From: Nannobrachium achirus
Taxonomy: Eukaryota; Chordata; Actinopteri; Myctophiformes; Myctophidae
Direction of reading: 5' to 3'
Assembly (NCBI GenBank): GCA_963921795.1
Contig: OY997647.1
Location: 67,244,468-67,308,467 of the forward strand
DNA: 64,000 bases
Under the pieces are notes generated by a model, which was not told the DNA's origin, did not search any database, and saw only the letters and a program-made list of their open reading frames with translations. Made by a program: the position numbers and the translations under genes. This document shows positions 1-64,000 of this stretch, one piece after another (the stretch's first letter is position 1; the number at the start of each line of letters is the position of its first letter).

Positions 1-445
1 TTGACTCAAGTTGAGCCCTCGTAGGGGCTGAGAAAACACAGTCTATTAATTTGCCGACGGGTCTGTCAGAGTGTCACAGAGGTGACGCCATGGACCAGAG
101 CACGGCGACCACATGACTTCCACACTGCTTTTAGTTTGATAACTTCTGACAGCAAATCCAACATCCAGATAATCCAGCAGCAAACCATCCTGTTACAGTA
201 CATTACTCTGTTATGTTATTGTCTTTACATTTGTAATTATTATTTAGCCTGTCATACGCATTACAACATTGGAGAACATAAGAATGTATGTTTCATGTTT
301 GTCCTGCTACAGTAACGATGCATTAATTATTAAATGAGTAATTAGTAAACAGTTAACTTCCATATTGTTAGTAAAGCTACAGAGAGCCACTAGGGGGCGA
401 CCACAGAGCTGCATGAGGCTCCTGAGCCGTTGCAGAGCCATGTTC
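1..445. other. Non-coding stretch at left edge
   Basis: I see no convincing exon here. The last ligand-domain exon of nr1d2 should follow on the minus strand at lower coordinates, but no stretch in these bases encodes the expected C-terminal helices, so it probably lies outside the window. The only notable item is a CTCF-like motif near 387-401. Confidence 0.5.
387..401 (+). promoter_or_regulatory. CTCF-like core motif
   Basis: The sequence CCACTAGGGGGCGAC fits the vertebrate CTCF core consensus (CCASYAGRKGGC). It lies downstream of the visible nr1d2 exons. Binding is inferred from the motif only. Confidence 0.4.
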
Positions 446-1095
446 TAGGGTTAGGGTTCTAGTCAGCCACACATTGCAACACTAGATCTGTTTTAATCGG
501 ATGAATCTAGGGTTGCAATACCTTTTTTGCTATCTGATTGTATTAAACAATGTCAAACTCACCAATATTGGGGCTGTATGGAAAGCTTGCCTTATCCTCT
601 TGCTATCTGCAAAGTGTTTGTTTCATAAAAATTCACTGTAGAATTGCTATGATTTATTTTCTGTCAAGAAATTCAGTTCAGGTGATTATTTTCAGGTGCT
701 GGAGTTTGGAAGCGCTCGTGGGAAGTCACTCAGCGGTCCTGTGTACCAGCTGGTTCTAAATGTCACATAATGCAGGAGGCTGCGGGACATGGCGTTATAG
801 AAGACGAGCGCTTCTGAAGTTCAACACTTAAACAATAAACCATGTCTGCTCGGATTTCTTGACAGAAAGTAGCTCATAACATGTCTACGGTGGAGTTTTA
901 TGAAAGAAACTCTTTGCAGATAGAAAGAGGATACTCTGAGCTTTCCATACAGCCCCAATATTGGTGAATTTGAAGTTGTTTAATACAATCAGATAACAAA
1001 AAACTGTGTTGATGCATTGGCTGCCTATGGGAGGTATTGCAACCCTAGATTCATCCCATTATAAAGATTCTAGTGTTGCAATTTGTGGCTAGGGT
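446..1095. mobile_element. Foldback MITE with long inverted ends
   Basis: The left part (about 463-615) and right part (about 900-1090) are inverted copies of each other. Both carry a GTTGCAA-rich outer end with CTAGGGTTGCAATACC and an inner block around CCAATATTGGGGCTGTATGG. The outermost bases read GCCACA and TGTGGC. The middle (616-900) is unique and has no transposase-like reading frame. This fits a non-autonomous foldback element; I cannot name its superfamily. Confidence 0.6.
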
Positions 1096-1099
1096 TCTA

Positions 1100-1400
1100 G
1101 GGTGTCTAAGTTTATGGTTAGCACCACAGCAGTGAACAGGTTCATCTCCTGCTCAGTGAGGGTTAGGTTTAGGGTTTAGGTTTAGGTTTAGGTTCAGTAC
1201 AGACCTGCAGACACCAGGAACACAGCAGTAAATAGGTTCATCTCCTGCTCACTGAGGGTTAGGGTTAGGGTTAGGTTTAGGTTAAGGGTTTAGGTTAAGG
1301 GTTCAGTACCTGCAGACACCAACACCACAGCAGTAAACAGGTTAATCTCCTGCTCACTGAGGTTTAGGTTTAGGGTTAGGTTTAGGTTTAGGTTTAGGTT
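1100..1400 (-). repeat. Copies of an nr1d2 exon end mixed with telomere-like repeat
   Basis: Three imperfect copies of the 3' border of the adjacent exon (1407-1617) lie at about 1117-1160, 1199-1258 and 1306-1362. Each reads on the minus strand like the exon end ([12 protein letters not shown]), and the latter two run on into a GT that keeps the donor context. They are separated by degenerate TTAGGG/TTTAGG runs. Order and strand match the exon, so these look like tandem duplications across the exon-intron border and not a separate gene. Confidence 0.75.
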
Positions 1401-1406
1401 CTATAC

Positions 1407-1617
1407 CTGCAGACACCAGGACTACAGCAGTAAACAGGTTCATCTCCTCCTCATTAAGCTCCAGACTCCTCAGCTTGAGGTTGAAGTCCATCATGTTGGT
1501 CATCAGCTCTCCTGCTCCCAGGGCCCTCAGAGCCTCCAGGTGGAACCTCTGACCTCCCAGGAAGGTCACGCTGCGCTGCGGAGCGTCAAACAGCCTGGAG
1601 AAACGCAGCACCAACAC
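1407..1617 (-). CDS. nr1d2: nr1d2 exon 9, ligand-binding domain
   Basis: The 211-bp exon encodes [20 protein letters not shown], then [20 protein letters not shown] and [20 protein letters not shown] and [10 protein letters not shown]. This is the core of the REV-ERB ligand domain. It ends with one carried base before GTATAG, consistent with SADRSG in relatives. The following exon is not in the window. Confidence 0.93.
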
Positions 1618-4600
1618 CTGCAGGTCAGAGGTCACAGAGCACGGCGGCAGCGAAGCCGCGGTCAGTCTGAGAGGAGCAGGAAGAGTTTAACGCATCAGGA
1701 GCAGCCATGACTCCATCATCACCTGCTGCATCTTTACATCATGAACTGAACGGATGACAGGAGGGGGTGAGAGAGGGGGGGGGGGGGGGGGGGGGGGGGA
1801 GAAGAGCTGCAGGGTGAAGGGATGGAGGGAATACCAGTAGAGATGGACCGATTGCAAAATGATTGGCCGATACCGATCCACCGGTTGTATGAAGGTCTGA
1901 CCTGCCAAAACAGATTTTTCCGATACCGATTTCTTTAGCTAAGAACTAGAAAATAGGGTTGCACCAATACCCTTTTTTTCAGGCCAAGTAGGCCTACAAT
2001 ACATACTTCAATGTGAGTACCAATAAGCAAGAAGAACACTAATGCCAAATCAATCAAAATAGTACAATATCCAAAATCACAGACAATATCCAGTCTAATA
2101 TGACCGTCTGGACTAGGCAGGAGGAAAGCAGGTGACACATGCTTTTTTACCCTTCTTGTTGGAGACGACATTGACACAGGATTATGGAATATATCCTTAC
2201 ATTGCAAAGGTAATCAGCACCATCTGTATTCTGTAGGCTGCCACTAAGTAGACTGGCTGCTACTACAGGACCAGAGCATCATGCTTGGTGGGGTGGTGGG
2301 GTGAAGGGATGAGAGAGGGGTGAGAAGAGATGGTGGGGGTGAAAGGATGGAGGAATACCAGAAGACTCCCTGGAGAACACAGTGGCCTCGTCTCTCCCAG
2401 TGGTTCTCAAACCTTTTGGCTGGTTAAATCTAACCTTATTCCAAACTTAAACCCTCAGTGAAACGGTGCCAAAGCCTAACCCTATTCCTAATCTTAACCT
2501 CAGTAAAACAAATATACCAGAATACTAGAACCGTTCCACCAGGCAGTCAACGTGAGGTCAACGTGAGGTCAACGTGAGGTCGGTGGGAAAATAAATATCA
2601 GCGAGAAGGTTTTCTGGCATAGATAGATAGATACCTTTATTATCCCAAGGGGGAAATTCAGTAGGCATGTGGACCGGTTAGTTTACCGATGGAGGGGGTT
2701 CAGGTTGAGAGGATGACCTCTACGTACCTCGAAGGTCCCAGCCTTCAGCAGGCAGACCTGGTCTACGTACCGATGGAGGGGGGTTCAGGTCACGTACCTC
2801 GAAGGTCCCAGCCTTCAGAAGGCAGACCTGGTCGTGCTGTGACAGATCTCTGAACCCTGGGATCTTCTTAGCGAACTCCACCACCTCCCTCACAGCGGGG
2901 GTGAAGCTACGACTGAACTCCTCCCACACCTCCTGACCAGAGAGATGCGGGTCCACGTGGGGGGAGATGTTCATAGGACACACCTGGGGAGGACACAGTG
3001 ATGATATTAATACTCTATGATCATCTATCATCCTCCACACCTCCTGACCAGAGAGATGCGGGTCCACGTGGGGGGAGACGTTCATGGGACACACCTGAGG
3101 AGGACACAGTGATCAGTGTTAGAGAGGCAGGGGCTGACATTTCTAAAAGGTGAAAATATTAAAAATAGCAGACCTCCAAGCTCACAATGCTTTGAGCTGC
3201 AACAGTTTACAGTTTACAGTTAGGCATTTAGCAGACGCTTTTAATCCAAAGCGACTTACAATAAGCAGATAAAACATCAAGTGCCATACCGGGCAACCGC
3301 TTTTGGAAAAAAAAACATCCTTTCAGTTCAGGGCTCTAATAATAAGAGACTGTTTGTCATTTCCATCCTTAAGGTACAATCTAAAAAAATGGTTACTTGA
3401 CAATCAAACGTGTGACCATTTATAGTCTATACATAGTATATTACATGTATGTATATTTTTAATGATCCTTTTTCTAATATAGGGTTCTGGTGCCAGCATT
3501 TTGTTTACAGGTGGAATAGTATAGTACTTGTATGTATAGTATAGTATGTATATGTATGTAGTATGTATGTATAGAATAGTATAGTACTTGTATATATAGT
3601 ATAGTATGTATATGTATGTATAGTATGTATGTATAGAATAGTATAGTACTTGTATGTATAGTATAGTATGTATATGTATGTATAGTATGTATGTATAGAA
3701 TAGTATAGTACTTGTATGTATAGTATAGTATGTATATGTATGTATAGTATGTATGTATAGAATAGTATAGTACTTGTATGTGTTCTAAATGCCTTCTCCT
3801 GATGTAAGGTTATTGTTGTTGGTATGTGTTGTTTTGTCTTCATGTGAGGACTACAGATGAAATGTTGCATTCTTGCTAAATCCGGTGTATTTACATTGCA
3901 TTTATGTAGTGTTCATTAATGTGCATTGTCCCGTCTAAATAACAAATAAAGTAAAGTATCAATATAATAAGCAAGATAATGTGTCAGTACATCAACAACA
4001 ATATAACACAAGCATAGGAATATCAATCTAGAAAAACAATAACATAGGTAGACCATGCACCTAATCAGTAAAAAACTTCTAAAACCTAAAAAATGCTATC
4101 TGACTTCATGTAAGGTCATTGAGGGAAGGGGGAGTAACAGGGGCAGTGCGACGCGTTGTGAGCTTGGAGGTCTGCTATTTTCGATACTTGATACCACACT
4201 GAACAAAGCATAATCAAGTGAATACTGGAGATGTGGCGTAACGGCATGGATTTCTACACAGAGAGGACAATTCTTTCAACATAAGACACTGCAGGAGAGG
4301 TGCTGCGAGGAGAAGTTTAGAAGCGGCGAGGAGAGCGGGCGCGGTCCCGTAAAATTCCTGCGAGCGTGCTCGTTTGTGCATGCGTACGTGGGCGGCAAGA
4401 GATGGATTGTGTTCATCTTTGTGAAATGCTGCGCAGCGTTTACTCACTGAGCGAGTGTGTTTGTGTCTCACTGAGTGAGTGTGTTTGTGTCTCACTGAGA
4501 GAGTGTGTTTGTGTCTCACTGAGAGAGTGTGTTTGTGTCTCACTGAGAGAGTGTGTTTGTGTCTCACTGAGAGAGTGTGTTTGTGTCTCACTGAGAGAGT

Positions 4601-5749
4601 GTGTTTGTGTCTCACTGAGAGAGTGTGTTTGTGTCTCACTGAGTGAGTGTGTTTGTGTCTCACTGAGAGAGTGTGTTTGTGTCTCACTGAGTGAGTGTGT
4701 TTGTGTCTCACTGAGTGAGTGTGTTTGTGTCTCACTGAGAGAGTGTGTTTGTGTCTCACTGAGAGAGTGTGTTTGTGTCTCACTGAGAGAGTGTGTTTGT
4801 GTCTCACTGAGAGAGTGTGTTTGTGTCTCACTGAGAGAGTGTGTTTGTGTCTCACTGAGAGAGTGTGTTTGTGTCTCACTGAGAGAGTGTGTTTGTGTCT
4901 CACTGAGAGAGTGTGTTTGTGTCTCACTGAGAGAGTGTGTTTGTGTCAGAGTGTGTTTGTGTCTCACTGAGAGAGTGTGTTTGTGTCTCACTGAGAGAGT
5001 GTGTTTGTGTCTCACTGAGAGAGTGTGTTTGTGTCTCACTGAGTGAGTGTGTTTGTGTCTCACTGAGTGAGTGTGTTTGTGTCTCACTGAGAGAGTGTGT
5101 TTGTGTCTCACTGAGAGAGTGTGTTTGTGTCTCACTGAGAGAGTGTGTTTGTGTCTCACTGAGAGAGTGTGTTTGTGTCAGAGTGTGTTTGTGTCTCACT
5201 GAGAGAGTGTGTTTGTGTCTCACTGAGTGAGTGTGTTTGTGTCTCACTGAGAGAGTGTGTTTGTGTCTCACTGAGAGAGTGTGTTTGTGTCAGAGTGTGT
5301 TTGTGTCTCACTGAGAGAGTGTGTTTGTGTCTCACTGAGAGAGTGTGTTTGTGTCAGAGTGTGTTTGTGTCTCACTGAGAGAGTGTGTTTGTGTCTCTCT
5401 GAGAGAGTGTGTTTGTGTCTCACTGAGAGAGTGTGTTTGTGTCTCTCTGAGAGAGTGTGTTTGTGTCTCACTGAGAGAGTGTGTTTGTGTCTCACTGAGA
5501 GAGTGTGTTTGTGTCAGAGTGTGTTTGTGTCTCACTGAGAGAGTGTGTTTGTGTCAGAGTGTGTTTGTGTCTCACTGAGAGAGTGTGTTTGTGTCTCACC
5601 GCGGTGCGGCCACAGCTGATCCTAGCGGCAGCCCCGCGGTACCCGCTGCCCGTCTGTAGGAGGCTTTAGTGTTGAAGAGTCCTTGAGACTCTGAACCCCT
5701 AACTGCTCCTGATGAGCTGCGCATGGTTTCCTCTGACATCGCTGTGTGA

Positions 5750-5806
<57 letters not shown>

Positions 5807-8800
5807 CCTCTGAGTACGTACCAGGTGCGTTCTGTTGCTGCCTCTGTGCAGAGGACCCCCCAGAGGACCCCCCAGAGGACCCCCCGGCTGCTGCTGGGGA
5901 GCCCGGGGACCCCTGAAGGAGCCAGCAGCATAGGCTGGACACTGGCCACTAGGTGGCGCTGTGGCCCCAGGCAGCCTGTAGGGACAGAGGCTGGGGGCAG
6001 CAGCATGGTGACCACTAGGTGGCGCTGTGACGCTGGGAGAAGCAGGAAGGTTCTCTGGAGCTCCAGGAACGCTACTGCCACCTGGTGGCTCCTGGACTGG
6101 AGACAATAAGAGTTTAATTAATATGATGAAGTAAACAACACTGGAACAAACACATTAAAACACGTTTCAATTAAAACTAGAAGCAGTGCTCTTCCGAGCA
6201 CAGGTCTCCACCAGGCCAGGCGGCCTGTTATAGCGCCACCATGAGGCTGATTTGAAAAGTTTGAAGTGACATTTTTTCCTCTGCCTAGTGGGAATGTGCG
6301 TGCAAAATTTCACAAACAATTGCACGCTGTGTTCGTGATTTGAGGCAATTTGTCCAAAACGGACCAATCTTACAAACTTTGAAAGCCAATCTCAGCCAAT
6401 CAGGATGGAATATGGACAATCAGACAGATCCATGTCGATCACATGACTGTAGAGATACTGTCTACCGATTTGCGTGATTCTTGGACAAAATCTGTAGGAG
6501 TACTGGCCATAAGGTAGTTTTGCACAAATTGGCCTCCTGGTGGCGCTAGAACAGGCCCATGTGAAAAATGTGGGGCAGAGGTTCTGAATAGACCGTTTGT
6601 CAGCCTTCTGATTGGTCCCTGAGACTCCCTGACTGGCCAACCAGAAAAAAACATTCACTTTTTGCTATCGGGGGTGGAGTTTGTGCAGTGGAGAATGTTG
6701 CTTCAGGCTTTCAAAAACTGTCCGCAGTGCGCGACACGGAGATCGGCCGGTACGGTGATAGCGACGGCAAGCGTCAAGCGATCTCGCTCATCATAACGAA
6801 TAAGCTTCAACAAACTAGTTCACATGTACCTTATCAATGGTCTAAGAGTCACGATTGGGTACATATAATTTAAATGGGCAGAATTACGAAAAGCCAGCCT
6901 ATTATGTGAGGAGAAACATTCTCTCTGTCCTCTTCCTAGTACCCAAGATGCAATGCGCTTCTCTTTCTATCTCTGATCCAGAGGATTAAACTAATTAAAA
7001 CATTTATTTTTCGGGGGGAAACTACTGTTTTGCTATGTAATTACTGTACCTTTTTCTTCCCTTTTTATTAATATCACGTAGATGTGTTTTTTGTGGTACT
7101 TTATATAGCTGTAATGAGGCTATGAAGGGGAAAAAAATCCCATCCACTTCCACTATAAAAGAATCTGCAAAGAGGATTCTGTCCCACTGGGATTAAACAC
7201 ATTAAAACATATATTTTCGGGTAAACCCCCTGTTTTGCAATGTAACTACTGTACCTTTGTCTTCCCTTTTTATTAATATCACCTAGGTGTTTTTCCTTTG
7301 GTACTTTATATAGCTGTAATGAGGCTATGAAGGGGAAAAAAATCCCATCCACTTCCACTATAAAAACAATCTGCCCAGGGTTAATGTCCCATCATAGTAA
7401 CAGGGCAGAATGGGGCGGGATTTACAAAAGGGTTTATTGGCATCCAGGGAGTGTGTGTGCTCAGTTTGGCAGCGACCGGGCCAACGGCGCGGGAGATTAG
7501 CTGGTAACAAACTGGAGGACACACGGACGCACGCATGGACGGACACACGGACGGACGAATGGACAGGGGCGAAAACATACTCTCCCTCATGCCTTCGGCT
7601 GGTGGAGACAACGATGCATAGCTTGTGAGGTTCAGGCAGAGATACTCCAGAGGTTCACACTGTGCTGCACTATGCATTCACATACTGTATATACAATAAT
7701 ATATATTGGTTCATTCTATTGGTGAGTTGTCTGACTGAACTGAAACGTATCTTCCAATATTTTAGCTGTGACTGTTTTAAATCCTGTTGTCTTTATTTGT
7801 GAAAAATTGTGAAAACAGCCACACAAAAAGTTGAATCCATCTAATAATGAAGTAAGATGTTGTAATGTTTGTGCCTGTAAGAGTGCATGCATGTCACTCT
7901 TTTGTCTGTATTGGGTTCGATCAGCTACAGTCAGGTACAAAAGGGGGTGGGAGTTTATAGGTTTTACTTCTTCTCACTCCTTTTCGGATATGTTATTATT
8001 TTGTTTTGTTTCGTGCTTTTATTACTTGCTATGTTTTCATTTTATATTCTTTATTTTTTGTCTTGTGTTTGGAAGTGCAAAATTGTACTGTTTTTAATTG
8101 ACATATTCTAAATAAATATGACTAAACTAAACTAAACTAAATTCTTTAGTTCTTTCCCCTGCTTTGGTAAAAACCAAGGGAAGGTATTAATTACATACTG
8201 TACATTTACTGTATATAATTAGTGTACAGTAAATGCTTGGTGGAGTGTGAGCAGCAGTGTGTCTACTGGAAGTTAGTGAGGATAATTCTGTTCCATGAGC
8301 GGAGCTTAGTGACTTTTCTTCCTTTTCTTTTTGGGCGGTGCTAATGTATGTCTGTACGTACGTATGTCCCACCCCATCCTGTGACCCTGGGCATACAACA
8401 AACGTTGGACACAACCGACAGCGGTTAGTAGCGTTTAATAATCAGAACTAGGCTTGTGCAGCGACTAAATACAGAGCAGCTTTCTACACAAGCTGCTAAA
8501 TCTGCATGATGTCGTGGATATTCCAATTACATTTCTTAAAATCTGAATAACCCAGGGATTTAAAAAAGATTTATTCTCTGAACATTGCATCCATCACTTG
8601 TGCCCTTTTTGGCTAACAATGAGGACAGAAAAAATAAAGTGCAATTGAAAACAAAAGAAAACTTCAAAAGGAAATCAAATTAAAATAAAAGCTAACCTTG
8701 TTGAGCTGCCATGGTTGCCATGGTAACCAGGTTGTTGTGGTGGTTCCAGTTGTCTCTCCTCTCCTCCATGACCGAGCTGGTGATGTCACTGTTGGAGCTG

Positions 8801-10929
8801 ATGATGTCATCACTGGAGGTGATGATGTCATCGCTGGAGGTGGAGCTCCCCAAGGGGCCACTGTCCTTTATGGTGGGGGGTCCTTGGATGGGGGGTCCTT
8901 GGATGGGGGGTCCTTGGGAGAGGGGTCCCTGGGTGGGGGGTCCCTGGACGGGGGGTCCGTGGATAGGGGGTCCCTGGGTGAGGGGTCCCTGGACGGGGGG
9001 TCCCTGGATGGGGGGTCCCTGGACGGGGGGTCCCTGCGTGAGGGGTCCCTGGACAGCCTGCTGCTCCTGGTTGTACATGAAGGTCCCCTGGTGGTGGAGA
9101 AGTGTCATTGATTGATTGAAGTATTGATTGTCAGTTTGCATAGGATAAGGTACAGTTTCATGACAGTACAGTTCACTGGTACAAGGTCTACTAAAAAGCC
9201 TCTGTCTTATTTGTGAGCTCGCATGAAGGTGAGAACACTATGTTATCTTCATTATTGCCAGACCCATGAAATGGGTAGGCCTACATAAGCAAATGTCGGT
9301 CTGTCCGGGTTTTCTATATAAAGGGTATATATGATGATGACATGATGATGACATGCCTACAAAAGGCATGATGTCATAAATGATGATGACAGACAGGGGG
9401 TCTGGCACAACCAGGTTGACCTGGTCTATTTATTTTAGATATTGTTGTGTTCTCGCCTGAAAGGTGAGAACACTGTTATCCTCATTATTGCCAGACCCAT
9501 GAAATGGGTAGGCCTACATAAGCAAATGTCTGTCCGGGTTTTCTATATAAAGGGTATATATGATGATGACATGATGATGACATGCCTACAAAAGGCATGA
9601 TGTCATAAATAATGATGACAGACAGGGGGTCTGGCACAACCAGGTTGACCTGGTCTAGTTTATATATAGTGAGTTCCGTCGCAGACAGTATAAAGGCAGG
9701 GCCCTTAGTCAATGAGGTGCAATTGAGGTGTGTAAATCTGGGAGTGGTGTTAGCTGGGGTATTGGTTGAGCTTCACATGACAGCACACTGCAGGATATAG
9801 TCACCAACGAGCCCACACTGTCTCGTAGGAACAGTATTTCTAGTTAAAATGTACCTTTTCAAACATTTTCTCTTTTCACCCCCAAACAAATAGAGAAAAT
9901 AACTGATCTACAAGCTCTCAGTGTGTTGCTCGGCAAAGCGCTGATAGCTTGTAGATCCACTACTTTCACTATTTTTATAAATTGGTGTTTAAGTGGATCC
10001 CATACCTGGTGGGCTCTGGTTACCGTGGTAACCTCCTCCTCCCCGCTGTCCGAGGCGCTGGAGGAGGCGGAGCTAGAGCTGGTATCCATGGCGACCGAGG
10101 GCTCCGGGTCCGAGCTGGAGTCCGATTGGCTGGAGGGCGAGGGGGCGGGGCCCAGGGGCGTCTGGTTGCCGTGGAGACCGTTGTTCATCATGTTGTTCAT
10201 GGCGCTCTGCATCTCCAGCAGGAGGCGCTGTTTCTCACGTTTAGGAATACGACCAAACCTCACAGCTGGAACACATATAATATATAACATATAATAACAT
10301 ATACTATATACCTGTATTATATTACCTTCACTAAAACACCTGAATACGACCAAACCTTACAGCTGGAACAAAATCATTGTTATAATTATTTAACTAACTA
10401 TTAGCAATACAATAATAATGCTTCAATAATATACAATAATAAAGCTTAAGGGATGTGGCCTAAACATGAATCCATGACTGACTGACTGACTGACTGACTG
10501 ACTGATTAACTGACTGACTGACTGACTGACTGACTGACTGACTGGCTGGCTGGCTGACTGGCTGACTGACTGACTGACTGATTAACTGACTGACTGACTG
10601 ACTGACTGACTGACTGGCTGGCTGGCTGACTGGCTGGCTGGCTGGCTGGCTGACTGGCTGACTGACTGACTGACTGACTGATTAACTGACTGATTAACTG
10701 ACTGACTGACTGACTGACTGACTGACTGGCTGGCTGGCTGACTGGCTGACTGACTGACTGACTGATTAACTGACTGACTGACTGACTGACTGACTGACTG
10801 ACTGGCTGGCTGGCTGACTGGCTGGCTGGCTGGCTGACTGGCTGACTGACTGACTGACTGATTAACTGACTGACTGACTGACTGACTGACTGACTGACTG
10901 ACTGACTGACTGACTGATTAACTGACTGA

Positions 10930-10994
<65 letters not shown>

Positions 10995-13900
10995 TGACTG
11001 ACTGACTGACTGACTGGCTGGCTGAGCCATAGTACAGTATGTGTCATAATCACTATGATGTCATTCTGATCCCAATAAAACATATTCTGTCACACTGTCA
11101 GACAGACACTCATCACCACCAGAAGACACTTCTTAAAGGGTTAGGGGTTATAATAGGGGTATAGTATAAGGGTATAGGGTTGTAATAGGGTAGTGTAGGG
11201 TATTATCTTACAGTCTCTGGACATTCCCACCAGAAGACACTTCTTAAAGGGGTAGTGTAGTGTATTATAGGGTTGTAGTAGGGTAGTATAGGGTAGTGTA
11301 GGGTATTATCTTACAGTCTCTGGACATTCCCACCAGAAGACACTTCTTAACTCTCCTACTGCCAGATCATTTATTTATTTATTGGGTCTGGCGCCATCAA
11401 AAAGCGGCTTACCTTTGCGACGTTATAGTAGATAGACAGACAGACATTTATTTATTTTTTTTTATTTTTTTTGGTTGTGCAATAGTGCACTTTGGTCTGC
11501 CAGGCAGCAGAGGGCGGCGTCATGCGAGAATGAATGTGAATTTGCCTGTTATGTGTTGAAGAAGAAGAAGACCAGTCACTGGCCCCAGAGCCTTACAGCC
11601 AGAGGAAATCAACAAGGAAGTGAATTGTTCTCCGTTGATCTAACGCATAATGGATTTTTTACACCATCACCGCGGAAAATGTGTTTACAGTAGACGGCCG
11701 CGCGACCCCTCATCAGCTTACAGTCATCAGACGAACGAACCGAACGAGCGCCGTATTGGCGGTAAGGTCTTGCGCAATCGGGCGAACGTGAACGTTCAAA
11801 GCGTGGGAAGAGTTAAAGGGGTAGTGTAGTGTATTATAGGGTTGTAGTAGGGTAGTATAGGGTAGTATAGGGTAGGGTAGGGTATTAACTTACAGTCTCT
11901 ACTCATCCCCACCAGAAGACACTTCTTAAAGAGGTAGGGGTTATAATAGGGTTATAGTATAAGGGTATAGGGTTGTAGTAGGGTAGGGTAGGGTATTAAC
12001 TTACAGTCTCTACTCATCCCCACCAGAAGACACTTCTTAAAGGGTTAGGGGTTATAATAGGGGTATAGTATAAGGGTATAGGGTTGTAGTAGGGTAGGGT
12101 ATAGGGTATTAACTTACAGTCTCTACTCATCCCCACCAGAAGACACTTCTTAAAGGGGTAGTGTAGTATATTATAGTATAGTTTAGGGTATTATAGGGTA
12201 TTATAGGGTAGTATAGGGTAGGGTATAGGGTATTAACTTACAGTCTCTACTCATCCCCACCAGAAGACACTTCTTAAAGGGTTAGGGGTTATAATAGGGG
12301 TATAGTATAAGGGTATAGGGTTGTAGTAGGGTAGGGTAGTGTAGTGTAGTAGGGTATAGGGGTACAGTAGGGGTACAGTATAGGGTATTAACTTACAGTC
12401 TCTACTCATCCCCACCAGAAGACACTTCTTAAAGGGGTAGGGTAGTGTATTATAGTATAGTATAGGGTTAGTATAGGGTATTATAGGGTAGTGTAGGGTA
12501 GTATAGTGTATTAACTTACAGTCTCTACTCATCCCCACCAGAAGACACTTCTTAAAGCGACACTGCTGGCAGCGGTTCCTGTTCATCCTCATGATGGGAC
12601 AGCTGTCGTTCTTCTGGCACCGTTTATACTGGATGTTCTGCTGGATGGACCTTCTGAAGAACCCCTGTTAGAGTACCCAACACAATGAGGACATTACTGG
12701 ATGTTCTGCTGGATGGAACGTCTGAAGAACCCCTGGAGAACCCAATACAACCACATTACTGAATGTTCTGCTGGATGGACCTTCTGAAGAACCCCTGGAG
12801 AACCCAATACAACCACATTACTGAATGTTCTGCTGGATGGACCTTCTGAAGAACCCCTGTAGAGAACCCAACACAATGAGGACATTACTGGATGTTCTGC
12901 TGGATGGACCTTCTGAAGAACCCCTGTAGAGAACCCAACACAATGAGGACATTACTGAATGTTCTGCTGGATGGACCTTCTGAAGAACCCCTGTTAGAGG
13001 ACCCAACATAATGAGAACATTAACACCGTTTATACTGGATGTTCTGCTGGATGGACCTTCTGAAGAACCCCTGTAGAGAACCCAACATAATGAGGACATT
13101 ACCGGATGTTCTGCTGGATGGACCTTCTGAAGAACCCCTGTTAGAGAACCCAACACAATGAGAACATTAACACCGTTTATACTGAATGTTCTGCTGGATG
13201 GAACGTCTGAAGAAACCCTGTAGAGAACCCAACATAATGAGAACATTACTGGATGTTCTGCTGGATGGACCTTCTGAAGAACCCCTGTTAGAGAACCCAA
13301 CACAATGAGGACATTACTGGATGTTCTGCTGGATGGACCTTCTGAAGAAACCCTGTTAGAGAACCCAACACAATGAGGACATTACTGGATGTTCTGCTGG
13401 ATGGACCTTCTGAAGAACCCCTGTTAGAGAACCCAACACAATGAGGACATTACTGGATGTTCTGCTGGATGGACCTTCTGAAGAACCCCTGTAGAGAACC
13501 CAACATAATGAGAACATTACTGGATGTTCTGCTGGATGGACCTTCTGAAGAACCCCTGTAGAGAACCAACACAATGAGAACATTAACACCGTTTATACTG
13601 GATGTTCTGCTGGATGGACCTTCTGAAGAACCCCTGTAGAACCAATACAATGAGAACATTAACACTGTTTGTACTGAATGTTCTGCTGGATGGACCTTCT
13701 GAAGAAACCCTGGAGAGAACCCAACATAATGAGGACATTACTGGATGTTCTGCTGGATGGAGCGCCTGAAGAACCCCTGTAGAGAACCCAACACAATGAG
13801 GACATTACTGGATGTTCTGCTGGATGGAGCGCCTGAAGAACCCCTGTTAGAGAACCCAACACAATGAGGACATTACTGGATGTTCTGCTGGATGGAGCGC

Positions 13901-16900
13901 CTGAAGAACCCCTGTTAGAGAACCCAACACAATGAGGACATTACTGGATGTTCTGTTGGATGGACCTTCTGAAGAACCCCTAGAACCAATACAATGAGAA
14001 CATTAACATCTTGTACTGAATGTTCTGCTGGATGGACCTTCTGAAGAAACCCTAGAACCAACACAATGAGAACATTAACACTGTTTGTACTGGATGTTCT
14101 GTTGGATGGAACGTCTGAAGAACCCCTGGAGAACACAACCAGAACCACCACATTACTGAAGAACCCCTGTAGAACCAACCAGAACCCAACACAATGAGAA
14201 CATTAACACCGTTTGTACTGAATGTTCTGCTGGATGGAGCGCCTGAAGAACCCCTGTAGAACCAATACAATGAGAACATTAACACCGTTTATACTGGATG
14301 TTCTGCTGGATGGAGCGCCTGAAGAACCCCTGTAGAGAACCAATACAATGAGAACATTAACACCGTTTATACTGGATGTTCTGCTGGATGGAGCGCCTGA
14401 AGAACCCCTGGAGAGAACCAATACAATGAGAACATTAACACCGTTTGTACTGGATGTTCTGCTGGATGGAGCGCCTGAAGAACCCCTGTAGAGAACCAAT
14501 ACAATGAGAACATTAACACCGTTTATACTGGATGTTCTGCTGGATGGAGCGTCTGAAGAACCCCTGGAGAGAACCAATACAATACAACCACATTACTGAA
14601 TGTTCTGTTGGATGGAACGTCTGAAGAACCCCTGTAGACAACCAATACAATGAGAACATTAACACCGTTTGTACTGGATGTTCTGCTGGATGGAGCGTCT
14701 GAAGAACCCCTAGAACCAATAGAACCACCACATTACTGAAGAAACCCTGTAGAACCAATACAACCACATTACTGAATGTTCTGTTGGATGGAACGCCTGA
14801 AGAACAACGGACTCACTCGCTAGCTTTTGCCGTGGACTTAAGACTCACCTTTTCAGACTCCACCTAAACCCTTAGCACTACTGAAACACTCAATGACCAT
14901 ACATGAAGCTAGTTAGCATTTGTTTTTAGGTTTTTAGAATCCTTTTTTCTTTACTGTTTTTTAGATTGATTTCATATGCATTTGTTATATTGTTGTTGAT
15001 GTTCTGACATGTTATCTTGTTTATTATTGTGATGTTTTATCTACCTATTGTAAATCGCTTTGGATTAAAAGCATCTGCTAGATGCCTAAACTGTAAAGTG
15101 TAAGAACCCCTTTAGAACCCAACAGAACCACAACATTAATGGCCTGCTGGAGAACCAACACTTGTACCAAGCAGGTTGACCAACACTGCTTGTACTGAAT
15201 GTTCTGTTTAACCTGCTGGATGAACCCCTGTAGAGAACCAATACAACCAGCAGAACATTAACATCTTGTACTGAATGTTCTGCTGGATGAACCCCTGTAG
15301 AGAACCAATACAACCAGCAGAACATTAACATCTTGTACTGAATGTTCTGCTGGATGAACCCCTGTAGAGAACCAATACAACCAGCAGAACATTAACATCT
15401 TGTACTGAATGTTCTGCTGGATGAACCCCTGTAGAGAACCAATACAACCAGCAGAACATTAACATCTTGTACTGAATGTTCTGCTGGATGAACCCCTGTA
15501 GAGAACCAATACAACCAGCAGAACATTAACATCTTGTACTGAATGTTCTGCTGGATGAACCCCTGTAGAGAACCAATACAACCAGCAGAACAGGGGAGGT
15601 GAGTATTATGGCCAAGGTCACTGCTCTAACACACAGCCCTGAGGAACACCGTACCTTGCAGCCCTCACAGGCATGGACTCCGTAGTGAAACCCTGAAGCA
15701 ACGTCTCCACACACCTTACACTGCAACACCAAGCCACTGAGCTCTGAGGAGAGGAGAGGAGAAGATACATGAGATCTCTATGAGGGGAGGAGAGGAGAGG
15801 AGAAGATACATGAGATCTCTATGAGGGGAGGAGAGGGGAGGAGAAGATACATGACATCTCTATGAGGGGAGGAGAGGAGAAGATACATGACATCTCTATG
15901 AGGGGAGGAGAGGAGAGGAGAAGATACATGACATCTCTATGAGGGGAGGAGAGGAGAGGAGACACCTTACACAGCAACACCAAGCCACTGATCTCTGAGG
16001 AGAGGAGAGGAGAAGATACATGAGATCTCTATGAGGGGAGGAGAGGAGAGGAGAAGATACATGAGATCTCTATGAGGGGAGGAGAGGAGAGGAGACACCT
16101 TACACAGCAACACCAAGCCACTGATCTCTGAGGAGAGGAGAGGAGAAGATACATGAGATCTATATGAGGGGAGGAGAGGGGAGGAGAGGAGAGCCATGTC
16201 TCCACACACCTTACACAGCAGCATAGTTTACTGTTAGCAGTTTGGAGAGGCTGCCGTCTGTAAGTGGTTTTCAGAGCGGTTTTAAAAGAAGTTCCTTTAA
16301 GGCCTTCAGTAAGGCCTTCCACATGTTAGTGCTATAGCAGGAGAGAACATTTGACCCTTAGTTTGAGCTGAATCTGGGTTGAACATGATCTGTAGAGCTG
16401 CCTCTGGTGGAAAACCAGGTAGCAGATGTGTTTTTTTTCTTTCTATCACAGTGTCACCTACTTTAATTGTGAAGTTCTCAACTAGGCTAAGTTTCTAGGT
16501 GGATTGAGAGTCTGTTGCTGTCTGCCAGGTGCAGATCATGTTTAGTTCACAGTTAAGGGCCTTTTCAACCTGCAATACCTGAGACTAGGAGAGACGGGTT
16601 TTCAAACACTTTTGACTCTGGTCACCTTTTCAGACTCCACCTAAACCCATAGCACTACTGAAACACTCAATGGCCATACATGAAGCTAGTTAGCATTTGT
16701 TTTTAGGTTTTTAGAATCCTTTTTCTTTACTGATTATATTGGGGTTTTTTTTTAGATTGATATTCATATGCATTTGTTATATTGTTGCTGATGTTCTGAC
16801 ATATTATCTTGTTTATTATAGTGATGTATTATCTGCTTATTGTAAGTCACTTTGGATTAAAAGCGTCTGCTAAATGCCTAAACTGTAAACTGAGGCACCC

Positions 16901-18845
16901 TGGACTGGCCTCACAGCACCCTAGGGTGCCACAGCACCCACTTTGAGAAACCCTGATTAATGGTAAAGTAATGGTAATGTAGGGTGCGTTCGGAAATGCG
17001 CACTCAACGCACTGGTGTGCCATGTTGTCGTTTGTTTATCCGGTGCACTTGGTGCGTTGTCGTTCAGAAATCCAGTGCGCAGCGCACCGGTGTGCTGAGT
17101 GCACGCACTGACCTAGGGTGGGGTCTACTCAGTGGATGGGGTTTGGCAGTGTGGTGCGTCGGTGTGGTGTTTTGATTGGTTGGTTTTCATGGCCGTGTCT
17201 CGAGCGCTTCTCAGCTGTGAACAATGGAGGAAATGACCGCGAAATGCAGCATTTGCAGCTTCATTGGTAGTTTGGGCTTGATAGTTTCACACACATCAAC
17301 ATGTAAACTAACAGCAGGAAGGCCAATGTTATGAATTACATCTCCTTTCAACATCAACGTTACGTTAGCAACTGCTGCTTTTCAGAAAGTTTACCTTCAG
17401 AGTTCAGAGTGAAAAAGCTCACAGCTGCATCTTATCTGGTCGTTGGTAAATAAGCCACACTGAATGCACTCTACAACGTCACGCCAACTGCACTCACTCG
17501 AACGCACCCGTAATCTAATCTAATATTAATATGAATGTTCTCACTCGTGATGCCTCCGGTCTTGGAGCCAGATGAGGAGGAGCGTCCTTTATTCTGGGGG
17601 TTGGTGTCTGGCGCCCCCCTGTGGCTGATGAAGGCGTTGCTCTGGGGTTTGGTGTCTGGCGCCTCCCTGTGGCTGAGGAAGGCGTTGCTCTGGGGTTTGG
17701 TGTCTGGCGCCTCCCTGTGGCTGAGGAAGGCGTTGTTCTTCTGGGGGTTGGTGTCTGGCTCCCCCCTGTGGCTGAGGAAGGCATTGCTCTGGGGGTTGGT
17801 GTCTGGCGCCTCCGTGTGGCTGTGGAAGGAGTTGTTCTTCTGGGGGTTGGTGTCTGGCGCCCCTCTGTGGCTGTGGAAGGCGTTGCGCGGAGGTGAGGAG
17901 CCCTGGTAGCTGCCATTGGACGAGTCGCTGTGACACGACTCTGGGCTGGAGCTGATGTAGGCTATCACCCCCCCTGGTGGTGGAAAACACAGTGAGAAAT
18001 GAGAAGTCTTAAGATTTGTAATTTAAAGGTATCTTCAGTGATTGTATTTCATTCATATTAATTAAAATATAATTGGTACATTTTCCATTCATTCTCCTCA
18101 CTAGAATGTGTGCTGACCATATAAGGACTTGTGTTACAAGCATAGCTAGATTTGGTTTTCAGAGGTGGCCAGCCAGTCCTCGACCAATCAGGGTAGAGTA
18201 TGGCTGTAGTTATGTTATGATGTTTAGTTATGATGGTCAAAATAAAAGTTTTGAGAACCACAGTCGCTCTGATTTAAGAACGTTATGATGTTTAGTTATG
18301 ATGGTCAAAATAAAAGTTTTGAGAACCACAGTCGCTCTGAATTAAGAACGTCTGCTAAATGCCTAGATTATAAACTACTGAAGGACTACAATTTGCCGGA
18401 AAGATCAAACCGGATTCAGTTTTAACCCAAAATATTCCCCTGCGCTCAAGGACATACTTTTAGGGCCTACCTAATAAACCCCTTGATGCGGAGTAGTTTT
18501 GCTTTTGAAAAATGTGTTTGGTATTTGCATCTTTTAGTCCAACTGGTAGCGACTGGCAAGACTACACTAGGCTACTGGAGCATTTTAATAGGGATTGGGG
18601 AAACAAACGAGGGGAACCAAATCAAAGCGACGCCGCTTCTTCTAGTGGTTTCCGCGCTTTAGGCGGAAACCAAACGGCCTGTTGTGAACGAACACCAGGC
18701 TTTCCCCCAGAAAGCCTGGTGGGTGAGGATATGGACCAGTGCACTGTAGGGCAGAACAGAGCAGCTGACCTGGATTCATCCTAACTGCTCTCTAGTTAGA
18801 TAACATCATTACATAATACTACACACACTGAGACACACACACACA

Positions 18846-18885
<40 letters not shown>

Positions 18886-18894
18886 CACACGCAC

Positions 18895-18958
<64 letters not shown>

Positions 18959-21900
18959 CTGTGCATATATCTCACATGCTAACTTGCCACTGATGTTGGA
19001 ACAAAGAATTCATTTATTGCCCGATTACAAACAAATCATATCAAAGCAGCAAACACATCGTTCTGATCATCAAGATCTTTATGGTCAAATTACACCCATA
19101 TGTTGATCTTACTGGCATGTACAGGGTTTCCTGCAGGAAAAGGTCTTGACCAGGGGGGGAACTCATGGCGCACGTGCGGCGGCATTTTTTATAGATAATT
19201 AATTAATTCGAGTAATTAATTCACTTAATTTGTAATATTAATTCTTATTTTTGCCCTATAAAAAAACACATGAATGTGCCCATGATGACGGAAAACACAA
19301 CTAAATGAATTCCCTTATTTTAGACTAATTCTTATTTTTGCCCTCAACATAAAAGGAGAGGTTGACTCTTGTCTCTTGGCCAGGTGCTACAGATTTTAGG
19401 CCAGGGGGGCCCCCTGGCCTATAAAGTGCTGCAGGAAACCCTGATGTAGGACTGTAAGGTTCCATTTGGTTTCATTTGTATACTGTCAGAGTTACATACT
19501 TGTAAAGTTCAATTTAGACCTCCCAAAAGGAACCCAGAGAGTCTAGTTTTTGTCAAGTAACTTGAAAAATAACCATAAAAACCAACGTGAAAAAATAATC
19601 GTGATAAAATTGTGTATTGTGATACAGCTTGGGAAAATATCGTGATATTGTATTTTTCCATACCGCCCAGCCCTAGGTCAGATTCAGCAATGGTTTTTGT
19701 CATGGATTTTGAAGGTAAGACAGAAATAAAAGTCAGATTGAGTCACTTTATTGACACTATATTTACCACCAGATTGATGAATGGGTCTTTCTCTCCCCAT
19801 GCTGTTGGTTTTCAGTTATAGAGGATCACAGTGGAAGTTGTTTTCCTGGGGTCACTTAATATTCCCCATTCATTTTTCCCATAGACTTTTACAAAAAATA
19901 TTTATAACAATTATGTTAAGCCTGGAACCAAGCCATCCAGGATGGCAGTGAATCATGACCATAAAACCTTTGATCCTATGTGAAAACATATTTTAATATT
20001 ACATGATTTGATATACTACATTTAATAACTACCCTTTGTTTAGCGATTTTCAAAATGTTCTTTTCATAGAAACAAAGGTTGTGTGGTCATGATTCACTGC
20101 CATCCTGGATGGCTTGGTTCTAGGCTTAACATAATTGTTATGAATTGTTTTGTAAAAGTCTATGGGGAAAATGAATGGGAGATTTTGAAGTGACCCCAGT
20201 AAACCACTTCTGCTGCGATGCTCTCTAGTTTAAGAAATACACAGCTAGTTAAATATAGCCTACAATATTACATGTCATATGTCAGGAGTCTTCAATGTTT
20301 TCAGGCCAAGGACCCCTTAGCTGAGAGAGAGATGAAGCAGGGACCCCCACAACCTGTTCATAGATTCCATATAGTTGCATTGTTTGACAGCACAATCATC
20401 AGTGTATTTTGGATTCATGTCAATTTGTGTTTTCAGATATTTAACCACTTGAACCGTCAATACTTAATAAACTTGACCTTTCACTCTGTACTTAGTCTGC
20501 TCTTTTTCCCCTCTACACCAAACCTCTTTGCAGAAAATAGCCGATCTACAAGCTCACAATGCCTGAGTTCTCTGAATATGGACGATAAGGTTCAAATCGT
20601 TAATATATAAAAAAGGAGAAAAAAAACTTTCTATCACTCAAAGATTTGGAGGACCCCCTGTAGTAACTCTGAGGACCCCCTAGGGGTCCCAGACCCCCTG
20701 TTGAAGACCCCTGTCTTATGTATGTGTAAATATACATTTGCGATGTTACTCTTGGAGGACTGGCCCTTGAGAAAAAAAGAAAAATAGATCAAAATAAACT
20801 ATGATTAAAACATGATTTATGTTAGTTCTCTGGTTCTCTTTTTGTGTCAGTAAAAATGATCATGGTCAGATTAAGAGAGAATCATTAGAATTTCTAAATG
20901 GTTTTGAATTGATTAAGAAAGAATAAGTCCATTAGAGGCTAAGGTCTCCATCCATCCATAAAGACTCTATAGTTTTACATAAGATAAAAATGATGCATAT
21001 TTAAAATGTTGAACAACACCGTAGCCAATCAGAAGAGCTCATCTCTAGGCTCCAGGAAACACTGTAGCCAATCAGAAGAGGCTGTGGGGGGTGTGGCCCC
21101 TCCCCCACGTGGCCCAGCCATGCTTTCTACCGCCAAGCAGACATGGAAGTAATCAGAGTACATGTAATCGAGTACTGTGCTACTACTAATAGTATTCACC
21201 GTTAACCACTTTATTTCACACTTTATCTTTTATAGAATAAATATGATTCTCTCTTAATCTTTCCATGCTCATTTTTACTTTTTTTTACAAAGAACAACCG
21301 AAATCATGTTTTAATCATGGTTTAACTTGATCTCTTTATCTTTTTCTCAAAGGCTATTCCTCCAAGAGTACATCAGACATGTATATATACTGTAGATATA
21401 TATATGTATATGTATAATACAAATCTACAGGCTCATGACTGTCTCAACCAGGGGTTTTCAAAGTGGGTGACGGGGCACCCTGGGGTGCCGTGACGGCAGT
21501 CCAGGGGTGCCGCGAGATCATTTGATAATTATTTGGAATTTATTTGGACAATGTGGAAAATATTTAGTATAATTTTAAACTTGAAGTACAAAGTTATGTT
21601 CAGTCAGTTCTAACCAGAATGGCTGTTATCTCAACGTTTTCCTCGCAACATAATCACCAAAATATCATCACTGTCGGGCAGAAACCTCGTATCTCCAAGT
21701 TTCAAATGTGTACTTTTGGTAAAGCAAAGCCCTGCTTCATCATACAAGACTGTCGCACAAAACTAGTGAAAACAGCAGATCTACAAGCACACAACGCCTC
21801 GCGATATGAGGCGTTGTGTGCTTGTAGATCTGCTGTTTTCACTAGTTTAGTACATTTTATAGATGATAAATACAAAACGAACGGTTTTGGACATACAAGG

Positions 21901-24531
21901 TTTCCACCCGACAACGACGATATGCTATAAATATAAGGTGCTGGGAGTGAAAATTATAATGTAGGGGTGCCTCGGATTAAAACAATATTTATGGGGTGAC
22001 CTGAGACAAAAGAAAAACCTGGTGTAGATCATATTATTTTTTTTTACTTTTTACTCAAGATATGTTTCAAATAAAAAAATACAAATTAAATTGTGGTAGC
22101 CTATATCGCCTAAAGAAAGAAAAGAAGGAAAAAACTCAAGTAGGCTTAATTCCTTTTTAGAGCTATATTTGTGAAATTCAGTTTACGTCACCCATTTTAT
22201 ACTGAGAGTACTTTTACTTTACTTTCACGTAGTCCTCTCACATGAGGACAGGAGAGGATGATGATGTGAGAGGACTGGAGTTGAAAGTAAAGTAAAAGTA
22301 CTCTCAAGTAGTGATTTTGGCCTACATGTGTGGAGGCGAAAAGTACTCTATAGGCCTAGTAAATTATTAAAATAACTACAAATGCAAAATTTAACAAAAT
22401 GCTCACTTTAACAAGGTATTATAATAATTATATTCTCCCCATCTTGACAGAATGGTATATTCCCAGGTTCCGCAGGTCAACTGCACAGGTGCAATTCATG
22501 TGGCACGTTTACTAACATGCCAAGTTTAGCTGCACTTGAACAACCGTTCCAGGCTGCCATATCCAGCCCAAGAAACCCTAGAAACGGGGGTAAAAAACTG
22601 TCAAAACTCGACAACGCCTCGCAGCGCGAGGCGTTGTGAGCATGTAGATCTGCTATTTTCACAATAGAACTGTGTTATCCAAAATGTAATGCATGCTTCT
22701 TTTCCATGAGGAGTTGAGGACTCCCATCTTTGCCGTACCCTAGCTTTTGCTGAACTGACGCCATGTAGTGGAGTTGAAAGTAAAAGTACTCTAAGTATAA
22801 AAGCAGAGTATTCTACATGGAGGTTAAAGTAAAAGTACTCAGTAGAGTAGGCCTATTCCACATGGAGGTGAAAGTAGGTCAGTCAGCTCGGGTCACGTGG
22901 CTTGGCGCGCCAGACAGCTGCGCGGTAATTATGTAACGCGTGTCACGGTCTCGTCGGCCAATGAGCGCAGGGCTTTGGTGCTGCGTCACGGCCTCCTGAG
23001 CCAATCAGCGCAGGGCTCAGGGGCAGCGTAAACACAGCGCACATGGCTAGGAGGGGAAGCCATGTGAGACTGAGAGACACAACACCAGTTACACTACTGT
23101 AATAAACACTCATTATATTTATACAATACACTACACACTACTACACTACTGTAATAAACACTCATTATATTTATACAATACACTACTACACACTACTACA
23201 CTACTGTAATAAACACTCATTATATTTATACAATACACTACACACTACTACACTACTGTAATAAACACTCATTATATTTATACAATACACTACTACACAC
23301 TACTACACTACTGTAATAAACACTCATTATATTTATACAATACACTACACACTACTACACTACTGTAATAAACACTCATTATATTTATACAATACACTAC
23401 TACACACTACTACACTACTGTAATAAACACTCATTATATTTATACAATACACTACACACTACTACACTACTGTAATAAACACTCATTATATTTATACAAT
23501 ACACTACTACACACTACTACACTACTGTAATAAACACTCATTATATTTATACACTACACTACACACTACTACACTACTGTAATAAACACTCATTATATTT
23601 ATACATATTTACACTACACTACTGTAATAAACACTAACTATAGGATTATTATGACCTATAAGAGCCATGTGAGACTGAGAGACACAACACTAGACTCTAT
23701 GGAGACTCAAAACCTACTGTAACACAACACTACACTACTGTAATAAACACTAACTATAGGATATTTATACATATTCATGACTTATTAGAGCTTGTTGGTG
23801 AGGTTATTTAAATCAACACAAACACCATTAAACCACAATAAAACATTAATTCTACCACTGATCATCACAAACCTAAATATCTGCCACTCCTAACCCACTT
23901 CCACCCCCCTCCTTCTATAAGCTATAATGTTACACATAATAATATATAATGTTATATTCCTTCTATAAACTATAATGTTACACATAATAATATATATAAT
24001 GTTATATTCCTTCTATAAACTATAATGTTACACATAATAATATTATAATGTTATATTCCTTCTATAAGCTATAATGTTACACATAATAATATAATAAAGT
24101 TCATAATTCAAAGCACTTATTCTTATTTCATTCTGCAGAAACAACTTTTATGGTTGATTGAATAACTATTATTATTACACCACAATGACAAGATCATTTG
24201 ATACTAATTAACTGATTATTATTGATCTGCAGAACAAGATACTTTTAGCCTAACTTTACCACGTGTTAAATAAAACGTCAGGATCATTTATGCACCAATA
24301 AGGTGTCTGGTGAAAGAAACGTTTAAAGTTATAATAAATATAACATCATCTCACTGACCAAATGACTGCATCTACCAGCCTTGGTGGATAACATTATTTA
24401 TAGCCTAGATAATATAACATCATATGATATCAATCATATGCTATAAAAAGGCTGTAATAAAAGTGAATCTAACATAATATCATGTCAAATAAAAAGAGTT
24501 GTTCTTTCTCACCAGCCTTGCTGGCCTCCAT
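1407..24531 (-). CDS. nr1d2: nr1d2, REV-ERB-beta nuclear receptor (5' nine coding exons; last exon outside window)
   Basis: This is a heme-binding orphan nuclear receptor that binds RORE half-sites and represses clock and metabolic genes in the nucleus with NCoR. Nine exons join in phase: 24513-24531, 17545-17973, 15655-15743, 12520-12664, 10006-10265, 8697-9087, 5822-6096, 2798-2983 and 1407-1617. Together they give about 668 codons; the human protein is 579 residues in full, and the excess is low-complexity repeat in the A/B region and hinge. Identity rests on the start ([17 protein letters not shown]), the two zinc fingers with the [18 protein letters not shown]-box region, the [14 protein letters not shown]-like extension (SVRFGR here) and the [10 protein letters not shown] and VCPMN...VDPHLSG segments. 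The missing last exon would carry the second heme ligand, a histidine. The neighbouring thrb supports nr1d2 over nr1d1. Which teleost paralogue (a or b) it is cannot be told here. Confidence 0.93.
1618..2717. other. nr1d2 intron 8 with simple and dispersed repeats
   Basis: There is a G run at about 1777-1799, a dispersed repeat with CCGATACCGAT at 1841-1940, an unrecognised repeat-like block with no transposase frame at 1950-2270, a hAT-like end CAGTGGTTCTCAAAC near 2399, three tandem AACGTGAGGTC units at 2550-2580, and a GATAGATACCTTTATT tail near 2620-2660 of the kind found at the 3' ends of teleost LINEs. Confidence 0.55.
2718..2797 (-). repeat. Partial copy of the nr1d2 exon 8 end
   Basis: On the minus strand 2724-2763 repeats the exon 8 end ([12 protein letters not shown]) with its GTACGTAG donor, differing at few bases. 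It is linked to a repeated CGATGGAGGGGGTTCAGGT segment that also follows the real donor. Confidence 0.85.
2798..2983 (-). CDS. nr1d2: nr1d2 exon 8, ligand-binding domain start
   Basis: The 186-bp exon encodes [20 protein letters not shown], then [20 protein letters not shown] and [19 protein letters not shown]. The Cys of VCPM corresponds to the heme-binding Cys384 of human REV-ERB-beta (from memory). Both borders are duplicated once: the end at about 2724-2763 and the start at about 3028-3115, each with its splice site. Confidence 0.94.
3028..3115 (-). repeat. Partial copy of the nr1d2 exon 8 start
   Basis: On the minus strand this repeats the acceptor and the first codons of exon 8 ([20 protein letters not shown]), with two or three base differences. 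It lies upstream of the real exon, so the gene has two competing acceptors with the same reading frame start; the copy runs into intron sequence after QEVW. Confidence 0.87.
3203..3275 (+). mobile_element. Teleost LINE/SINE 3' tail
   Basis: The sequence GCATTTAGCAGACGCTTTTA followed by ATCCAAAGCGACTTACAATA is an abundant fish retroposon tail. The same tail occurs inverted near 15055-15098 and 16845-16890, and direct near 33420-33475. Confidence 0.65.
3512..3790 (+). repeat. 62-bp AT-rich minisatellite
   Basis: About four and a half units of roughly 60-62 bp rich in GTATGTATAG. Long apparent reading frames across it are repeat artefacts. Confidence 0.85.
4437..5598 (+). repeat. 24-bp minisatellite in nr1d2 intron 7
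   Basis: About 47 units of GTGTCTCACTGAGAGAGTGT plus GTTT, with a second variant (GAGTGAG) and several units shortened to GTGTCAGAGTGTGTTT. Because the unit is a multiple of three, several frames stay open on both strands; none has other coding signs. The array ends 224 bp from exon 7. Confidence 0.95.
5747..5804 (+). repeat. (TG)n microsatellite
   Basis: An uninterrupted TG run 18 bp from the donor of nr1d2 exon 7. On the minus strand it is CA, which can act as an hnRNP L-binding intronic splice element; that role is only an inference. Confidence 0.9.
5822..6096 (-). CDS. nr1d2: nr1d2 exon 7, proline-rich hinge
   Basis: Using the CTCCAG acceptor, the exon reads [18 protein letters not shown] and continues open for 91 codons to NRTHL, which joins VCPMN of the next exon exactly as HLVCPM in human NR1D2. 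It contains three GGPL units from a 12-bp repeat. Two ATAPPSG/VTAPPSG segments come from the sequence CCACTAGGTGGCGCTGTG on the other strand. A CAG four bases inside would lead to an early stop, so the outer acceptor was chosen. Confidence 0.82.
5946..6029 (+). promoter_or_regulatory. Two CTCF-like motifs inside a coding exon
   Basis: CCACTAGGTGGCGCTGTG occurs twice, at 5946-5963 and 6012-6029, identical over 18 bp and 66 bp apart. A weaker relative (CCACCTGGTGGC) follows at 6078-6089. All three lie in exon 7 of nr1d2 and match the CTCF core. Occupancy is not shown. Confidence 0.5.
6180..6665. mobile_element. Dispersed repeat, class unknown
   Basis: Non-coding block with TAGCGCCACCATGAGG, AAATTTCACAAACAATTGC and ACAAAATCTGTAGGAGTA. 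Part of it resembles, inverted, the block at 34150-34620 (CTCCTACAGATTTTGCCC). It looks like a fish interspersed repeat; no transposase frame is seen. Confidence 0.4.
6985..7378 (+). repeat. Two-copy tandem duplication of about 195 bp
   Basis: 6985-7180 and 7190-7378 share ATTAAAACAT, GTACCTTT, TATTAATATCAC and GAGGCTATGAAGGGGAAAAA in the same order with scattered differences. It lies in nr1d2 intron 6. Confidence 0.75.
7700..8135 (+). mobile_element. Probable LINE 3' end
   Basis: An A/T-rich, non-coding stretch with TTTTCGGATATG, ends in AATAAATATG and a short run of ACTAA units. This is the look of a teleost LINE 3' tail. The family is not certain. Confidence 0.35.
8136..8690. other. nr1d2 intron 6, no recognised feature
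   Basis: I see no exon and no clear repeat. There are short ACGT runs (CTGTACGTACGTATGTCCC near 8350) and an A-rich stretch next to the exon 6 donor. Confidence 0.4.
8697..9087 (-). CDS. nr1d2: nr1d2 exon 6, hinge with QGPPx coding minisatellite
   Basis: The exon starts [10 protein letters not shown], conserved in REV-ERB, then runs into about a dozen 5-residue units of the type [10 protein letters not shown] or QGPLT, encoded by a 15-bp G-rich repeat at about 8870-9060. It then gives a Ser/Asp-rich segment ([18 protein letters not shown]) and ends MAAQQ at a GTTAGC donor. The repeat inflates the hinge and keeps frame. Confidence 0.88.
9205..9665 (+). repeat. Two-copy tandem duplication of about 240 bp
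   Basis: 9220-9425 and 9460-9660 are nearly identical, including GATGATGACATGATGATGAC, the short inverted pair GCCTACAAAAGGCATGATGT and the end GGTTGACCTGGTCTA. The arrangement is a recent tandem duplication in nr1d2 intron 5. Confidence 0.85.
9897..9968. mobile_element. Palindrome of the GATCTACAAGC family
   Basis: CTGATCTACAAGCTCTCAG and the inverted CTGATAGCTTGTAGATC flank a short loop. This is a diverged member of the family described at 21761-21849. Confidence 0.65.
10006..10265 (-). CDS. nr1d2: nr1d2 exon 5, C-terminal extension and hinge
   Basis: The exon reads [20 protein letters not shown], then SAMNNMMNN, a Ser/Pro-rich stretch and TVTRAHQ. The first part is the conserved minor-groove extension that lets REV-ERB bind as a monomer. 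The acceptor is TTCCAG and the donor GTATGG. A partial copy of its first bases with the acceptor lies upstream at 10336-10367. Confidence 0.92.
10336..10367 (-). repeat. Copy of the nr1d2 exon 5 start with acceptor
   Basis: GAATACGACCAAACC, then TTACAGCTGGAAC, repeats the plus-strand sequence at the exon 5 acceptor (GAATACGACCAAACCTCACAG). It lies about 100 bp upstream of the real exon start. Confidence 0.75.
10472..11024 (+). repeat. (CTGA)n and (CTGG)n tetranucleotide array
   Basis: About 550 bp of CTGA and GCTG tetramers, arranged in larger blocks divided by GATTAACTGA. It lies in nr1d2 intron 4. The serine-glutamine reading frames across it are artefacts of the repeat. Confidence 0.95.
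11205..12514 (-). repeat. Satellite made of the end of nr1d2 exon 4
   Basis: Seven copies of the last 36-40 bp of exon 4 with its donor lie at about 11209, 11310, 11890, 12000, 12113, 12238 and 12391. Each encodes [11 protein letters not shown] on the minus strand and continues into GTAAG. They are separated by diverged TAGGG/TATAG-rich intron spacers. The two farthest copies differ most from the exon (GGGAATGTCC for GGGGATGAGT). The stretch 11355-11820 between copies two and three is a separate insertion without clear class. Confidence 0.93.
12520..12664 (-). CDS. nr1d2: nr1d2 exon 4, second zinc finger
   Basis: The exon is 145 bp and encodes [20 protein letters not shown], then [20 protein letters not shown] and LLVGMSRD. 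The four cysteines of finger two are intact. The acceptor reads CTAACAG and the donor GTAAGT. Both borders of this exon have been amplified into satellites, the start on the upstream side (12665-15590) and the end on the downstream side (11205-12514). This is the only copy in which start, middle and end are joined. Confidence 0.95.
12665..14805 (-). repeat. Satellite made of the start of nr1d2 exon 4
   Basis: About 29 tandem copies, with a period of about 60-80 bp, of the acceptor and first 12-16 codons of exon 4 ([12 protein letters not shown], in some units YKRC too). Each unit keeps an ACAG just before GGGTTCTTCAGA or its variants. Unit types differ (GGTCCATCC, GCTCCATCC, GTTCCATCC), and neighbours share types, as expected for local tandem spread. 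In the intron upstream of the real exon the splicing machinery meets about 29 decoy acceptors. Confidence 0.95.
14815..15100 (-). mobile_element. Retroposon tail inserted in the exon 4 satellite
   Basis: The block from CACCTTTTCAGACTCCACCT to GCATCTGCTAGATGCC is nearly identical to 16620-16892 and ends in the same teleost LINE/SINE tail. It separates the full-length satellite units from the shortened ones. Confidence 0.7.
15100..15597 (-). repeat. Shortened units of the exon 4 start satellite
   Basis: Six regular units of about 66 bp contain GAATGTTCTGCTGGATGAAC but have lost the CTTCTGAAG part. The codons CAG/AAC/ATT are preserved and the acceptor context is reduced. They probably derive from the longer units nearby. 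Confidence 0.85.
15655..15743 (-). CDS. nr1d2: nr1d2 exon 3, first zinc finger
   Basis: The exon encodes [18 protein letters not shown] and then [12 protein letters not shown], the C-x2-C...C-x2-C first zinc finger with the P-box start. The acceptor is CTCAG and the donor GTACGG. The residue just before the first zinc cysteine is Gln, where human NR1D1 and NR1D2 have Leu; the nearby partial copies of this exon still read Leu. Confidence 0.93.
15745..16230 (-). repeat. Copies of the nr1d2 exon 3 start within a GGAGA satellite
   Basis: Three partial copies of the exon 3 start with its CCTCAG acceptor lie at about 15961-15992, 16092-16124 and 16203-16228. They read SGLVLLCKV, with Leu where the real exon now has Gln. 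They alternate with units of about 55 bp containing GAGGGGAGGAGAGGAGA and TACATGAGATCTCTATG. Confidence 0.88.
16240..16615 (-). mobile_element. Deleted LINE remnant
   Basis: Segments match the LINE at 32280-33060 in order: GGCCTTCCACATGTTAGTG, GAGCTGCCTCTGGTG, AGGTAGCAGATGTG, ATCACAGTGTCACCTACTTT and GGGCCTTTTCAACCTGCAAT. Large internal parts are missing. Confidence 0.75.
16620..16892 (-). mobile_element. Retroposon tail, second copy
   Basis: Nearly identical to 14830-15098, ending in the inverted fish retroposon tail (CTTTGGATTAAAAGCGTCTG). Confidence 0.7.
16982..17509. mobile_element. hAT-like MITE
   Basis: The 528-bp element begins GGGTGCGTTCG and ends CGAACGCACCC. The flanks GTAATGTA and GTAATCTA look like an 8-bp target duplication with one change, as hAT elements make. 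There is no transposase frame. Confidence 0.7.
17545..17973 (-). CDS. nr1d2: nr1d2 exon 2, A/B domain with coding minisatellite
   Basis: This exon encodes the N-terminal A/B region, beginning [20 protein letters not shown], which is the conserved serine-rich start of the REV-ERB family. About two thirds of it (roughly 17580-17890) is a tandem repeat of about 51-57 bp giving six units like [15 protein letters not shown]. The units stay in frame, so the repeat number can change without breaking the protein. It ends ITS/K at a GTGAGA donor and one base carries into the next exon. The repeat is not known to me in mammalian NR1D2. Confidence 0.88.
18000..18835. other. nr1d2 intron 1, proximal part
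   Basis: A 70-bp direct duplication (TTATGATGTTTAGTTATGAT, then GGTCAAAATAAAAG) lies at 18210-18350, followed by a retroposon-tail remnant. The rest shows no recognised feature. Confidence 0.4.
18836..18956 (+). repeat. (CA)n/(CGCA)n microsatellite
   Basis: CA and ACGC tetramers over 120 bp in nr1d2 intron 1. Confidence 0.9.
19122..19443. mobile_element. hAT-like MITE with CAGGGTTTCCTGCAG ends
   Basis: The ends CAGGGTTTCCTGCAG and CTGCAGGAAACCCTG are perfect inverted repeats. The inside includes GGCCAGGGGGG and AT-rich sequence. Non-autonomous. Confidence 0.75.
19826..20213. mobile_element. Long palindromic MITE
   Basis: Two arms of about 150 bp are inverted copies. Shared blocks are GGGGTCACTT with AAGTGACCCC, and GCCATCCAGGATGGCAGTG with CACTGCCATCCTGGATGGC. 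Only a short unmatched centre remains. Confidence 0.75.
20283..20712. mobile_element. hAT-like MITE rich in GGACCCC
   Basis: Runs from GGAGTCTTCAATGTTTTCAG to CTGTTGAAGACCCCTG. A half arm of the GATCTACAAGC palindrome sits at about 20535-20562. An inverted full-length relative is at 39003-39420 and a third copy at 31740-32110. Confidence 0.7.
20716..21395. mobile_element. Foldback repeat
   Basis: 20735-20900 and 21235-21390 are inverted and diverged copies. Matching blocks include GATTAAGAGAGAATCAT with ATGATTCTCTCTTAATC, and TGATTAAAACATGATTTATG with AATCATGTTTTAATCATG. No coding signs. Confidence 0.6.
21452..22023. mobile_element. hAT-like MITE carrying a perfect palindrome
   Basis: It begins CAGGGGTTTTCAAAGTGGG and ends near AAAAACCTGG. 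The GGGGTGCC motif marks this subfamily; a fragment of a relative is at 39440-39556. The palindrome at 21761-21849 lies near its middle. Confidence 0.6.
21761..21849. mobile_element. Perfect palindrome, GATCTACAAGC family (best copy)
   Basis: Two 41-bp arms are exact inverted copies around a 7-bp loop. Arms start AAACTAGTGAAAACAGCAG and continue ATCTACAAGCACACAACGCC to TC. Other members in this window lie near 3162/4153, 9897, 22605, 27334, 31982, 41100, 43398, 44915, 52404 and 52780, with single arms near 20535, 45945, 56968 and 57720. As RNA it would form a long hairpin. Confidence 0.9.
22195..22325. repeat. Inverted repeat
   Basis: CTTTTACTTTACTTTCA and GAAAGTAAAGTAAAAG flank GTCCTCTCACATGAGGACAG and GATGTGAGAGGAC, giving a hairpin of about 120 bp. 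Single AGTAAAAGTACTC motifs recur to 22860. Confidence 0.7.
22606..22665. mobile_element. Palindrome, GATCTACAAGC family, one arm shortened
   Basis: ACAACGCCTCGCAGCGCGAG and GCGTTGTGAGCATGTAGATC, continuing to TGCTATTTTC. The left arm stops after the core while the right arm is full length. Confidence 0.75.
23085..23640 (+). repeat. Minisatellite of about 57-62 bp
   Basis: Nine units with TACACTACTGTAATAAACAC and TCATTATATTTATACAATAC, alternating between two lengths (with and without an extra TACTACA). Two diverged units follow to 23770. Confidence 0.9.
23925..24095 (+). repeat. AT-rich minisatellite, about 60 bp
   Basis: Three to four units of CTATAATGTTACACATAATA with TGTTATATTCCTTCTATAA. 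Confidence 0.85.
24513..24531 (-). CDS. nr1d2: nr1d2 coding exon 1 (start codon)
   Basis: ATGGAGGCCAGCAAGGCTG encodes MEASKAG and is followed by a GTGAG donor. A purine lies at -3 of the ATG. It leaves one base that joins GG of exon 2 to continue [11 protein letters not shown], matching the vertebrate NR1D2 N-terminus. Confidence 0.88.
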
Positions 24532-25135
24532 CTTTCCTTCTCCTCGTCAGCTGAAGTCTGAAGCCGTTTTTAAAACTCTTCTCTGAACGACCAGCAGCAA
24601 CTGATCGATCACCAAGATCCTGATGGATCCGCAGCAAATCAATCAATCGATTAATTAATACAGCATCTATTCTGGCTCCCCGAGACGGATCGATAATAAG
24701 TGTTATAGATGATCAGCTCCTTTCCCTCCTAACAGCCTGGTCTGAAACCTGGATGTTTCAGAGGCAGAGAGAAAACGCCTAGAAAAGAAAAAAGATGGAA
24801 TAGAAAAAATCAGATTGTTTAGAATCCTTCAGTTCTTCTCATCCAGACAGACTGAGACTCAGACTTAATGGAGGTAAAGTCTATAAAATAGAAGGATTAG
24901 ACCACAGAGACACGTTGTGTGTCAGTCAGTCAGTCTGGCCGTTACAACTGACCCAGGATCTGCCATATGGAAGCAGTGGCGTCAGTTCAACAAAAGCTAA
25001 GGTATGGCAACATGACTGGTAGTCATGTTGCCATACCTTTAGCAACAGGCACGATTACAGTATAAAATGAATATAATATAAAATTACTTTTTTGATGAAG
25101 GCTGCTGCCATAGCTTGCCATACCCGATGTACGCC
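24532..25135. other. nr1d2 5' flank
   Basis: This should hold the 5' untranslated region and core promoter of nr1d2, but I cannot place the transcription start. A MITE-like inverted pair (GGTATGGCAACATGACT with AGTCATGTTGCCATACC) lies at 25001-25039, within a repeat that spans about 24955-25135. Confidence 0.4.
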
Positions 25136-25159
25136 TCTGTCTGCATGGGAGGAACACTC

Positions 25160-25258
25160 AGACAGACACGTGACCTGGTTCACTGACTGACTGGACCCAG
25201 GCCCCGCCCACTGGACACACGCAGGCAGCGGTGACGTAATGACGTAACGACGTAACCC
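25160..25258 (-). promoter_or_regulatory. Candidate clock-responsive sites upstream of nr1d2
   Basis: An E-box CACGTG (25167-25172) overlaps an AGGTCA half-site on the minus strand, reading AGGTCACGTG. About 60 bp further upstream are three TGACGTAA-like sites in tandem (25232-25256), which fit CREB/ATF or PAR-bZIP/NFIL3 binding. Nr1d genes are known CLOCK:BMAL1 E-box targets and autoregulate through half-sites, so the combination makes sense, but activity is inferred. Confidence 0.5.
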
Positions 25259-25489
25259 ACTGACACACTTATAACTGACACTGTCAAGTCAGTGTCTGTT
25301 AATGATGAAGATAACAAGTATATTAATACATAATAATAATAATAATTATTATTATTATTGGATAAGATACTTTGTACTCAAGTAAAATAATATAAAACTA
25401 GCTCTGTTACAAGTACAGTCTATTCTCATTTTGCTGGAGTTATAATGAATACATGACAGGTCCACCTAAAACAAAGTCGACCCAAACTC

Positions 25490-25865
25490 GTTTCCCAACG
25501 GGTCTATGGCCTTAAGCTAGATGCAGAATAGACTCAAATCTAATCTTTGCTTCTGGGGGGTCCCTGGAACTAAATATTTTGCGATGGGGGTCCATCCGTG
25601 GAACAAAATATATCGAGATGTGGGTCCGCGGCCAAACACATTTTGGGGATCCAAAATCCTAAATCCTAACAGTTTTCCTGAAAGAAAAAAAACAAAAAAA
25701 AAACGTATGTTGCCATCAGTGTTTCTCAAACTTTGTCATGTGAAGGACCCCCAGAAATATATGTATTTGGCTACGGACCCCAATGGCAAAATATTTTGTT
25801 CCAGGGACCCCCAGAAGCAAAGATTAGATTTCGGTCTATTCTGCATCTAGCTTAAGGCCACAGAC
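25490..25865. mobile_element. Palindromic hAT-like MITE
   Basis: Ends GTCTATGGCCTTAAGCTAGA and its inverse (TCTAGCTTAAGGCCACAGAC). Inner blocks match too (GCAGAATAGAC, AATCTAATCTTTGCTTCTGG). A GTTTCTCAAACTT stretch in the centre resembles another hAT end, suggesting a nested insertion. It abuts the inverted arm that follows. Confidence 0.7.
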
Positions 25866-26545
25866 TATGGAGTGTTTTTTGTCTCATTAATACTCAATCA
25901 AAAAAAATAAAATCGAGAGAGAAAAAATAAAAACAGAGCAAAAAACTTTTATCCAAGCAAAATAAAAAGTACAGAGATAAAAAAAATAAAAACAGAGCAA
26001 AAGAAATGTAACCACAAGCAAAAAAAATAAAAGTCCAAGCAAAGAAATTCAAACAGCAATCAAAAAATATATAATTGCAAGCAAAATTATAATTATAATA
26101 CTAATAAAGAAAAAAGAAATCGAGAACAAAACTTTTAAACTCAATATTTGCAAGCAAAATAATAATAATAATGAAGAAAAAAACTTGAGAACAAAACTTT
26201 TAAAACTAAGCAAACATATTTAAAAAGAAATCAAGCAAAACTTTTGTGTGCTAAAACAAATTATTTGAATGTGTTTTTCCGGTTTGTGAAATAAAGTTAT
26301 TTTTTGCTTTTTTTTTTTTTTTTTTACTTTTTTTTCTAAGTTTTTGGTCTCGATTTTTTTTTCTTTGTTTGCGATTTGTTTTCAAGCAAGTGCAAGTTCA
26401 AGGTCGGGAGGCGTGTCCCAGAGCCTGTAACACGCCTCTCCATTGGTCACTTGGGGTCTGACGTGCCGTTTCCATCCATCTTTCCCAGTGGGATCCATAA
26501 TCAGGCGGCACTGCCGTGTGCTGCAGTGTTCACTCTCTTCTCAAG
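25866..26545 (+). repeat. Left arm of a large inverted repeat
   Basis: The arm starts TATGGAGTGTTTTTTGTCTC and runs through an A-rich tract with many AAAAACAGAGCAAAA motifs, AGGCGTGTCCCAGAGCC, CGCCTCTCCATTGGTC and a GCACTGCCGTGTGCTGCAG end. The inverted partner is 37505-38213, alike over nearly its whole length. Together they enclose about 11 kb. Close similarity suggests either youth or exchange between arms. Confidence 0.85.
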
Positions 26546-26559
26546 CAGTCCACCTGGTT

Positions 26560-27120
26560 GCTACTAGGCTAAGCGACGTACAGTGTTGGAGGAGGACTTG
26601 TGTGCGTCGGAAAAGTAGCCATGATTTTCCAGGTACAGTATGCGAGTATTCCTACCGTAGGAGACGGGGCCAGCGTACAGTATATATGTTTTTAATGAAT
26701 ATGTTTGCGCGCCGCCGCCTCCTTCTGTTGTTTACATGGTTAGCGTTAGCTTGTAGCTAAGTAGCATAGCTAACGCTCTGGTGGCATCGCTCGTTATTCC
26801 TTAAAACGTAATACATAAAACTTGGTACATGTGTACAGTTTTAGGCCATGGACATTTAGGGGGACTGCCCATAAGTGCGAGATCTCATACTCTCTCATTA
26901 CTCCGAGTCTCCGACCCTAGGCATTGTTTGATTGATTGAAGACATTATTAGAAGTTTGCATAGAAAAAGGTACATGACGATTTTAAAGTCTAGTCTGGTC
27001 CGCTCTCATAATGTACACAGCGTAGACACAGTTATACATGTGATGCAACATACATAACATGGTTATGACGCACACGCTTTATTAAAGGCAAGCGCCACAA
27101 TGGCCAGACTTGTTGCATGC
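26560..27120 (+). other. Possible short first exon, otherwise no feature
   Basis: 26612-26631 reads GCCATGATTTTCCAGGTACA, a start codon four codons before a GT donor, downstream of a GC-rich stretch. It could be the first exon of an unknown plus-strand transcript. Nothing downstream joins it convincingly except the H2A-like fragment at 27713, which begins after a CCACAG. Weak. Confidence 0.2.
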
Positions 27121-27129
27121 ATTACCAAG

Positions 27130-27430
27130 GGTTCAAGCCAGGTCCGGACCCCCTTGGCTCAGAGATGAAGCAATGACCCCAAGTAGTATAAATTATACAG
27201 TTGTGTTGCAAATTAAACTATTCATAGATGACGTGTTTGTCTGCACTGTCATCACTGATTTTAATTGCATTTTATATTTGTTTAGTTACACATTATAGTG
27301 TTGGACCTGTACTTGTCTGCTCTTTTCCCCTAAACACCAAATCACTTTGCCAAAAATAGCAGATCTACAAGCCCGTAACACATAGTGAGCTTGTAGATCC
27401 ACTATTATTGGAAAAGAGATTTGGTGTATG
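27130..27430. mobile_element. hAT-like MITE fragment with GATCTACAAGC palindrome
   Basis: 27130-27330 resembles 20290-20530. It leads into a long imperfect palindrome at 27334-27427, whose arms extend from ACACCAAATC through CAGATCTACAAGC. Confidence 0.65.
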
Positions 27431-27712
27431 TTGACTCATTAACTGAACATACTGTATTTTTCTTGTAATTAATTATGCTTCAATACGCTCCATGAATGTC
27501 CATGAATTAAATACTGAGGGCTTTCAACGTAAAAAAAAAAGACTGTAAAGGGTTTTATTTGAGATGTTCCTTTTAGGCAGGGTGTTTAACTTTAACTGTA
27601 CTTGTACTGTACTACATTTCAAATGTATTGACTATACTTATACTGTTCTCCATTTTTGTCTAATAAAATAAATCAATCAAAAACACTTTACTGTTAAATT
27701 ACAATGTGTCCA

Positions 27713-27960
27713 CAGGCTGCTGCGTAAAGGCAACTATGCCCATACATGCTGAGATCCTGGAGTTGACTGGAAACGCTGCCTGTGACAACAAGAAGACCTG
27801 TATCATCCCCCGTCACCTCCATGCAGCTGCCTGTTGCAGCTCCTGGGTGGATTGACCATTGCTGCCCAACATCCAGGCGGTTCTGAGAAAGCCGCCAAGA
27901 AATACATCTGCTTCATACTTCATACAAACCCCACAAAGGCTCTTTTAAGAGCCACCTACC
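27713..27960 (+). pseudogene. Histone H2A fragment
   Basis: After a CACAG, the plus strand reads RLLRKGNYA and then [20 protein letters not shown] with PRHL, the histone-fold core of canonical H2A. The segment between (the VGAGAPVYLAAVLEYL part) is missing and the reading frame is lost in the acidic patch region, although LGGLTIA and KAAKK are still visible. It is a non-functional remnant. Confidence 0.85.
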
Positions 27961-29325
27961 CTCTCAATTTAAAAGGTTGATTCTATTCCCATCTATACAA
28001 TATACTGTACATACATTTTATACAAGCTGACTTTTCTTAAGCATGTCCCTGCGGCATGTCTATGCAGCCCGTCATGTTCATACCAATTATATACTTCAAA
28101 AGATGTAGGCTATTGTTAGATTGCATGGCTTAGTGCTCAGTTTATTGTCCCTATTGATCATTTGACACTGACCACATGTAATGGTTGTGAATTCTATTCA
28201 GAGCAGTTTTCTCTGCAATACATGCTATGTTATTAAGTGTACTGTATCCAATACATTATTTGAAAGCATACAGCTTCTTCATTGACTCACTCTGTAACAA
28301 GTCAAACCTATTACTAAGAAACTGCATGTATCTTGAAAAGTGTTTTAGTTATGGCTGAATGTTATGAATGCAGGTCTGAGGATAATCACAAATGAAAAGT
28401 GGGAAATGTGTTCTATACTTTGTTTTATTGGTCCAGGTCAATTGTCAGCATTGGGCTATCTTAATATATATATTATAGAGTAGTAGGCCTGGAATTGCTC
28501 ATTTTAGAGGCAAGGTCACTTGGCCTTTGGTGTTTTTTTGTTTGTTTGTTTTTTAGGGCACAAAGGCCAATGCCAGGGCAAGAAGGCCAGTTGTTTGAAA
28601 TAATTTGTTGAATTTAAGGGTTAGGAATGATAACCTACTGTAATCTGCAGTGAAATAGATAAATGGTGGTATTTACAATCTGATCCATGTGTTAAGATTT
28701 CAGAATCTCAACAAAAGACTCTACATGTCTACATGACAAGAAGGAGACACTGGTGTCTACTGTACTTGACAAGAAAGAGGAAGTGCTACAGTCAGCTGGG
28801 GCATTAAGGCCACTGTGGCCTCAGGTCTTGCCATTGGTTTGAGGGGCACAATGCCCTGTACAGTAGGATGGCGTGTGACCATACCTCTATTACCAAAATA
28901 GATTCCACTGTGTTAAGAGTTGAGCATGATAAGCATAATTAGCCACTTCATGGCAAATACACTTTGAACAGAACCAAGTGTGGTATGCGTTGGGTATACT
29001 TTTTGTGGTTTTAAGACATTCAATGCCTTGATAACAATTGAACTGCTGACCGTTGCTGGCTTTGGAACAATTTTCAGAATAAGATCACTTTATATGTAGG
29101 GTATGCTACATTATAATGCATGATTATCTCAAAATACATGCATATCTATAATTCCTATGACCATCTAGCAGGTATTTTAAAACCTTAAATTAAGTTTTAA
29201 TGACAGTGGCATGTTTTGAATATTTTAATATTAGGAGGTAGAAGTGACAAATGATCTTCCAGCTAAGGTGACCTCTATGACCATGTTTTTGTGTGTATAA
29301 TGCTGAGGAAGTATTTCGACTTTGT
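27961..29325. other. No recognised feature
   Basis: AT-rich unique-looking sequence. I see no exon, tandem array or clear mobile element. Confidence 0.4.
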
Positions 29326-29329
29326 ATAA

Positions 29330-29645
29330 ATAAGTCTTAGCCCACAGACCCCCATTTGAAAAAATATGCCAGTGACCCCCGTAAGAGAAGATTTGTCTGA
29401 TTTCCAACCATTTTAATTTCAATGACCCCCATTTTACATGCATTAGGCTATGGACCCCATTTAATGGCATTCTATCCCCCGAGACCCAGATTTATATTGT
29501 AGAAGCAGTACACTCCGAGTTACAGACCCATAAGGATCCATTTGGTTCCTAACTATCATTTAGCTGGGGACCTGCTGGAACTCCCACAAGTCCCACAAGG
29601 ACACCTGGGTGTCCCCAGAAGCCACTTTGAGAACTAATGCTTCAG
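29330..29645. mobile_element. hAT-like MITE remnant
   Basis: Repeated GACCCCCATTT and ATGGACCCC motifs, ending in CACTTTGAGAACTAATGC. It resembles 36195-36420. Confidence 0.5.
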
Positions 29646-30340
29646 GGGAATCCTTTTGCATGGTGGTGCCAGGGGCCTGCAGAAGCAATAATATCGCTGC
29701 TTATATCTAACCTCTATATTTACCTTCAATTATAATACTTCTACAATACATTATATTTGGTACAGTAGGTTGCCTAGTTGTCTCCAATATGCCTCATAGC
29801 TATTGTTTTGGAACAGCTTATCTTGTTATATGGTTCAGCCAGTCCATGGAAGCAGCTACAGTAACAGTAGAACTATGATCTCTCCCCTGTTCTCTTGGCA
29901 GAACTACCGTACCACTGACATGTGTTATTGTACTTCTCCCCATGATATCATGTACAAAAAGCATAACCATCACCACATAGAATATTGTCTGGTCTCCTAC
30001 TTGCCTTATCGATTACTGATTGATCCAGAATTCCACAACAGGCCCATTTTCTCAAAATACGCCTATGTATAGAAAACGTTTCTGGGTCCAAGACATTTCC
30101 AGTAGTCTATTTTGTAATAGAGGTATTGTCACATCAGTGGCTGCCGTACTAATACAATATAAAGTTAAACATAAATATCAATATAAAAACAGAACCCCAA
30201 AGTGACAATTATGAGTAATAGCAAAAATAGTAGATTACAACTGGAGAATAAACATGTGGTGTCTGTCAAGTTGTGTCAACAAGAATATTATTATTCATCA
30301 GGGAAAGCTGACAACAAGGACACAGAGGCATTTATTTCTA
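29646..30340. other. No recognised feature
   Basis: Open frames here are short and lack splice or homology support. Confidence 0.4.
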
Positions 30341-30344
30341 GGTA

Positions 30345-30600
30345 CAGGATTTATTTCTTGGTGGATTTCTCGTCTTCTTGGAGAGAAGAACAGCCTGGAT
30401 GTTGGGCAGCACACCACCCTGAGCGATGGTCATTCCACCCAGCTGCTTGAGATCCTTGTCGTTCCAACAGGCAGCTGGAGGTGACAGCGGATGATACGGG
30501 TCTTCTTGTTGTCACAGGCAGCGTTTCCAGCCAACTCCAGGATCTCAGCATGTATCTCCATCTCCTGCAGGCACGTCTTCTGCATCTTAGAAAGGATGAG
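30345..30600 (-). pseudogene. Histone H2A fragment, opposite orientation
   Basis: The minus strand reads [20 protein letters not shown], then RII, HLQLPV, then in other frames [19 protein letters not shown] and a C-terminal EKSTKK with stop. At least two small frame changes break it. It shares AEILEL and the unusual NAACDNKKT (NAARDNKKT in normal H2A) with the plus-strand fragment at 27713, so the two derive from one another or from one source. Confidence 0.88.
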
Positions 30601-31407
30601 AAGGAAGAGAGTTCAGAATCATCTTCTAAAAGAACAAGTTTCAAACCTTAAAATAAAAACAATTTGGTTAATGCCAATAAATACTACAATGTATCTGCTC
30701 GACAAGACCAATTGTACCAATAGTACAAATACAAATTACTGTGCCAGACAACACAGAACGGTTACAGATCACTATCTGGCACACACCGTATAGTTTCACG
30801 TGAGCCCTACTGTTCCAAATTTTGCACAGCACGCACACGCGTATGCATACACAGTACAGTAGGCAGCAATAATTTGTCATTAATTTTCTCACGTATATGC
30901 CTACCCCTATTAGTGTAGGAGTATACTCCATTGTGGCATGCTTCTTGTATTTTAATAGAGATAGATAGTAGATAGAATCATTTGTTTTTCTTTGTGGGGA
31001 ATTCTGATGAAAAAAAGGCTGCTTGGGTATTGTGTTGCTGCATTGGGATTAGGATTCATACGTTTCAGGAATCGAAAGATATCTGTTTATCACAGAGTTT
31101 CTATTTGCAAAATATGAATATGTAAAGCCACATGCAAAGGAGAACATATATTTATGTGCTGTGGACAACGACTCTGTCTGTCTGACAATACGCTTCAGGT
31201 TTCGCTTTAATCGCGGTAAATCATGGCTGTGTGAATGTGGCCCTACTGTCTAGTGTTAACTAAATGTATGAACATCAGGACATTGACATCATTGTTTACA
31301 CATAATATATGTATATACGTGCATTTTAACACACTGTACATTGAAACGTTCTACTAACAGACTGACAACATGGTTGATAAAAATAAAGGAATGTGTTTTT
31401 AATGTAC

Positions 31408-31576
31408 CTGTGCAAGGAGCTGTTGCCCACTGGGCCCTGCCTGGTACACCTTCAGCAGCACTTGGTCTGGTCCCCGGTTCCCCAACACAAGGTCCTTGAG
31501 CAGCAGGTGACTCTACAGGGGTACATGGTCTGGACTCTTGCATGCAAACCACCTCATTTTCATCCTCCTCCTCATC
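31408..31576 (-). CDS. Unknown gene, acidic exon
   Basis: Encodes DEEEDENEVVCMQESRPCTP, then VESPAAQGPCVGEPGTRPSA and AEGVPGRAQWATAPCT. The acceptor is CACTCAG and the donor GTACAT. Low-complexity and probably disordered. The next exon was not found. Confidence 0.55.
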
Positions 31577-34500
31577 CTGAGTGAACAGTAAATGTTAAGT
31601 GTAGATTTGTTAATGTCGGTTAAGAACTGGTTGGTTGATTGAAGAATGTGTTTGCTGGTACACTGGTACAAGTACAAGGTCAACCAAAAGGAGATCCTAG
31701 AAAGCTCTACGGCTCATTTCCACAGGAACCACTCTTTAAGTCATGGGTCTACAATGTTTTCAGGCCAAGGACCCCTTGGTTAAGAGATGAAGCAGGGACC
31801 CCCACAACCTTTTCATAGATTCCATATAGTTTCATCGTTTGACAGCACAATCAGTGTATTTTGGATTCATGTCAGTTTGTGTTTTCAGATATTTTACCAC
31901 TTGAGCTGTCATTAGCTAATAAACTTTACCTTTTACTCTACTTAGTTTGCCCTTTTTCCCCTCTACACAAAACCTCTTTGCCGAAAATAGCTGATCTATA
32001 AGCTCATAACGCCCCGCAGCGCAAGGCGTTGTGAGCTTGTAGATCTGCTATTTTTGGCTACAGTTATCAGAATATGGCCACTAGGGTTCAAGTTGTTTAA
32101 TATAAAAAGGATTGCCTGCTTTAAGTATCTCATATTACATTGAAAGACAGACGGATAGAACATAGTACTTTATCTAGGATAACATCAATTCCAAAAGCAG
32201 AAAGAGCATAACATCAAATAAAAAGGCAGGAAAAAGGGGTGGGGGGAGCATGGGGGCTTAGTCAATTTACAAGTCACAGGTAGCAGCTGTCTGAAGGTGA
32301 CTTTTCATACCAATTTTGAAGGAGGCTAGGGATTTGCTTTCCTTTAAGGCTTGTGGAAGGGCGTTCCACATGTTGATGGTATAGCAGGAGAACGAGTTAG
32401 AGCCTTGTTTAGTCTTAAATCTACGTTGATGATTAGTGGAGCTGCCTCTGGTGTTGTGATCGTGAACATCCTTGACCTTTAGGAAGTAGTTTGTCAGGGT
32501 ATCTTGGAGGTGTAGTGTATCTTGTACACCAGGCCCATTGCAAGATGCTGTACTCAGTCAGCTACTTTCAGCCATCCCACGTTTTCGTGGTGATGATCGG
32601 TAAGGTGGGCCAGAGGAGGAAGACCAAGCACAACCCTAATTAGTTTGTTCTGAGCTGTTTGGAGCTTTAACTTTAAGGCAGCTGGGGCATCGTGATACCA
32701 GACAAGGACTCCGTAATCAATGAGGGCCCCAATAAGAGCACCTCCTAGGGTCTTTCGAGATTTAATATTGATCAGCGGGGCAACCCTTTGCAAAAAAAGG
32801 AATTTGTTGGTTGACTTTATTGATTACCTTGGTAGTCAGTTTTTCACTGGATAGGTTAGCCTCCAGGATGCAACCCAGGTAGCAGATGTTTTTTTTTCTT
32901 GCCATCACAGTGTCACCTACTTTAATTATGAAGTTCTCAAAGTTTCTGACTAGATCCAAAGAGGATACATTCAGTTTTACCTTGGTGAATTGAGAGTATG
33001 TTGTCTAAGGGCCTTTTCAACCTGCAATATATCTCTGCCTGAGACTAGGAGAGCCGAGTCATCCGTGAACAGAAACAGATTGCAGTCAGAAGCAGATGTC
33101 AACTTTTTACAGCTTTGTTCTCACAAGCCTGGGGTAAAGTGTGAATTTTTCTTACCGGAGTTTCTGAGTGAGATGACTCTCCTTTGCACTCCTTATCATG
33201 CGGTTCCAACTCATGAAGCGGCATGCAAGTGGAGCAATGCTTGCATTTCACCTTTGGCATCATGGCGAATATGGCGAATTCTGGTGCATCAAGTGCCAGC
33301 GGCGTAAGGTCCAACTCATCTTGAAGAGGAACTATGTATAAGGACTGTTTTCCTCCTGCCGAGAGAGACACACACATTCAAAAGATAACAAAATATATGT
33401 TGCTATATAATGCACAATTTACAATTTAAGCATTTAGCAAACACTTTTAATCCAAAGCGACTTACAATAAGCAAGGTAATACGTCTACATACATCAGATG
33501 CAAAGAAATCATAGGCTAATCAAGGAAAACAGTTGGACAACAAGCAGGTAATACAACATCATCATATAACAAATGCAGAGAAATATTAGGCAAATCTGAT
33601 GGCTAAGGTGGAGTGTGAATAGGTGAGTCTTAAGATCATGGCACAATTTAGGGATGAGTCTGGAGTTCTAAGTGCAGCTGGGAGTTTGTTCCACAGCTTG
33701 GGGGCCAATAGGGCGAAAAGCCTAGGACGAGTGGATCGTTGTCCTGCGGTTTTTAGTGCTGGTGCTGTCAGTATCCCTGTGTTGGCTGTTCTGAGTGCAC
33801 TAAGGGGGTTGTAATGTTCAATCAGGCTTTGGAGTTATGGAGGTGTCAGACCTTTCAAGGATTTGAAGGCCAGCATCAGTGTTTTGTATTCTGTGCGGGC
33901 AGCAACCGGAAGCCAGTGGAGGGACCGGAGAAGGGGGGAGAAGTGAAAACTTTGGTTGGTTGAAGACCAATCGTGCTGTGGCATTTTGGATCAATTGGAG
34001 AGCTTTAGGTGATGTAACCAGGGTTTTGTCTACAGATATGGAACCGACGTCACCAGGGTGTTGTCTACACAGATATGGTGAGATCCCGCATGGGGGAGGA
34101 CTTAGCTTGGAACAAGAGAGTAGCTCCAGCTCCATAGACAATAGTTAGTTGCGACCGTAGGTCGCATTTACTACCAAAACCTCCACCGGCTGTCCGTCTG
34201 TCAGTGAGTCAGTCAGTCAGTCAGTCACACTTTTGCCCTGCTTATATCTCCACAACATCCATGCCAAATTTTGCACACACACTCCTTACCTGCCAAACTA
34301 CAACCTCCAAGGACCCCCGGAGCTCCAGGGAAACCCCAGGACCCTGGGGGACCCCCAGGTGTAAAAAATGACCAAATGTGCAAAAATGACCAAATGACCA
34401 CCCCAACGGGGCTGCTCACGGGGAATTCCTGGGGACCACCCACTCCTGGTGCTCTAGAACGGATGCAAAAGTGGTGGCGCCCCCAGTGGAGGACCCCCTC

Positions 34501-37200
34501 CACTGCAGCTCACATAAAATGCCGTAACTCCTACAGATTTTGCCCTAAAATCTCGAAAATCCCTACACAGCATGTCATCAACATGGATCAAGAAGATTTT
34601 GGAAAAACAAATTTTTGCCCTATTTGCTCCCGATTAGGGAGTCTTACTGGTTATATAGGGTTTAGTTATAGTTATATAGGGTTTCCGGGTTTAAATTGGT
34701 TAATAATGACTAGGCCATTAAATGCATTTATAGCAAATTGTATAAGACTAGAATCAGTTTGATTTCCTTACCTCTGCATCTCAGAATGCTGGGGCTGGTT
34801 GGCTCTGATCGTTGACATGAGGCGCCGAATGTCAGCAGGTGACTGCTTGTCAAACTGGAATGACAGTTACGTTGTTAACGGTTAATACAAATGCTGTCAA
34901 CAAGAGAACACAGAGCATAAAGCCGAGTGACAGCCTCACGCTGATTTAGATTTTGTCTCTGTTGCCACAATATGATCCCTAGGACACCACAGGCCTAAGT
35001 CACAGTGTGAATGAACACATTATCCTTACCTGCGGCTGTTGTCGGACACTGGCCGGCGGTACCTGTGGCCATCCAGTCTCGATCTGCGTTCTGCACAGAG
35101 ACAAAATGAGAAGTTGTTGTAAAGGCCCCCCCCCCCCACACTAACACTAGTCTAGTGCTGTTAAGAATGCTTAAAGGAGTAGTTCACCCCCGAAATAAAA
35201 TTTTAGTCATGGCTTGGAGACAATAGCATTTGTCACATTCCTAGGACATTCGGGTCCCCATCCGGAATCAAAGGGGGGAAATTCATTCTAACAATTTTAT
35301 TTTTGTCTTAAGAATGTGACAAATACAAATAATACAATTGAACTCCATGTCTGCAAGGCATAAGTAATCAATAGAAAAAAAGTCATTAAGCCATTAAATG
35401 CACTTCTGTATAGCAACATTGTACAAACAGCTTGATCTTTACCTGTGCATCAGTGTGTGGCCAGGCATAGGCCGGTTGGCCCCGCTTAGGCCGTAACTAG
35501 TTGATGGCTCATCAAGCTGGAATGACAATTAAGTCGCATAGGTTAATTAAACTAGAACGATGCAACAGCCTCACGCATAACTATAATTTGTCTCTGTTGC
35601 CCAACTATGACCTGTCCTTACATAAGCCTGTGGTCTGACTCTGCCCGGCTGTGTCGTTCCTGGCTTCATCTGCGTTCTGGAAGGAGACAAAATGAGAACT
35701 TTTCATGGGTCACGTCTGCACAGCACACTAATTAACACTAATGCTATTAAGAAAGCTTAAGCCATTAAATGAAATTCATAGCAAGTACTTTCCGTATAGC
35801 AACATTGCGTATCTTTACCTGTGCATCGGAGGAGTGTGACCAGGCACAGGCCGGTTGCCTCCGCTATGGGTTGGCTGCTCGTCAAACTGGAATGACAGTC
35901 AAATCACTACGGTTAATTAAAATTGTTACAATGAGAGCACAGAGCATAAAACCCATGCATGATTAGTTACAGTCTCTGTTGCCCCACTAGGAACACATGA
36001 TGAGCAGATGTATGTGTGAATGAATACATTATCCATACCCAAGCCTGGGGTGGTCTGACACTGCCTCCTGGTCGGTTCTGCATTCTGCCATGGATACAAG
36101 GAAAAGTTATTGTCGAAAAGGCAAGACCATAATACATACATGGCATGGCTACGAAAGCGTTTTGGTTAAGACTGTCAGTAGGCACTTTTATAGGGCAGTG
36201 GTTCGCAAACCTTTTCATGTCAAGAATAAAGATCCCCCAAACTGACACTTAATAGACTGTGGAACCCCATTTGAAAAGATATGCCAGCGACCCCCATTAG
36301 AGAAGGTTTTCACGACTCTAGCAGTGGTTCTCATTTCAAGGGCCCCCAGTTAGACATGCATTAGTCTATGGACCCCTTTTAAGGATATTTCTTCCTCTAG
36401 GATCACAATTTATATTGTAAAATCTACGTTATTTTAATTCTGAGTGTACAAATGGGCTAGCCTCCATTTGGTTCCAGTTTGACATGCAATAGGCTAGTAT
36501 GGACCACCATTAAATGGTACCTCTAGGATCCACACTTATATTGTAAAAACGATTAACATCGCTTAATTACATTAACAAAGTCTACAAATGGATTAATAAT
36601 AATAATCATCAATGACTTTATTTGTATAGCACCTTTCATGACATGAAATGCAGCTCAAAGTGCTTTAAAGGGGGAAAACGAAGCACAGATGCTTAACAGA
36701 AAAGCAAAAATGATAGGGTCCACTTGGTTCCAGTTTGAAATGCATTAGGCCCCCATTTAATGGCATTTGGGGGACCCCGGGGGGCATTTGGGAACCAGTG
36801 TTTTATGGTACAGTGTAGTTTGCGTTGGTTATGGTGATTACAGTGTATGGTATGGTCCTTACTGTACAGTGTACAGCAGCAGAACTTCGTCGTGATTATG
36901 TTCAGTACTAATACTGGGTTTCCAGAAGAACTATTCTATCAACATAAGTTTAGTAAAGTTTGCAACAACACACGGGGCGAAGACGGCACCTGCTACACAT
37001 GTGTTTCAGCGCACATGCAGCGCCAGCGGCCAACTGTAAAAACTATCATTTAACGAAATAAAGTCAACTTAATGTGATAAAGTTAAAGCGAACCAACTAA
37101 AATCATACTTACGCATCGACTCTCTGTGTGGAGAGTGGACTGTGGACTCCTCTGGAGTCGAATTAAGCGGCGGTGGAGGCTGCGTGGGGTCCAAGCAGCA
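31408..37200 (-). CDS. Small multi-exon gene with tandemly duplicated exon pairs, product unknown
   Basis: Well-formed splice sites define a 5' untranslated exon ending at 37113 and coding exons 36039-36084, 35819-35886, 35622-35676, 35443-35516, 35030-35090, 34772-34854, 33156-33355 and 31408-31576. The ATG in 36039-36084 gives MQNRPGGSVRPPQAW, and the next five exons join in phase. They alternate between an upstream type (TQMKPGTTQPGRVRPQAY, TQIETGWPQVPPASVRQQPQ) and a downstream type (FDEQPTHSGGNRPVPGHT, LDEPSTSYGLSGANRPMPGH, FDKQSPADIRRLMSTIRANQ), which are three rounds of one duplicated pair. The 33156 exon has a Cys/His cluster (KCKHCSTCMPLHELEPHDKEC without its last residue is visible). 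The phase from 34772 to 33355 does not match, so an exon is missing or was lost; the 3' end is also not found. The Cys-rich part faintly recalls the fish G2E3/HECT-like genes, from memory only. Confidence 0.6.
31740..32110. mobile_element. hAT-like MITE with palindrome
   Basis: A close relative of 20283-20712, with a nearly complete GATCTACAAGC palindrome at 31982-32056 where the 20.5-kb copy keeps only one arm. It lies in an intron of the unknown gene. Confidence 0.72.
32130..33090 (-). mobile_element. LINE remnant, CR1/L2-like reverse transcriptase end
   Basis: Minus-strand pieces read YLGCILEANLSSEKLTTKVI, LIGALIDYGVLVWYHDAPAA and LKLKLQTAQNKLIRVVLGLP with frame breaks between. This is the C-terminal part of a CR1/L2-group LINE polymerase protein. 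The 5' part is missing. It sits next to the Cys-rich exon of the unknown gene. Confidence 0.78.
33156..33355 (-). CDS. Unknown gene, Cys-rich exon
   Basis: Open for 66 codons: GKQSLYIVPLQDELDLTPLA, then LDAPEFAIFAMMPKVKCKHC and STCMPLHELEPHDKECKGES. The C-x2-C spacing followed by His and Cys suggests a small zinc-binding motif. The acceptor is CGGCAG and the donor GTAAGA. It joins exon 31408-31576 in phase (ETP then DEEED). Confidence 0.6.
33410..34145. mobile_element. LINE-type non-coding remnant with retroposon tail
   Basis: Starts with the tail AAGCATTTAGCAAACACTTT and continues with GAGTTTGTTCCACAGCTTGG and CCGGAAGCCAGTGGAGGGAC, sequence common in fish genomes. No intact coding frame. 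Confidence 0.55.
34150..34755. mobile_element. Dispersed repeat, class unknown
   Basis: CGACCGTAGGTCGCA, TCAGTCAGTCAGTCAG and CCAAATTTTGCACACACACT followed by CTCCTACAGATTTTGCCC. Related to 6180-6665. Fills most of the gap where an exon of the unknown gene seems to be missing. Confidence 0.4.
34772..34854 (-). CDS. Unknown gene, pair 3 downstream exon
   Basis: Encodes FDKQSPADIRRLMSTIRANQ plus PQHSEMQ, between CATTCCAG and GTAAGG. The flanking introns of all pair exons are alike too (CTGTCATTCCAG, CATTTTGTCTC), so the duplicated unit included intron. Confidence 0.62.
35030..35090 (-). CDS. Unknown gene, pair 3 upstream exon
   Basis: Encodes TQIETGWPQVPPASVRQQPQ between GTGCAG and GTAAGG. 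Confidence 0.62.
35171..35395. mobile_element. TTAA MITE fragment
   Basis: Begins TTAAAGGAGTAGTTCACCCC and shares CATCCGGAATCAA with the complete copy at 38344-38666; the second end is degraded. Confidence 0.65.
35443..35516 (-). CDS. Unknown gene, pair 2 downstream exon
   Basis: Encodes LDEPSTSYGLSGANRPMPGH plus TLMH, between CATTCCAG and GTAAAG. It shares NRPMPGHT-MH with the pair 1 exon (NRPVPGHT-MH). Confidence 0.62.
35622..35676 (-). CDS. Unknown gene, pair 2 upstream exon
   Basis: Encodes TQMKPGTTQPGRVRPQAY between CTTCCAG and GTAAGG. Confidence 0.62.
35819..35886 (-). CDS. Unknown gene, pair 1 downstream exon
   Basis: Encodes FDEQPTHSGGNRPVPGHTPP plus MH. Bordered by CATTCCAG and GTAAAGA. 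It leaves two bases that complete Arg with the next exon. Confidence 0.62.
36039..36084 (-). CDS. Unknown gene, first coding exon
   Basis: The acceptor is TGGCAG and the donor GTATGG. It starts one base before ATG and encodes MQNRPGGSVRPPQAW. It is the first upstream-type unit of the duplicated pair series. The previous exon has a stop in the joining frame and no ATG, so this ATG is the likely start. Confidence 0.6.
36195..36815. mobile_element. hAT-like MITE remnants
   Basis: Begins CAGTGGTTCGCAAACC and ends GGGAACCAGTG. Contains several GGACCCC motifs, with a second insertion (GACTTTATTTGTATAGCACC, a common fish LINE-like tail) near 36610-36700. Confidence 0.55.
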
Positions 37201-37239
37201 GCAACGCTAGCCTAGCCTAGCATAGCTCTATTAGCTGTA

Positions 37240-37504
37240 AAGGTGGGAAGCTCGCGAACGAATCGAGTCTTTTGAACGGCTCTTTGAAATGAACGATATG
37301 ATTCGGTTCACAGTAGCGAGCGCCGAGCCGTTCCTTTCTAATGAAACAGTGGTGGGAAAACATGTATAGGGTTGAAGTTATTTGTAATTATGATCAGAAT
37401 CTACAAAGTAACTAGTAACTCGAATGAGCCAGTCTTTTGAACGGCTCTTTGAAAGGAACGGATCCCAGAGATCCGGCTCACTTCAAAGAGCCATAAATCC
37501 CATC
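37240..37504. mobile_element. Non-autonomous repeat with GAACGGCTCTTTGAA
   Basis: CTTTTGAACGGCTCTTTGAA occurs twice with GAGCCGTTCC inverted. It ends CCCATCTCTACTG. A common fish repeat, probably hAT-like. Confidence 0.5.
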
Positions 37505-38213
37505 TCTACTGCAGCACACGGCAGCAGTGCCCTGTCCGTCAGACCCGGTCAGACCCGGTCAGACCCCGAGAGACCAATGGAGAGGCGTGTTACATGAAGA
37601 AGGCTCTGGGACACGCCTCCTGACCTTGAACTTGCAGAAAATGAATCGCAAACAAAGAAAAAAAATTCGAGACCAAAAACTTAGAAAAAAAAAGTAAAAA
37701 AAAAAAAAAAAAAAGCAAAAAATAACTTTATTTCACAAACTGGAAAAACACATTCAAATAATTTGTTTTAGCACACAAAAGTTTTGCTTGATTTATTTTT
37801 AAATATGTTTGCTTAGTTTTAAAAGTTTTGTTCTCAAGTTTTTTTCTTCATTATTATTATTATTTTGCTTGCAAATATTGAGTTTAAAAGTTTTGTTCTC
37901 GATTTCTTTTTTCTTTATTAGTATTATAATTATAATTTTGCTTGCAATTATATATTTTTTGATTGCTGTTTGAATTTCTTTGCTTGGACTTTTATTTTTT
38001 TTGCTTGTGGTTACATTTCTTTTGCTCTGTTTTTATTTTTTTTATCTCTGTACTTTTTATTTTGCTTGGATAAAAGTTTTTTGCTCTGTTTTTATTTTTT
38101 CTCTCTCGATTTTTATTTGTTTGCTTTTGACATAAAGTTTTTTGCTCTGTTTTTATTTTTTCTCTCTCGATTTTTTTTTTGATTGAGTATTAATGAGACA
38201 AAAAACACTCCAT
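37505..38213 (-). repeat. Right arm of the large inverted repeat
   Basis: Inverted partner of 25866-26545. It has one extra block (about 60 bp of CTCTCTCGATTTTTATT) from internal duplication. Its outer end is ACTCCATA, matching TATGGAGT at the left. Confidence 0.85.
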
Positions 38214-38343
38214 ATGCTTCTCAGAGAATTAATTCATTAATTAATTCAAGAAAGTAAAGCAAACATCAGCCTTAAAACAGGCAATACTAAACGTGTTCTT
38301 TCAGTTGGCATTACTGCACACTGCAGGTCTACTGGGTTTATCC

Positions 38344-38666
38344 TTAAAGGAGTAGTTCACCCCAAAATGACTTTTTTTCTATTGATTACTCATGCCATGG
38401 AGAGTAGAGGTCAATAATTATTTTTAGTTTTTTGTCCCATTCCTAAGACAAAAATGGGATAACAATAAATTTACCCCCATTCGTTCCGGATGGGGGCCCG
38501 TTTCGAAACGCGTCCCCATCCGGAATCAATGGGGGTAAATTTACTCAAATCAAATTTTTGTCTTAGGAATGTGACAAAAAACAAAACATATTATTGAACT
38601 CAAGTCTCCATGGCCTGAGTAATCAATAGAAAAAAAAATAATTTTGGGGGTGAACTACTCCTTTAA
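38344..38666. mobile_element. TTAA-flanked palindromic MITE
   Basis: Ends TTAAAGGAGTAGTTCACCCC and its inverse, with TTAA at both borders as in piggyBac-like elements. The two halves pair over most of their length, including CCCCATCCGGAATCAATGGG. Confidence 0.8.
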
Positions 38667-38693
38667 TGCAATAATAATATTTAAGCCTGCTAC

Positions 38694-38786
38694 CATTCAT
38701 TCATTCGTCCGTCCGTCCGTCCGTCCGTCCGTCCGTCCGTCCGTCCTGCATCCATCCATCCATCCATTCATTCATTCATTCATTCA
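38694..38786 (+). repeat. (GTCC)n and (ATTC)n array
   Basis: Tetranucleotide runs of GTCC, CATC and ATTC. Confidence 0.9.
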
Positions 38787-39002
38787 GGATATAAATATAA
38801 AGATTGTCCTTTTGGGTTTTGGGGAGAAGCAAACATGTCCAACACAACGCTGGTTTCTACAGGAAGTGACAGCCCATATAAGGAGTGGTGTGACTGACTA
38901 CAGTGCAACGGTGGCACTACAGCGCCCCTCTGTGGCATAATGCTGCACACACAAGCAGTAAAGACAGAACCACTATATTACACAGAACTGAGGAGCGCAC
39001 CG

Positions 39003-39420
39003 TCTTCAACAGGGGGTCCGGGACCCCTAGGGGGTCCTCAGAGTTACTACAGGGGGACCTCCAAATCTTTGAGTGATAGGAACTTTTTTTTTCTTCTCCT
39101 TTTTATATTAACCACTTGAACCCTAGCATCCATATTCTGAGAACTTTAGCCATAAAATAGCAGATTTTCACACACATATTTTCGGCAAAGAGCTTTGGTG
39201 TAGAGGGTAAAAAGAGCAGACTGAGTACATAGTGAAAGGTCAAGTATTGACGATTCAAGTGGTTAAATATCTGAAAACACAAATTGACATGAATCCAAAA
39301 TACACTGATGATTGTGCTGTCAAACAATGAAACTATATGGAATCTATGAACAGGTTGTGGGGGTCCCTGCTTCATCTCTCTCTCAACTAAGGGGTCCCTG
39401 CTTCATCTCTCTCAACTAAG
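39003..39420. mobile_element. hAT-like MITE, inverted relative of 20283-20712
   Basis: TCTTCAACAGGGGGTCCGGG through CAACTAAGGGG. The palindrome site is present only as a degraded stub (ATAGCAGATTTTCACACACA). Confidence 0.72.
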
Positions 39421-39439
39421 GGGTAATTTTTCAAGTGTC

Positions 39440-39560
39440 CAAATAAAATCCAAATACAGTATCAAATGATCTCGCAGCACCCCTGGACTGACGTCACGGC
39501 ACCCCAGGGTGCCCCGTCACCCCAGGGTGCCCCATCACCCACTTTGAAAACCCCTGGTCT
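39440..39560. mobile_element. Fragment of the GGGGTGCC hAT MITE
   Basis: CACCCCAGGGTGCC occurs in duplicate and is followed by CACTTTGAAAACCCCTGG, the inverse of the start of 21452-22023. Confidence 0.65.
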
Positions 39561-39829
39561 ATATAATACTAACCATATGCAGTATAACACACACCCATTC
39601 AACCTTTGCAGCTAAAGTGCCTACAAACCCCTTGTAACTTCCAACTCCATTTGAACCATGATAGATTGATGGAAAACACTGCTGCTTATGGCTCTGGGGA
39701 CTGGTATTGTCCTTCTATGTGTGAGGGGGCGGCGGCCGTGTTTTATTTTAGTTTATTTCCACGTGTTAGAATGACATTTCCTTTTAAACACTGAATAAAG
39801 GATGATAACATGACCCCACTAAACATGCC

Positions 39830-40235
39830 TTGATTGTGGATATGTTCTTGTGCTAGGGGCTCAGCATCATCCAATGACAGGCCCACCTGGTGTCTGCAAG
39901 CAAGCCTGCACTGGCCCTGTCCAGGCCCACTTAGGGCTGGCCAAACGGCCCCCTGTAGGCGGCCCACACTGGGCCCCAGAGGGTTTGAACATCGGCAAAG
40001 TGTTGGCCCCAAAGTGCTGGGCCTGCGTGGGCACTGGGCAGCCCTTACTTACACTTACTTACCACATTGTGAGGGCTAAGTAAGGGCTGCCCTCACAAGC
40101 CTACACTGGACCGGCATAGGCCCACTTGGGGCCCTGAATAGGCAGCCCTCACTTGGCCCTCAGGAAGCCCTATTTACTGCCCTAACTAGGCCCTCACTAT
40201 GCCCACAATGGTTTTGTAGTCTATTTCCTCTATTG
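39830..40235. mobile_element. GGGCCCA-rich dispersed repeat
   Basis: Many GGCCCAC/TGGGC motifs (CACTGGCCCTGTCCAGGCCC, GGGCCCCAGAGGG). A related stretch lies at 46330-46620, sharing GCAAGCAAGCCTGC inverted as GGCTTGCTTGCAGG. Class unknown. Confidence 0.4.
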
Positions 40236-40467
40236 CATCAATAATTATGTTTAAACCATTTCAACTACTGTAACTTAAATTCACTTTAGGAAAAAAAAAT
40301 AACTATTATTCTATTCATCTAAAATGTATAAAAAATAAATAACACCAGTCAAAGGGATTAAAATCAATGTATTTATTAAATGCAAAACAAATATAAAACA
40401 ACACAACATATACATTCAGTAGAACAACATTGGGGTTTCCAATTTTCAATACTTTTACTTCACTATC

Positions 40468-40975
40468 TTAAAGTTGTACTATGTAACTTTTTTTATAAAA
40501 CAAATCTTAAAATTCTCCTAACTATTAAATCACAAAAGTTTTAGAAGATCCGCGCCGTGAATTTCAGCCTGTAAAGCCTTCTCTGTATGTAAACTGAGAT
40601 CCTTGCCGTGGACCGGATCTCGCGCCAAAATTGCGTCATCACACTACCGGCCAATCACAGCGAGGGTTATACAACTGCCGGCCAATCACAGCGCATCTTG
40701 AAGTGGGGTCGCTATGGCAGCCATATTTGTTGTCGCCCGTTTGTACCATCCCTTCTCTAGGTAATTTCGCCTACCAGGCAGGGTGAAAGAGTCCGTATCT
40801 CTGGAATTACTGAACGCACAGGAACAAGGGACCCCTTAAAAGATAGATCTCAGCGAGGTGGAGGCAGACGCGGGGGTCTGAAGGTACGAAAAACGTCCGA
40901 AAGACGCGGACGCGACCGCGGTTTGCTATAGGGCTAATGACCACTAGTTGGGCATCTTACACAGTATGGCTTTAA
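40468..40975. mobile_element. piggyBac-like MITE
   Basis: 508 bp from TTAAAGTTGTACTATGTAA to TTACACAGTATGGCTTTAA. The ends are imperfect inverted repeats and the borders are TTAA. The interior includes CGGCCAATCACAGCG twice. Confidence 0.75.
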
Positions 40976-41097
40976 AAGGCAGACATTATACTTTTATTCC
41001 ACTACAATCATTTTAAAAATTGAGTTACTAGTTACTTTTTAGATTTTGATTATTATTAAAAACATACATTGACCACCACAGCCCTATATACATTCCG

Positions 41098-41170
41098 GCC
41101 ATTTGAAAAAAAGAGCTCTACAAGCCTGTGATGTGATGCATAGTGAGCTAATAGATCTGCAATTTTCAAG
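41098..41170. mobile_element. Degraded GATCTACAAGC palindrome
   Basis: GAGCTCTACAAGCCTGTGAT and AGTGAGCTAATAGATCTGC flank a short loop. Several changes separate the arms. Confidence 0.55.
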
Positions 41171-41639
41171 ATCTTACATTTGAAAACTTGTGAAATGGGA
41201 CATCCAGCATAATGAGTACTTTCTACTTCTGGTACTTTAAGTAAATGTTGATACCAATACTTTTTTACTTTTACTTTGTTTGTTTTAGAGTATTCAGGGA
41301 TTAGGATAACATTATTTACATTCATCATCTCTTAATTAAATCCCTTATAACTACTCCTTATACCCCGACCTCAGCTACCATGCAACTGTGGGTAAGAAAA
41401 AAAAAAGAAAAAAAAAGAGAAAATACAATGTCAGGAACTGAATAGCACAGTCTAACTTTGCAGCTTATTGTCAAGTGTTGATCTGGGTGGGGTGGATTGT
41501 GATTAAGGTCAACCAATAAACTGGAACGAAGGACCCAGAATATTAAGATTGTGTGATTGATTTCAAACAACAACAAAAGCACACACATTTTTAACAAATC
41601 ATTTTTTTTTTAAACAAACTATAAACAACAACAAAACAA

Positions 41640-41790
41640 CCAACCTCCAGTCAGCCGTCAACGGCGAGTCCCCTATACCACCAGCCCACCTTGTGACTTG
41701 AGCCATGAGTCAATTTTCCAGGATGTTTCTTCTCGTACTGCTCACAACCATTACTCAGGCTTGTCCTTTCTCATGTCTGAATTCATCTGG
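41640..41790 (-). other. Possible 3' exon, not resolved
   Basis: TTTCCAG precedes a short frame ending in TAA on the minus strand (MNSDMRKDKPE). It could be a terminal exon of the broken gene to the right. Weak. Confidence 0.2.
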
Positions 41791-41845
41791 AAATATATAA
41801 AACATAATTATTATATTATCTGCATTTGAATTATTATATTATCTG

Positions 41846-41939
<94 letters not shown>
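41846..41939 (+). repeat. (TG)n microsatellite
   Basis: Uninterrupted TG run of about 94 bp. Confidence 0.95.
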
Positions 41940-41941
<2 letters not shown>

Positions 41942-43003
41942 CACATAGTGCTAACATGTTTATACTTCATTCCCATTGAAAAGCTTTGACAGAATCCACA
42001 GGTAGAATTAAACTTTGGTTGACCATGCCCTAAGGAACAAACTAATATCAATTTAATTCAAAAGCTCACCGTGCCTGGAGTGTCCTTGGAACTGTGACGC
42101 AGGAACTCTTCAACTATGGCTTGGATTGGCTTTGTCCCATTTTCTTGTATCCACTGTACCCTATAGATGGAGGTCTGCAAAATGTATCGGCCGAACTTAG
42201 TATGTTGTTTTTCAGCCACTCTGACATTTGCAGGACTTGCTCTGCAGTTACATCTGATTCTGTAATGAGCAGAGAAAAGAATACATTCTCACTTAGATCA
42301 TCCGAGTTTACAATGTAGAGTTCTTTGTTGCAAAGAGCATACAGTCATCCACTTCGAAATGCAAGTGAGTTGAATATACTACGTTGTATTGACACCTTGA
42401 TCTTGCTGTACCTGGCAGGATGACTCGGGTCTCTTCCCTCTCGTGGTGAATTCAACTGCCTGCCCTAGCGCTGTCGGCACCTTTTCCAGACATTGTGGAG
42501 GTGCTCCTCCGGATACCCTGATGCTGGTTTATGTATGACTCCTCCCCGGGGTGAACCATTCATCTTAAAGTAAAGGAAATAAGCAGAAAGGAACACACAC
42601 ACGTTAGGAAAGAACAGGCAGCAACACCAAGTTGACAATGTGTGTTCATAATTTGCTTTGTGCATTATATAGGATATAGTGTATAGTAGTTAGTCTAGAC
42701 CAGTGCTACTCAACCCGCGGCCCGCGGGCCGCATGCGGCCCTTTCCGCATGTCTGTGCGGCCCGTCATGATCATGCCAATAAAAATAAGATTTTCTAAGC
42801 CTGTCAAAGTTAACGCGTAACGCAAAACGCGGTGATGTTTGAGCCTCCGTGCACAGTCACTCCGTAGGTAGGGATAAGAGTCAGGAAGCGAATGTAGTCA
42901 ATGCATAGAGCACAGTGCGGAGATGCAGGCGGCTACACTGACTAGAGCTATATATAGTACAACGAGACAGACAAATCTGCGGAGATTTTGCAGCAGACAA
43001 CCA

Positions 43004-43141
43004 CAGTCGGGCTCACTGGAGTGGAGACGCATGACGCTAATGAAGACGTAGGCTACGTCTTCATTAGCCTGAAACATGACGATCGCGACCGTTCATACAT
43101 CGCACGACCGTCATGCGTCTCCACTCCAGTGAGCCCGACTG
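43004..43141. repeat. Nested double palindrome
   Basis: Outer arms of 33 bp (starting CAGTCGGGCTCACTGGAGTG) are exact inverted copies at 43004-43036 and 43109-43141. Next to the left arm is an inner perfect palindrome of 16 bp arms at 43036-43068 (GCTAATGAAGACGTAG). The rest of the loop is 40 bp. Confidence 0.9.
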
Positions 43142-43397
43142 TACGTAGCCCTTGTCTGTGCTTGTCTCTGCCTCCGCTGCTTGTCTCTGCCTCCGCGACT
43201 CCGCCAGTCAGGACAGACAGTGCAAGCATGAACAGATCGCGCAGCAGCCAAGGAACTATGCTTATTACCACAAATCTCCTCCAACGAGCTGCTGTGTTTT
43301 ACAAAGCTCAAAGCATCAAACTGTTTTACAAGTACAGTGCATCTGAGGCTGAGTTGAACTGTACTTGAGTTATTTTTCCATACAATAACTCTCTTCA

Positions 43398-43465
43398 CCA
43401 AAAATAGCCGATCTACAAGCTCACAATGCATCTTGTGGTGAGCTTGTAGATCGGCTATTTTTTGG
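43398..43465. mobile_element. GATCTACAAGC palindrome with shared CCGATC variant
   Basis: CCAAAAATAGCCGATCTACA and its inverse, both arms carrying GCCGATC where most members have GCAGATC. Confidence 0.85.
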
Positions 43466-44877
43466 TAATTGTCCCCCAAGAATAGGGATGCTGCGGTTTG
43501 AGTGATTGAATAATAAGTATAAACGTTTATTTATTTAAAATTGTCCTATTAATGAAAAGGAGTGTTAGTGGCATGACTCATGAGAAAAAATACCTTTACA
43601 TTGCCAAAGTTCACTAGCCTTGCATACCCAGACACAGGGGGGGTTACAAAAAGATTGAACCAGATCTGTTCATTTTCACTTAACATTTTGTGAATAAAGC
43701 CTAATTTGATAAAAATTTCAAATGTCATCAATTTCATCATTCCATCCATGACAATCTTTTGGTTCAATGAGGTTTGGCCTGGCTTATATAAATGGAAATG
43801 TGTCTGTTTTCTGTGCGTTTCCTTAATTATTAGACTTGTCATGAAGTGTGTTACAAAATCAATGTAAACGTCCAAAATAGGACCGTCATTTTTAGCTTGC
43901 GGCCCTTTGGACTTTTGGTATTTTGCTGAGTGGCCCCTGAGCCATCTCAAGTTGAGTAGCCCTGGTCTAGACAATCCACCCATGTTAAAACAAGGTGATA
44001 TATACTGCAGTTAGCGGCATTAGTATATAATCTGGCTAAGTCAGGCTATATAGTAGTAGCTTTACTTACATAGCATGTGCCCTGGCAGTCCCTCAGGCAT
44101 GGCAATTGATCCACTATCGATAATGCCAGGGTTGCCTTCATAGCTGAAGTTGGACTTACTGTAGACAATAGATATATAAATGCTACTAAGCAACCTAAAC
44201 TATTAATTGAATACAGTCCTTACAATTTTTTTTAATGTAAAAGCTTTTTGAAATGGATTGCTTGGATGGAACCCTACAGTATGTGGTTCACATAAGTGGA
44301 AATGTATCTACCACTAGTTAAAAAATTGCTTAATCTTGATTGATACTCACTTCTCTCCGAAGCGCTCCTCCATCAGGTGGGCATACAGTATGGACCATTG
44401 ATATAGAGATTGATCAGGAGAGCTTCTTCTGAAGACCACAAAACAAACATTTCCGATCATCTATTTTGCTGAAGATCTAACAGATATTTTTAATAAAAAA
44501 AGAGAAGGCAAAATAAATTAAAAATACAGAACATTAATTTCAAAATGTAGACTAGACCACCCTCCCCTCCCTACAGTCAATGAAGCAAGGCTGCAAAGCT
44601 GCTCGCACAGACAAAGTGAACTTACAAATGTTGCTCCATCTTCCACCAAAGCTCTTTGCTGGTCTGTAGGCAATACTGGTTGTGGTTCTGGTGCAAAATA
44701 GTAGGCTCTGGTGTGGGGTTAGAATAATAGAAAAGTATAAAAGTATGAAAAGAAAATTATTAGCACCAGGGTCAGAGCTACATTGTTAAAATGATAATTA
44801 AAAAAAAATAAAAATAAAAAACATTTACACAAAACACTGCATACACTACTATACAGTATAGTTCACCCTGTAATCCA

Positions 44878-45155
44878 GTGCTTCTCAATGTGAGGGTCAG
44901 GACCCTTCAGGGGATCTACAAGCTCACAACACCAGTTTGCGGTTGAACTTCTGAGCTTGTAGATCTGCCACTTTCACAATAATTACCAATGGAACCGAAT
45001 CAAACAGTCCATGTTCTTGTCAGGGTTTGGGGGTCCCCAATTCAAATATAATATTTTTAGGGGGTCATCAATTCAAATGTGATTATTTTGTTGGGGTCCC
45101 CAGTTCAAAGTGGGGTCACAGTTGCCTGAAAAGGTTGAGAACCACTGCTGTGATC
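44878..45155. mobile_element. hAT-like MITE with palindrome
   Basis: CCAGTGCTTCTCAATGTGAG to GGTTGAGAACCACTGCTG. The palindrome (GATCTACAAGCTCACAAC with GAGCTTGTAGATC) lies at about 44915-44972, close to its left end. Confidence 0.75.
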
Positions 45156-45339
45156 CATGTTTAAAATGCATGTCACATGGCTTAGACCAGAAGTTAACTA
45201 CATGCCCCAGCTTCCTGATAAGTAATGAAAGGAGCAATTCCCAGTTTTGATGAAAAAAAAAGAAAAATATCCTTTATCCCCAAATACCTTAACTAATAAC
45301 TACATTTTGAAACACACATAACACATTTTGTCTCTTTAG

Positions 45340-45486
45340 ACCTACTCTGGTGTACCTCAAGCAGGTGTCGTTGAAATTTCAGCTGTGGCCCAAGGAGATA
45401 TACAGTATGAGGGATGCCAAGCTTTCCACATCCAGGAGAAAGAAGCACTCTGTGTCAATCCATTGCTCTGCAAAATATTGTTTTAA
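45340..45486 (+). CDS. Possible terminal exon, product unknown
   Basis: After TTTTGTCTCTTTAG, a good acceptor, the plus strand reads TYSGVPQAGVVEISAVAQGD, then IQYEGCQAFHIQEKEALCVN and PLLCKILF with a stop. It has no ATG. The base pattern looks protein-coding, but I found no upstream exon on this strand. It could be a relic. Confidence 0.35.
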   Translation, partial: TYSGVPQAGVVEISAVAQGDIQYEGCQAFHIQEKEALCVNPLLCKILF

Positions 45487-45944
45487 CAGAGACACAAACT
45501 GTTTTTACAAGCTGTTTTTAAAGGCTGTCTGTTTCAAAGGGATAATGTGGTTATCTAATATGAGATAAATGCCAACAACAGTCATGTGTACTATTGTACA
45601 TTCAGTAAAATGCATTCAGTAAAATGCCCATTACAGTACATACCATCAAAACACGTGACCCACTCAGTCAGATTCCATGTATGCTATATGGTTATCTTTG
45701 ACAAACTCATCCAACTTTAGGAAAAGAAGTAAGGAACAGAAAAATATTTAGGGCAACATGTGTGTGAGTGTGCACAAATTGTCAGCCATTTCTCACAAGT
45801 TTTGACACAAACCAAACTATAGCTAGGTAACAAATAATTCACTTGTTGCCACACTGTTTTATAACTTGCTAATTTAGCTAGATATGTATTTGACACACCA
45901 AGGTTAAGCTTTATATATGCTCCATTGCACAATGTATTTGGTAC

Positions 45945-45975
45945 CCGAAAATAGCAGATCTACAAGCTCACAAAG
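45945..45975. mobile_element. Single arm of the GATCTACAAGC palindrome
   Basis: CCGAAAATAGCAGATCTACA, then AGCTCACAAAG, without a partner arm nearby. Confidence 0.6.
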
Positions 45976-46329
45976 TTTACAATAATAACTTGGTGTAACA
46001 CTGGGTCAACAGCTGGCCAGCTATGGCCAAAGTTAGCAAGTTGAGTTAGCTAAGTTAGCGAATGCCAATATCCACCCTTTGTGGTTTGTGTGAACAATGC
46101 TAAGAGAAATGAAAGAACAGAAAATAATTTATCTTATTATCTTATTGGCTATTGTCTTATATTAATGTCAAAAGCAGGTCCTTACTGTACCATTTCACCA
46201 TTAAATAGCAGCCATGTCCAAATCACTGGTTCATCTCCTCCTGTCATTAGCTGCTGTCCAGTGGTAGTGAATGAAAAGGCGGGAACAATAAATGAATACA
46301 TAAAGAAAGGTGAAAAGAGCGGCAAATTT

Positions 46330-46550
46330 TGAGGGCTGCCCTCAGTATGCCCGTTTAGGCCCATAGCATAGTTCTACCTTTGGGCCCAATGCAGTTTTTG
46401 TGTGGGCAGCCCACATCATTTGCCGCTCTTTTCACACGTATGGGCTGCCCACAGTACGCCCATGGTTAGCCCATGATGAATCAACAGCTGTGGGCCTAAT
46501 TTGGGCAATCCCTCTATGGGCCTGTGGAGGTTAAGTGCAGGCTGGCATCG
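46330..46550. mobile_element. GGGCCCA-rich dispersed repeat, second copy
   Basis: GGCTGCCCTCAGTATGCCC and GGGCTGCCCACAGTACGCCC are an internal duplication. Related to 39830-40235. It abuts the LINE remnant. Confidence 0.4.
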
Positions 46551-46553
46551 CCC

Positions 46554-47430
46554 TCACTGCCCACACAAAGCCTGCAGAGGCCCAACCGGGGCTTGCTTGC
46601 AGGAGGTCCCTGGTGATGGCATCAATCCAGCGAGTGCGTGCACCACGGGGGCGTTTCCAACCAGCGGCTTTTGGATGGAAGTGGAGGATAGCGTAGGGTG
46701 ATCAGGGGGGGGGGGTCTTTTCATGTGACCATACCATCGCAACCGCCGCTGAGCTGCCATAAGGGATGCGGGGGGCTGTTTGGTGCGCTCCCGCAGTGTG
46801 ATGTCTGATCCTGCCATGTTATCCCCTCTATTGTGCGCAGTGCTCTGGTGTCGAAGCCGTCGATTCTGTCTGCCAGGGTCTTGTTGAGAGGCCAAGTTTC
46901 AGCTCCATAGAGGAGGATGGAGAGAATTGAGCTGTTGTAGATGCGTATTTTGGTCTCTCTTGTTATGGAATGGTGTCTCCACAGCGGCTTCCAAAGAGTT
47001 TTCATGGCACTGGCTGCCAGGGCACGTCTCCGGTTTATCTCGGTTGCTATGTTGCCGTTGTTAGTGACAATGGACCCGAGATAGTTAAAAGACGTCACAA
47101 ACTCAACTTCCTCCCCCCTGATGTGCAGTGGGGGGGGGGGGGGGGGGGGGGAGCCTCACCTCCAATGTGCATGAGTTTGGTCAATGATGCAGTTGAACTG
47201 GTCTGGCGCAGCTACGCATCCCTGTCTCACTCCGCTGTTGATAGAGAACCAAGAGGATTCTCTATAGGATATCTCGGCGGAACTCATGTGCCTTCTCAAT
47301 AATGAGGCGGAGGGCAGATATCTGGTCCGTTGTGGATCGATTTGGCATGAAACCCGCCTGTTGGGGGCGCCCAGAAACAAAACAAGACTAACAAAAACAA
47401 GATCAGAACAGTACAGGGCGAATAACAACA
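46554..47430 (-). mobile_element. LINE remnant, reverse transcriptase C-terminal part
   Basis: Minus-strand blocks read SGVRQGCVAAPDQFNCIIDQ, then after a gap SFNYLGSIVTNNGNIATEIN, LYGAETWPLNKTLADRIDGF and QRRLRWYGHMKR. These are the fingers-to-thumb part and C-terminal end of a non-LTR polymerase. Part of the palm with the YADD site is missing; a G run (47131-47151) lies at that gap. Clade not determined. Confidence 0.8.
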
Positions 47431-48092
47431 CAACAAAAACAAGGTGCTTGGTGCAACAGAGTGCCTAGTGCGACAAAGTGCCTAGTGCCAGAAGTAAGCT
47501 AAAAACCACACAGGAGAGACTAACGTGGCAGAGTAATTCGTACAGGCATCAAATATCAAATATATTTAACTTTACATTTGTATTGAGTGCCATTATGTTT
47601 ATAATGGCAACCAGCCATTTGTGTCATCCTTCTATCCTAGCATTGTTTGTGTGAATGTACTGTTGTCCAATTGTTAATAAAGTAATCAATCAATCAATCA
47701 ATCAATCATGATGTGATTGTAAAACAAATGAATATTGTGTAAAAAGCAGCAGATGGCATAACATTCCTAATCATAACGGACTGTTTAAACTTCCCACTGG
47801 ACTTCAAGCAACTCTGACTTCAGAAGGCTGACATTTCTCTATGATAAATCCTTGGTCTCTCGTAATATCGTAATATTTTGAGACATGGATTTTAGATTTG
47901 CCATAAAAATCTAAATTAAAACAAAAGGTTTTGAATATTTCACTGCGTGCGCAATGCATCAACAGTTAAAATGTTTTGTTCAATTACAGAAAATAAACTT
48001 TTCCACAATACGTTTTTAGATGGAGCTGTACAATAGATGACATTACATTATTCCATTATACAGTTTATTATAGCTCACAAGAACTGATGAAA
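47431..48092. other. No recognised gene
   Basis: Short direct repeats GTGCCTAGTG near 47440-47490 and an AATC run at 47682-47707. Otherwise nothing seen. Confidence 0.4.
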
Positions 48093-48723
48093 TTAAAGGG
48101 ATATTCCACTTTCAAAAAAACTTTTTGTCATTGTATGGTCTAATCAGGCTTGTATGAACACTCTGAACAGTTTTTAATTTTCTTCATTCAGTATTTAGAT
48201 ATTTGATGTAAATGTTATCTGGCCCTCCAGGCTCAGGGCCTCTCCCCACACACACACTCATTGTAACTTCAAACTCCATTTTAACCATGAAAGATTCATT
48301 AAAAACAACCATTATTTTTTCTGGTGACTCATACTACCCTCCTAATACGTGAGCAGGCCGTGTTTTTTCCATAACATTTTTCATGTATTTTTAATAATTC
48401 ATTGGGAAAATGGAAAAAATGTAATACAATAAAATGTATAAAAAATTAATGAAAAACGTTATAGAAAAAACACGGCCTGCTCACGTATTAGGAGGGTAGT
48501 ATGAGTCAAAAGAAAAAATAATGGGTGTTTTTAATGAATCTATCATGGTTAAAATAGAGTTTGAAGTTGCAATGAGTGTGTGTGGGGAGAGGCCCTGAGC
48601 CTACTTACATCAAATATCTAAATACTGAATGAAGAAAATTAAAAACTGTTCAGGGTGTTCATACAAGCCTGATTAGACCATACAATGACAAAACGTTTTT
48701 TGAAAGTGGAATATCCCTTTAAA
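48093..48723. mobile_element. TTAA-flanked long palindromic MITE
   Basis: Two arms of about 300 bp are near-perfect inverted copies, from TTAAAGGGATATTCCACTTT to its inverse. Shared interior blocks include GTATGGTCTAATCAGGCTTG, GGCCTCTCCCCACACACAC and ACGTGAGCAGGCCGTG. Few differences between arms suggest it is young. Confidence 0.9.
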
Positions 48724-48819
48724 GTATAGTTTATAGACCTTTAGAGGTGGTGATATGGTGATAAATGTGTCATTAGTGTTAAACAGCTCTAATTGTGACA
48801 GTAATCATTGCTATAGAGC

Positions 48820-49020
48820 AGGGGTCCAATCCTTTTTATATACAACTTCAACCCTAGTGTCCATATTCTGAGAACTGTAGCCACACATATCTACTACTAC
48901 TATCTACTTTCGGCAAATGTGTTTGTGTAGAGGGGAAAAAAGCATATGGAATCTGGGGGTCCCAGCTTCATCTCTCTCTCAGTTAAGGGGTCCTTGGCCT
49001 GAAAATGTTGAAGACCTGCT
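48820..49020. mobile_element. hAT-like MITE fragment
   Basis: A shortened relative of 39003-39420: CAGGGGTCCAATCC, CTACTTTCGGCAAA, AGTTAAGGGGTCC and GAAGACCTGCT. The satellite follows at once. Confidence 0.65.
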
Positions 49021-49023
49021 ATA

Positions 49024-51897
49024 GAGTGTGTGTTCAGTAACAGTGTTAAACAGCTCTATATTGTGACAGTAATCATTGCTATAGAGTGTTCAGTAACAGT
49101 GTTAAATAGCGCAACACATTCTCATGTGACAGTAATCATTGCTATAGAGTGTTCAGTAACAGTGTTAAATAGCTCTATATTGTGACAGTAATCATTGCTA
49201 TAGAGTGTTCAGTAACAGTGTTAAATAGCTCTATATTGTGACAGTAATCATTGCTATAGAGTGTTCAGTAACAGTGTTAAATAGCTCTATATTGTGACAG
49301 TAATCATTGCTATAGAGGGTTTGTTCAGTAACAGTGTTAAATAGCTCTATATTGTGACAGTAAGCATTGCTATAGAGTGTTCAGTAACAGTGTTAAATAG
49401 CTCTATATTGTGACAGTAATCATTGCTATAGAGTGTTCAGTAACAGTGTTAAATAGCTCTATATTGTGACAGTAATCATTGCTATAGAGTGTGTGTTCAG
49501 TAACAGTGTTAAATAGCTCTATATTGTGACAGTAATCATTGCTATAGAGTGTTCAGTAACAGTGTTAAATAGCTCTATATTGTGACAGTAAGCATTGCTA
49601 TAGAGTGTTCAGTAACAGTGTTAAATAGCTCTATATTGTGACAGTAATCATTGCTATAGAGTGTTCAGTAACAGTGTTAAATAGCTCTATATTGTGACAG
49701 TAATCATTGCTATAGAGTGTGTGTTCAGTAACAGTGTTAAATAGCTCTATATTGTGACAGTAATCATTGCTATAGAGTGTTTGTTCAGTAACAGTGTTAA
49801 ATAGATCTATATTGTGACAGTAATCATTGCTATAGAGTGTGTGTTCAGTAACAGTGTTAAATAGCTCTATATTGTGACAGTAATCATTGCTATAGAGTGT
49901 TCAGTAACAGTGTTAAACAGCTCTATATTGTGACAGTAATCATTGCTATAGAGTGTTCAGTAACAGTGTTAAATAGCTCTATATTGTGACAGTAATCATT
50001 GCTATAGAGTGTTTGTTCAGTAACAGTGTTAAATAGCTCTATATTGTGACAGTAATCATTGCTATAGAGTGTTCAGTAACAGTGTTAAATAGCGCAACAC
50101 ATTCTCATGTGACAGTAATCATTGCTATAGAGTGTTCAGTAACAGTGTTAAATAGCTCTATATTGTGACAGTAATCATTGCTATAGAGTGTTCAGTAACA
50201 GTGTTAAATAGCTCTATATTGTGACAGTAATCATTGCTATAGAGTGTTCAGTAACAGTGTTAAATAGCTCTATATTGTGACAGTAATCATTGCTATAGAG
50301 GGTTTGTTCAGTAACAGTGTTAAATAGCTCTATATTGTGACAGTAAGCATTGCTATAGAGTGTTCAGTAACAGTGTTAAATAGCTCTATATTGTGACAGT
50401 AATCATTGCTATAGAGTGTTCAGTAACAGTGTTAAATAGCTCTATATTGTGACAGTAATCATTGCTATAGAGTGTGTGTTCAGTAACAGTGTTAAATAGC
50501 TCTATATTGTGACAGTAATCATTGCTATAGAGTGTTCAGTAACAGTGTTAAATAGCTCTATATTGTGACAGTAAGCATTGCTATAGAGTGTTCAGTAACA
50601 GTGTTAAATAGCTCTATATTGTGACAGTAATCATTGCTATAGAGTGTTCAGTAACAGTGTTAAATAGCTCTATATTGTGACAGTAATCATTGCTATAGAG
50701 TGTGTGTTCAGTAACAGTGTTAAATAGCTCTATATTGTGACAGTAATCATTGCTATAGAGTGTTTGTTCAGTAACAGTGTTAAATAGATCTATATTGTGA
50801 CAGTAATCATTGCTATAGAGTGTGTGTTCAGTAACAGTGTTAAATAGCTCTATATTGTGACAGTAATCATTGCTATAGAGTGTTCAGTAACAGTGTTAAA
50901 CAGCTCTATATTGTGACAGTAATCATTGCTATAGAGTGTTCAGTAACAGTGTTAAATAGCTCTATATTGTGACAGTAATCATTGCTATAGAGTGTGTGTT
51001 CAGTAACAGTGTTAAATAGCTCTATATTGTGACAGTAATCATTGCTATAGAGTGTTTGTTCAGTAACAGTGTTAAATAGCTCTATATTGTGACAGTAATC
51101 ATTGCTATAGAGTGTTCAGTAACAGTGTTAAATAGCTCTATATTGTGACAGTAATCATTGCTATAGAGTGTTCAGTAACAGTGTTAAATAGCTCTATATT
51201 GTGACAGTAATCATTGCTATAGAGTGTTCAGTAACAGTGTTAAATAGCTCTATATTGTGACAGTAATCATTGCTATAGAGGGTTTATTCAGTAACAGTGT
51301 TAAACAGCTCTATATTGTGACTGTAATCATTGCTATAGAGTGTTCAGTAACAGTGTTAAACAGCTCTATATTGTGACAGTAATCATTGCTATAGAGTGTT
51401 CAGTAACAGTGTTAAATAGCTCTATATTGTGACAGTAATCATTGCTATAGTGTGTTTGTTCAGTAACAGTGTTACATAGCTCTATATTGTGACAGTAATC
51501 ATTGCTATAGCGTGTTCAGTAACAGTGTTAAATAGCTCTATATTGTGACAGTAATCATTGCTATAGAGTGTTCAGTAACAGTGTTAAACAGCTCTATATC
51601 GTGACAGTAATCATTGCTATAGAGTGTTCAGTAACAGTGTTAAACAGCTCTATATTGTGACAGTAATCATTGCTATAGAGTGTTCAGTAACAGTGTTAAA
51701 TAGCTCTATATTGTGACAGTAATCATTGCTATAGAGTGTTCAGTAACAGTGTTAAATAGCTCTATATTGTGACAGTAATCATTGCTATAGAGTGTTCAGT
51801 AACAGTGTTAAACAGCTCTATATTGTGACAGTAATCATTGCTATAGAGTGTTCAGTAACAGTGTTAAATAGCTCTATATTGTGACAGTAATCATTGC
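49024..51897 (+). repeat. 56-bp satellite with 984-bp higher-order period
   Basis: About 50 units of 56-60 bp contain CAGTGTTAAATAGCTCTATA and GACAGTAATCATTGCTATAG. Rare variants recur exactly 983-984 bp apart: GCGCAACACATTCTCATG at 49108 and 50091, AATAGATC at 49798 and 50782, GTAAGCATTGC at 49361/49588 and 50345/50572, and GAGGGTTT at 49313, 50297 and 51281. One block of about 17 units was therefore duplicated as a whole, with a third partial copy. Confidence 0.95.
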
Positions 51898-52289
51898 TCC
51901 AAACGTTCTTTCTGTGGACTCAAACACAAACACCACCAAAACCACAGTGTTTCTCAAAACCACCTTTTATTCTCCAGAGCCAATTCACATTAAGTGCAAA
52001 CATCATCAGTTATCATTTAAGCATCAAAATAATTATCTCTTTATAAGTGCAACTTTTCTGGGCTTATATATTTTCTCCAGGCAGGGTCCATCATGGTCCA
52101 AACTGAGTGAGAGATCATGGTTTTCTGGGCTACGCTTCTCTTTTCTTTGACACCTCAGCCTAAAGTGCAAGACAGCAACGTTTGGACCAAAACCTCATCA
52201 TTATTACTATTATTATAATTATCATTTCAAACCACAGATTCATTCGTCGTCTCCATTCACACAAGGTCCATGTCCTCACATTACGCCAG

Positions 52290-52678
52290 TGTTTCTCAAC
52301 CACTGTGCCTGGGGACCTTTGCTGTGCCCCTGAGAAGGGTCAAGTGTGCCCCTTGAAACTGCTTGAAAGCCAGTATTGTATTTATCATTTTAAAAATTAT
52401 TTAAAAACAGCAGATCTACAAGCACACAACGCCTCGCGTTGCGAGGCGTTGTGTACTTGTAGATCTGCTGTTTTCACTACTGTTGTGCGACAGCCTTGTG
52501 TGATGAAGCAGGGCTTTGCTTTGCGAAGAAACATGCAAATTTGAAACTTGGAGATACAAGGTTTCTTTCCGACAGTGAGGATATTTACACCCCCGTATTA
52601 TGTTGGTTGGTTTGACCATGGATTCTTGAGACATGAAAAGTGTGCCCATGCAGAACAAAGGTTGAGAAACACTGCCCT
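52290..52678. mobile_element. hAT-like MITE with palindrome
   Basis: GTGTTTCTCAACCACTGTGC to GGTTGAGAAACACTG. The palindrome at 52404-52474 has two 34-bp arms with one difference. Confidence 0.78.
52404..52474. mobile_element. GATCTACAAGC palindrome
   Basis: AAAACAGCAGATCTACAAGC and the inverse arm meet at GCGTTGC. The member at 21761-21849 shares the CACACAACG variant. Confidence 0.88.
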
Positions 52679-52779
52679 ACAATGTGTTTTCAAGTTCCGT
52701 ACCGTCGGTTTTCCACAACCAGTTCCAAAAACATCCAGACACACAAACCAAAAGAGCTCTGTTTAAAAAAAAAGATTTA

Positions 52780-52866
52780 AACTAGTGAAAACAGCCGATC
52801 TACAAGCACACAACGCCTCGCACCGCGAGGCGTTGTGTGCTCGTAGATCATCTGTTTTCACTAAGT
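52780..52866. mobile_element. GATCTACAAGC palindrome, second copy in 400 bp
   Basis: AACTAGTGAAAACAGCCGAT to ATCATCTGTTTTCACTAAGT around CGCACCGCG. The flanks (GTGCGACGGCCTTG, GAAGCAGGGCTTT) match those of 52404-52474 and 21690-21760, so the repeat unit is longer than the palindrome. Confidence 0.82.
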
Positions 52867-53199
52867 TTGTGCGACGGCCTTGTATGACGAAGCAGGGCTT
52901 TACTTTGCGAGGTTTACTTTGCAAGATACAAGGTTTCTACCCGACAACGACGATATACGTGTTCAACCCTTTTCGTTTCAAGTTCCATTTGTTGACATTT
53001 ACCCAAAAACTTGGAATAGTTTATCGTTGGGTAATATTTTGTCCACAAATCCATGTTGTATTGATGTTGGTGTCATAGGAGAGACAACAGACATCAAAAT
53101 AACAATTCTTCTACATTCTCTAATTGCGTAGACTTCTGGTAAATTAAATAATGCAGATGCTTATTAAACTCTTAAGCGTAACATTTGGTTTCATTTTAC

Positions 53200-53320
53200 A
53201 CTCTCGAGTTCCACAAGGGTCCATTTGGTTACCAACTCTCCATTATTTAGCTGGGGACCGCCTGGAACCCCCTCAAGGACCACTAGGGGTCCCCAGACCA
53301 CTGGTTGAGAACCACTGGTC
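53200..53320. mobile_element. hAT MITE end
   Basis: CCTCAAGGACCACTAGGGGT, then CCCCAGACCACTGGTTGAGA and ACCACTGGTC, a typical right end. The left end is not clear. Confidence 0.5.
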
Positions 53321-53704
53321 TAGAAAACAGCTTTTAAACAAAGACCTCTTCACTAGATTACCATCCCAAAACCATATCGAGAAAATCACCATATCGATTT
53401 AATATCGATACTAAATCAAGTCTCATGTCACAATATTGATTTCATATCCATATATTTCCCAGCCCTAAGCATCGTTATAGTTTAGTAGTGACAGTTACAG
53501 TAAGATAACTTATTGATTTATAGATCAGTTACAGTAAGATAACTTATTGATTTGTAGATCTGTTATGGTATCGAGCTAATGATGCTAGCGCTAACGCTAA
53601 GAGTCGTTGGTGATTAAATCCAACGTCTTGAATTGTGTTTTGCGGAGAAGTGGAAACGGCATTGTTTTATTTTTACTGTAAAGATAAACTTTTATTTTAA
53701 AATG

Positions 53705-53850
53705 TTATGCGAAACAATATCATGTTCATATTATGAAACAATATCATGTTCATATTATGAAACAATATCATGTTCATATTATGAAACAATATATGAAACA
53801 ATATCATGTTCATATTATGAAACAATATCATGTTCATATTATGCTAACAT
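53705..53850 (+). repeat. 24-bp repeat
   Basis: Five units of CATATTATGAAACAATATCA with TGTT. Confidence 0.9.
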
Positions 53851-54370
53851 CCGTAAAAAAAAAAAGAAAAGAAAAGAAAGAGACTCTTGCAGTCTTGAAA
53901 ATATACATCCTTTTTTTCCTTTGTTTGTGTAAAATAGCTTTTCTCTTAAACGGTGCAACTTTTCAGTTTATTGGTTCGTAACTGAGAATCCTTAAGAAGT
54001 AAAACCACCAGGAGAGATGTTTAAAGGAGAGTTTGAGCCTAGAAGGCAATCCTACCTTTAGATGTACTCATTATTATTGATAAGTAATGATGTACATAAT
54101 TATAAGTGCATCAGGTGTTTTTTTTTTTCCTACTTCATAGCATTTTGTCCATTTTCCAACTCCTATCTGATCACAGCCGCCTCCAAACAGGAGCCATCGT
54201 TTATATTCTTACTCCTCTTATTTCTCTGACAGGAAAATCATTTTTTTTTTTTTCGGTAAATGTCTGTGGTACGTAATATCTCTGGTAATACAACGGGTAA
54301 TTCCCACAAAGCAATCTGAAATATCTCTCTACCCGTGATGATAACAAGCCTTATGTCAGAGCAGGGATCT
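53851..54370. other. No recognised feature
   Basis: AT-rich, with A and T runs. I see nothing to support a gene. Confidence 0.4.
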
Positions 54371-54374
54371 CCAT

Positions 54375-54580
54375 ATATGAGCATAAAAGGGATTATGTTA
54401 GGGATCTCCATATATGGGCATAAAAGGGATTATTTTAGGGATCTCCATATATGGGCATAAATGGGATTATTTTAGGGATCTCCATATATGGGCATAAAGG
54501 GATTATTTTAGGGATCTCCATATATGGGCATAAAAGGGATTATTTTAGGGATCTCCATATATGGGCATAAAAGGGATTGA
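54375..54580 (+). repeat. 38-bp minisatellite
   Basis: Five to six units of GGGATCTCCATATATGGGCA with TAAAAGGGATTATTTTA. Each contains the palindrome CCATATATGG, which also fits a CArG box, so the array holds several serum-response-factor-like sites. Confidence 0.85.
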
Positions 54581-55855
54581 GAACCACACTAACAGAATCC
54601 ATATATGGCCAAGACAGATGACGCAACCTCGCCCTTATGCGTGTTACTGGTAATATTGATGAATTAATCCACGGTCTGGTTTAGCACCGGGCGCCGCCAG
54701 TGTGTTTACAAGAAAAGCTGCAAAGATGTGTGTAAATGTGTGTGCGTAGATCGTATAATCCACAAGAAGCTCTTTTTGGGAGTCAAAAGGTGGGTCTCTC
54801 TTAGGTCCTGAAGTGACAGGTGTATAGAAAGACTGTCTGTTTGTCATTGCCTGTTTGTGATTATCTGTCTTTTCCTGTCTGGCTGACCCCCTGTCTGTTT
54901 TCAGATGGCATACAGCTCATAAAATGCAAACAAAAGGTAATGTTCTTTGAATTTGTATTTCAATCATTTTGCGACATTTCCGTCATTTTCCGTCAGTCAA
55001 AGTCAGAGGGCAAAGTCTGACCAACCCCATATCCTGGACTTTACCTGAACTTCAAACTGGCGTACAACTTCTCGCGAGACGAGATTTTGAACGTGATTTC
55101 AAAGTTCTGTTGTTCACTACTGGTAAACAACAATGGCGGTGCATTGGTGGGATTTGGGACTTCAGACAGCGAGAGAAATCAGAGCATTAACAAAATGACG
55201 ATCGCTCCTGTTTGGAGCTGAGCCTGGGACCGGCTGTGATCAGGTAGGACGAACGGTAGCGTTCTCAAATTCTGCCCGATCCCCATCCTACCCGAGCAGA
55301 CATTTAGGGTAGGGTCTAAAATCTATGCTAATTAGCCAGGACAGGCCGTGATCGGGTTGGACGAATGGACACATGTGACTGTTATGAAGATAAAAAACAC
55401 CTGGTCCACTTCTTGGGGAGAAATTAAGATAATCTAAAGATCAGATTATCTTCTAGGCTCCTCCTCCAACGCAGCACTTCCTCTGTGACCTTTTATGGTA
55501 TCAGCTGAGAAAACCTCTGACGTCACAACGTCTGATTCCTGCTTCACCCCAAAAGTTATTCCTCCAGAATAAAGTGATTCCTCCAGAATAAAGTTATTCC
55601 CCCAGAATAAACATATTCCCCTAGACGCCTTGTGTTTTTGCGAGTCCGTAAATTCGCTTATTCTGGGCGAATGAGCGAGCAAGCGTCCGGGCGAGCGAGT
55701 GCCGGGGCGAGCGTCCGTCGGGGCGAGGAGCCCTGCGAGCCGCGGTCTCACGGTGAAGCAGGAACGGACGTTGTTATTGAAGAGGTCAAGAGGTCACTGG
55801 CTCAGCTCGTTGAGGTCAAAGTTCACGGTGGAACCGGTGCTCATTGGACCCTGTG
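54581..55855. other. Intergenic, no recognised gene
   Basis: Four GAATAAA-type TTCCTCCAGAATAAAG units lie at 55555-55620 and a GCGAGC-rich stretch at 55670-55740. A duplicated CCGTGATCGGG/CTGTGATCAGG segment is seen near 55230-55360. No exon is supported. Confidence 0.4.
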
Positions 55856-55858
<3 letters not shown>

Positions 55859-55898
<40 letters not shown>

Positions 55899-55908
55899 GT
55901 CTCTCTAC

Positions 55909-55946
<38 letters not shown>
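55859..55946 (+). repeat. (TC)n microsatellite
   Basis: TC runs interrupted by ATGTCTCTCTACCG. Confidence 0.9.
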
Positions 55947-55949
<3 letters not shown>

Positions 55950-55987
55950 TGTCTGTGCATTACTTTGAGTTGGTACAGGTTTAGTGA

Positions 55988-56061
55988 GGTGTGTGTGTGT
56001 GTGTGTGTGGGAGCCCGTTTTCACCTCCCAATGCAACCCAAAAGGCCTGGAATGTGTGTGT

Positions 56062-56119
<58 letters not shown>
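55988..56119 (+). repeat. (TG)n microsatellites
   Basis: Two TG runs separated by about 45 bp of unique sequence. Confidence 0.9.
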
Positions 56120-56121
<2 letters not shown>

Positions 56122-57145
56122 CCAACTCCATTTTGTGGCCTGATTAATCGTCAGTCACCGCAGAGCCATTCATTATCCCTTACTTATATATGTGAGATAT
56201 TAAGTTATTATATGTGAGATATTAAGTTATTATATGTGAGATATCAGGTTATTGTATGTGTGTGATATTAGGGTATCAGATATCAGATCTCAGGCCAGAC
56301 AGAACGGAGGCCTTTCTTTGGGTTTCGTTTGACGGACGGTAAAAACGGGCTCCGACTTTCACCATGTGAGGAGTTTCACCATGTGAGGAGTTTCTGGTTC
56401 ATTCAACACTGAAACACTGAGCAGCAACCACTTCTATTGGAAGGATGGAAGGCTAGGAAAGGAGGGAAGGAGGGAGGGAAGGAAGCATCAAATCACTTCA
56501 CAGAAACACAACAAGCTGCTGAGGAAGATGAAGAGGAGGATGAAGAGTAGTAGTATTATATTTACGTGAAGCGAGCGGCAGATATTTTACAAAGCAAATG
56601 TTTTTTTGTCACGTTTCTTTTTTTCTTTTTGTAAACAACAAACAGCATGTTTCATTGCAGAGAGGAGGGGCAACAACAAGGAAGGCCCTTAAAATGAGAA
56701 GAGGGAAAGGGGCGGAGCTAAAGCAGCTCTAGTTTCCTCAGTACCACCGCCAAGTTCAGTCGTTTTTGTCCTATTGGATGGCGAGGCTGTCTAAACGCCG
56801 TCTAGACACCGTCTAGAAGCCGGCTAAACTCCGGCTAAACGCCGTCTAGACCAGAGGTGGAAAGTATAACTAAGTACTGTTACTCAAGCATGACTCCCCT
56901 AGAATTGTTTGAAAAATATGGTCAACAGTTACTAATTGTGATCATCATTATTAACAAAACATACGCAACATCAGATCTACAAGCTCACCAAGCATTGCAT
57001 TGTGAGCTGCAACATTAGATTTACAAATACTTGTGTCCTGTTTTTACTCTAATTCTGAACACAGAACTTTAACAACTCGCAGTATTGTTACTTTTACTGG
57101 AGTAAAAGATCAGAGTACTTTCTTCCACGGCTGGTCTGGACTAAA
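56120..57145. other. Intergenic with small repeats
   Basis: A 20-bp ATATTAAGTTATTATATGTG array lies at 56195-56260, GGAAGGAGGGAGGGAAGG near 56460, and CCGTCTAGAC/CGGCTAAAC repeats near 56790-56850. A single palindrome arm (CATCAGATCTACAAGCTCAC) is at 56966-56985. No gene seen. Confidence 0.45.
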
Positions 57146-57149
57146 ATCC

Positions 57150-57262
57150 CTCTAAAGATGGTGGGGACACCGCCCCCCGGTGGTGGGGTCATGGTACTGA
57201 ACACCGCCCCCCGGTGGTGGGGTCATGGTACTGAACCCCGCCCCCTGGTGGAGAGGTCATGG
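57150..57262 (+). repeat. 43-bp GC-rich repeat
   Basis: Three units of CACCGCCCCCCGGTGGTGGG with GTCATGGTACTGAA. Confidence 0.85.
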
Positions 57263-57403
57263 TACTGTGAGCACATGCATAATAATATGTTTAGTTCCGT
57301 ACGGTTTATGTACAAATATGTGTTTCTGTGAAACGACAACAAGTTTTATTTAATTTAAAGTTTGAAGCCATTTCCTCATCCCTATATCACCTTTAGCACC
57401 ATG

Positions 57404-57405
57404 GC

Positions 57406-57456
<51 letters not shown>

Positions 57457-57457
57457 A
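57404..57457 (+). repeat. (GTCT)n microsatellite
   Basis: Thirteen GTCT tetramers. Confidence 0.95.
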
Positions 57458-57557
57458 TTACTGACACATTGCTGTTACATGTACAGAAATCACATGTCAC
57501 ATGTTACATCATGTATGTAACGTATCACATGTTAAATGTTTGTTACATGTGCAACTA

Positions 57558-57653
57558 TAGGGCATTAACGAAAAGGTCAACAAGTCGACTTCATTACACA
57601 AGTCAACTCCCACCAGAGAAAGTTGAAAGTCGAAGTTGAAAAAAAAAAGAAAG

Positions 57654-57711
<58 letters not shown>

Positions 57712-58060
57712 TTTCTATTGCGAGGCGTTGTGATTATGTAGATCTGCAATTTTCACAATTTCTGCCTCTATATATTTGACAATTTGGACAATGTTTAATT
57801 TGTCATTTTAGAGGTATCAAAAAGTCCTTAAATTGTCACTTTAGAAATGTGCAGATACCCTCTATACACTTAAACCTTATGTTGGTTTGTTTACTGTTGA
57901 GAGAGAAAACAATGTTTCACATTAAGTTAATCATCTGGGGACCAGATAACTGGGGGGTCGTGTGTGATGTGATGATGTCATCAAACGATAAAGTCAACTT
58001 CAACTCAACTTTTTACTGAGTCGAGTCGACTTGCAAAAATCACAAGTCGTTAAAGCCCTA
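57558..58060. mobile_element. hAT-like MITE with (TA)n and a palindrome arm
   Basis: Ends TAGGGCATTAACGA and TCGTTAAAGCCCTA. Subterminal GTCGACTT motifs occur on both sides. Inside are a TA run (57658-57710) and the right arm of a GATCTACAAGC palindrome (57719-57760), as if the TA run replaced the left arm. Confidence 0.72.
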
Positions 58061-58544
58061 ATGTATACATGCTGTACAGTATATATGACCTAGTTGAGAT
58101 GAGAGCCAGGATGAGAACATTTTTACCCAGAATGCACTGGGTGCTCAGCGGAGTACAAACGTCTGTAACACTCTCAGAGTTAACGGAGAATTTCGTCATT
58201 ACAGCCTCAAAGCCGCCAACTTTCAACTCCCGTTGAAATCTGGTCTCTGGCGGGACCTCCGGAGCTCCGTTGGCTTGCATCGCAACGGAAACCCAAGTCG
58301 AGAGAGACGAGATTTCAACGGGAGTTCAGAGTTCACGGCAACATTGGCAGAGCTGGATGTAAACAAAGGATGGATGCAAGCTCTAGGCGTTTCATGCTAC
58401 GGTTTGTAGTGAAAAATGGACTTTCAAGCGAGATAAGTTTTGGCACAGCATGTTGGCATCGTTCCAACGAGGAGGAACGTCCTATGATTGTCTTCTCCTG
58501 ACATCAGCGTGTCCTTTGTGTGCTTCATAAATCTGCAGCTCGTT
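58061..58544. other. Intergenic, inverted pair only
   Basis: CAACTCCCGTTGAAATC (58219) and GAGATTTCAACGGGAGTT (58309) form an inverted repeat. No gene support. Confidence 0.4.
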
Positions 58545-58660
58545 AAGCCCTGCGCTTAACAAGCTAGTCTTAACGAGCTAGCCTTAACAAGCTAGCCTTA
58601 ACAAGCTAGCCTTAACGAGCTAGCCTTAACGAGCTAGTCTTAACGAGCTAGTCTACGTTA
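58545..58660 (+). repeat. GAGCTAGCCTTAAC minisatellite
   Basis: Seven units of about 15-16 bp alternating AACGAGCTAG and AACAAGCTAG. Confidence 0.85.
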
Positions 58661-58924
58661 GGGGTCGGGGACAGAAGAGGTCACAGTATGGCAGCACTGA
58701 ACAGGTTAGACGCTCATTTACATAATTAATTAATTAACAAAACACTGATGAACAAACAAGCCCACTGATTGGTTACGTTAAAGCCACGATCCGTAGCTTT
58801 GTGTTGAGAGGCGACGCAACGCCTCCCGCTGCTCGGCGGAGAGGCGACGCAACGACGTACGAACTAAAGAAGAAAGATGGCGGCGCGCGGCTAACGTCCA
58901 ATCCAACGCGCCGCCCGATGATTG

Positions 58925-58950
58925 AAATAACTTTATTGACATTGTTCTTC
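58925..58950 (-). terminator. Possible thrb polyadenylation signal
   Basis: On the minus strand CAATAAAG lies 2.4 kb downstream of the thrb stop codon. It is the most typical AATAAA context I noticed, but closer ones may exist. Weak. Confidence 0.2.
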
Positions 58951-59534
58951 CTGACACCAGGGTCTAAACGACCCTACACATATATTAGATATATTTATTA
59001 ACATATTTTACTGTACAAATTGGTCAGAATGACGATTTACTCGTTACGAAATAACGACCCGGATTGTGGCTTAAACGTGAAAGGGGAAGAGAGACAGAAC
59101 TAAGGTGTTCCTACTAGTGTGTCTGTGTCGTAGAGTTAACGGTTAGCGGCCATTTTGAGTCGTAAATATCACGTAAAAAGACGGGAAAAGAAACAACGTT
59201 TTGTTTGTTGTATAAACGGAACAAAGCGTCAACGGAAATCACCGATATGTCAACTATACAACCGACGCAAAACCAACAAACCAACAAGAACTAAAAAAGA
59301 TATCAAAAGATCAGAGATGAATGTGTGACGACAACAACAGAATGCTATTATTATTCACATGTACCCGCATCGTAAGGAATGGTTCCACACACACACAACA
59401 CTCTACTGCTAATTAACTAATGATCTAATTAACTAATTATCTAATTAACTAATCATCTAATCAACCAATGGAATGAAGGTGACTGTCGGTCGTTGCTAAA
59501 AGAACAGTTCAAAATGTTTGACCGTCTCCAGTGC

Positions 59535-59696
59535 TCAGCCCCGCCCACTGAGAGAGGTCAGAGGTCAGCCCCGCCCACTGTGAGAGGTCAGCCCCGCCCA
59601 CTGTGAGAGGTCAGAGGTCAGCCCCGCCCACTGAGAGAGGTCAGAGGTCAGCCCCGCCCACTGTGAGAGGTCAGAGGTCAGCCCCGCCCACTGAGA
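59535..59696 (+). repeat. GC-box minisatellite
   Basis: Six units of AGCCCCGCCCACTGAGAGAG with GTCAGAGGTC. Each holds a CCCCGCCC Sp/KLF-type box and an AGGTCA-like GAGGTCA. The unit length alternates by loss of AGAGGTC. Confidence 0.85.
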
Positions 59697-59740
59697 CCAC
59701 CATGGGTGCCCAGACCATGTGTGCATGCATGCACCACGCA

Positions 59741-59747
<7 letters not shown>

Positions 59748-59795
<48 letters not shown>
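59748..59795 (+). repeat. (CA)n microsatellite
   Basis: CA run between CGCACATA and CGTACACGC. Confidence 0.9.
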
Positions 59796-59797
<2 letters not shown>

Positions 59798-60017
59798 ACA
59801 CGCTTGGGCCAGGCGATATGGACAAAATCCAATATCACAATATCAATAATAATAATAATATTGTGCCATGATGATAATAAACATTTCCTTGAAAAATGTT
59901 CAGACATTTTTCAAACAGCAAAAGCAGAAATTACAAGAAACGGATCACAGAACTATATTATCAAAAATACCCAAAATATCTGGTCTTATTTCATCATATA
60001 GTGATCTATTAGCCCAG

Positions 60018-60091
<74 letters not shown>

Positions 60092-60115
60092 CGTCCGTCC
60101 GTCCGTCCGCCCGTC
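60018..60115 (+). repeat. (CA)n with (GTCC)n
   Basis: About 70 bp of CA followed by seven GTCC/GTCCG units. Confidence 0.9.
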
Positions 60116-60129
60116 CTCCTGTCCCATTG

Positions 60130-60216
60130 GTCAGTCCTCGAGGAAGAGGGGTGGGAACACCTTTTGGACACTCCACTGTGATTGGTCAGTCTTCGAACAC
60201 CTCCAGGAAGGGGGGC
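60130..60216 (-). repeat. Distal copies of the thrb exon end
   Basis: 60178-60213 repeats the end of the last thrb coding exon (FLEVFED and stop on the minus strand), with CCACTGTGATTGGTCAGTCT before it as at 61168-61200. A more diverged copy is at 60133-60160. They lie 1.2 kb beyond the true stop. Confidence 0.75.
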
Positions 60217-60269
60217 CAGAGCTGTAGAATGGAGAGTTGTGCCACCTCCGTTCTCTTCATGGGGCCTTG

Positions 60270-60330
60270 GAGTCCAATGACCCTAACCTAACCCTAACCC
60301 TAACCTAACCCTATTAACCCTAACCCCTAT
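60270..60330 (+). repeat. Telomere-like CCCTAA stretch
   Basis: Short degenerate run of CCTAACCCTAACC units. Interior position, so an interstitial repeat. Confidence 0.8.
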
Positions 60331-60339
60331 CCAATGGAG

Positions 60340-61165
60340 GCTCGTGGGGAGCTTCTAAAGTGACAAATCGCGAGAATTGGTTATCAAGTAGTTTCGCGAG
60401 GCCAGACTGTTGCCTCCGTGATTTGGTCAAATGCTCCCGTCATACAGTCTGGTGCATCCAAAGAAGAACGATGAGTACTGGTTAAAGTGGAAGTGAAGCC
60501 CCCTCGTCACTTCACTTTCCGTCTCACATCGCATACATTTATCATTATATAAATACAAATCATATAAGCATGTCTAGCTTGCTGCTTAGCAGAAATGACA
60601 TTTTAAAATATATGTTCTTGAACGGTAATGCCCGTTTCCATTACTCGCCGTTCAGGAGCTGCTGTTCCAGACTCTATATAGCATTCAGAGATTGTGGAAT
60701 AGTTGTCTGGCTACGTGAGACTAGTTATCAAGCAATAACAATTAACTGACAGTCTCACGATAACAGAGTACATGCCTTTCATTGCCTTACTTTTAGCTGC
60801 CACTTGGTGGTGCTATTGTGCATGTTAACAACGTTATGACGACGCATTGATTAGCCAGTGACAGGGCAACAGCCCGACTTTAATGATCTTAAACCACGTT
60901 ATTTTAAATCGTTTTTTGGCAATAGTATAAAGTAAATATTACAGAGACTTTAGTTGTCACTGAGAAATACTTTAAAACAGTTCTCATTTCTCAGTTCCCA
61001 GTTCTCTAAAAATGCCGATATACGTGACGCTTCTATTGAAACCAATGTTCTTTAAATCTCCTGCTTGTCACTTTAGAACTTCTCATCGGGTCACGTGACG
61101 CAGTTCATTTTCTGACCCCTAGGTGGCACCACTCTCTCTCTCAATACACTCTGACAGCTCGTTGG
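60340..61165. other. thrb 3' flank or untranslated region
   Basis: No repeat or exon recognised except CTCF-like GCCACTTGGTGGTGC at 60799-60813. Probably 3' untranslated sequence of thrb. Confidence 0.35.
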
Positions 61166-61180
61166 GACACTCCACTGTGA

Positions 61181-61388
61181 TTGGTCAGTCTTCGAACACC
61201 TCCAGGAAAAGGGGCGGGAACAGCTCTCTGATTGGCTAGTCTTCAAACACCTCCAGGAAAAGGGGCGGGAACAGCTCTCTGATTGGCTAGTCTTCGAACA
61301 CCTCCAGGAAAAGGGGCGGGAACAGCTCTCTGATTGGCTAGTCTTCGAACACCTCCAGGAAAAGGGGCGGGAACAACTCTCTGATTGG
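61181..61388 (-). repeat. 51-bp satellite made of the end of the last thrb exon
   Basis: Four tandem units repeat the final codons and stop ([13 protein letters not shown] on the minus strand) with the following CCAATCAGAGAGCTGTTCCC sequence. The unit differs from the exon mainly at GAGTTG (CAGCTC/CAACTC). Copies begin immediately after the true stop. Confidence 0.93.
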
Positions 61389-61630
61389 CTAGTCTTCGAA
61401 CACCTCCAGGAAAAGGGGCGGGAACAACTCGTTGGGACATTCCAGCTTCATGTGCAGGAAGCGGGAGGCGTGGCAGGCGCCAATCATCCTCAGGTCGGTG
61501 ACCTTCATCAGCAGCTTGGGCCAGAAATGAGACACGCTGTGTTTACGATGGTTGATGTAATGTTCAAACGCCAAGAGGAACTGTTCCTGGTACGCCTCTA
61601 TACGATCCACACTCTGAAGGCCTGGGCGAT
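61389..61630 (-). CDS. thrb: thrb last coding exon
   Basis: Encodes [60 protein letters not shown] and [19 protein letters not shown] with TAG. This is the only copy in which the start and end parts are joined by the middle (HFWPKLLMK...). Both ends are amplified next to it. Confidence 0.95.
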
Positions 61631-61656
61631 CTGAGGGGAGAGAGACACTATGAATG

Positions 61657-61698
<42 letters not shown>

Positions 61699-61819
61699 GC
61701 TGTGTTTACGATGGTTGATGTAATGTTCAAACGCTAAGAGGAACTGTTCCTGGTAGGCTTCTATACGATCCACACTCTGAAGGCCTGGGCGATCTGAGGG
61801 GAGAGAGACACTATGAATG

Positions 61820-61863
<44 letters not shown>

Positions 61864-61984
61864 GCTGTGTTTACGATGGTTGATGTAATGTTCAAACGCT
61901 AAGAGGAACTGTTCCTGATAGGCTTCTATACGATCCACACTCTGAAGGCCTGGGCGATCTGAGGGGAGAGAGACACTATGAATG

Positions 61985-62040
<56 letters not shown>

Positions 62041-62161
62041 GCTGTGTTTACGATGGTTGATGTAATGTTCAAACGCCAAGAGGAACTGTTCCTGGTACGC
62101 CTCTATACGATCCACACTGACCAGGCCTGGGCGATCTGAGGGGAGAGAGACACTATGAATG

Positions 62162-62225
<64 letters not shown>

Positions 62226-62346
62226 GCTGTGTTTACGATGGTTGATGTAATGTTCAAACGCTAAGAGGAACTGTTCCTGATAGGCTTCTATACGATCCAC
62301 ACTGCTGAGGCCTGGGCGATCTGAGGGGAGAGAGACACTATGAATG

Positions 62347-62407
<61 letters not shown>

Positions 62408-62483
62408 CTGTTCCTGATACGCTTCTATACGATCCACACTCTGAAGGCCTGGGCGATCTGAGGGGAGAGAGACACTATGAATG

Positions 62484-62540
<57 letters not shown>

Positions 62541-63980
62541 CTGTTCCTGATACGCCTCTATACAATCCACACTGCTGAGACCTGGGCGATCTGACAGAGG
62601 GAGAGATGGGACAGGAACTTTATTGACAGTACAGTAAGTAGACAGCAAACAGGGAAAGAGATGCAGCAACGGTGGTTGGGACTTGAACCTGCAACACGCT
62701 GTCAGGCATCAGATAGTTTTAGCTTTAGGGTTAGTCTTTATCTTAGTCTTACATAGTTAATAGTTATAATTAATAGTTTATAGTTTATAGTTCATAGGGT
62801 TAGGGTTAGTCTTTATCTAACCCTAATAGTTAATAGTTATAATTAATAGTTTATAGTTTATAGTTCATAGGGTTAGGGTTAGTCTTTATCTAACCCTAAT
62901 AGTTAATAGTTATAATTAATAGTTTATAGTTTATAGTTCATAGGGTTAGGGTTAGTCTTTATCTAACCCTAATAGTTAATAGTTATAATTAATAGTTTAT
63001 AGTTTATAGTTCATAGGGTTAGGGTTAGTCTTTATCTAACCCTAATAGTTAATAGTTATAATTAATAGTTTATAGTTTATAGTTCATAGGGTTAGGGTTA
63101 GTCTTTATCTAACCCTAATAGTTAATAGTTATAATTAATAGTTTATAGTTTATAGTTCATAGGGTTAGGGTTAGTCTTTATCTAACCCTAATAGTTAATA
63201 GTTATAATTAATAGTTTATAGTTTATAGTTCATAGGGTTAGGGTTAGTCTTTATCTAACCCTAATAGTTAATAGTTATAATTAATAGTTTATAGTTTATA
63301 GTTCATAGGGTTAGGGTTAGTCTTTATCTAACCCTAATAGTTAATAGTTATAATTAATAGTTTATAGTTTATAGTTCATAGGGTTAGGGTTAGTCTTTAT
63401 CTAACCCTAATAGTTAATAGTTATAATTAATAGTTTATAGTTTATAGTTCATAGCGTTAGGGTTAGTCTTTATCCAACCCTAATAGTTAATAGTTATAAT
63501 TAATAGTTTATAGTTTATAGTTCATAGGGTTAGGGTTAGTCTTTATCTAACCCTAATAGTTAATAGTTATAATTAATAGTTTATAGTTTATAGTTCATAG
63601 TGTGTTAACAGTCTTACCAGAAGACAGTAGGATGACAGACTGCATCAGTGTTTAGTTAACACTTAACAGTTAACAGTTTATAGTTTATAATTAATATTTA
63701 ATAGTTAGTTACCAGTCTTACCAGAGGACAACAGGATGACAGACTGCAGCAGGGCCACCTCAGAGTCGTCCAGGTTAAACGAGGACAGCGATACTCCCAG
63801 GTCAAAGATGGCGTCGGAGACCACGCCCAGGCCGCCGTTCTTCAGCTGGCCGCGCGTCACCGCCATCTCTCCGTTCAGCGTCAGAGTCTCGCTGTCCGGG
63901 TCGTAGCGCACGGCGGCACGCAGAGACATGATCTCCATGCAGCAGCCTTTCAGCAGGATGATCTGGTCCTCACAGGGTAG
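61389..63980 (-). CDS. thrb: thrb, thyroid hormone receptor beta (last two coding exons)
   Basis: This is a ligand-dependent transcription factor for T3 that binds TREs as an RXR heterodimer. Exons 63722-63980 (259 bp, the same length as the matching human exon) and 61389-61630 (79 codons plus stop) join in phase (LLSSDRPGL). Together they give the C-terminal ligand domain, from [20 protein letters not shown] to PLFLEVFED. The C-terminus includes the AF-2 helix 12. Residues such as [19 protein letters not shown] and SLSSFNLDD match TR-beta better than TR-alpha (SGEMAVKREQ, SLSAFNLDD). Upstream exons lie beyond 64000. nr1d2 lies 37 kb downstream on the same strand. Confidence 0.94.
61640..62600 (-). 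repeat. Satellite made of the start of the last thrb exon
   Basis: Four full units (ending near 61797, 61965, 62141 and 62323) and two shortened ones (62404-62466, 62536-62597) repeat the acceptor and first 35 codons of the last exon ([18 protein letters not shown], then [16 protein letters not shown]). Between units are GA runs and GAGGGGAGAGAGACACTATG. The unit stops at HKHSVS, where the exon passes to HFWPK; the GA run (CTCTCT on the minus strand) begins there. Each full unit keeps a usable CCCCTCAG acceptor. Confidence 0.95.
62740..63600 (+). repeat. 72-bp minisatellite in thrb intron
   Basis: About twelve units of TAGTTAATAGTTATAATTAA with TTTATAGTTCATAGGGTTAG, nearly identical. Each has a TTAGGGTTAG telomere-like core. 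Confidence 0.95.
63604..63652 (-). repeat. Copy of the penultimate thrb exon end
   Basis: On the minus strand this reads [10 protein letters not shown] followed by GGTAAGAC, repeating the exon end ([10 protein letters not shown]) and donor with three or four changes. It lies between the exon and the 72-bp array. Confidence 0.85.
63722..63980 (-). CDS. thrb: thrb penultimate coding exon
   Basis: Encodes [20 protein letters not shown], then [40 protein letters not shown] and [26 protein letters not shown]. The acceptor is CTCCAG and the donor GTAAGA. The last 30 bp with the donor are duplicated downstream at 63606-63650. Confidence 0.95.
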
Positions 63981-64000
63981 CTGGAGAGGAGAAGAGAAGA

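Follow-up and report, generated by a model that had tools for sequence, protein, structure and literature searches.

Exon-border minisatellites and the nr1d2 gene

The closest described systems are the "mirage" minisatellites of amphioxus, reported for Adh3 and the globin genes BflGb6 and BflGb9, in which tandem repeats run across exon-intron borders at both 5' and 3' exon edges, with units of tens of bp to about 160 bp, many of which keep the splice signals, while outer units escape homogenisation (PMC3087553). There, normal splicing was supported by RT-PCR, a length that is unstable among haplotypes or within somatic tissue was among the criteria for such repeats, and a model linked them to intron gain (PMC3087553). 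A review also outlines how introns may be gained when an exon segment with AGGT is duplicated in tandem in the genome (PMC3443670).

The window (the whole 64,000-nt stretch of Nannobrachium achirus DNA analyzed here) contains a gene that the original prediction had named nr1d2, adjoined by thrb and rpl15. The name was borne out, as the top match of the ligand domain was NR1D2 (PDB 3cqv, E 2e-57) and that of the DNA-binding domain was NR1D1 (PDB 1a6y, E 4e-48). As far as the amphioxus account describes mirages, the nr1d2 units resemble them in spanning the border with both exon and intron sequence (36 decoy acceptors and 7 decoy donors) and in the duplication of either exon edge, here at 15 of 33 borders. 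The hosts differ, cephalochordates there and a vertebrate here, with nr1d2 beside thrb and rpl15 and with four NR1D paralogs; since structure is what defines a mirage, the contrast concerns the host. Copy number differs as well (36 decoy acceptors at one exon against 3-6 units in the amphioxus globin genes), and so do the copies of stop- and start-codon edges, the concentration at chromosome ends and the coding-like variation of the units, whereas undisturbed splicing would here be a prediction. No vertebrate exon-border minisatellite was recognized among the papers listed in literature searches. In line with the earlier statement, these searches brought up no case in a nuclear receptor, but the kind itself was already known from amphioxus Adh3 and globin genes.

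Arrays at the exon edges of nr1d2 and thrb

The predicted decoy acceptors upstream of the exon encoding the second zinc finger (ZF2) of nr1d2 were recovered as 36 AG/GG sites (slashes mark splice junctions) in addition to the real one (cf. Table 1). The period of the acceptor-side array was about 62-80 bp. The complete start, [12 protein letters not shown], had been expected about 29 times upstream of the exon; it does occur 29 times, but the exon itself is one of these, and 28 of the 36 decoy acceptors carry the full 36-nt exon start. The AG and the codons are kept, as had been stated. The unit at 14807 is also full, with its acceptor destroyed, and the six shortened units were found as announced. 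The only interspersed repeat within the array region, the element at 14801-15103, has at least 39 further places in the genome at 90-93% identity. When the 1.66-Gb genome was scanned with a degenerate version of the exonic core, 30 matches came up, all 30 of them in this array, and the reversed pattern, used as a control, gave 0; a genome-wide satellite, a concern raised together with the original prediction, was therefore rejected.

Table 1. Exon borders and their copies in the window
Feature	Position	Strand	Details
Exon 7 donor-edge copies, nr1d2	1120..1453	minus	exon 7 = 1407-1617
Exon 6 with edge copies, nr1d2	2727..3110	minus	exon 6 = 2798-2983; acceptor copy at 3091, donor copy at 2763
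Hinge-exon acceptor edge, one copy	10330..10375	minus	hinge exon = 10006-10265
Donor-side array of ZF2 exon	11130..12519	minus	7 decoy donors and one copy truncated ahead of its donor
nr1d2 ZF2 exon, sole complete copy	12520..12664	minus	acceptor AACAG/GGG, donor ACT/GTAAGT
Acceptor-side array of ZF2 exon	12665..14808	minus	28 full decoy units (12732-14709), stubs 14166 and 14746, 14807 unit
Interspersed repeat inserted into array	14801..15103		contains a strong donor-like site, at 14849
Six shortened acceptor units (GF--IQQNIQ)	15213..15592	minus	units 15227-15562; 12 nt missing, 67-bp period
nr1d2 first zinc-finger exon	15655..15743	minus	
Repeat array with two copies of first zinc-finger exon acceptor edge	15744..16187	minus	units 15992 and 16125; LLCKV kept
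thrb stop-codon end, four copies	61178..61388	minus	[13 protein letters not shown]; 51-bp period
thrb last exon with six acceptor-edge copies	61389..62600	minus	copies up to about 32 codons; exon coding part 61389-61630
Donor edge of next-to-last thrb exon, one diverged copy	63619..63655	minus	outside the criterion used for the 15/33 border count

The array at the start of the ZF2 exon was thus confirmed, yet it was an incomplete description, as this exon's donor side, the first zinc-finger exon, exons of the ligand domain, thrb, rpl15 and genes sampled near two chromosome ends are affected alike. In the ZF2 donor-side array, five copies consist of the exon end followed by GTAAGT and are identical to the exon, and the two outer copies carry two synonymous codon changes and GTAAGA. 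The first zinc-finger copies and the four NR1D paralogs read LLCKV, and the nr1d2 exon itself reads LQCKV. Going outward, the copies of the thrb stop-codon end differ from the exon by 0, 1, 2 and 3 synonymous changes.

The ZF2 exon of thrb is split at GATAAG/GTGATT ... ACCAAG/GTAACC by an interruption of 1,843 nt with AGGT at both ends, spanning positions 67319619-67321461 of C10, and its halves, when joined, give an unchanged coding sequence that reads [49 protein letters not shown]. Inside the interruption, the donor edge recurs 3 times (33 nt, at most 6 mismatches) and the acceptor edge 21 times (15 nt, at most 2 mismatches), while the split site is uninterrupted in all 20 other second-zinc-finger exons fetched from the same genome. 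This is an apparent newly born intron, as seen in genomic DNA. It agrees with tandem-duplication intron gain, as outlined in the review, in the cut at AAG/GT, the unchanged coding sequence and the duplication of both exon halves within, and it differs in that copies are arrayed at each end, 3 on the donor side and about 21 on the acceptor side, instead of a single duplication. The apparent intron has the repeats at both ends that the model predicts, and this one genome makes the origin of introns by tandem duplication testable. Hellsten et al. reportedly tested such intron gain in vivo in 2011.

Substitutions among the units

The variation in the nr1d2 ZF2 array resembles that of coding DNA: pi was 0.167 at 14 synonymous-capable sites and 0.157 in the intronic part, but 0.003 at 22 zero-fold sites. 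The codon sets AGAAGG, AGGCGC, AGACGT and AGACGC occur among the units. When 15 arrays were pooled, 37 synonymous and 17 other codon differences were found, compared with 0.225 expected if neutral (P 8e-13) and 0.368 for copies drifting after they leave a purely synonymously evolving exon (P 2e-6, or 1e-3 with a transition bias of 8). Amino-acid changes were therefore too few for plain neutral fossils, and this possibility was rejected. By array, they numbered 3 each for the exon 7 donor, the thrb last-exon acceptor and thrb ZF2b, and 2 each for thrb ZF2a and the first zinc-finger exon. In the pooled count, the exon and outermost copies of the donor array fell outside the range, with the same distinct codon differences as in the full comparison. 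The count also omitted the 14807 unit and the truncated 11134 unit, whose homology breaks off within the segment; with these included, the two arrays concerned showed 2 and 3 amino-acid differences. Among the loci sampled later, L059 had 5 synonymous and 2 other differences (both of the latter in the outermost copy), L061 had 1 and 0, and L062 and L031 had none, while the internal L035 copy had 0 synonymous and 3 other differences.

Across the 28 decoys, exonic divergence from the exon increased with distance (rho 0.57, P 0.0015), and the intronic part showed no significant rise (rho 0.25, P 0.19). An origin of the variant units from paralogs was unsupported, as the four NR1D paralogs (L041, L043, L044, L046) had no repeated exonic 20-mer within 1 kb; their visible exon starts also differ from the unit codons in the first codons compared. 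Since nearly all differences among the untranslatable decoys fall at synonymous codons, the array is, judging by this pattern, a descendant of the coding exon, with which it perhaps exchanges sequence.

Distribution and origin of the arrays

Nearby copies were present at 15 of 33 scored splice borders of nr1d2, thrb and rpl15, at acceptors and donors both. This rate is higher than the 264-kb average of 0.22-0.25 (P 0.002-0.010) but close to the 0.34-0.38 of the same gene bodies (P 0.11-0.23), which leaves splice borders unsupported as favoured targets of duplication; as they are copied about as frequently as the introns of these genes, duplication does not seem to be aimed at splice sites. The start codon of another gene has nearby copies too. 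In a sample of 24 exons, border copies were found in four of the five within 1.8 Mb of chromosome ends and in one of the 19 internal ones (Fisher P 0.002), the affected terminal genes lying near two chromosome ends; two of the four terminal positives (L031 and L062) look like one RAR-like gene to which the sampling returned, and P becomes 0.009 without L062 and 0.04 without both. Repeat density reached 0.20 at the C10 end, compared with 0.11 at nine other right ends and 0.02-0.04 in the other two sets; of ten end pieces, L052 was left out for lack of a usable value.

We consider it probable that the nr1d2 array represents a mirage-type minisatellite at an exon border, produced where tandem duplication near a chromosome end engulfs exon edges. 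As repeat density shows, local tandem duplication is frequent near this chromosome end, and it presumably hits genes blindly. Once an exon edge is taken into a duplication, copies would accumulate on the intron side, because one exon has to stay intact, and selection would preserve that exon. Copies would tend to arise at the exon edge, with older ones lying farther out and retaining earlier synonymous states, so that the arrays may serve as a small fossil record of the exon. Since amino-acid changes are nearly absent in units that are untranslatable, the unit lineages have probably gone through the coding position many times and in the recent past, copied out and perhaps back in. More tentatively, and with greater doubt than belief, exon edges near chromosome ends could be working members of minisatellites, with sequence moving from exon to array and back: the coding constraint of one exon would then purge amino-acid changes from dozens of non-coding units, an exon start would be a cassette that its own array renews, and an array at an internal AAGGT could become a new intron, as in thrb ZF2.

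The decoys might well be used in splicing, given that on a small weight matrix the real ZF2 acceptor scored lowest of 37 (3.9 against 5.0-15.6 for the 36 decoys) and the donor-like site at 14849 outscored the real donor (13.1 against 9.2). The decoys at 12732 and 12794 (11.5) would, when joined to the real donor, form predicted exons of 213 and 275 nt that stop after 12 codons. Such scores favor a regulatory role of the kind originally suggested, in which decoys compete with the real acceptor, proximal ones yield poison exons and copy number lowers or times nr1d2 output; the shortened units could also form pseudo-exons that end at site 14849. We regard this role as unlikely, since the same copying affects donors, a stop codon, a start codon and a ribosomal-protein gene, surrounding unrelated introns are equally repetitive, the four paralogs are without an array within 1 kb, and a splice decoy needs no constraint on its codons. 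Under the mirage interpretation, decoy acceptors may instead be tolerated through exon definition: apart from site 14849 in the inserted element, the array contains no fair 5' splice site, so that mainly acceptors near the real donor could define an exon.

The almost purely synonymous variation could also mean that the units serve as alternative exons, being translated or under some other selection on protein code; yet in each of the 28 full decoys a stop codon closes the reading frame after 12-23 codons, which led us to reject them as translated exons, and no decoy has a fair donor of its own, so that we give this view hardly any credence. Long tandem arrays are prone to assembly error, and collapsed or expanded reads could have created this one, but such an artefact is very improbable in a window with no N, where the units differ (13 distinct exonic haplotypes), an interspersed element sits inside the array, and many further exons and another chromosome end look alike.

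Next to the amphioxus cases there is now a vertebrate chromosome end with exon-border arrays at acceptors, donors, a start and a stop codon, in clock, thyroid-hormone and ribosomal-protein genes, and it makes testable in one genome how the spliceosome chooses a single exon when dozens of acceptors are as strong as its own or stronger.

Coding minisatellites are in-frame tandem repeats in disordered protein regions. The nr1d2 ZF2 array differs from them in lying outside the exon and being untranslatable, whereas the in-frame repeats held by the N-terminal exon (17593-17886) and exon 5 (8874-9053) of the same gene are similar to them.

The nr1d2 array and its predicted effect on splicing

The gene carrying the array lies on the minus strand, flanked by rpl15 and thrb on either side, and was identified as nr1d2: its ligand-domain exons best matched human NR1D2 (PDB 3cqv, E 2e-57), and both zinc fingers best matched NR1D1 among solved structures (1a6y, E 4e-48). 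It is located 0.36-0.43 Mb from the end of C10, the chromosome-size contig (67,670,899 bases) that carries the window, and the genome holds four NR1D paralogs (L041, L043, L044, L046), which together with the gene order suggest a teleost. Upstream of the second zinc-finger exon, in transcript sense, we counted 36 decoy acceptors. The complete 36-nt exon start is present at 28 of them, six are shortened and two are stubs; one extra full unit had lost its acceptor. An interspersed repeat with at least 39 further places in the genome separates the main array from the shortened units. A genome-wide pattern search revealed 30 occurrences of the unit's exonic core, all of them inside this array.

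Other exon edges were copied as well. For this second zinc-finger exon, seven copies of the donor edge (CTTTAAGAAGTGTCTTCTGGTGGGGATGAGTAGAGACT/GTAAGT) lie downstream, five identical to the exon end and two with synonymous changes. In nr1d2, the acceptor edge is copied twice at the first zinc-finger exon and once at the hinge exon, exon 6 has a single copy at each of its two edges, and exon 7 has donor-edge copies; the last exon of thrb has six copies of its acceptor edge and four of its stop-codon end, and rpl15 has copies of donor as well as acceptor edges.

Splice sites were scored with weight matrices built on a small sample of this genome's own sites (36 acceptors, 35 donors); the matrices ignore the branch point. 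The real acceptor (3.9) was the lowest of 37, with decoys at 5.0-15.6. Scores of 8.3-9.2 were obtained for the real donor and the seven copies of it. Across the array region, one of 297 GT sites exceeded the mean minus one s.d., namely the strong site 14849 (13.1) within the interspersed element. Given this near-lack of passing donors, exon definition would favour the acceptors beside the real donor, which include decoys 12732 and 12794 (11.5) besides the real one. Some decoy use, running into a stop, is predicted. The first decoy donor lies 123 nt (41 codons) past the real one, with the reading frame open throughout (12397-12664), and its use would add 41 residues and no stop.

Coordinates of the copied exons and of the apparent thrb intron (C10 and C12, contigs; L numbers, fetched loci)
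Feature	Position	Strand	Remark
nr1d2 second zinc-finger exon	12664..12520	-	
Apparent phase-0 thrb intron, 1,843 nt	C10:67319619-67321461 = L010:1152-2994, outside window		GATAAG/GTGATT ... ACCAAG/GTAACC
L059, Rab-like first exon	0.11 Mb from C10 end		start-codon-end copies
L061, Rab-family exon	1.73 Mb from a C12 end		14 further donor-edge copies
L062, RAR-like first zinc finger	1.30 Mb from C10 end		six further donor-edge copies

Coding-like variation and an apparent intron in thrb

The arrays resemble protein code but are untranslatable: all 28 full decoys reach a stop after 12-23 codons. Over the 36 exonic bases of 29 units, 6 of 14 synonymous-capable sites vary (pi 0.167), and of the 22 zero-fold sites a single one does, in one unit (pi 0.003); pi in the intronic part is 0.157, an alignment-dependent value. 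Arg-Arg is encoded as AGA AGG, AGG CGC, AGA CGC or AGA CGT, and in outer donor copies Ser AGT is replaced by Ser TCC. Among 54 distinct codon differences in 15 arrays of three genes, 37 were synonymous, against a neutral expectation of 0.225 (P 8e-13) and one of 0.368 for an exon changing only synonymously with copies drifting freely (P 2e-6; 1e-3 with a transition bias of 8). Amino-acid changes do occur in some arrays. Both copies of the first zinc finger and all four NR1D paralogs read LLCKV where the exon reads LQCKV, and exon 7 copies share Ser with human NR1D2 where the exon has Asn; judged from these matches, the copies keep earlier states of the exons. Divergence from the exon rises outward (rho 0.57, P 0.0015, 28 decoys), and the thrb stop-end copies show 0, 1, 2 and 3 differences in that order; within the intronic part of the units the outward rise was not significant. 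Since amino-acid changes are rarer than expected even of such fossils, the sequences imply that array lineages frequently pass through coding position. This passage may come from unidirectional copying and fast turnover, or may include transfer from array to exon as well; the one genome is compatible with either.

The second zinc-finger exon of thrb, 75 kb away, is split between Lys and Val, and its joined pieces give an unbroken zinc finger. The site is uninterrupted in all 20 other second-zinc-finger exons fetched from this genome, two of which (L036, L038) resemble other thyroid receptors. We know of no other vertebrate with this intron, which is apparently newly gained. The interrupting DNA contains three donor-edge and about 21 acceptor-edge copies of the exon halves, an arrangement predicted by Ebner-type mirage models and the AGGT duplication model, as set out in PMC3087553 and PMC3443670.

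Chromosomal position and proposed origin of the arrays

An exonic copy was present at two of the 20 second-zinc-finger exons retrieved with 1 kb on either side: L031 lies at 1.33 Mb from the C10 end, L035 at 6.3 Mb from a C12 end. Of four exons picked deliberately near chromosome ends, L059, L061 and L062 had arrays and L060 had none. Pooling both samples gave copies at 4/5 loci within 1.8 Mb of an end versus 1/19 at greater distance (P 0.002). L031 and L062 seem to belong to a single gene; omitting L062 raises P to 0.009, and omitting both raises it to 0.04. Repeats were densest at the C10 end (0.20), followed by nine other right ends sampled 0.4 Mb in (0.11; a tenth yielded no value), seven scattered loci (0.042) and the 20 zinc-finger loci (0.023). 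The L059 copies carry 5 synonymous and 2 other differences; three duplicates of the start-codon end lie upstream (L059:485-1021), reading MDILWQYQYRIILLGD before a stop, and form decoy start codons. In L061 (1147-1784), the donor-edge copies have a 44-bp period, and only the two outermost are changed, synonymously.

By structure, the present arrays fit the mirages of amphioxus, minisatellites spanning exon-intron borders (PMC3087553), but differ in host, scale, chromosome-end setting, stop and start edges, and coding-like variation, features for which we found no precedent in the open-licence literature searched. A mirage-type origin, in which blind local tandem duplication near the chromosome end engulfed exon edges, seems to us quite probable. 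That exons and arrays exchange sequence in both directions and that the thrb intron was born at an internal AAGGT is, as one joint reading, rather doubtful. Both estimates were lowered slightly because of the gene shared by L031 and L062 and the strong donor-like site 14849.

Of the 33 splice borders scored in nr1d2, thrb and rpl15, 15 had a copy within 1 kb under a single criterion. Random points gave 0.22-0.25 over 264 kb (borders versus this, P 0.002-0.010) and 0.34-0.38 within the three gene bodies (P 0.11-0.23), so that these 33 borders were copied about as often as adjacent introns, and targeting of splice sites in the three genes was unsupported. Two large tandem arrays, intronic or intergenic and with no exon sequence noticed, occur at 49030-51898 (56-bp unit, ~48 copies) and 62725-63600 (73-bp unit, 12 copies). 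Exons without edge copies contain in-frame internal repeats where the protein tolerates them. In-frame coding minisatellites are found in the N-terminal exon of nr1d2 (48/99-bp repeats, 17593-17886) and in its exon 5 (15-bp GPPIQ-type repeats, 8874-9053).
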